Part shown: one piece after another, positions 1-33,738 of the stretch | How positions within the stretch are numbered: the stretch's first letter is position 1 | Layout of the letters: each line of letters begins with the position of its first letter | Source: Syntrophus aciditrophicus | Lineage (GTDB): Bacteria; Desulfobacterota; Syntrophia; Syntrophales; UBA5619 | DNA: 33,738 bases | Direction: 5' to 3' | NCBI GenBank assembly: GCA_020722315.1 | Contig: DYLD01000012.1 | Coordinates: forward strand, 1 to 33,738 | The notes under the pieces: model-generated | What the model saw: the letters and a program-made list of their open reading frames with translations, nothing else | Told to the model about the DNA's origin: nothing | The model's database searches: none | Made by a program: the position numbers and the translations under genes

Positions 1-41
1 AGGATCAGCAGCAAAAAGATCCATTTCGTTCGTGTCAGCAT
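1..41 (-). CDS. 5' end of a truncated CDS with a signal-peptide-like N-terminus (MLTRTKWIFLLLI...)
   Basis: Complement of 1-41 reads ATG CTG ACA CGA ACG AAA TGG ATC TTT TTG CTG CTG ATC, preceded by GGAGGA (complement of 45-50). Basic then hydrophobic start; runs off the window edge. Confidence 0.5.
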   Translation of the reverse strand, partial: MLTRTKWIFLLLI

Positions 42-52
42 TTTTCCTCCTT

Positions 53-242
53 GAGACCTTTGAAAAATGCTGCCTGAAGCGCGATTTCAAAGATTTTTCG
101 GGGTACCCCGCCGTCGCAGCAAGACTCTAAAGGCGTTAAAAACGCGAACAATAGAGAGCGGTTAGCCTGTAGAGTCGCTGCGAGAAGCCGCGGGGTCGAA
201 AAAGATTTATGAGTGCGAAAGGCGGCGTTTTGCAAAGTTCTC
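53..242 (+). repeat. Interspersed palindromic element, copy 1 (~190 bp, imperfect terminal inverted repeats)
   Basis: GAGACCTTTGAAAAATGCTGCCT at the left end and GGCGGCGTTTTGCAAAGTTCTC at the right end. Internal blocks GGTACC, GGCGTTAAAAACGCGAAC and CGCGGGGTCGAAAAAGAT are shared with copies 2 and 3. Flanked by TCCTT at 48-52 and 243-247. Confidence 0.9.
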
Positions 243-348
243 TCCTTGAGTCAAATTATCCGACACGTTTTTGCATATATCTAATTTCCTTGTCTTTTGT
301 CCAGATATTTTTCAAGAAGAGGGGCCGAAATCTTTTTTTATGCTTTAT

Positions 349-1539
349 CTATTGACCGCTCTGGAAATTATCGCGCAAGAGTTCTCTGGCAATGATAATC
401 CTGCGGATTTCTGCTGTGCCGGCGCCTATGTCCCATAATTTCTGGTCCAGGTAATGGCGCGACACGGGGTATTCGCTGCAGTAACCGTATCCGCCATGGA
501 TCTGAACGGCGTTTTCAGCGATTCGTGTTCCCATTTCTCCGCAGAAGAGCAATGCACCCGCGGCTTTCCGGTCAAGGTCTGTTCCCTTGCCGCACGTTTT
601 ATTTTCCAGTGAATCGCAATAAGAGGCCGCGCTGTACGCCATCCATTTGGAGGCCATGTATCCGGTGTACATGTCGGCAAGCTTCCCCTGGATGAACTGG
701 AAAGAACCAATGGGTTTTCCGAACTGCGTTCGTTCCTTCGCATACTTGATGCTTAACTCGAGACACGACCGCTGCGCGCCGAGAGAACATCCGCAAAGGG
801 TGATCCGCTCCGTGCAAAGACCGTTGGTAAGAACCGCGACCCCCTGGTTATAACCGCCGATCAGGTTTTCTTCGGGCAGTTCCATATTGTCGAACGTCAA
901 GAGTCCTGTCGGGGAGGTTCTCATACCCCATTTGTGGATCTTATCGACGGAGAAGCCTTTGACGTCCTTTGTCAGAAAATAAAAGGCCGATATGCCATGC
1001 GGCCCGAGTTCCGGATTCGTTTTTGCGTAGAAAACAACCACATCGGCGACGGGGCCGTTTGTTATGAATGTTTTGCTCCCGTTGATGATGTAATGGTCGC
1101 CGGACTTTGTGGCTCTGGTTGTCATTCCCATTGCATCGGAGCCGGCATTTGGCTCTGTGATTCCAAGACATCCGATGTATTCGCCGCTGCAGGCCTTTGG
1201 CAGGATGTCCATTTTTTGTTGTTCGGACGCGTTCCTGCGAAAATTGTCGAAACAGAGGGTCTGGCTGGCGCCGACGGTCATCGAAAGGGCGCTGCTGACC
1301 CGTGCAATTGTTTCATACACCAGAAGCGTGTCTACATACCCCAGACCGGCGCCCCCGTATTTTTCCTCATAGGCGATCCCGTTCACGCCTAGTTTTCCGA
1401 GTTCTTTAAACAGATCGGGCGGCATCCGGTCTTCCTCGTAGAGTTTCTCCATCTGCGGCTCCAACCAGGCTGACGCCCATTTCCAAACCGAGTCTTCGAG
1501 CATTTTCTGTTCCGGTGCAAGATCAAAACAAAGGGACAT
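349..1539 (-). CDS. Acyl-CoA dehydrogenase, isovaleryl-CoA-dehydrogenase-like
   Basis: ACAD motifs GITEPNAGSD, WGMRTSPTG, KERTQFGKPI, QIHGGYGY, IGAGTAEIRR. ORF track starts at a GTG (1545); ATG at 1539 sits 8 nt from GAAAGGAG. Confidence 0.92.
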   Translation of the reverse strand: MSLCFDLAPEQKMLEDSVWKWASAWLEPQMEKLYEEDRMPPDLFKELGKLGVNGIAYEEKYGGAGLGYVDTLLVYETIARVSSALSMTVGASQTLCFDNFRRNASEQQKMDILPKACSGEYIGCLGITEPNAGSDAMGMTTRATKSGDHYIINGSKTFITNGPVADVVVFYAKTNPELGPHGISAFYFLTKDVKGFSVDKIHKWGMRTSPTGLLTFDNMELPEENLIGGYNQGVAVLTNGLCTERITLCGCSLGAQRSCLELSIKYAKERTQFGKPIGSFQFIQGKLADMYTGYMASKWMAYSAASYCDSLENKTCGKGTDLDRKAAGALLFCGEMGTRIAENAVQIHGGYGYCSEYPVSRHYLDQKLWDIGAGTAEIRRIIIARELLRDNFQSGQ

Positions 1540-1962
1540 AAACACTTCTCCTTTCTAAGTATTTAATCGGAGGCTTGCATAACCAAGAAATTCCGTTTCT
1601 TCTTCGAATATCAACGAGGCGCTCACGATCAAGCTCCCTCTTTTAAAGATCGTCTGGAACGTCAGGCTACTGTATGGAAGCATTTTCCTGTTCGTTTGCA
1701 CGTTTTAAAAATGTCAAAATTCCTTACTATTTTTTATTCGTGTAATCAAGCTCTATATGCACTCGAAAGGAAATGGTCTTTTTCTACTTAACCCCTGGGG
1801 GGAGTGGTTGGCCCTGCAACATGTTTCGGAGGCAGTACATGGGGATATCTCCGGATTGTGCTTGGATCTTCTATTTTCTCTGTTGCAAGATGTTGTTGAG
1901 ATGTTATATAAACAATACGTAAACGTTGAAGAGAGGCTTCCCTCGCGCGTAAGGAAACCTTT

Positions 1963-2226
1963 TTGATCGGCTTAAATATCAGGGGTATAAAAAGGCAAAT
2001 GGCCGAAATGGATAGGAATGCCGTTTTGATCAAGGAGATGCAGGCAAGAATCGACCGGAAACTCAAGGAAGGCGAGGTCGAGATCGTTGCCTACTGGAAA
2101 GACCAGATCGACCGGATATCGGCCGTCAAGCCGGAAGGTCTGGCCGCGCTGCAGCAGCAACTGAAAAATATTTCCGAGATGATGGGTAATCGTCTCCGCG
2201 TTCTTAAAAGAGAACTTCGTGACTGA
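1963..2226 (+). CDS. Small hypothetical coiled/helical protein (87 aa)
   Basis: ORF with a TTG start at 1963 and AAGGAA upstream, or ATG at 1999. Charged helical composition; no family recognised. Confidence 0.45.
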   Translation: MIGLNIRGIKRQMAEMDRNAVLIKEMQARIDRKLKEGEVEIVAYWKDQIDRISAVKPEGLAALQQQLKNISEMMGNRLRVLKRELRD

Positions 2227-2263
2227 TTGGGGTTCGAGGAAACACACTTTCAAGGTTTTCGTC

Positions 2264-2456
2264 GAGACCTTTGAAACATGCTGCCTGAAGCGCTATTGAT
2301 TTTTCTTAGGTACCCTACCGTCTTGAGCAAGGCTCTACAGGCGTTAAGAACGCGAACTATCCCAGAGCGTTTAGCCTTCTAGAGCCATGTCCAGAGACGC
2401 CGCGGGGTCGAAAAAGATTTGATCAGCATAAAAAGGCGGCGTTTTTTAAAAGGTCT
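2264..2456 (+). repeat. Interspersed palindromic element, copy 2
   Basis: GAGACCTTTGAAACATGCTGCCTGAAGCGC ... GGCGTTAAGAACGCGAACTAT ... GCCGCGGGGTCGAAAAAGATTTGATCAGC ... AAGGCGGCGTTTTTTAAAAGGTCTT; aligns to copies 1 and 3 over its full length. Confidence 0.9.
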
Positions 2457-2491
2457 TTGATTGTGACTCGTTGTAGGCAGGATGGTTTTCG

Positions 2492-3085
2492 ATGGTGAAG
2501 GAGATAGTGGAATTTCTTTTTGAGACAACCATGCTCAGAAAAACGCCGCGGAGTGGTTTTCAGTTCCTCGGCACGGGTTCCGAGTCGGTGGCCGAACATC
2601 TTTTGAGTACGGTGTATATCGGTTATGTCCTCTGCAAGATGGAACCCGACGTCGACGAATTGAAGGTTTTGAAATTGTGTTTGATGCACGATCTTCCCGA
2701 GGCACGTACAGGTGACATGAATTATGTGAACAAGAAATACGTAGCTGTTGACGAAAAAAAGGCCGTCCGGGAGATTGCCGCCCCTCTTTTCTTCGGCGGT
2801 GAGATAGAAGAGGCACTTGATGAATTCAACAGGCGCGAAAGCAGAGAGGCGTTTTTGGCCAGGGATGCCGATCAGCTTGCTTTGATACTCCATTTAAAGG
2901 AATGCGGCGATTTGGGAAATAAGTACACCAAGGAATGGCTTGATTTTGCCATCCAGCGCCTGTCAACGGAAACGGGGCGTAAACTGGCTACTACGATTCT
3001 GGAAACGGATCATTCTGCGTGGTGGTTTAAGGAAAAGAGCGATTGGTGGATTAACGGAAACAACAAGAACGAAAAGGATCAGTAG
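2492..3085 (+). CDS. HD-domain hydrolase (YfbR/HDDC2-like 5'-nucleotidase family)
   Basis: SESVAEHLLSTVY, LMHDLPEARTGD and DADQLALILHLKE match the HD-domain layout (H...HD...D). Confidence 0.85.
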   Translation: MVKEIVEFLFETTMLRKTPRSGFQFLGTGSESVAEHLLSTVYIGYVLCKMEPDVDELKVLKLCLMHDLPEARTGDMNYVNKKYVAVDEKKAVREIAAPLFFGGEIEEALDEFNRRESREAFLARDADQLALILHLKECGDLGNKYTKEWLDFAIQRLSTETGRKLATTILETDHSAWWFKEKSDWWINGNNKNEKDQ

Positions 3086-3170
3086 CCTTTTTTGATCATA
3101 TCGCCGCTTCGATCAATTTTTTTGCGTATCCTAAGCATCCGCGAAAAGAATAAAAAGGATTGAGGTTTTT

Positions 3171-3794
3171 ATGTCCACGAAAAGACAAAAAAGATATGCC
3201 GAGATAAAATATAAGAAAACAAAGAAAACCAAGAGGACGGCTGTTCTGTCGGTCATTGTCGTTGTTTCCGTTGTTTTTCTTGCGGTTCTTTTCATCGCGA
3301 TTTTCGACTATGTTTTCCCCCCCGCCGGTGATAAGCGCGCCGGGGAAACGAGAAGGGACAAGAAAGAGTTCACGCTGTTTTTTTCCGATGCGGAGGAACG
3401 TTTCCTGCTTCCCGAAAAGCGTTTTTTACCGAAGGAGAACACGCTCGAAAAACAGGCTACAGAAATAGTGGTTTCGCTGCTTTCAGGGTCGAAGACCGGT
3501 CTCGTGAATACGTTTCCGAACGGAGCCGAACTGAACAGCGTAAAGAGGGAAGGGGAAGATACGCTTGTGGTCGATTTCCGGGAGAGTCTCGTAAAAAACC
3601 ATCCCGGTGGAAGCTCTGCGGAGATGGCGACGATCTATTCCCTTGCAAATACGTTAACGGCCAATTTTCCTGAAATTAAAAAAGTGAAGATTTTGATTGA
3701 AGGCAAGCAGAGGGAATCCCTTAAGGGACACATCGGACTTCGCGAAGCGTTTTATGCGAACAACGATATGATTTCACCGGCGCGTTCCAAATAA
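3171..3794 (+). CDS. GerMN-domain protein with N-terminal transmembrane helix
   Basis: Basic N-terminus then hydrophobic segment [26 protein letters not shown]-terminal half ([41 protein letters not shown]...[23 protein letters not shown]) is GerMN-like. Confidence 0.8.
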
Positions 3795-3834
3795 GCGCCG
3801 CGTGAGGCTCCCGGACGGTTCTTGGGATGGACAT

Positions 3835-5874
3835 ATGGCAGGCAAGGCGAGGCTCTCGCGTATCAGGAACATAGGCATAGCCGCTCACATCGACGCGGGC
3901 AAGACGACCGTCACGGAGAGAATCCTTTTCTATACGGGCAAGTCCTACAAAATGGGCGAAGTGCACGACGGTGAAGCCGTTATGGATTGGATGCCGCAGG
4001 AACAGGAAAGGGGGATCACGATTACCTCAGCGGTTACAACGTGCCTGTGGGCAAACCATGAAATCCACCTCATAGATACACCGGGCCATGTGGATTTTAC
4101 AATCGAGGTCGAACGCTGTCTCAGGGTTCTTGACGGGGCTGTTGTCGTTTTCTGCGCTGTCGGCGGCGTGGAACCTCAGTCGGAGACCGTATGGCGTCAG
4201 GCAGACCGGTACGGCGTTCCCAAGGTGGCTTTTATCAATAAGATGGATAGAATCGGTGCGGACTACTGGGGAACGATACAGCAGATGGCAAAACGATTCG
4301 ACTCCGTGCCGTTGCCGATACAAATCCCGCTAGGATCTCAAGATTCGTTTAAAGGCATTATCGATTTAATCCGGATGCAGGCGCTTACATGGGATGAATC
4401 TACGAAGGGATTGTCTTATCAATACGAGGATATTCCCGAACACATCCTTCCTGAGGCAATCGAGCATCGGGAAAAAATGATTTCACTGTTGTCTGATCTC
4501 GACGATGAAATCGCGGAGAAGTATCTTGAAGGAACACAGATCGGCGATAAAGAGATCAATCTGGCGATCAGGAAAGCGGCTATTTCACTGAAAGTTGTCC
4601 CTGTGCTGTGCGGCGCGGCCTTGAAGAATAAGGGTGTGCAGCCGCTGCTCGATGCGGTTGTCCACTATCTTCCTTCTCCTGAGGATATTCCCCCCGTAAA
4701 GGGAATCAACCCCACCACTAAACAGGAGGAATTCCGCCTCAGCAGCGAAAAGGAGCATCTTGCGGCCCTGGCTTTTAAAATCATGCAGGATGAGGGGAGG
4801 AAGTTAACTTACCTGCGTTTGTATTCCGGACGGATCAGCTCCGGGGATGAACTCTACAACGCGAACCGCCGGAAAAGAGAGAAAATTGCCCGTATCTTGA
4901 AGATGCATGCCAACAAACGCGAACGGATCGAAAGTGCACAAGCCGGTGATATTGTAGCGGTTATGGGGTTAAAAGATGTGATGACAGGGGATACGATTTG
5001 CAGTGAGACAAACCCAATCCTGCTGGAGCCGATTGATTTTTACGAGCCGGTGATCAGCATGGCGGTTGAAGCGAAGACGCCTGCCGATCAGGAGAAGCTT
5101 ATCGCCGCCTTGAGTAAGCTGATGGACGAAGATCCCACGCTCAGAGTCAAATACGATGACGAGACGACGCAAACGGTTATTTCCGGCATGGGCGAGCTGC
5201 ATCTTGAGATCATTACGGATCGACTGCTTCGGGAATTCAATACACGGATCAATATCGGCAAACCAAAGGTCGTGCACCGTGAGACCATTCAAAAAAGGGT
5301 GGAATCGGAGGGGGTTTTTGACAGAGAATTGGCGGAAAAAAGGCAATTCGGTAATGTCAGGCTTCTGTTGGAACCCCTGAAAAGGGGAGGCGGCGTCGAG
5401 ATCATCCGTCATCTCGACGAAAACACGCTGTTTACCGAGGAGATGCTTTCGGCAATCGAGGAGGGCATCAAAGAGGGCCTGCAGAGCGGTGCTGTAGCGG
5501 GTTACCCGGTTATTGACATTCGCGTAATCATGACCGGTGGTGTTGTCAGGGAAGGCGACACGACCGCGGTCGCCTGCAGGATAGCGGCCGCGACAGCCTT
5601 GAGAGACGGGGTTCGAAAGGCCGATCCCGTTCTGCTTGATCCCGTCATGCGTGTGGATGTTATCACGCCCGCGGAATACACCGGGGAGGTCATCGGGGAC
5701 ATCAACGCCAGAAAGGGAGAGATACAGGAGATTTCCCCGAAGGGTTCTATAAGCGAAATCAAGGCGAAGGTTCCGCTGAAGGCAATGTTCGGCTATTCGA
5801 CTGACCTTCGCTCCGCTACACAGGGGAGGGCCGTTTTTACGATGCAGTTTTTGTCTTACGATAAAGTCGGTTGA
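3835..5874 (+). CDS. Translation elongation factor G (stand-alone paralog)
   Basis: GTPase motifs [27 protein letters not shown] and QEQERGITI; full-length five-domain EF-G. ORF track starts at GTG 3802; [18 protein letters not shown] begins at ATG 3835. Confidence 0.93.
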
Positions 5875-5918
5875 TCCCCTATTTTTTTCACCTGTCCCTT
5901 TATTTCAAGCTCATCTTA

Positions 5919-5951
5919 AGACCTTTGAGACCTTTGCAAACCGCCGCCCTC
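5919..5951 (-). repeat. Truncated end of the interspersed element (solo terminal repeat)
   Basis: GAGACCTTTGCAAACCGCCGCCCT (5927-5950) matches the right-end terminal repeat (GAGACCTTTGCAAAACGCCGCCTT) at 22 of 24 positions. AGACCTTTG is tandemly duplicated at 5919-5927 and 5928-5936. Confidence 0.65.
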
Positions 5952-5987
5952 GAAGTGCAAAGGCAAAATGTGTTCATTCCGAATTTA

Positions 5988-6027
5988 CAACAAAAGGCGC
6001 CCCAAATGCAGGAAGCGCCTTTTGTTG
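5988..6027. terminator. Bidirectional intrinsic terminator between convergent genes
   Basis: 13-bp perfect inverted repeat CAACAAAAGGCGC (5988-6000) / GCGCCTTTTGTTG (6015-6027) between the EF-G (+) and pyrophosphatase (-) 3' ends, with A/T-rich outer arms. Confidence 0.8.
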
Positions 6028-6044
6028 CGGATGCGATTGAGACT

Positions 6045-8486
<2,442 letters not shown>

Positions 8487-8585
8487 GATCTAATCCTCCT
8501 CGAATAAGTTGATTTCAAGTCGTCCACTTGAGTATGCGATTTCAAAACCGTCCCCGCTGACAGCAATCAACGATTGTCCTGGACT

Positions 8586-9182
8586 TTAGTATTTTTCGTT
8601 TTTGGCGATTTGTTTCCTTTCCCTGAGATTGTATTTTCTCATCGCAGCATGAATGTCGGAAGTAAGGATATCACCTACGGCTTCCGCAGCCTTTTGAATC
8701 AAGCCGGGAAGGGCATCCTCCTCTTCGGGTGAAAAGGGGGCAAGAACATATTCCTCAACCATCGATTTACGTTCCGGTCTTCCGATTCCGAACCTGACGC
8801 GGAGAAAATCTCTGTCGCCGAGGTTTTCGATCAATGAAAGCAGCCCCTTGTGTCCTCCGTGTCCTCCCCCTTTTTTCAGGCGGATCGTTTGAAACGGCAA
8901 ATCCAGATCATCATGTATCACGATCAAATCTTCCATTCCTATTCTGAAATAGTTTCTGAGCCGGTTCACGGAGATGCCGCTCAAATTCATATAGGTTTGA
9001 GGTTCGGCAAGGGTAACGGCCTCCCTGTTTATTTTCCCTTTTCCGATGATCGAATCGAAAAGCCTCTGGTTCATCGAAATGCCGTGCAAATCCGAAAAGC
9101 GCTCAACAATCATGAAACCGGCGTTATGTTTGCTTTTTCGGTATTGTGTGCCCGGATTGCCCAGTCCCACGATCAGCTTCAA
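8586..9182 (-). CDS. pth: Peptidyl-tRNA hydrolase
   Basis: MKLIVGLGNPGTQYRKSKHNAGFMIVERF; YMNLSG; IHDDLDLPF; KGGGHGGHKGLLS. Confidence 0.96.
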   Translation of the reverse strand: MKLIVGLGNPGTQYRKSKHNAGFMIVERFSDLHGISMNQRLFDSIIGKGKINREAVTLAEPQTYMNLSGISVNRLRNYFRIGMEDLIVIHDDLDLPFQTIRLKKGGGHGGHKGLLSLIENLGDRDFLRVRFGIGRPERKSMVEEYVLAPFSPEEEDALPGLIQKAAEAVGDILTSDIHAAMRKYNLRERKQIAKNEKY

Positions 9183-9212
9183 AGGATGCTTCTCCCTGGG
9201 ATCCAGGTTTCG

Positions 9213-9857
9213 TCAGACCGCGCTTTGGGGTTTAGTCTCGGTTACTTCCGAAGGAGCTTCTTCACCTTCCGGTTGTTCCGTCTCCGGCGCCGCCGCCACT
9301 TTTACCTCGTACACGATCGCGATTCCTACATCCCCGTGATCAATGACAGAAATCCCCTGCGGGAGGGGAATATCCTTTACCTTTAGAGATCCGCCTATTT
9401 CCAGGCCGGAAATATCTATGTCAATGTGGTCGGGAAGATCCGTGGGGAGACACGAAATTTTGAGTTCCCGTTTTAAATGCTGGAGCTCACCGCCCTTCGT
9501 TACACCAACCGGGATGCCCATGAAATTGAGGGGGATATCGACCGTCAGCTTTTGATCCATGCTGATTTCGTAAAAATCGGCATGATAAAGCCGCCCGCCC
9601 ACCGGCTTGTACTGTAATTCTTTCAGGATGGAAATCTTTTCGTTCTGTTTGTTTCCGTCAATGGTCAGCTTGATAAAATGTTTTTCCTTTTTCTCGCGAA
9701 TGATTTTTTGCAGCTTCGATTCCTCAATGGTAATGGGGACGGCTGATTTTCCCCTGCCGTAAACAACCGCCGGAATAAGCCCTTCCATCCTGAAGCGTCT
9801 TGACGGCCCTTTGCCGGATTGTTTTCTTGTCGTGGCGTTTAATTCAATGGCCTCCAT
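9213..9857 (-). CDS. rplY: 50S ribosomal protein L25 (general stress protein Ctc type)
   Basis: GPSRRFRMEGLIPAVVYGRGK, FYEISMDQKLTVDIPLNFMG, C-terminal TL5/Ctc domain; lies between prs and pth. Confidence 0.93.
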   Translation of the reverse strand: MEAIELNATTRKQSGKGPSRRFRMEGLIPAVVYGRGKSAVPITIEESKLQKIIREKKEKHFIKLTIDGNKQNEKISILKELQYKPVGGRLYHADFYEISMDQKLTVDIPLNFMGIPVGVTKGGELQHLKRELKISCLPTDLPDHIDIDISGLEIGGSLKVKDIPLPQGISVIDHGDVGIAIVYEVKVAAAPETEQPEGEEAPSEVTETKPQSAV

Positions 9858-9866
9858 GTATTCCTC

Positions 9867-10799
9867 CTAAATAAATAATGAACTTACCGAGTCGTTGTAA
9901 TAGATTCTCCGGATGGCCTCGCTGAGAAGCCCTGATACCGAAAGGACCTTGATTTTGTCGCAGGACTTTGCGTTTTCATTAAGCGGGATCGTGTCGGTCA
10001 CGATGACCTCCTTGATGACCGACCTCCGGATCCTTTCGATTGCCGGTCCGGAGAGCACCGGGTGCGTGCAGCATACAGCGATCTCAAGCGCCCCTTCTTT
10101 GGCTAGCGCCTCTGATGCCTGAACGACGGTTCCGGCGGTATCTATCATATCGTCCAGCACGATAATCCTCATATTGCTTACGTGCCCTATAATGTTCATA
10201 ACCTGGGCCTCGTTGGGGCCTTCTCTTCGTTTATCGATGATAGCGAGGCTTGCTCCCAGACGTTTGGCAAACGCGCGGGCGCGTTCGACCCCCCCGGAAT
10301 CCGGGGAGACGACGACAGTCTCGTTTCCCTGATAGGTATAGCGAAAATATTCGATCAGTATCGGTGTTGCAAAGAGGTTGTCAACGGGGATATTGAAGAA
10401 CCCCTGAATCTGCCCCGCGTGGAGGTCCATGGCCATAACGCGGTTTGCCCCGGCCTGCGTGATCAAATCTGCGACCAGCTTCGCGCTTATCGGAGCGCGG
10501 GGAACCACCTTGCGATCCTGTCTGGCATATCCGTAATATGGGATCACCGCGGTGATCCTATCGGCCGAGGCCCTGCGCAGCGCGTCGATCATGATCAAAA
10601 GCTCCATCAAGGCAACGTTTACCGGCGGACAGGTCGGCTGGATGATAAAGACATCCATTCCCCTGACATTCTCATTAATTTCCACACGGGTTTCACCGTC
10701 ACTGAACGCCATGACATTGGCTTTGCCAAGGGATATGCCGAGGTTTTGGGCTATTTTTTTTGCGAGCTCGGTATTCGCATTTCCGGTAAAGATTCTCAT
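9867..10799 (-). CDS. prs: Ribose-phosphate pyrophosphokinase
   Basis: [76 protein letters not shown] track extends to 10811. Confidence 0.96.
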
Positions 10800-10845
10800 T
10801 CTTTCAAGCATATAAGCACCCTAAGATCCCTGAATGGAACATGAT

Positions 10846-10920
10846 TGGCTGGGGCGGGAGGATTCGAACCTCCGAATGCAGGATCCAAATTCCTGTGTCT
10901 TACCGCTTGACGACACCCCA
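10846..10920 (-). tRNA. tRNA-Gln (anticodon TTG)
   Basis: Complement reads TGGGGTGTCGTCAAGCGGTAAGACACAGGAATTTGGATCCTGCATTCGGAGGTTCGAATCCTCCCGCCCCAGCCA: cloverleaf, anticodon loop ATTTGGA, T-loop TTCGAAT, encoded CCA. Confidence 0.95.
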
Positions 10921-10937
10921 GTTTTACCCCCGGCAGA

Positions 10938-11774
10938 TTAAACGGGACGGGCGTCGAAAACGAGCCATCCCTTTTCCAAGACCGCGGTTCTTTTGACCCT
11001 TGCGGAGGCTTGATTGTTTTTGAAAATACCGAACACCGTCGGTCCGCTTCCCGTCATCAATGCCCCCAGCGCGCCGTTTTTAAGCAGAAAGGCCTTTATT
11101 TCGTTTACGACAGGATAAAGGGTGCTCACAACCCCCTCCAAATCGTTTGCGAGGCCCGCTGCCACTTCTTGTATGCTAGAAAAGCGTGGAATGCTATAAT
11201 TTCTTCGTTTTTTTGTCAATCCCCAATTCAGCCCTTCGTATACCTCGTGCGTAGAAACCGGGAAGCCGGGATTGATCAGTACGAACGACATACGCGGCAG
11301 GGGCGGAGCCTCCTGGAGCTTTTCTCCTCTGCCGGACACCCATGCGGTTTTTCCAAAAACAAAAAAGGGGACATCAGCCCCCAACGTTTCGCCGAGTCGC
11401 ATCAAATCATTTTTTGTCAGCGCGGTTTTGTGTATTTCGTTGAGCGTCATAAGGGTTGTCGCCGCATTGGAACTGCCCCCTCCCAGCCCGGCGCCCAGCG
11501 GTATACGTTTATGTATTCCTATCCTGATTCCGGGAGTGATACCTGTGCGGGCATAGAAGGCCGCCGCCGCGCGATAAACCAGGTTTTTTTCGTCAACCGG
11601 AAGATCGTCTCGCGAACAGCTCAGGACTATTCCGGTTTTTTGGGGTGAGAAACGCAGTTCATCGTAAAGGGTGATTAACTGCATCAATGAGGTGATGTCG
11701 TGGTAACCGTCCTTGCGCCTGCGGTTGACTCTCAGGTAAAGGTTGATCTTTGCGGGCGATTTTTTTTTGATCAC
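10938..11774 (-). CDS. ispE: 4-diphosphocytidyl-2-C-methyl-D-erythritol kinase
   Basis: SPAKINLYLRVNRRRKDGYHDITSLMQ; IPLGAGLGGGSSNAATTL; LMTGSGPTVFGIF (GHMP kinase). Confidence 0.95.
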   Translation of the reverse strand: MIKKKSPAKINLYLRVNRRRKDGYHDITSLMQLITLYDELRFSPQKTGIVLSCSRDDLPVDEKNLVYRAAAAFYARTGITPGIRIGIHKRIPLGAGLGGGSSNAATTLMTLNEIHKTALTKNDLMRLGETLGADVPFFVFGKTAWVSGRGEKLQEAPPLPRMSFVLINPGFPVSTHEVYEGLNWGLTKKRRNYSIPRFSSIQEVAAGLANDLEGVVSTLYPVVNEIKAFLLKNGALGALMTGSGPTVFGIFKNNQASARVKRTAVLEKGWLVFDARPV

Positions 11775-12202
11775 TTCGCGCTTGTTTCCTTTACGTATCG
11801 CATTTGTAGCTCGTATAAAATGTCATCCAGCATCTGTTTTTCAGTCTGTTCTAGATTGCCGGCGGTTTTGTTTTTCAATATGTTCAGAATGTCTATCGTT
11901 TGTTTGGCGGCGGGGAGATTGCGGAGAGTCTTTTTCGTCACGGGATCGGGGAAATCGCCGAAATGGTAAAACGCGGTTGTCGCAAGGGAATAGACAAAGC
12001 TGACAAAATTTATCTCAGGAATCTGCTCGTTTTGCTGATCGTTTATGGCCTCTTCTGAAAAAGGTTGTTGTTTTTGTTCTCCGGCCGTTTGTTCCGTCCT
12101 TTTTTCATCCTTTTTGTCCGCTTCATCGCGTACGGTTCCGGATTCATCGAACCGTCGTTTATCCTTTATAACAAATCCCTTTTCGTCTTTTCCCTCTTCC
12201 AT
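11771..12202 (-). CDS. DUF1844 domain protein
   Basis: INFVSFVYSLATTAFYHFGD...LPAAKQTIDILNILKNKTAGNLEQTEKQMLDDILYELQMRYV; overlaps the ispE start by 4 bp. Confidence 0.85.
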   Translation of the reverse strand: MEEGKDEKGFVIKDKRRFDESGTVRDEADKKDEKRTEQTAGEQKQQPFSEEAINDQQNEQIPEINFVSFVYSLATTAFYHFGDFPDPVTKKTLRNLPAAKQTIDILNILKNKTAGNLEQTEKQMLDDILYELQMRYVKETSAK

Positions 12203-12222
12203 GGTTCCTCCTGCCTGTTTTT

Positions 12223-13086
12223 TTACATCGTTCGCATGCTTCGCAGCCTTGCAATTCTCTCCTCCACAGGCGGGTGGGTGCTGAAGAGGTTCATCAGCGA
12301 CCGTCCCGACAGCGGGTTCACAATGAACATGTGCGCAGTTGACGGATTTGCCTGCATCGGAAGGGCCTGAGCCGCACCGGAGAGTTTTCCGAGGGCACTG
12401 GCCAGGCTGAGAGGCTTACCGGAGATTTTCGCCCCTCCCTCATCGGCCAGATACTCTCTGGAACGCGAGATTGCCATCTGTATCAGTGACGCGGCGATGG
12501 GTGCAAGGATCGCCATCGCAATCAGACCGAAAATATTACTCCCGCCTTCGTCGTCATCCCGGCCCCCGCCGAATATTGCGGCCCACTGCGCCATGTTCGC
12601 GAGCATCACGATCGCGCCGGCGATCGTCGCCGCGATCGAGCCTATCAAAATGTCATGGTTCTTGATGTGTGTAAGTTCGTGGCCGAGCACCCCCTCCAGT
12701 TCGTCTTTCTTTAGAATTCCAAGAATGCCCTCGGTGACGGCAACGGCGGCATGGTGCTCGTTTCTGCCGGTTGCGAATGCATTCGGCGTCTCACCGGGGA
12801 CAATGTAAACCCGAGGCATTGGCAATTGCGCTGCTAGTGCAAGGTTTCTAACAATATTGTAAAGTTCCGGGGCTTCAGCCTCCGTGACCTCGCGGGCGCG
12901 GTACATGCTGAGGACTATTCTGTCCGAAAACCAGTAACTTGCAAAGTTCATTACCATCGCGACAACAAATGCGATAACAACCCCGTGTTGCCCGCCGAAC
13001 CACCCACCGATCAACATCAGAAGCCCGGTCAACAGACCGAGAAGCAATGCGGTTTTTAAACTATTCATTGTATCCTCCTTATCCAA
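12223..13086 (-). CDS. htpX: HtpX-like M48 zinc metalloprotease
   Basis: [10 protein letters not shown] zinc motif, N-terminal transmembrane helices, [29 protein letters not shown]. Confidence 0.94.
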
Positions 13087-13216
13087 GCAAAAACATATCT
13101 CGTTCCCCGAAATCGCAGAAGGCGTTTTTTTGTGTTTTTTGCCTCCGATTCCCCGCAGAGCTCCATGCGTAGGGTAGATTCCCCACGGCGGTGCAGGTTT
13201 TAAACGAGTAATTTTG

Positions 13217-15802
13217 TTATGTTTTGTTAAACTCCATCCGATTGTCTTTGTAATCGATCGTTATGTTGTCTCCGTCGATGATGCGTCCCTCGAGAAGTTC
13301 CAGGGCCAGACGATCAAGGATCTCTTTCTGCAGCACCCTTTTCAGAGGTCTCGCGCCATAGACGGGACTATATCCTTTTTGTGCTATATAATCTTTTGCC
13401 TGTTGTGTCAATTCGACGGTTATTTTCTTGTCCTGAAGCCTCTTTCGTATCATTTCAAGCTGGATTTCGATGATCCGTTCAATATCGCCGATTGTCAACG
13501 CATTGAAGATAATGATATCGTCGATCCGGTTGAGAAACTCCGGCCGGAACGTCGCCCTTAATGCATCCATCGTCCTTTCCCTTTTCTCGTCTTCCGATAA
13601 AAGGGGATCCTGGATCCAGCTCCCGCCGATATTCGAGGTCATGATAACGATCGTGTTCTTGAAATCCACTGTGCGGCCGTGACCGTCGGTGAGCCTTCCG
13701 TCGTCGAGGATCTGCAGAAGGATGTTGAATACATCCGGGTGTGCCTTCTCGATTTCGTCGAACAGGATAACTGCATAGGGTCTTCGCCGGATCGCCTCGG
13801 TCAGGAAGCCGCCCTCCTCGTAACCGACATAGCCCGGAGGGGAGCCGATAAGCCGCGCGACGGAATGCTTCTCCATGAATTCAGACATGTCTATCCGAAT
13901 CATCGCCTGCTCGCTGTCGAACATAAACTCCGCAAGCGCCCTGGCAAGTTCGGTCTTCCCGACGCCCGTCATGCCCATAAAGATAAACGACCCGATCGGC
14001 CTGTTGGGATCCTGGAGCCCCGACCGCGCCCTTCTGAGTGCGCTCGAAACAGCCGCTATTGCGTCCTGCTGGCCGATGACGCGTTTCTTCAGTCTGTCCT
14101 CCATCTGGATCAACTTCTGGACGTCGCTTTCCATCATCCGTGCCACGGGTATGCCTGTCCAGTTTGCGACGATTTGGGCGACATCCTCGGCGTCGACCTC
14201 CTCCTTCAGCATCTGCTTTTCACTCTGGGCCTCGGCAAGCTTGGAGTTTTCCGCCTCGAGTTGCCGGTTCAATTCGACAAGCTTCCCGTAGCGGATCTCC
14301 GCCGCCCTGGCGAGATCGCCGGCGCGCTGGGCGTTTTGCTCCTCGACCTTGAGATTTTCTATCTGGCTTTTGATATTCTGTATGTTTTTGATCGCCTCTT
14401 TTTCGCCCGACCAGTGGAGCTTCATTGTGTTCATCGTTTCCCGGAGCTCGGCCAGTTCCTGTTCGATTTTTTCTTTCCTCTCCATCGAAGTCTTGTCCGT
14501 TTCTTTTTTCAGCGATTGCCGTTCGATCTCAAGCTGAATAATCCGCCTGTCGAGCGCATCGATTTCCGCCGGCATGCTGTCGAGCTCGATACGGAGCCGG
14601 GATGCCGCCTCGTCGATCAGATCCACCGCCTTGTCGGGCAGAAAACGGTCGCTGATGTAACGGTTGGAGAGCGTCGCCGCGGCAATGATCGCCGCATCCT
14701 TGATCCTCACCCCGTGATGCACCTCGTAGCGTTCCTTGAGGCCGCGGAGAATTGCTATTGTGTCCTCGACCGACGGTTCCCTGACGATGATCGGCTGGAA
14801 CCTCCTCTCCAGCGCCGGGTCCTTCTCTATATGTTTGCGGTATTCGTTCAGTGTCGTCGCACCGACGCAGCGGAGTTCCCCGCGCGCGAGCGCCGGTTTG
14901 AGCATGTTCGAGGCGTCCACAGCCCCTTCCGAGGCACCGGCGCCGACAACGGTATGGATCTCATCGATAAACAGGATAATCTCCCCCTGCGCGCTCGTGA
15001 CCTCTTTCAGAACCGCCTTGAGTCTTTCCTCGAATTCGCCGCGGTACTTCGCGCCGGCGACCAGGGCCCCGATATCGAGACCGATGACCCTTTTGTCCTT
15101 CAGATTTTCAGGGACATCGCCGTTGATGATCCTCTGTGCGAGTCCCTCGACGATCGCGGTCTTGCCGACGCCCGGCTCCCCGATCAGAACAGGGTTGTTT
15201 TTCGTCCGGCGCGAGAGAACCTGCATGATCCTGCGAATTTCATCGTCGCGCCCGATAACGGGATCAAACGACCCGCTGCGGGCGAGTTCGTTGAAATCCC
15301 TTGCATAGCGTTTGAGCGCCTGATACTTCTCTTCCGGGTTCGGGTCGGTAATGCGCTGGTTCCCCCGGATGCCGACAAGAACCTTGAAAACTGCATCTTT
15401 AGTGATGTTGTTGGCCGCAAATATCCGCGGAAGAGCGCCCTCCTTTTCCTCCGTCATTGCGACAAGGATATGCTCGGCGCCGACGTACTCGTCTTTCATC
15501 CTTTCCGCTTCACCGAGGGCCTCGTTCAACATCCGGTTCAGCCTCGGCGAAAGATAGGTTTCCCGCGCACCGGTGCCTTCCACTTTCGGAATTCTATCAA
15601 GGGCCTCTCGAAGGTCTCGTTCGATCCTTTTAGTATCTGCTCCGAGGGTCCGCAGGATTTCCGGAACGATTCCATCCGGTTGTTCCAGGAAAGAGATCAG
15701 CAGATGTTCTGCATCAATGGCCTGGTGTCCGTGCTTTGAGGCCAGCGCCTGCGCTTCCTGAAGGGCCTCCTGTACCTTCAGCGTAAATTTATCAAATCTC
15801 AT
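13217..15802 (-). CDS. clpB: ATP-dependent disaggregase ClpB
   Basis: Two AAA+ modules ([35 protein letters not shown]), middle coiled coil, Clp-N domain; 861 aa. Confidence 0.97.
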
Positions 15803-15852
15803 AGAGATATCGCCTCCTTATGTTTTACCTTTTATGTAGTCGCCAGCCGGCC

Positions 15853-15872
15853 TTACAGAATCTAGTCTGTAA
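15853..15872. promoter_or_regulatory. Inverted repeat in the clpB upstream region
   Basis: TTACAGA-ATCTAG-TCTGTAA, 7-bp perfect arms with a 6-bp spacer, about 50 bp upstream of the clpB start. Confidence 0.45.
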
Positions 15873-15896
15873 CAGCCTTTTTCGACTTTTGAAGTA

Positions 15897-15924
15897 AGTT
15901 AACCATGACAAAAAGACATGTCAA
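15897..15924 (-). promoter_or_regulatory. Candidate sigma-70-type promoter for clpB
   Basis: Complement reads TTGACA (15919-15924) - 16 nt - TTAACT (15897-15902). Confidence 0.4.
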
Positions 15925-16074
15925 GAACGTCAACGACGAGCAGAAAAAGGTGATTCTTACCCTGTCGGCCTCTTTTTGGATACTGCAAGACCCGGTTTAT
16001 TTTAGTTTCATGAAGCGCGATTTGAAGGTTTTTCGTTCATCGTGTTGTTTATTTGACGAATCTTTGCAAAATCA

Positions 16075-16103
16075 TTGACGGCGGGTTGACAGACCTGTAT
16101 AAG
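16075..16103 (+). promoter_or_regulatory. Candidate sigma-70-type promoter for rpoH
   Basis: TTGACG (16075-16080) - 17 nt - TATAAG (16098-16103). Confidence 0.6.
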
Positions 16104-16125
16104 ATTAAAAACTTTTTTTTGGTGT

Positions 16126-16150
16126 CCGGCGGAAATTGCACTTCCGCCGG
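16126..16150 (+). promoter_or_regulatory. GC-rich hairpin in the rpoH 5' leader
   Basis: CCGGCGGAA-ATTGCAC-TTCCGCCGG: perfect 9-bp stem, 7-nt loop, between the candidate promoter and the start codon; not followed by a T-tract. Confidence 0.6.
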
Positions 16151-16188
16151 GTCTGGGGGATGGTTTGACAAGCAAAGGAGACCCTGTT

Positions 16189-17049
16189 TTGGAAGTTCCG
16201 GCAGTTACAGGCACACTTGATGTTTACATCGCCGAAATCAACAAGTTTAAGATACTTACGGCGGAAGAAGAGTTCGAGCTCGCGGTCAGGTTCAAAAAAT
16301 ACAACGATATGGACGCCGCAGAAAAACTCGTGGTTTCAAACCTCCGTTTTGTTGTCAAGATAGCCCATGAATACCGGAATTACGGTATGAAACTGGCCGA
16401 TCTCGTTCAGGAGGGCAATATCGGTCTGATGCATGCCGTCAAGAAATTTGACCCGTATAAAGGATATCGTCTGATTTCTTATGCGGTCTGGTGGATCAGG
16501 GCGTATATACAGAATTATTTGATCAAGTCATGGAGCCTGGTTAAAATCGGGACGACGCAGGCCCAGCGGAAGCTGTTTTTCAAGATGACGCAGGCGAGAA
16601 AAAGGCTCGAGGATCTATCTGAAAAACACGCGGAATTTGCCGAGATCGCCGAGTCGCTCGGCGTCAAGGCCGAAGAGATCATGGAGATGGAGACAAGACT
16701 CGGGAGCCGTGATCTCTCTCTGAACGCCGTCATCGATGAAGGCGGGGAATCCACGCACATGGATTTTTTGACCTACGACGGGGAAGACCAGGAGACGGCG
16801 ATTATCCGCAAGGAGGAAATGGCGATAGTCCGGCGCAACATTGCCGGCGCTCTTGCGAAGCTGAACGAGAAGGAGAATTATATCATCCACCACAGGGTGA
16901 TGGCGGACAACCCGATGACGTTGCAGGAGATAGGCGACCATTTTCGCATCACCAGGGAACGGGCAAGACAGATAGAAAAGCAGGCCCTGAAGAAAATGTC
17001 TCTGGCGATTCCCCATTTGCGGGAGGAACCTAAGCTGCTGGAGGCATGA
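16189..17049 (+). CDS. rpoH: RNA polymerase heat-shock sigma factor (sigma-32 / RpoH)
   Basis: Region 2: NLRFVVKIAHEYRNYGMKLADLVQEGNIGLMHAVKKFDPYKGYRLISYAVWWIRAYIQNYLIKSW; RpoH box QRKLFFKM; region 4 helix-turn-helix. TTG at 16189 is preceded by AAAGGAGA; the ORF track uses TTG 16165. Confidence 0.92.
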   Translation: MEVPAVTGTLDVYIAEINKFKILTAEEEFELAVRFKKYNDMDAAEKLVVSNLRFVVKIAHEYRNYGMKLADLVQEGNIGLMHAVKKFDPYKGYRLISYAVWWIRAYIQNYLIKSWSLVKIGTTQAQRKLFFKMTQARKRLEDLSEKHAEFAEIAESLGVKAEEIMEMETRLGSRDLSLNAVIDEGGESTHMDFLTYDGEDQETAIIRKEEMAIVRRNIAGALAKLNEKENYIIHHRVMADNPMTLQEIGDHFRITRERARQIEKQALKKMSLAIPHLREEPKLLEA

Positions 17050-17062
17050 AGATCCCCCTGTT

Positions 17063-18412
17063 TCAGGGGTTTACCGCGGCAAGATTTTCGAAGCGCGTGT
17101 ATTTTTCCTGGAACGCGAGTTTGACCGTGCCTATCGGTCCGTTTCTCTGTTTGCCGATGATGATTTCGGCAATGCCCCTTTCGGGATTGTCATCGGATTT
17201 ATTGTAAACCTCGTCGCGATAAATGAACGCGATCAAATCCGCGTCCTGCTCTATCGCGCCCGATTCCCTGAGGTCCGCCATCATCGGCCGGCGGTTGGTT
17301 CTGTCTTCGACCTTTCTGTTCAACTGGGAAAGGGCGATAACAGGGACGGCGAGTTCTTTCGCGAGGGCCTTCAGCGACCGGCTGATTTCTGATATTTCCT
17401 GTTCTCTTGAATCACGGTAGGCGCTGCCCCTCATCAGCTGGAGGTAGTCGAGTATAATAAGACCCAGGCCGGCCTCCGATTTCAGTCGTCTCGCCTTTGC
17501 CTTCATTTCAATGACGGTTATCGCCGGCGTATCGTCAATGTAAATGGGTGCATCGGAGAGACGTCCCGCAGCGTCGGTGAGCTTCGGCCAGTCCGTTTCT
17601 CCTAAAAAACCCTTGCGCAGCCTCTGGGAATCAACGCGGGACTCGGCGGACAGCATTCTCATTGCGAGTTGTTCTTTGGCCATTTCCAGCGAAAAGATTG
17701 CAACCGGCACGTTGTTGGTGAGAGCGGCGTTTAGCGCGATGTTCAGCGCAAATGCTGTTTTGCCCATGCTCGGTCTGCCGGCGATGATGATCAAATCGGA
17801 TTTCTGCAGGCCGGTTGTAAGATCGTCGAGCTTGTCAAAACCGGTCGCCACTCCGGTAATAAGCTGCTTGTTTGCGAACAACTTCTCGATGTTCTTGAAC
17901 CCTTCCTTGACGACTTCGCGTATCGGAAAGAAAGAAGGGCGTATCTTGTTTTCGGAAATGTCGAAGATCGCATGTTCCGCCTGATCCAGCACCTGGTCGA
18001 CCTCGGCGGCCGTTTCGTAGCTATTGTTGATGATTTCCGTCGCCGTGCCGATCAACCGGCGTAGGATACTCTTTTCTTTTACGATTTTTGCGTAATAGGC
18101 GATATTGGCGGCCGATCCGACACTGTCAACCAGCGATGCAAGGTAGGAGACGCCGCCGACTTGATCGAGCCTCTTTTGATCCTTCATGATGTTGCTTAAG
18201 GTTATCAAATCGGCCGGCTCGTTTCGATTGTTCAATTCAAGAATCGCCGAGAATATTTTGCGGTGCGCGTCGCTGTAAAAATCGGATTGGTCGAGGATTT
18301 CCAGAACGGGATTCAGCGCCTGGTTATCCAGCAGAATCCCGCCCAGTATCGATTGCTCGGCTTCGAGGTTTTGCGGCGGAACCTTATGTATAGAAACGTC
18401 GATGTCTTTCAT
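17063..18412 (-). CDS. dnaB: Replicative DNA helicase
   Basis: VPPQNLEAEQSILGGILLDNQ; IIAGRPSMGKTAFALNIA; SLEMAKEQLAMRML; LDYLQLM. Start taken at ATG 18412 (MKDIDVSIHKVPPQ); the ORF track extends into rplI. Confidence 0.95.
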   Translation of the reverse strand: MKDIDVSIHKVPPQNLEAEQSILGGILLDNQALNPVLEILDQSDFYSDAHRKIFSAILELNNRNEPADLITLSNIMKDQKRLDQVGGVSYLASLVDSVGSAANIAYYAKIVKEKSILRRLIGTATEIINNSYETAAEVDQVLDQAEHAIFDISENKIRPSFFPIREVVKEGFKNIEKLFANKQLITGVATGFDKLDDLTTGLQKSDLIIIAGRPSMGKTAFALNIALNAALTNNVPVAIFSLEMAKEQLAMRMLSAESRVDSQRLRKGFLGETDWPKLTDAAGRLSDAPIYIDDTPAITVIEMKAKARRLKSEAGLGLIILDYLQLMRGSAYRDSREQEISEISRSLKALAKELAVPVIALSQLNRKVEDRTNRRPMMADLRESGAIEQDADLIAFIYRDEVYNKSDDNPERGIAEIIIGKQRNGPIGTVKLAFQEKYTRFENLAAVNP

Positions 18413-18446
18413 CGGGCCGGCCAACGGATTTCTCCTTAAAAAGCGT

Positions 18447-18893
18447 TTATCCCTCTGGAACCACTGTAACCTTGATCTCGGCAGTGGTTCCGCTGCCGAG
18501 TTTAATAAGGACGGGAAATTCACCAAGCGCCTTAATGGGTTCGGCTAAAATGATATGCCTTTTGTCGATTTCTATCCCCTGTCCGAGAAGCGCCTCATGG
18601 ATGTCCTTTACGCCGACCGAACCGAAAATTTTTTCCTGGTCAGCGGTGCGCCTTGTGATGGTACAGGCCGCATCTTGAAGTCGGGCCGCGACTTCTTCGG
18701 CCTTTTTCCTGTCCTTTTCCGCCTGTACCAGGATGCGCTTCTTTTTGTGTTCAAAGGCCTTGATATTTCTTTCGTCGGCCTCTGAGGCCAGGCCCCTTGG
18801 AATCAGGTAATTGCGTGCATACCCGTCTGAAACCTTTATCAGATCGCCCGCATTTCCCAGCGTATCAAGGTTTTGATTCAAAATGACCTTCAT
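18447..18893 (-). CDS. rplI: 50S ribosomal protein L9
   Basis: MKVILNQNLDTLGNAGDLIKVSDGYARNYLIPRGLA. Confidence 0.97.
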   Translation of the reverse strand: MKVILNQNLDTLGNAGDLIKVSDGYARNYLIPRGLASEADERNIKAFEHKKKRILVQAEKDRKKAEEVAARLQDAACTITRRTADQEKIFGSVGVKDIHEALLGQGIEIDKRHIILAEPIKALGEFPVLIKLGSGTTAEIKVTVVPEG

Positions 18894-18944
18894 TTCTTCC
18901 TCCTCGTTAACCGGCGGCCATTCGCCGCCATGATGATTGTCTTT

Positions 18945-19904
18945 TTATCCGGCCGGACTGTCAACATCCCTTATTCTTTTGCGAAAGTCTATCCACAAAT
19001 CGAAAAGTCCGAGCGCAATGACGAAAACCAGCATGTACTGCTGGATAATGATCAGGCTGTAGAAGATAAGCCTGAAGATCCTCGAGACCTGTTTCTTCTG
19101 AAAGAAAAAGGCCGTAATGGACAACCCCTGAAACATATAAATCATACAGGTTAGAATCAGCAGGTTCATGCCCACAATGATGATTCCTTCAAAAGGGACA
19201 AACAACATCCCGCCTGCGGCAATCAACACCCACACCAGCTTTTCCGGTGCTTTCCATGTTGTCAGGTTCCCAAAATCGTGAAACGGAAGCCCCTTGATCC
19301 TGAAGAGCATCCGCCCTGCCAGCAGATTTGCCCATACCGTGAGGACACTTCCTGAAATTCCCATGGCCGGGAAGATGCCGACGAAGAAACGTGTAATCTG
19401 CGGGGTCTTTTCGGTTATGATCTGTATTTGCTCCTTTGGGATGTTCAGCTTTTTGTAAAGCTCGAGGTTTTCTCTGACAACGATTGCCGCATAATTTTCT
19501 ATCAGCCGCCAGGGTGCGATATCGGCCCGGTAGGAGCTGTATAGAATAAAGGCCAGCGCACATAAAAACAGCACCAATGCGGCAGCCAGAATCGTTTTTT
19601 CAAACGAGAGGTTTCGTTTGAGGATTTCAGTAAGGAGCAGGCCGGTAAAGGCCACCATAAAAAGCATCGGAAGATTGATGTGTTGTCTCAAAAGAGAGAG
19701 CACACCATAAGCGGTGACAAAAGACGCCGCCACAACCGAAAACCCCTCGAGCCTTTTCAGCAGGGTTGTATAGTAGAGGACCGGCAGGGGTGCCAGAACC
19801 AGGACGAAAGGCCCGATAAAAGAGGCAAGGGCCGCGAAGAGAAACGTCAACGTAAGAACCGCCCACCCCCGCAGCATGCCGTTGTCAAGGGTTTTTTCCA
19901 ACAT
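18945..19904 (-). CDS. DUF2232 (YybS-like) integral membrane protein
   Basis: About 8 hydrophobic segments; position between rpsR and rplI; C-terminal GISGSVLTVWANLLAGRML...LLILTCMIYMFQGLSI is typical of the family. Confidence 0.8.
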   Translation of the reverse strand: MLEKTLDNGMLRGWAVLTLTFLFAALASFIGPFVLVLAPLPVLYYTTLLKRLEGFSVVAASFVTAYGVLSLLRQHINLPMLFMVAFTGLLLTEILKRNLSFEKTILAAALVLFLCALAFILYSSYRADIAPWRLIENYAAIVVRENLELYKKLNIPKEQIQIITEKTPQITRFFVGIFPAMGISGSVLTVWANLLAGRMLFRIKGLPFHDFGNLTTWKAPEKLVWVLIAAGGMLFVPFEGIIIVGMNLLILTCMIYMFQGLSITAFFFQKKQVSRIFRLIFYSLIIIQQYMLVFVIALGLFDLWIDFRKRIRDVDSPAG

Positions 19905-19955
19905 CGGTATTGAGCCAATTTCTATAGCAATTCCGTGGGTTTGGATAAACTTTTG

Positions 19956-20234
19956 CTATCCTTCCGCCGATTCAAACGGAAGCAATGCGATGGTTCTTGC
20001 CCTTTTGATGGCCACCGTGATTTCCCTTTGATGTTTTGCGCAATTTCCGGTGATCCGCCGGGGCATGATTTTTCCCTTTTCCGTTATGAATTCGCGCAGC
20101 GTCTGCGGCTCTTTGTATTCAATCTTCAGTTCGCGGTCGGTGCAGAAACGGCAGAACTTCCTCTTGTGAAAGAACTTTTTCTGGGGCCGTGCCCCTCTTT
20201 CCGGCGTTCCGGACGGAGCTTTGTTTATCATCAC
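19956..20234 (-). CDS. rpsR: 30S ribosomal protein S18
   Basis: [69 protein letters not shown]. Confidence 0.96.
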
Positions 20235-20659
20235 GCATTCTCCTTCTCTTGATCGGATATTTCCGCACCAGCGGGCGGTTCTGAGGAACCGGTATGTTCT
20301 GAAGTCTGGGCAGTGGTTCCCTTTTTCTCCTGCATTTCTGCAAGCTCTTTTTCCAGAGCAACCGGATCAATGTTTTTTGCTATGAGAACCGTCATGAATT
20401 TCAATATTTTGTCGTCGATCTTCAGATTTCTTTCCAGTTCGTTAACAATCGCACTCTCGCCGGCATATTCGAATAGAACATAGAGCCCTTTGTTTTGTTT
20501 CTTGATCTCATAAGCCAGTTTTCGTTTGCCCCAGTTGTCTGCTTTTACCAGGATTCCCTTCCGAGAGCTGATGATCCCGCTGTAGCGGACGATGAGGTTG
20601 TTCTGTTCATCGTCGTGCAGGTTCGCATCGGCAATCAGAATCGTTTCGTATCTCTTCAA
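20231..20659 (-). CDS. rpsF: 30S ribosomal protein S6
   Basis: [18 protein letters not shown]...[28 protein letters not shown] start after AAAGGAGG. Confidence 0.96.
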
Positions 20660-20666
20660 TTGTTTC

Positions 20667-20710
20667 CTCCTTTCGGGTCTATAGCCTGCTTACCGGATGC
20701 AGGCAAGGAG
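20667..20710 (-). promoter_or_regulatory. Candidate S6:S18-type ribosomal-protein leader upstream of rpsF
   Basis: mRNA sense: CUCCUU-GCCUGC-AUCCGGUAA-GCAGGC-UAUAGACCCGA-AAGGAG. Two stacked 6-bp helices with an 11-nt 3' bulge containing CCG; the outer helix covers the Shine-Dalgarno. Confidence 0.65.
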
Positions 20711-20773
20711 ACTCCTTTGATCTGTTAAATCATTTAAATATTTCCAGCCGCTTCCCGCCAGCCGTTCGCCTTT

Positions 20774-20850
20774 TGGTAGGCGATGTGGGATTCGGACCCA
20801 CGGCCTCTGGTTCCGGAGACCAGCGCTCTATCCATCTGAGCTAATCGCCC
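20774..20850 (-). tRNA. tRNA-Arg (anticodon CCG)
   Basis: Complement reads GGGCGATTAGCTCAGATGGATAGAGCGCTGGTCTCCGGAACCAGAGGCCGTGGGTCCGAATCCCACATCGCCTACCA: cloverleaf, anticodon loop CTCCGGA, encoded CCA. Confidence 0.95.
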
Positions 20851-21084
20851 CCTGCATTTTCCTAGGCGAACCTATTGAACCTTTGCCTGAGCCCCCTCAG
20901 GCCTCGTAATATTTACATACTATGGCTTGAGACGATATTCAACCATTTTCAGCAGGCTGTTCAAACCGCTTTAAAAAACGGCGGCATCCATCTCATTGTC
21001 GTGTCCTTTTGTCAATCAATTTTTCTATTCTTGGGATTGAAATTGCTCTGTCAAACTGATAAAAGGAAACATTAAGGAGTCAGG

Positions 21085-22407
21085 ATGCCTCGGAAAGTTA
21101 ACTGGTTATTTTTCCTTTTGGTTTTTGTTCTTTCTCCCAAAGTTTGGGCGCAGAACGAAATATTGAACATCCGTTACTGGGTTGCGCCCGATCACACCCG
21201 TTTGGTCATTGATACGAGCCGGGAAAGCCTTTTCCAGATCGAAAAGACCGCACGACACGTGGCGATCAAGATTGAAAACGCGTCGTTACCTCCGCATCTT
21301 TGGGGTTTACAGGTTTTCAACAAACCGGGATTGGATGCTGTTTTTCTTACCGCCTCCGAAACGTCCGAGGTGCTGGTCGAACTGACCATTCCACCGATGC
21401 TGGAGGCGCATATTTTCAAACTGAAGAGATTTCGCGATAAGCCTGACAGGATTGTGGTGGACATTGCCCTTGCGGATGCGGAGCTACAGCAGCGTAAGAG
21501 CCGCGAGGAGACCAGACTGAAGAAAACGGATCGTGTTATCGTCATCGATCCCGGTCACGGCGGAGATGATCCGGGGGCAGTCGGGAAGGAAGGTCTTTAT
21601 GAAAAAAACGTTGTGCTTGATATCTCAAGGAAATTGCGGGATATTCTGAATCAAAAGCCGGGGTATCGAGCCTTCTTAACAAGGGACGGCGATTATTATG
21701 TGCCGTTTAAAAAGAGGCTAACGATAGCCAGAGAGTATGGAGCGGATTTGTTTTTGAGTGTTCATGCCGATGCGTCGACAAACAGATCCGCCCGCGGCAG
21801 TTCGGTTTACTGTCTGTCGTCGGGCGCTGCAAGCAGCGAGGCGGCCAGAATCCTTGCCCGGAATGAAAACCTCGCCGATATCATAGGCGGCGTACCGTCC
21901 GGCGACGAGGGCGAAGTCTCCGATCCGATTGTCCTCGATATGTTCCAAAACCATGTGATCAATCAATCCAGGAGCTTCGGCCGTTCTCTCCTTAAAGAAC
22001 TTGCGGCTGTAAACAAACTCAAGTTTAAGGATGTTCAGGGGGCGCCGTTTTACGTCTTGCGACTTCCTGAAATTCCATCGGTTTTGCTGGAGACGGCGTT
22101 CATTTCCAATCCTCAAGAGGAAAGCCTGCTTAGAAAGGAGAGTTTTAAAAGAAGATTGGGGATTGCGATGGCGAAAGCGATTATGCAGTTTTTGCCCCCG
22201 CTTGAGCGAAGCGATGCAGAAGGGACGATTTTTCATACGATAAGGCGTGGCGAGACGTTGTATTCCATTGCCCGTAAATATCGCACGATGCCGGCGGTTA
22301 TCAAAGAACTCAATCATCTCCAAAGGCCCGATCTGCTTTATGTTGGCAGCCGGTTGGTTGTTCCGTCAAAAAAGCCCCTGCGACATGATAATGCACGATC
22401 TGATTGA
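21085..22407 (+). CDS. N-acetylmuramoyl-L-alanine amidase: signal peptide, AMIN-like domain, Amidase_3, C-terminal LysM
   Basis: VIVIDPGHGGDDPGAVGKEGLYEKNVVLDISRKL, LFLSVHADAS, VLLETAFISNPQEE; C-terminal HTIRRGETLYSIARKYRTMPAVIKELNHLQRPDLLYVGSRLVVP (LysM). Confidence 0.93.
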   Translation: MPRKVNWLFFLLVFVLSPKVWAQNEILNIRYWVAPDHTRLVIDTSRESLFQIEKTARHVAIKIENASLPPHLWGLQVFNKPGLDAVFLTASETSEVLVELTIPPMLEAHIFKLKRFRDKPDRIVVDIALADAELQQRKSREETRLKKTDRVIVIDPGHGGDDPGAVGKEGLYEKNVVLDISRKLRDILNQKPGYRAFLTRDGDYYVPFKKRLTIAREYGADLFLSVHADASTNRSARGSSVYCLSSGAASSEAARILARNENLADIIGGVPSGDEGEVSDPIVLDMFQNHVINQSRSFGRSLLKELAAVNKLKFKDVQGAPFYVLRLPEIPSVLLETAFISNPQEESLLRKESFKRRLGIAMAKAIMQFLPPLERSDAEGTIFHTIRRGETLYSIARKYRTMPAVIKELNHLQRPDLLYVGSRLVVPSKKPLRHDNARSD

Positions 22408-23278
22408 TGAATATCTGAACTTTATGCTTGTCGAAAAAGGGGCTTCCCAGAACACAATGGATGCTTACAGCCGCGATCTCGTCCGGTTTGCAAGGTTCTT
22501 AGAAGGGCTAGGGAATCCCGGCTTTGACGAAATCAGGCCTCAAGACGTGACCTCATATCTGTCTTTTCTCCATAACTCAGGGCTGGCGGCCAATTCGATG
22601 AACCGTTCTCTGGCGGCTATTCGCGGCTTCTACAAGTACCTGCTGCGAGAGAAAAAGATTAACCGCAATCCGGCCTCCCAGATAGAACTCGCCAGGGTAT
22701 GGATGCGTCTGCCGGACGTTCTGTCTCAAAAAGAGATGGCGGATCTTCTGGCTCAACCCGGGTCCAAAACGCCCGCAGGGTTGAGGGACTCCGCGATGCT
22801 CGAGCTTATGTATGCAACAGGGATCAGGGTCTCGGAGCTCATCGGACTTACCATCAACAGCATCAACTGGCATGTCGGGTATCTTGTTGCATCCGGAAAA
22901 GGTGAAAAGCAGCGTATTGTGCCGGTTGGAAGAATGGCTTACGAAAGCGTAAAAAGGTATCTTGAAACGGCCCGCCCTGTTTTTCTGAAGGGAAGTGATT
23001 CCAATCTGCTGTTTCTGAATCGTTTCGGCAGAGGCCTGACGAGGCAGGGATTCTGGAAGATCGTTAAAACGTATGCGGCAAAAGCGGGCTTGAGCCGGAA
23101 GGTCCATCCCCACACCTTTCGTCATTCCTTTGCGTCGCACCTTCTGGAAGGGGGAGCTGATTTACGTTCCGTACAGATCATGCTCGGTCATGCGGATATT
23201 TCCACGACCCAGATTTACACACATGTGACGAGGGAACATCTTAAAGAGGTTCATCGCCGTTTTCACCCGCGGGGTTGA
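22385..23278 (+). CDS. xerD: Site-specific tyrosine recombinase XerD-like
   Basis: SAM-like N-domain (NTMDAYSRDLVRFARFLE); catalytic ATGIRVSELIGL, HTFRHSFASHLLEGGADLRSVQIMLGHADISTTQIYTHV. Start at ATG 22385 or 22391, overlapping the amidase gene. Confidence 0.93.
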   Translation: MIMHDLIDEYLNFMLVEKGASQNTMDAYSRDLVRFARFLEGLGNPGFDEIRPQDVTSYLSFLHNSGLAANSMNRSLAAIRGFYKYLLREKKINRNPASQIELARVWMRLPDVLSQKEMADLLAQPGSKTPAGLRDSAMLELMYATGIRVSELIGLTINSINWHVGYLVASGKGEKQRIVPVGRMAYESVKRYLETARPVFLKGSDSNLLFLNRFGRGLTRQGFWKIVKTYAAKAGLSRKVHPHTFRHSFASHLLEGGADLRSVQIMLGHADISTTQIYTHVTREHLKEVHRRFHPRG

Positions 23279-23297
23279 TAAAGAAGGGTTTTAATCT

Positions 23298-25283
23298 ATG
23301 GAGTATGAATCCGGCAAAGCGAGAAGACACGAAACGAAAAACAGCCTGAAAGTCTGGGGCATCGTTCTAGGGTTTTTGTTTTTGGCCGGTGTCGGTGCGG
23401 CGACATGGATTTCTTCAGGACCGACCGGTTGGGGTTTTGCGGAAAGGCTTAGGGGCGCTGTTATGTTCTATGTTTTTTCCCGGGAGCCCAATTTTTATTT
23501 TCTCGATGGCGAAAAAAACGGGGAAGGGTTTGTCCTGAAAAAAGGAGATGTATTCGAGCTTTCCTATCGGGACGAGTTTGTCTTTAAAAAGGTTTCGACG
23601 GACGTGCTTTCCGCCAGAGGGATATCGGTTGACATTCACGGAATCGGAAGCAGCAATGATCTGCACAAATTGCTTAAAGGCGTTGATCTTGTGGATAGGG
23701 CCGTCTGGTCTGAAAAAGGAAAGCGATTGGAGAAAGGTTTCGGCGAGTCGAGCATCAGTATCTCTTACAAGGGACGCGTGATCGCGTCGATTCCCGTAAA
23801 GATCCTCATCACGCCGCAGGACTGGCTTCGCTACGCGGAGAGATCCTCCAAGAATACCATTAAAATAGATTATCTCAAGAGGGCTCTGGCGCTGAATGCC
23901 AAAGACGTCAATCTCCGTCGTACGCTTGCGTCGGCATATTTTAAGGCGGGAATGACGAAGGAGGCCCTTGAACAGTATAAAGTCATATTGCGTCTGAAGC
24001 CGAATGACGGACCTGCGTTGTCCGCGCTGGCCAAGTGCTATCTCAAAATAGGCAGATATGACGAGGCGCTTGAAGCTGCCGCCCGATCCGTCAAGATCAA
24101 TGCGGGGGAGGGAAACGTGCTGGTGGATCTTGCGGCGGCCTGGGCCGGTTCGGGAAACTGGGAAAAGGCGATCAGCTCCTACCGTGAGTACCTGAAAGTC
24201 CGACCCGATGATCCCGCTGTTCTGTACAAACTGGGTGCAGCTTATCAGAAGGCGGGGGAACTCGACCTGGCTGTCCAGCAATACAAGAAGATTTTGCAAA
24301 AGGTGCCGAACGCCGATGATGTCAAGCTTGCCCTGGCCGACGTTTTCTTAAAGAAAGAGGATTTTGGCGGTGCCATCAAGCTTTATCGCGACGTGCTCAA
24401 GAGCCAGCCCCATAATGCCGCTGTCTATGCGAATCTGGGTTTCGCCTACGGCAAGAAAGGCATGCACAGCGAAGAAATTGCCTGTTATCGGGAGGCGATC
24501 CGGTTCAAGCCCGGGGATCCGGTCATTCATTTCAACCTGGCGGCTGCCCTCGAAACGGCGCAAAAGCCTACCGAAGCGGCAAAGGAATATGAAAAGGTTT
24601 TGAAACTCAAGGCCGACGATTACGAGGCGCTGACGAGACTGGCTGATATCCGTTTTATGGAGAAGAATTACCGGAGCGCTTCCCTGCTTTATGAAAAGGC
24701 TCTAAAAAAGAATCCCCGCGAGGCACAGATCCACACCCGTCTCGGCCTCTGTTATTTCGAGATGAAGCAGCCTGACAGAGCCGAAAAGAGCTGGGAAAAG
24801 GCCGTTCAACTCGGAGAAGACAATCCCGAGGTTATTGCCGGTCTTGCCGGGTCGTATCTGCGGACAGGAAACAAAAAGAAGGCGACTTTGCTCTACGCCA
24901 AGATCGCCGCCCGAAAACCGACGGCTGAGTTGCTGGATAAACTGGCAGCTCTTTATCTCGACGATAAGAATTACGATCAGGCGCTTGCAACATACAAAAG
25001 GCTCGTCAAGCTGAGCCCCAAAAGGGGCTATTCCGGCGCCGGGTATGTTTATGGATTAAAAGGTGACACACAACAACAAATAGCGTATTATAAGATGGCG
25101 CTGAAATACGACTCCGAGGATTATGATATTTATGCGAAATTGGGTGCCGCATACGAAAAACAAGGGCTTTTGAAAGAGGCCCTACAGGCCTATACGGTCG
25201 CGTACCAGCTTAACCCCGATGCGGAGCAGGTGGGAAGGAACATCCCCAGAATAAAGATCATGCTTCTGCGGCAAAAACACTGA
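23298..25283 (+). CDS. Membrane-anchored tetratricopeptide-repeat protein (661 aa)
   Basis: N-terminal transmembrane helix VWGIVLGFLFLAGVGAATWI, ~170-aa non-TPR segment, then roughly a dozen 34-residue TPR units. Confidence 0.88.
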   Translation: MEYESGKARRHETKNSLKVWGIVLGFLFLAGVGAATWISSGPTGWGFAERLRGAVMFYVFSREPNFYFLDGEKNGEGFVLKKGDVFELSYRDEFVFKKVSTDVLSARGISVDIHGIGSSNDLHKLLKGVDLVDRAVWSEKGKRLEKGFGESSISISYKGRVIASIPVKILITPQDWLRYAERSSKNTIKIDYLKRALALNAKDVNLRRTLASAYFKAGMTKEALEQYKVILRLKPNDGPALSALAKCYLKIGRYDEALEAAARSVKINAGEGNVLVDLAAAWAGSGNWEKAISSYREYLKVRPDDPAVLYKLGAAYQKAGELDLAVQQYKKILQKVPNADDVKLALADVFLKKEDFGGAIKLYRDVLKSQPHNAAVYANLGFAYGKKGMHSEEIACYREAIRFKPGDPVIHFNLAAALETAQKPTEAAKEYEKVLKLKADDYEALTRLADIRFMEKNYRSASLLYEKALKKNPREAQIHTRLGLCYFEMKQPDRAEKSWEKAVQLGEDNPEVIAGLAGSYLRTGNKKKATLLYAKIAARKPTAELLDKLAALYLDDKNYDQALATYKRLVKLSPKRGYSGAGYVYGLKGDTQQQIAYYKMALKYDSEDYDIYAKLGAAYEKQGLLKEALQAYTVAYQLNPDAEQVGRNIPRIKIMLLRQKH

Positions 25284-25372
25284 CCTAAAAGTTGCGGAGC
25301 ATTCTTTATGGGCATTTTATCCGTCCATTGTGCCCGGTATAAGCATGAACGTTTTGAGGAGATGAAAAGGAC

Positions 25373-26221
25373 ATGGAAGCAAACCCAGATCGTCACAAAA
25401 AGGTCAAAGTGGGAAACTTTGAAATAGGAGGGGGGGCGCCGCTCGCGCTGATTGCAGGGCCGTGCGTGATCGAGAGTGAAAGTATCGTCATGCAGATCGC
25501 CGAGGTCCTAAAGGAGCTGTCCGTAAAGCTCGTGATTCCCTTGATTTTCAAGGCGTCTTATGACAAGGCCAATCGAACATCCCATCTTTCGTTCCGGGGT
25601 CCCGGCCTGAGCAGGGGGCTGGAGATATTGCGCAAGGTTCGCGACGAGCTTGAAATTCCCGTTCTTTCAGATGTCCATCGTTTCGAGGAAATTGCCCCGG
25701 CGGCGGAGGTTCTCGATGTGATGCAGGTCCCGGCTTTTTTGTGCCGCCAGACTGATTTTGTTATGGAAATCGCCCGCCGGGCGAAGGTGGTAAATATCAA
25801 GAAAGGGCAGTTCATTGCTCCATGGGATGTGATTCATATAGCCGAAAAGGCGGCGGCGGCCGGGAATGATAATCTGCTTCTGACCGAACGGGGGGCCTGT
25901 TTCGGGTACAATAACCTTGTTTTCGATGTTCGTTCGCTGCCGGTCCTTCGTCAAACCGGATACCCGGTTGTCTTTGACGCGACGCACAGCGTCCAGCTTC
26001 CCGGTGCAGCGGGGGGTGCATCCGGGGGAGACCGCCGCATGGTTCCGTATCTCGCCCGCGCGGCTGTTGCAGCCGGCGTTGATGCATTGTTCTTTGAGGT
26101 TCATCCGGACCCCGACAGGGCACTCAGCGATGGTCCGAACTCCCTTGCGCTCGAGAGTTTACCTGCTCTGCTGGCGACGCTAAAGAAGCTCGACAAGATT
26201 GTTCGTCCGGAGGTGTTTTGA
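25373..26221 (+). CDS. kdsA: 2-dehydro-3-deoxyphosphooctonate aldolase (KDO-8-P synthase)
   Basis: LIAGPCVIESE, FKASYDKANRTS, RGPGLSRGLEIL, VLSDVHRFEE, FDATHSVQLPG. Confidence 0.96.
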   Translation: MEANPDRHKKVKVGNFEIGGGAPLALIAGPCVIESESIVMQIAEVLKELSVKLVIPLIFKASYDKANRTSHLSFRGPGLSRGLEILRKVRDELEIPVLSDVHRFEEIAPAAEVLDVMQVPAFLCRQTDFVMEIARRAKVVNIKKGQFIAPWDVIHIAEKAAAAGNDNLLLTERGACFGYNNLVFDVRSLPVLRQTGYPVVFDATHSVQLPGAAGGASGGDRRMVPYLARAAVAAGVDALFFEVHPDPDRALSDGPNSLALESLPALLATLKKLDKIVRPEVF

Positions 26222-26324
26222 AAATCGCGGTATGCCCGCAAATCTTTGGCGGGCCCCGATCAAACCGTTTGTTTTAACGAAGTCTGTTTAGCCGGGGCGG
26301 ATATAATTTCCACAAAGGGGGAAA

Positions 26325-26873
26325 ATGGCCGGAAGATTGACTGAGAAAGAAATCATTGACAGGGCGCGTCGCATCAAGCTTCTGGTTCTGGACGTCGATG
26401 GAGTCCTGACGGACGGTAGGATCATTATAGACGGCAGTGGGATCGAAACCAAGGAATTCGACGTCAGGGACGGACACGGTCTCAAGCTGCTTATACGATA
26501 CGGTATCGAAGTTGTTTTCCTGACGGGGAGAAAATCTGCGACCGTCCAATGGCGTGCGGAAGATCTCGGAATTACCGAGGTTTATCAGGGAGCCAAAAAT
26601 AAGGCCGAGGTGTTCGCCCAAATCGTAAACAGGCACAATCTTTCCTACGAAGAAACAGCCTGCATCGGAGATGATCTCGTGGATATCCTGATGCTCAAGA
26701 AAGCCGGATTGTCGATCGCCGTTGCGGACGCAGTGCTGCAGGTCCAAGCAAATGTCGATTATGTCACCACGCATCCAGGTGGCAGAGGGGCCGTCCGGGA
26801 GGTCTGCGAGATAATCCTGAAGGCGAAAAATCTCTGGGGGGATGTTGCCGCCAGATACGGATTCGATGTCTAG
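26325..26873 (+). CDS. kdsC: KDO-8-phosphate phosphatase (HAD family, KdsC)
   Basis: LLVLDVDGVLTDGRI, FDVRDGHGLKLL, VFLTGRKS, CIGDDLVDILMLKKAGLSIAVADA, GGRGAVREVCEIIL. Confidence 0.94.
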   Translation: MAGRLTEKEIIDRARRIKLLVLDVDGVLTDGRIIIDGSGIETKEFDVRDGHGLKLLIRYGIEVVFLTGRKSATVQWRAEDLGITEVYQGAKNKAEVFAQIVNRHNLSYEETACIGDDLVDILMLKKAGLSIAVADAVLQVQANVDYVTTHPGGRGAVREVCEIILKAKNLWGDVAARYGFDV

Positions 26874-27092
26874 CTTAAAGGTGTCAGGTCCTTCAGGTTC
26901 GTCCTTTACATACACAATGGGGGATGGTAAAGTTATAATGAGGGAATGTTCCAAACGGTTTCATTCGCGCGGAGGAAGCTTTTCAAAAAACCTTCCAATC
27001 GCCCTTCATGAAACCGATTTACGGATTTTTTCCGAGCTCTCGTAATAAAGATGGTCTGTTGTTCTTGAGAATCCGGTGCTGAATATGACTTT

Positions 27093-27644
27093 TTGCCCAT
27101 GAGAAAAAGAATCCTTGTCCTTGCAGGCGGACTTGTTTTGTTGGCGCTGGTGGCGGTCTTTTTTCATCGGGTCACAGTGGATGCCCCGAAGGCCCTCCTG
27201 CATAAAATGGCCGACCAGGTGGATTTGCAGGCCAAAAGCGTCCGCTATACCCAGGTCGGCAGCTCCGGCATGAAATGGGAAATGGTCGCGGATTCGGTAC
27301 AATACCAGAAGAGGAATGATCTGGCTCTGTTCGAGAATCTGAAGGTAAAAGTCATCATGAAGGATGGCCGAATTTTTGTCATGACAGGTAACAGGGGTGT
27401 TTTGAATACCCGGACCAGGGATATCGATATCGACGGAGATGTTGTTTTCGTATCGCACAACGGGGATCGCCTCCGGACGGACAGTTTAAAGTATCGGGAT
27501 CGTCTCAAAAGGATTGAAACGGATCGGCCGGTCGTCATCGAAAATGAAAATACCCATATCAAAGGTGTCGGGATGATTCTGACGCTGAAGGACCAGAAGC
27601 TGGCTATCTTATCCGGGGTGCATGCACAATCTTTTGCGAGGTGA
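27093..27644 (+). CDS. lptC: LPS export system periplasmic protein LptC
   Basis: N-terminal transmembrane helix, beta-strand-rich DUF1239-like body (MKWEMVADSVQYQKRNDLALFENLKVKV...TRDIDIDGDVVFVSHNGDRLRTDSLKY), adjacent to lptA and lptB. Confidence 0.85.
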   Translation: MPMRKRILVLAGGLVLLALVAVFFHRVTVDAPKALLHKMADQVDLQAKSVRYTQVGSSGMKWEMVADSVQYQKRNDLALFENLKVKVIMKDGRIFVMTGNRGVLNTRTRDIDIDGDVVFVSHNGDRLRTDSLKYRDRLKRIETDRPVVIENENTHIKGVGMILTLKDQKLAILSGVHAQSFAR

Positions 27645-27659
27645 AAGAGGAAGAATGAG

Positions 27660-28205
27660 ATGATGAAAGATGTTTTGCGGGCAACACTTTTTATAACCGT
27701 TTTGTTTGTCTTTGCCGGTGATCCCCTGTGTCTATGGGGTGGAATGAAGGCCGGATCTGCCGCCGATAAGAATCAACCCATTCAGATTGATTCCGATCGG
27801 TTGGAGGCATACACCGCGAAGAAACTAGCCGTTTTTTCTGGAAATGTTGTTGCTGTTCAGGGAACAAGGACCCTTCGCGCCGAGAGTTTGACCGTTTATT
27901 ATAAAGAGGGTAAAAAGGATTCAACCGGATCTCTTGCCCCGGAGGGGTTTGGGGCTATCGATAAAATGGAGGCGAAAGGTCATGTATCCATCACCGATGG
28001 CGAAAAGATTGCCGAGGGTAATTACGCTGTTTTTGAGCAGGCTACACAGAAAATCACGTTGAGAGGTGATGCCGTCCTTAAAGAGGGGAAAAATGTTATC
28101 AAGGGGGACACGGTCATCGTCTATTTGGAAGAGGACAGAGGCGTTGTTGAACGCGGTGAAAACCGGCGGGTTACGGCGACGATTTTTCCAGGCGAAAAGG
28201 ATTGA
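27660..28205 (+). CDS. lptA: LPS transport periplasmic protein LptA (OstA-like)
   Basis: Signal peptide; QPIQIDSDRLEAYTAKKLAVFSGNVVAVQGTRTLRAESLTVYYKEG; GNYAVFEQATQKITLRGDAVLKEGKNVIKGDTVIVYLEEDRG. Confidence 0.92.
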   Translation: MMKDVLRATLFITVLFVFAGDPLCLWGGMKAGSAADKNQPIQIDSDRLEAYTAKKLAVFSGNVVAVQGTRTLRAESLTVYYKEGKKDSTGSLAPEGFGAIDKMEAKGHVSITDGEKIAEGNYAVFEQATQKITLRGDAVLKEGKNVIKGDTVIVYLEEDRGVVERGENRRVTATIFPGEKD

Positions 28206-28229
28206 TTTTTTGCTTGCACGTAAAGAAGC

Positions 28230-28952
28230 ATGGGGAAACTGAAGGCGAAGGGTCTTGTAAAGGTCTACAATAGACGGAGGGTGGTTGACGGAATCACCCT
28301 CGAGGTGAATCCCGGTGAGGTGGTGGGACTTCTCGGCCCCAACGGCGCCGGCAAGACGACCACCTTTTATATGATCGTGGGACTTATCAAGGCGGATACG
28401 GGGACAATTTCGCTCGACGGGACGGATATAAGCAATGCGCCGATGCATGTCAGAGCAAGAAAAGGCCTGAATTACCTTCCTCAGGAACCTTCTATCTTCC
28501 GCAGGCTTACGGTGAGGGAGAACATCCTTGCCATTATAGAAACATTGCCGTTATCCGATCAGGAGAAGACCAATCGTCTCGGTACACTCCTCGCCGAGCT
28601 GGATCTTACGCCGCTTCAGGACAGTATGGCCTACATGCTGTCGGGCGGGGAGAGACGCAGGGTGGAAATCACGCGGGCTCTGGTAACCTCTCCGAAATAT
28701 ATCCTTTTAGACGAGCCTTTTGCGGGGATTGATCCGCTGGCGGTATCCGATATAGGAAGGATTATAAGCCGGCTGAGGATGAAGCAGATAGGGGTCATGA
28801 TTTCCGATCACAATGTGCGTGAAACCCTGTCTGTCTGTGACAGGGCTTATATCGTCAACGAGGGGAAAATCCTTGTTGAGGGTACCCCTGATTTTATCGC
28901 CGATTCCGAGATTGCCAGGAAGATATATCTCGGGGCGGATTTCAAATTTTGA
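28230..28952 (+). CDS. lptB: LPS export ABC transporter ATP-binding protein LptB
   Basis: GLLGPNGAGKTTTFYMIVGL Walker A, YMLSGGERRRVEI signature, YILLDEPFAGIDPLAV Walker B. Confidence 0.96.
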   Translation: MGKLKAKGLVKVYNRRRVVDGITLEVNPGEVVGLLGPNGAGKTTTFYMIVGLIKADTGTISLDGTDISNAPMHVRARKGLNYLPQEPSIFRRLTVRENILAIIETLPLSDQEKTNRLGTLLAELDLTPLQDSMAYMLSGGERRRVEITRALVTSPKYILLDEPFAGIDPLAVSDIGRIISRLRMKQIGVMISDHNVRETLSVCDRAYIVNEGKILVEGTPDFIADSEIARKIYLGADFKF

Positions 28953-28971
28953 TGGAAGCTTAACAGAAAAA

Positions 28972-30462
28972 ATGCCGTTTGAACTGAAGCAGAATTTAAA
29001 ACTCACCCAGCAACTTATTATGACCCCTCAGTTGCAGCAGGCCATCAAGCTTCTGCAGATGTCGAGGTTGGAGCTCGTCGATGCGGTGAATCAGGAGCTT
29101 GAGGAAAATCCTCTTCTCGAAGAGGTTGTTTCCGACGAGGTTCCGGAGGCGGAGGAGAAAATTGAACGGGCCGATAGTGAGGAAGGACCCGTCGAAGAGG
29201 CGCCGGAGGAACCGGTTGTTCTCGATAAACACGAAGAGCTGACAGGGGAGGGCGACGGCAGAGACGAATTCGACTGGGACGGTTATCTCGAGGACTACGC
29301 AAGGGTGAGATCCCCCCAGGAAAAGGGTGATGGGAATGCCCCGGTTTGGGAAAATTTAGCAGTCCGCAGGACAACCCTTGCAGATTACCTGTTGTGGCAG
29401 CTCATGCTCTCGCAGGTTACCGAGGAAGAACGTCATGTCGCCGAACAGATTATCGGCAATCTTGACGAGAATGGCTACTTGGTTGCGAAAATAGAAGAGA
29501 TCGCCTCTCTGGAGAATACGACCCCGGATTTTGTCGAACAGGTGCTCTGCAAGGTTCAAGAGTTTGATCCACCCGGCATCGCGGCACGCGATCTCAAGGA
29601 ATGTCTTTTGCTTCAGGCGAAAATGTCCGGCGGTTCGAATTGTATCGTCGAAGCAATTATCCGCAATCATCTTGATGATCTGAAAACGAAAAACTATGCC
29701 CAGATCGCAAGAAAATTGAGGGCTTCCCTGCAGAAGGTTTCGCTGGGGGAGGTTAAAGACGCCGTCAAGATCATCTTCAATATGGACCCCCATCCAGGAA
29801 GTGCTTACAATGAAGGACGCATAGAGGCGATCGTGCCGGACGTTTTTGTCGTCAAGAGCGGGGATGATTACAGGGTGCTGCTCAATGAGGACGGAATCCC
29901 GCGGCTGCGCATAAGCAATGATTACAGCCAAATGGCCGGCGGCAGAAGATCAGGCGGGAGACAGGACAGCGGCAGGCAGTATATAAAGGAAAGGATGCAA
30001 TCGGCGGCCTGGCTGATCAAAAGCATCCAGCAGAGGCAAAGAACGATTCGTCGCGTGGCGGAGTGCATTGTCCGTTTTCAGAAAGATTTTTTTGAACGGG
30101 GGGTTGACGCACTGAAGCCTCTGGTTCTTAGGGACGTTGCAGAGGAATTGCAAATGCACGAATCGACGATAAGTCGTGTCGTTACGAACAAATACCTGCA
30201 CTCCCCACAGGGTACGTTCGAAATGAAGTATTTTTTCAGCAGCGGGGTTCGTACACACAAAGGCGAGGATGTTTCCTCGAAGAGTGTCCAGGAGGAGATA
30301 AAAAGGATTGTCGCATCCGAAGATTCCCGCAAGCCCCTCAGCGACAAGAAGATCCAGGCGCTTCTAAAGGCTTCCGGGATCGAGATAGCGCGGAGGACGG
30401 TAGCCAAATACAGGGATATTTTGGGGATTCTTCCCTCGTCGATGAGGAAGAAATATGTTTGA
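28972..30462 (+). CDS. rpoN: RNA polymerase sigma-54 factor
   Basis: MPFELKQNLKLTQQLIMTPQLQQAIKLLQMSRLEL N-terminus; RpoN box ARRTVAKYRDILGILPSSMRKK. ATG 28972 preferred over the ORF-track start inside lptB. Confidence 0.96.
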   Translation: MPFELKQNLKLTQQLIMTPQLQQAIKLLQMSRLELVDAVNQELEENPLLEEVVSDEVPEAEEKIERADSEEGPVEEAPEEPVVLDKHEELTGEGDGRDEFDWDGYLEDYARVRSPQEKGDGNAPVWENLAVRRTTLADYLLWQLMLSQVTEEERHVAEQIIGNLDENGYLVAKIEEIASLENTTPDFVEQVLCKVQEFDPPGIAARDLKECLLLQAKMSGGSNCIVEAIIRNHLDDLKTKNYAQIARKLRASLQKVSLGEVKDAVKIIFNMDPHPGSAYNEGRIEAIVPDVFVVKSGDDYRVLLNEDGIPRLRISNDYSQMAGGRRSGGRQDSGRQYIKERMQSAAWLIKSIQQRQRTIRRVAECIVRFQKDFFERGVDALKPLVLRDVAEELQMHESTISRVVTNKYLHSPQGTFEMKYFFSSGVRTHKGEDVSSKSVQEEIKRIVASEDSRKPLSDKKIQALLKASGIEIARRTVAKYRDILGILPSSMRKKYV

Positions 30463-30525
30463 AAAGGTTTTTTGTCATGGTGCGGATTCAGAAGAAGATG
30501 ACAACGACAAGACAGGAGGACTGGA

Positions 30526-31068
30526 ATGAAAATTTCTGTTACGTTCAGGAATATAAGCGGGGAGGAAGATTGGCAGCGGGAGTATATGGAGGAGAAACTC
30601 AAGAAACTCAAGAGGTATATCGATGAACCTGTCGAAGTCCGTGTCGTGCTTTCCGTTGAGAAATTCCGGAATACGGCGGAGATAAATCTATCATCCAATG
30701 GTCTAACTATAAACGGCAAGGAACAGGAAAAGGACATGCGCACAGCCATAGACAACGCTGTCGATAAGATAGAGAGGCAGTTGAAAAAACGAAAGGAGAA
30801 GAGCCGGACTTCGAAAACGGACACGATCCGGGAAATTGAGGCGGGGCATAACCTTCAGCCCGAGGAGAACGCCGAAGCCTCCGAACCTAAAGTTGTCGAA
30901 GTCCGCAAGATAGTGTTGAATCCGATGTCGATTGATGACGCCGTTCTTTGGATGGAAACATCGAAAAACCGTTTTCTGGTTTACCGCGATGCGTTGACGG
31001 AAAACGTCAGCGTGATCTATCGACGTGATGATGGGAAGTTTGTTCTTCTTGAGGCAATAAGTTCATAA
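30526..31068 (+). CDS. hpf: Ribosome hibernation-promoting factor, long form
   Basis: N-terminal RaiA/HPF domain; C-terminal VVEVRKIVLNPMSIDDAVLWMETSKNRFLVYRDALTENVSVIYRRDDGKFVLLE is the long-HPF dimerisation domain. Confidence 0.93.
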   Translation: MKISVTFRNISGEEDWQREYMEEKLKKLKRYIDEPVEVRVVLSVEKFRNTAEINLSSNGLTINGKEQEKDMRTAIDNAVDKIERQLKKRKEKSRTSKTDTIREIEAGHNLQPEENAEASEPKVVEVRKIVLNPMSIDDAVLWMETSKNRFLVYRDALTENVSVIYRRDDGKFVLLEAISS

Positions 31069-31126
31069 CTAGCTGCAGGGAAAAGCTTTGTATGCGAGAA
31101 ACTTCGTAGCGGTTTTTCAAGGCTCT

Positions 31127-31317
31127 GAGACCCTGGAAAAATGCTGCCTGAAGCGCAAATTTATTGATTTTTCGAGGTACCCCGCCGTCAAAGCCAAGGC
31201 TTTAAAGGCGTTAAAAACGCGAACTATAGAGAGCGTTTAGCCTTTGAAGCCGCCGCGAGACGTCGCGGGGTCGAAAAAGATCCGATCAGCGCGAAGGCGG
31301 CGTTGTGCAAAGGTCTC
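31127..31317 (+). repeat. Interspersed palindromic element, copy 3
   Basis: GAGACCCTGGAAAAATGCTGCCTGAAGCGC ... GGCGTTAAAAACGCGAACTATAGAGAGCG ... CGCGGGGTCGAAAAAGATCCGATCAGC ... AAGGCGGCGTTGTGCAAAGGTCTC. Confidence 0.9.
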
Positions 31318-31349
31318 TCTGTCATTATCGGAGGAAAAGGGGGAAATCT

Positions 31350-32201
31350 TTGCGTGTAGTCATCCTTACAGGACTGTCCGGTTCAGGCAAGAGCACCGCG
31401 CTCAGGGCGCTCGAGGATATCGGTTTTTTCTGCGTCGACAACCTGCCGGTGGTGCTCCTTCCGGAGTTTCTGTCCATCCAGTCCGCCCCGGATAAGGGGA
31501 TATCACAGGTTGCGCTGGTGATGGATCTGAGGGAACGTGAGTTCCTTGAAAATTGCCCGGAAATATTCATCCGGCTCAGAGAAGAGGGCTACAGTATAGA
31601 GATCCTTTTTTTGGATGCCTCGGATGAGGTCATTGTTCATAGGTTCAGCGAGACGAGAAGAAAGCACCCTCTGGCCCTTGAAGGCTCGATTCTTGACGGC
31701 ATCCGTCTTGAAAGGGAGAAGTTGATGCCGCTTAAAAGGATGGCGAATGAAATCATAGACACAACCGACTGCAATGTCCACCAGCTCAAGGATATCATCC
31801 AGCGGCGATTCCTTTCTCCTTCGCAGAAGAGCCTTATTGTTCAGGTGAGTTCCTTCGGCTACCGTTACGGCATTCCGATCGACGCGGACATGGTTCTCGA
31901 TGTCCGCTTCCTTCCGAACCCCTTTTTTGTCGATGAACTTCGCCCTTTCGACGGCCGTGATGAGAGGGTCAGCGACTATGTCCTGAAATCGGAAACGGGA
32001 CGGGACTTTGCCGTCAAGCTAGCTGACTTTATGGACTTTCTGATGCCGCTATATGAAAAGGAAGGAAAGGCGCGTTTCAAGATTGCCGTGGGCTGTACGG
32101 CTGGTTTTCACCGTTCCGTCGTTATCGCGAATCTTCTGGGGATCTACTTCTCCCAGAAGGGGTATTTTTTCAATGTCACCCATCGCGATATAAACAGGTA
32201 G
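31350..32201 (+). CDS. rapZ: RNase adapter protein RapZ (P-loop NTPase)
   Basis: [40 protein letters not shown]-terminal [19 protein letters not shown]. Preferred start TTG 31350 after GGAGGAAAAGGGGG; the ORF-track start at 31305 lies inside the repeat. Confidence 0.94.
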
Positions 32202-32210
32202 TACAAAGCC

Positions 32211-33524
32211 CTATTCTATTTTACCGGTGATGTTGTCGGCGATCCAGTGTGCATCCCACCATTCGACGGGATTGACAAACTGGCCGTTTATCGCAACACC
32301 GAAATGGAGATGGTCGCCGCCGGCAAGTCCGGTCATGCCGGATGTTCCGATAACCTCCCCCTTTTTCACGGTCTGATCCGGTTTGACATCTATCGAACTT
32401 AGGTGAGAGTAAAGTGTCGAGATCCCCATTCCGTGGTCTATAATAATCGAATTGCCGTATATCCCTATCGGTCCGGCGAAACGGACGATCCCGTCGTTTG
32501 CCGCCTCTATCGGCGCCCGGGCCACCGACGCAAGATCGACCCCGTTGTGGATGCTGGTTCCCACGACGGTTCCATTGTAATAATAGGTCCGCCGGTCGCC
32601 GAAAAAGGCCCGCGGAGCTGAGTTTTTCATCCTGAGAAAGGCCCCGTTCCAGAGCCTGCGGCTCTCTGTTTTTCTGCAGGCATTCTGAATCGTCTTTAGA
32701 TTCTCCGCCCTGATTCTGGTGTTGACCTCAACGAAGACGTCAAGCGGCGTCTTTCCACTCAGTTTTGGCTCCGCCCTCTGGAATTCCTGCATCTTCATGG
32801 TTAGGAACGCATCGGTCAAAACCATTTTGTCGCTGATAAACTTCTTTTTTCGTATGACAATCGGAAGCGAAGAAAGCGTTTGGTTTCCCGCCTCATCAAC
32901 AGCGATTAACGAAACCTGTTCTTTTCCCGGCGGGATTTCGTCGGGGAGTGCGAAGAAGGCCGTGTAAATTTCCCGGCTGTCCTTTGCCGTTTTATATCCC
33001 GGGTAAAATACCCCCCACGCCTCGACGCCTGTTTTCGTAACACCCTCGGAAACGCCGTACGAAACGGCACAGGCGCCGCCGGTGTTGATATAGTTTTGTG
33101 CCGTCTGCAACGATATCTGCGGTGGAACGGTATCTATTTTGATCGGCAGCGCGGTTTCGGTCTTGTTTTTCCATAGCGAGCTGTCATAGGCCGAGGCGAC
33201 CATCGTGGCTGCGCCGTCGTGGAGTTTTAATGCACCCGCATCAACGGAGATTTTTTCCTTTGCCTCTTTGTTCTTCTCGTAATCCCTCGTGGATATCACA
33301 CGCCGGTTGTTATCCTGGACGATCGCAACCTCCGTACGGCGAAGCCCCTGACCTGTATCGGAAAAGACAATGCTGATTTCGCTTTGTCTTCCTACCGCTG
33401 CGGCTTCCCGGCCGATCTCAACCGAGGGCTTATTTGTTTCCCCGAGGGTTGCCAGAAAAACCCAGACGCCCAGTCCGAGCAAAATAACAGCAAAGGCAAT
33501 TAGATATCCCGAAACTTTCTTCAT
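32211..33524 (-). CDS. M23-family metallopeptidase (LytM) with N-terminal transmembrane helix
   Basis: C-terminal HNGVDLASVARAPIEAANDGIVRFAG...GNSIIIDHGMGISTLYSHLSSI...GGDHLHFGVAINGQFVNPVEW. Start at ATG 33524 after AGGGGAAAG. Confidence 0.92.
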   Translation of the reverse strand: MKKVSGYLIAFAVILLGLGVWVFLATLGETNKPSVEIGREAAAVGRQSEISIVFSDTGQGLRRTEVAIVQDNNRRVISTRDYEKNKEAKEKISVDAGALKLHDGAATMVASAYDSSLWKNKTETALPIKIDTVPPQISLQTAQNYINTGGACAVSYGVSEGVTKTGVEAWGVFYPGYKTAKDSREIYTAFFALPDEIPPGKEQVSLIAVDEAGNQTLSSLPIVIRKKKFISDKMVLTDAFLTMKMQEFQRAEPKLSGKTPLDVFVEVNTRIRAENLKTIQNACRKTESRRLWNGAFLRMKNSAPRAFFGDRRTYYYNGTVVGTSIHNGVDLASVARAPIEAANDGIVRFAGPIGIYGNSIIIDHGMGISTLYSHLSSIDVKPDQTVKKGEVIGTSGMTGLAGGDHLHFGVAINGQFVNPVEWWDAHWIADNITGKIE

Positions 33525-33738
33525 CTGTCTTTCCCCTGATTCCAAATCCTTTTCGCCGAGGCGGCCTTGGAGAACTCAACAATTCAATCTCAAAAGCGCG
33601 GATGACGCCGCGATCCTTTCGGATTTTCTTACATTGATTCACGACCAATTGCAAGGTAAGAAACGGGCTTCAAAAAGTATCGGCGAATGCAGAAGCCGTT
33701 TTCGAATCGCTTGCTATTCTATGTTATCATTGCTATAA

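Follow-up and report, generated by a model that had tools for sequence, protein, structure and literature searches.

Background

Compensatory base changes in the two arms of a stem are usually taken as proof of RNA function. The DNA described in this work exhibits such changes in copies of a dispersed repeat, and the closest described counterparts of that repeat are small mobile elements. In particular, the bacterial MITEs ERIC, Correia/NEMIS, and Chunjie of Geobacter uraniireducens resemble our element in being 100-235 bp long, possessing terminal inverted repeats and target duplications, forming a long stem-loop, and occurring as both intergenic and in-operon copies (PMC2229807, PMC10969869). 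However, they differ from it in their ends and sequence: the element analyzed here has GAGACC ends and varied 5-bp duplications rather than the TA-bearing termini of ERIC and Correia, and the TA-type insertion and termini by which ERIC, Correia and RUP are recognized are absent from it. It also differs from the known MITEs in its interior, which represents a family of hairpins with conserved loops, shared across a phylum. The RAYT-associated REPINs are likewise dispersed, mobile DNA hairpins with conserved end motifs, in which compensatory stem changes are common (PMC3116915); however, REPINs consist of paired REP sequences, whereas our element has terminal inverted repeats with 5-bp duplications. 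Finally, paired changes can be created and maintained by template switching, without any selection on RNA (PMC8794818).

A palindromic MITE-like element

The window, i.e. the whole stretch of 33,738 nucleotides analyzed here, corresponds to contig C36 in a draft genome of 3.02 Mb, assembled into 422 contigs. The first-pass annotation pointed to an internal stem that reads GACTCTA/TAGAGTC in copy 1 of the repeat (123-129 with 170-176), GGCTCTA/TAGAGCC in copy 2 (Table 1), and GGCTTTA/TGAAGCC in copy 3 (31198-31204 with 31245-31251), with pairs changing between the copies from A-T to G-C, from C-G to T-A, and to T.G. The bases, the coordinates and the changes were all confirmed in the sequence. 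According to the comparison with shuffled sequences, each of the three copies folds into a single long hairpin spanning the entire element (z of -7.5, -4.7 and -6.5 for copies 1, 2 and 3, respectively), with an energy of -86.1 kcal/mol for copy 1 over its whole length. For copy 2, inspection of the junctions revealed no target duplication, and cmsearch gave no match to the covariance model R1 described below.

Table 1. Coordinates of the three copies of the element in the window and of their parts
Feature	Position	Strand	Evidence
Target duplication (5 bp) left of copy 1, TCCTT	48..52	.	sequence
Copy 1, full length, GAGACC...TTCTC ends	53..242	+	nhmmer family match and termini
Copy 1, conserved 143-nt hairpin core, common to relatives phylum-wide	77..217	+	cmsearch R1, 66.9 bits, E 7.5e-14, full length
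Copy 1, inner (apical) stem, 5' arm GACTCTAAAGGC, contains the stem reported previously	123..134	+	sequence, fold, arm linkage, R1 alignment
Copy 1, inner (apical) stem, 3' arm GCCTGTAGAGTC	165..176	+	sequence, fold, arm linkage, R1 alignment
Target duplication (5 bp) right of copy 1, TCCTT	243..247	.	sequence
Copy 2, decayed, 5-bp gap in the left arm	2264..2457	+	sequence, nhmmer
Copy 2, inner stem, 5' arm GGCTCTA	2331..2337	+	sequence
Copy 2, inner stem, 3' arm TAGAGCC	2380..2386	+	sequence
Copy 3, flanked by an hpf-like gene and rapZ (rpoN-hpf-rapZ gene order)	31127..31317	+	
Copy 3, conserved 143-nt hairpin core	31151..31293	+	cmsearch R1, 60.8 bits, E 2e-12
Copy 3, inner stem, 5' arm GGCTTTAAAGGC	31198..31209	+	sequence
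Copy 3, inner stem, 3' arm GCCTTTGAAGCC	31240..31251	+	sequence

In the genome as a whole, the repeat family yielded hundreds of candidates at first look and comprises at least 113 distinct copies dispersed on many contigs, 93 of them near full length; the copies were gathered as stretches around matches, and their count is a minimum. When aligned, the copies carry at either end the terminal inverted repeats GAGACCTTTG, extended to GAGACCTTTG(A/C)AAAA..., and the inverted ends of the copies read GAGACCTTTGAAAAATG.../...GTTTTGCAAAGGTCTC. Exact direct duplications of 5 bp, none longer and with varied target sequences, flank 24 of the 44 copies of this genome in which both ends are recognizable, compared to a mean of 0.72 in the control with shuffled partners, which is the signature of DNA transposition. 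Terminal inverted repeats, a duplication of fixed length, and a short, dispersed, multi-copy sequence devoid of an internal transposase gene are features of MITEs, and each repeat is a copy of a MITE-like, non-autonomous mobile element, palindromic and about 190 bp long. The genes that flank them are found in all orientations (++ 21, -- 18, +- 10, -+ 18) without any bias.

Among 70 copies with flanks, 36 lie with the whole element inside an open frame, mostly on the minus strand, and some of them lengthen long frames (e.g. L012:957-1146 and L130:647-839). The window also contains a solitary end-like sequence GAGACCTTTGC at 5927-5937, where the rest of the element is absent.

Covariation among the copies of one genome

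In an alignment of 95 genomic copies, no two of which are identical, the positions of the inner stem do not vary independently. Its Watson-Crick pairs number 968, compared to 849 after the right arms were swapped among the copies (maximum of 891 in 2000 shuffles), and the arm-by-arm normalized MI is 0.29, compared to 0.076 at distance-matched sites, with the exact partners as the top pairs. In the second pair of the stem reported previously (columns 73:125) GC is found in 67 copies and AT in 8, while the fifth pair (columns 76:122) is TA in 27, CG in 25 and GC in 19. The same swap reveals no pairing excess in the outer, mid and core stems; it is limited to the inner stem.

One could argue that the element is an ordinary MITE, whose paired changes reflect a handful of old differences between haplotypes, coinciding by chance and without meaning. 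This would agree with the tree-based null, under which 2 of the 69 stem pairs are significant (the second pair of the reported stem is at E 0.27), both of them from a single subfamily, whose haplotype also contains unpaired sites that score equally high. Upon removal of this subfamily, whose stem is the most divergent, the arm-average linkage drops to the background. However, columns 73:125 and 76:122 stay linked without it (permutation p 0.0005), and the covariation across genera described in the next section is overwhelming (376 vs 94), both of which contradict a chance origin and make it very improbable. We judge the tree-based test as too strict, because the copies are mosaic and no single tree fits them: 84 copies contain 64 block haplotypes, four gametes are present at 420 of the 528 site pairs, and r2 among the copies declines from 0.24 to about 0.05 past 15 nt. 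The copies mix alternative multi-base blocks in almost free combination (e.g. L019:983-1178 and L043:989-1179), which would imply intense recombination or conversion among dispersed 190-bp sequences.

A different source of paired changes without selection on folding is template-switch repair, in which one arm of the quasi-palindrome serves as the template for the other during replication, and matched changes result as a side effect of mutation. Such repair has been documented (PMC8794818, PMC8604942), the matched changes occur in multi-base blocks (GGCGGCGAAGCC/GGCTTTGCCGCC, linked in 12 of 12 cases), and G.T intermediates are few. However, template switching should homogenize the outer and core arms as well, yet there is no arm linkage in them, and the asymmetric loops stay conserved across genera; we therefore regard it as an improbable explanation. 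The proposal that folding is under selection, or is actively maintained, rather than in simple decay is supported in the case of the inner stem, most strongly by the comparison across genera, although the tree-based null is much less favorable to it.

A hairpin family shared across the phylum

Related genomes have, in the first comparisons, the arms but not the interior in common with this genome, and they bear hairpins of like design with another interior. The covariance model R1, which has 143 positions with 47 pairs and was made from 13 of these hairpins and none from this genome, recovers copies 1 and 3 of the window at full length (Table 1), and aligns the stem reported previously to its apical stem. 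R1 matches 83 of the 154 genomes of the order, which represent 33 of its 53 genera, as well as 29 of the 345 genomes sampled across the phylum, including families outside the order, commonly with at least several matches per genome. Among 44 matches from about 40 genomes, 41 of the 47 pairs exhibit two-sided changes, and the double-change cells number 376 compared to 94 after shuffling, in an alignment that was fitted to the model and is hence biased towards it; the pairing is lost when the partners are slid. The inner hairpin alone, aligned by sequence, agrees with this result (24 double-change cells vs 7.0). The relatives hardly vary in their apical motif, CTGTYTGAGC...GCGAGTT, while this genome has a different tip. 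The interior of the element is therefore one member of a phylum-wide hairpin family, in which the stems covary and the apical and internal loops are conserved.

No family of Rfam 15 other than tRNA was matched above its gathering score either in the window or in the relatives' loci, and a literature search with the letters of the apical motif returned no match. The LOOT RNA (RF03000) was considered and rejected: the full-length match of copy 1 is weak (13.1 bits vs the cut-off of 46.4) and was treated as chance, none of the order's genomes scores as high as the cut-off, and this genome's own match is located elsewhere. It is tempting to speculate, if only tentatively, that we are dealing with an undescribed phylum-wide class of mobile hairpins, in which the 143-nt folded core with the apical motif CTGTYTGAGC-hairpin-GCGAGTT is the selected unit, the outer arms vary by genome, and the folded strand would be recognized by a recombinase or an RNA-binding partner. 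Since the family is widespread, multi-copy and absent from Rfam 15, it is likely to be met in many genomes and may be annotated as RNA genes by mistake.

In another family of the order (L055, L173-L183, G021) the hairpin lies within a longer repeat with conserved upstream DNA, and two copies end in the middle of the hairpin. One relative (L057:1375-1543) has a different palindromic insert at the tip of the hairpin, suggestive of another repeat inserted in the loop. In the relatives' loci (39 in total) the hairpin is antisense to co-directional neighbors 11 times and sense 3 times, a tendency that is absent from the copies of this genome.

RNA or DNA hairpin

Covarying stems with conserved apical and internal loops resemble a structured RNA, and the transcribed hairpin could act as an sRNA, an mRNA-stability element or a protein-binding RNA that is spread as a mobile cassette. 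The transcripts of known MITEs (NEMIS, ERIC) affect mRNA (PMC2229807), and copy 3 resides within an operon-like gene order. With a definition of pairing that does not favor G.T, the 19 most distant genomes also have an excess of G.T over A.C (66:45, p 0.057), which leans towards RNA. However, wobble is preferred neither in relatives taken one per type (41 G.T to 40 A.C) nor in the decaying copies of this genome, in which terminal-branch changes of Watson-Crick pairs lead 77 times to G.T and 79 times to A.C (these counts rest on a tree of mosaic copies, with private changes the least affected). For all 39 genomes the ratio is 123:103, while the SRP RNA used as a control gives 30:15, a modest separation (p 0.036). 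In the apical stem, all 11 pairs vary on both sides in the relatives, yet 433 are Watson-Crick, 8 GT and 3 AC (1.8% G.T). No promoter- or terminator-like signals above chance were found around copies 1 and 2, and the random orientation of the copies and the lack of an Rfam family likewise speak against an RNA, which we consider unlikely. The almost pure Watson-Crick stems and the near parity of G.T and A.C speak for a hairpin at the DNA level, or for template-switch repair, rather than for an RNA of one strand.

An RNA selected on one strand should tolerate G.T but not A.C, and thus the ratio of 77:79 suggests that single copies are not maintained as RNAs. The copies decay neutrally after insertion, with no sign that individual copies stay folded, and what preserves the pairing is probably the spread of the element itself rather than a role of every copy as a working RNA gene. 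Of the "functional RNA or cruciform" suggested by the first-pass annotation, a hairpin kept in the propagating lineage is supported, while an RNA at each copy is unsupported, given the 5-bp duplications, the 77:79 ratio, the random orientation and the near parity of G.T and A.C. The underlying observation is sound; the three copies in the window are transposed DNA, with the pairing probably kept in the spreading lineage and not in each copy.

The explanation that we favor, and to which we give about an even chance, is a MITE-like mobile hairpin whose interior has to fold for the element to spread. A trans-acting enzyme would recognize the termini and insert the element with a 5-bp stagger, and the interior would have to fold, most likely when the DNA becomes single-stranded or forms a cruciform in the course of replication or transposition. 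If folding is needed for spread, only the source copies are selected for pairing and the inserted copies drift; the compensatory changes in the window would then distinguish the source subfamilies from one another and would have been reshuffled as the copies recombined. This is a large, well-replicated case of compensatory change in DNA that was transposed and whose copies drift once inserted, which makes the level of selection, that of the element or that of the host, directly testable. Its interest lies in this chance to separate the two levels and in the wide, unlisted family of hairpins.

Search for the mobilizing enzyme and outside relatives

No transposase with these ends was found in the 422 contigs of this genome (DDE_Tnp_1 family). 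The sole DDE_Tnp_1 gene sits on a contig, C146, that contains no sequence of the family, and C146 was therefore rejected as the autonomous element. On this short contig (L171), the DDE transposase frame of 565 aa lies beside a frame that resembles, by eye, an IS1595-type transposase; going by its size, the DDE transposase is presumably IS1634-like. A partner transposon was also sought via paired GCAAAGGTCTC ends, and none was convincing among the 100 places listed.

A DNA similarity search of plasmids and phages revealed no relatives of the element. Hairpins with the same apical motif are present in contigs of a viral collection (L266:31-133, L280:1142-1264, L265:1089-7995, and L277:4287-4429), and L266 additionally has GGCGTTAAGAA...TTTAGCC in common with the interior of the element from this genome.

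What the first reader, a model, noticed from the sequence alone, without database searches (positions are those of the whole stretch)
31127..31317. ~190-bp interspersed palindromic element with three full copies: candidate undescribed MITE or structured-RNA family
Copies at 53-242, 2264-2456 and 31127-31317 align end to end, in the same strand orientation, and contain no credible ORF. Each has imperfect terminal inverted repeats (GAGACCTTTGnAAAATGCTGCCT / AGGCGGCGTTTTGCAAAGGTCTC), a GGTACC core, a GCGTTAARAACGC mini-hairpin and the block CGCGGGGTCGAAAAAGAT. The 3' block can pair with the 5' TTTTTCG..ACCCCG block, so the whole unit could fold into one long nested hairpin or cruciform. No transposase is visible, so any mobility would have to be in trans. 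Sequence and pairing are seen directly; element class is inference.
Basis: partly seen in the sequence, partly recalled or inferred. Interest (0 to 1): 0.82.

Follow-up and report, generated by a model that had tools for sequence, protein, structure and literature searches.

The report
Jumping hairpin element with RNA-like core
A 190-base DNA element that carries no gene has copied itself at least 148 times around this bacterium's genome, probably using a transposase encoded by other insertion sequences, and relatives across its order and in a few other orders of its phylum keep the same folded, RNA-like core, which suggests that the fold itself helps the element to spread.

Summary
The host assembly holds at least 148 copies. 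Of 47 distinct copies with both ends and flanks, 23 have an exact 5-bp target-site duplication and 13 more have one mismatch. Terminal repeats are GAGACCTTTGaAAAA / GAGACCTTTGcAAAA. A matching transposon exists in relatives: a 1.4-1.5-kb IS5-family insertion sequence with the same kind of ends and 5-bp duplications; its transposase is in 24 of 149 genomes but not in this assembly. The element is therefore a MITE, most likely moved in trans.

The unusual part is the interior. A ~150-nt core that the insertion sequence lacks is found in 66 of 120 related genomes and patchily in other orders, with strong covariation (40 of 55 pairs changed on both sides; 0/500 shuffles) and G-U over A-C mismatches (168:76), so one strand folds. 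No Rfam family matches. Inside this genome, copies decay with little compensation, so selection seems to act on replicating source elements, not on host use. I found no description in the open-access papers searched.

Verdict: a new MITE family, unusual for its conserved, strand-specific structured core. The core's role is inferred, not shown.

The parts
31127..31317 (+). Copy 3, full length, between hpf and rapZ; target duplication lost
   Evidence: model R1, E 2.8e-41
53..242 (+). Copy 1, full length
   Evidence: E 2.6e-40
48..52 (.). Left target-site duplication TCCTT of copy 1
243..247 (.). Right target-site duplication TCCTT of copy 1
2264..2457 (+). Copy 2, full length, right terminal repeat decayed (AAAAGGTCTT)
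   Evidence: E 1.2e-30
26952..27041 (-). Decayed, internally deleted relic of a divergent copy, with a degenerate GAGAGCTCGGAAAAA end at 27041
   Evidence: (E 7.8e-8)
15999..16099 (+). Weak relic: 5' half (TTTCATGAAGCGCGATTTGAAGGTTTTTCG) of a divergent copy
   Evidence: (E 6.7e-4)
5927..5952 (-). Lone 3'-end fragment GAGACCTTTGCAAACCGCCGCC without a core

Best explanation
[quoted passage not shown] Its ends are recognised by the transposase of an IS5-family insertion sequence with the same kind of ends, which inserts it with a 5-bp staggered cut at intergenic sites in either orientation. SHOWN: terminal repeats, 5-bp duplications, high copy number, and an insertion sequence with matching ends and duplications in relatives. 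INFERRED: that this transposase, or a close relative now lost from or missing in the assembly, moved the host's copies. Between the ends sits a ~150-nt core that folds into one long interrupted hairpin. SHOWN: the fold is maintained between lineages by compensatory changes, with a bias to one strand, while copies inside one genome decay with little compensation. INFERRED: the folded core, as transcript or as single-stranded DNA of the + strand, helps the source element to propagate or to be tolerated (for example by aiding transposition or by folding read-through transcripts), so selection acts on the replicating lineage and not on each copy.
For: 5-bp duplication exact in 23 of 47 copies, one mismatch in 13 more, other registers 0-1. 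At least 148 copies. IS5-family insertion sequence in relatives (NCBIfam transpos_IS5_4, 183 bits against cut-off 140); 21 of 23 loci have GAGAnCTTTGnA upstream and 16 downstream, control 0 and 1; exact 5-bp duplications GAAGT, CCATC, ATAGT, TCTCC, CTGAT, GCGGG, AAGGG. One end in G010 is identical over 19 bases to a host-element end variant. Core in 66 of 120 relatives and in other orders, absent from 32 insertion-sequence loci. Covariation score 0.380 against 0.165 shuffled and at most 0.132 slid; G-U 168, A-C 76 on pairs found on both strands, + strand folds better in 60 of 63. Within the host G-U 69, A-C 73, only 21 of 256 deviating cells compensated.
Against: No such transposase at E 1e-40 in the host assembly and none of its DDE_Tnp_1 loci has the repeat. 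The core is not needed for transposition as such: 33-78-bp derivatives and a second element share the ends without it. Copies in G016 have other ends, and G023/G042 carry a longer form, so the pairing of core and ends is not universal. Copy counts are not independent events. No expression data.
Confidence: 0.75

Rival explanations
1. The core is a functional noncoding RNA used by the host (a small RNA or an mRNA-processing element), and the mobile ends only spread it.
For: Strand-specific covarying structure with conserved loop bases across many families. Related hairpin MITEs such as ERIC and NEMIS affect neighbouring mRNAs (PMC2229807).
Against: Host copies decay with little compensation and no G-U bias. 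No recurrent neighbour gene and no clear orientation bias. Patchy: none in 54 of 120 relatives at the threshold used.
Confidence: 0.1
2. The core is passive filler. Apparent covariation comes from correction of one arm of a palindrome from the other, or from recombination between copies, without selection for a folded strand.
For: Palindromes can self-correct; host copies look like mosaics of a few sequence modules (by eye), so recombination between copies is plausible; the outer arm, the most variable part, has the most compensated cells.
Against: Arm correction would give perfect pairs and no strand bias, but between lineages G-U exceeds A-C 203:78, and 111:31 in the inner core, while decaying host copies show no bias (69:73). 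Unpaired loop bases are conserved too.
Confidence: 0.1
3. It is a REP/RAYT-type or IS200/IS605-type element moved as single-stranded DNA by a tyrosine transposase.
For: Strand-specific hairpin structure; two Y1_Tnp genes in the host.
Against: 5-bp target duplications in half of the copies, which tyrosine (HUH) transposition is not known to leave (general knowledge). Neither Y1_Tnp locus carries the repeat or a core. The IS5-family match explains the ends.
Confidence: 0.02

Closest known systems
Bacterial MITEs whose transcripts fold into long hairpins: ERIC, NEMIS/Correia, YPAL, RUP (Delihas 2007, PMC2229807); bcr1 (listed in PMC2267715 and PMC3733652)
   Same: Under about 200 bp, terminal inverted repeats, target duplications (most of them), no or little coding, high copy, intergenic, long stable hairpin
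   Different: Unrelated sequence; 5-bp duplications and GAGACCTTTG ends instead of the TA-ended repeats of most of these; a core kept by covariation in many families of an order and in other orders; an insertion sequence with matching ends identified
IS5-family insertion sequences (NCBIfam NF033581 transpos_IS5_4)
   Same: Same kind of ends (GAGAnCTTTGCAnAAC / GAGAnCTTTGAA) and same 5-bp duplication as the element
   Different: Encodes a transposase and has no copy of the core; the element is not a simple internal deletion of it
Transposon-associated structured RNAs (omega RNA of IS200/IS605 and IscB/TnpB, bridge RNA of IS110; from general knowledge)
   Same: A conserved folded RNA-like module inside a mobile element
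   Different: Those lie beside their protein gene; here the module travels without a gene and no partner protein is known
REP elements with RAYT transposases (PMC3733652)
   Same: Repeated intergenic palindromes in many copies
   Different: REPs are 20-40 bp with GTAG or CGTC tags; here about 190 bp with 5-bp target duplications and no RAYT nearby

Membership tests
MITE (bacterial) | Short non-coding element with terminal inverted repeats | tested here: met
   About 190 bp with GAGACCTTTG ends; the only long reading frame overlapping the window copy 3 is the start of rapZ
MITE (bacterial) | Target-site duplication of fixed length | tested here: met
   5 bp; exact in 23 of 47, one mismatch in 13
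MITE (bacterial) | High copy number, dispersed | tested here: met
   At least 148 copies
MITE (bacterial) | Autonomous element with matching ends and duplication | tested here: met
   Found in relatives; not in the host assembly
MITE (bacterial) | Interior derived from the parent by internal deletion (common, not obligatory) | tested here: not met
   Core model has no match in 32 insertion-sequence loci
Structured noncoding RNA (new) | Covariation beyond controls | tested here: met
   40 of 55 pairs, score 0.380 against 0.165 shuffled; not tree-corrected
Structured noncoding RNA (new) | Strand asymmetry (G-U over A-C) | tested here: met
   168 against 76; cannot tell RNA from single-stranded DNA
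Structured noncoding RNA (new) | Transcription | not testable with these tools
   No expression data
Named Rfam family | Match above gathering score | tested here: not met
   Window and a relative's copy: none
REP/RAYT | 20-40-bp palindrome with GTAG or CGTC tag | tested here: not met
   About 190 bp with GAGACCTTTG ends
REP/RAYT | Association with a RAYT tyrosine transposase | tested here: not met
   Two Y1_Tnp genes, neither near the element
IS5 family (for the partner insertion sequence) | Transposase matches the IS5 model above cut-off | tested here: met
   NF033581 183.2 and 176.8 bits, cut-off 140; DUF772 and DDE_Tnp_1

The most novel reading that the evidence does not exclude
The core is a selfish structured nucleic acid, an RNA or a strand-specific single-stranded DNA, that takes part in the element's own propagation. 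It would be a module that can be paired with different transposon ends (GAGACCTTTG-like ends in most genomes, other ends in G016, a longer form in G023/G042), and so a new kind of non-coding partner in DNA transposition.
Probability: 0.25. Interest if true: 0.87.

Novelty: new variant of a known kind. Interest (0 to 1): 0.64.

Why it matters
Bacterial MITEs are usually seen as leftovers whose insides do not matter. Here the inside is kept, with compensatory changes and a strand bias, across the 29 relatives' genomes aligned, while individual copies decay, and the insertion sequence with matching ends lacks it. That is the pattern expected if the fold helps the element itself, which makes a concrete question testable: does a folded RNA or DNA strand help a gene-free element to spread? 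The element also makes up roughly 1% or more of this genome (at least 148 copies of about 190 bp in 3.02 Mb), and many contigs end inside a copy.

Tried and rejected
Rfam at gathering and E-value thresholds: no family. Plasmids: no DNA match. Viral contigs: no exact match to one conserved 26-mer, which tests only that string. Host DDE_Tnp_1 loci: seven, none with the repeat. RAYT/Y1 genes: two, unassociated. A recurrent neighbouring gene: none; the large clusters appear to be the element itself read as protein. Gene-orientation bias: none clear (crude ORF calls). Searching for the insertion sequence by terminal-repeat pattern alone in G031, G311, G186 and G221 gave mostly MITEs and mini-derivatives; it was found only by starting from the transposase family. 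The first duplication count counted palindromic copies twice; one search is the corrected one. The 'TTTTT' duplication printed for L291 is probably chance. Papers: no description found, but the library lacks most subscription journals.

Full report
WHAT IS THERE. The three copies exist as described, at 53-242, 2264-2457 and 31127-31317, all on the + strand. Copy 3 folds far better than shuffled sequence (-85.5 against -56.4 +/- 4.4 kcal/mol, z -6.6), and its reverse complement folds less well at -71.4. The window is contig C36 of a 3.02-Mb, 422-contig assembly, 98% complete. In that assembly BLAST lists 40 full-length copies at its cap, a covariance model matches 148 of 150 scored candidates, again at the cap, and the 15-base terminal repeat has 432 hits against 24 for a reversed control. 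Many contigs end inside a copy.

IT IS MOBILE. With ends and flanks read for 47 distinct copies, 23 are bordered by an exact 5-bp direct repeat and 13 more by one with a single mismatch; other registers give 0 or 1. Examples are GAAGC, ATATC, TTATC, GTTAA and, in the window, TCCTT around copy 1. Nested and abutting insertions occur. Copies sit beside unrelated genes in all orientations: same strand as both neighbours 32, opposite to both 28, convergent 14, divergent 13 (crude ORF calls). Copy 3 lies between hpf and rapZ downstream of rpoN, 32 bases before the likely TTG start of rapZ.

THE LIKELY MOVER. None of the seven DDE_Tnp_1 loci of the host carries the repeat, and neither of its two tyrosine-transposase genes is near a copy. 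A search of eight related genomes for DDE_Tnp_1 did find it: an insertion sequence of about 1.4-1.5 kb whose transposase is IS5 family (NCBIfam transpos_IS5_4, 183 bits against a cut-off of 140; DUF772 plus DDE_Tnp_1). The transposase occurs in 24 of 149 relatives, including the host's family, but not in the host assembly at E 1e-40. Of 23 loci, 21 have GAGAnCTTTGnA upstream of the gene and 16 downstream, 14 both, against 0 and 1 for a control pattern. Exact 5-bp duplications flank at least seven, for example GAAGT, CCATC, ATAGT and CTGAT. The two ends of the insertion sequence often differ slightly (TTTGCAcAAC and TTTGAA...), as do the two ends of the host element; one end in G010 is identical over 19 bases to a variant end GAGACCTTTGAAAAACGGT seen in 6 of 43 host copies. 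Movement in trans by this or a related transposase is therefore the best reading. It is inferred, since the gene is not in hand for this host.

THE CORE. A DNA search of relatives gave weak hits confined to one part of the element. Reading them showed a homologous core of about 150 nt with quite different but still complementary outer arms. A model built from 24 copies matches 66 of 120 relatives, 32 of 52 genera, with at least 20 copies in several genomes, and 15 of 297 genomes across the phylum, including several families of other orders. In one of those (f59) the ends are again GAGAGCTTTG or GAGACCTTTG with 5-bp duplications such as ATTCT, AATTC and ACGGT. So ends, duplication length and core recur together beyond the order. 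The core has no match in 32 insertion-sequence loci, so the element is not a simple internal deletion of the insertion sequence found.

EVIDENCE FOR A FOLDED STRAND. On 63 copies from 29 relatives, a 55-pair structure has 90.4% paired cells (78.2% shuffled, at most 50.1% slid), 40 pairs with changes on both sides (26.7 +/- 2.1 shuffled, 0 of 500 reach it), and a covariation score of 0.380 (0.165 shuffled, at most 0.132 slid). For instance GCAAAGGCAA/TTGCCTTTGC is replaced by GCCGGGAAAA/TTTTCCCGGC. RNAalifold alone finds 33 of 41 pairs with compensatory changes. Among pairs recovered from both strands, G-U outnumbers A-C 168 to 76, and the + strand folds better in 60 of 63. The sequences are related, so these counts are not independent events, and the structure was derived from the same sequences. 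Within the host, deviations are unbiased (G-U 69, A-C 73), only 21 of 256 deviating cells are compensated, and the number of pairs changed on both sides is that of shuffles (6 against 5.1), although some compensated modules are shared between copies (22 cells against 7.3). My reading is that copies decay after insertion while source lineages keep the fold.

WHAT IT MOST LIKELY DOES. I favour a parasite MITE whose folded core helps its own spread or tolerance. Possible routes, none tested: presenting a folded single strand during transposition; folding or protecting read-through transcripts so that insertions cost little; or titrating a host factor. A host RNA gene is less likely, given near-neutral decay, lack of context bias and patchy distribution. 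Mini-derivatives of 33-78 bp and a second element with the same ends but another inside suggest that the core is not essential for transposition.

COMPARISON WITH THE KNOWN. It works like, and by anatomy is, a bacterial MITE comparable with ERIC, NEMIS, YPAL and RUP, whose transcripts also form long hairpins (Delihas 2007, PMC2229807), and bcr1 (PMC2267715, PMC3733652). It differs in sequence, in having a core kept by covariation across many families, and in having an identified insertion sequence with matching ends. It matches no Rfam family and is not a REP/RAYT. I found no paper describing it, but the searchable library is partial and ISfinder was not available.

LIMITS. Counts in the host are lower bounds from capped searches. 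Alignments were not tree-corrected. G016 copies have other ends, and those in G023/G042 are longer (about 400-500 bp); their mobility was not settled.

Noticed in passing
L241 216-347 and L243 3141-3253 (G221): A second small element with the same GAGAnCTTTG ends but an unrelated interior (CGTCATTCCGGCGGA... palindrome), apparently served by the same transposase.
   Followed up: no
Alignment A4 (43 host copies): Host copies look like mosaics of a few discrete sequence modules (for example GGGG/TTAGG, AAAGCCAAGG/GCAGCAAGG, ATAGAG/ATCCCAG) in many combinations, suggesting recombination or conversion between copies.
   Followed up: no
L104-L123 (G023, G042): In this genus the core sits in a longer repeated unit of about 400-500 bp with an extra upstream domain and outer palindromes AGCGGATTTCAAATCCGCT; at one orthologous site (L108 against L120) the unit is inverted between the two genomes.
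   Followed up: partly
L135-L142 (G016): Core copies with quite different outer ends (about GGTGACTCATTTTGTGTC) and no clear 5-bp duplication, so the core may have been joined to other transposon ends.
   Followed up: partly
L175 2242-2441 (DYLQ01000078.1): A contig deposited as Thermotoga sp. from a sulfidic cave carries a near-perfect host-type copy; probably a mis-binned contig from a relative of this host.
   Followed up: partly
L224 317-394 (host), L214 377-441 (G031), L248 3033-3065 (G186): Derivatives of 33-78 bp that keep both terminal repeats and have lost the central hairpin.
   Followed up: no
L290 about 2716-2753 (G010): One end of this insertion sequence carries a tandem duplication of its 19-bp terminal repeat GAGACCTTTGAAAAACGGT.
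   Followed up: no
window 31127-31350: Copy 3 lies inside the rpoN-hpf-rapZ gene cluster, in the transcribed direction, just upstream of the rapZ ribosome-binding site; it could alter expression of rapZ.
   Followed up: no
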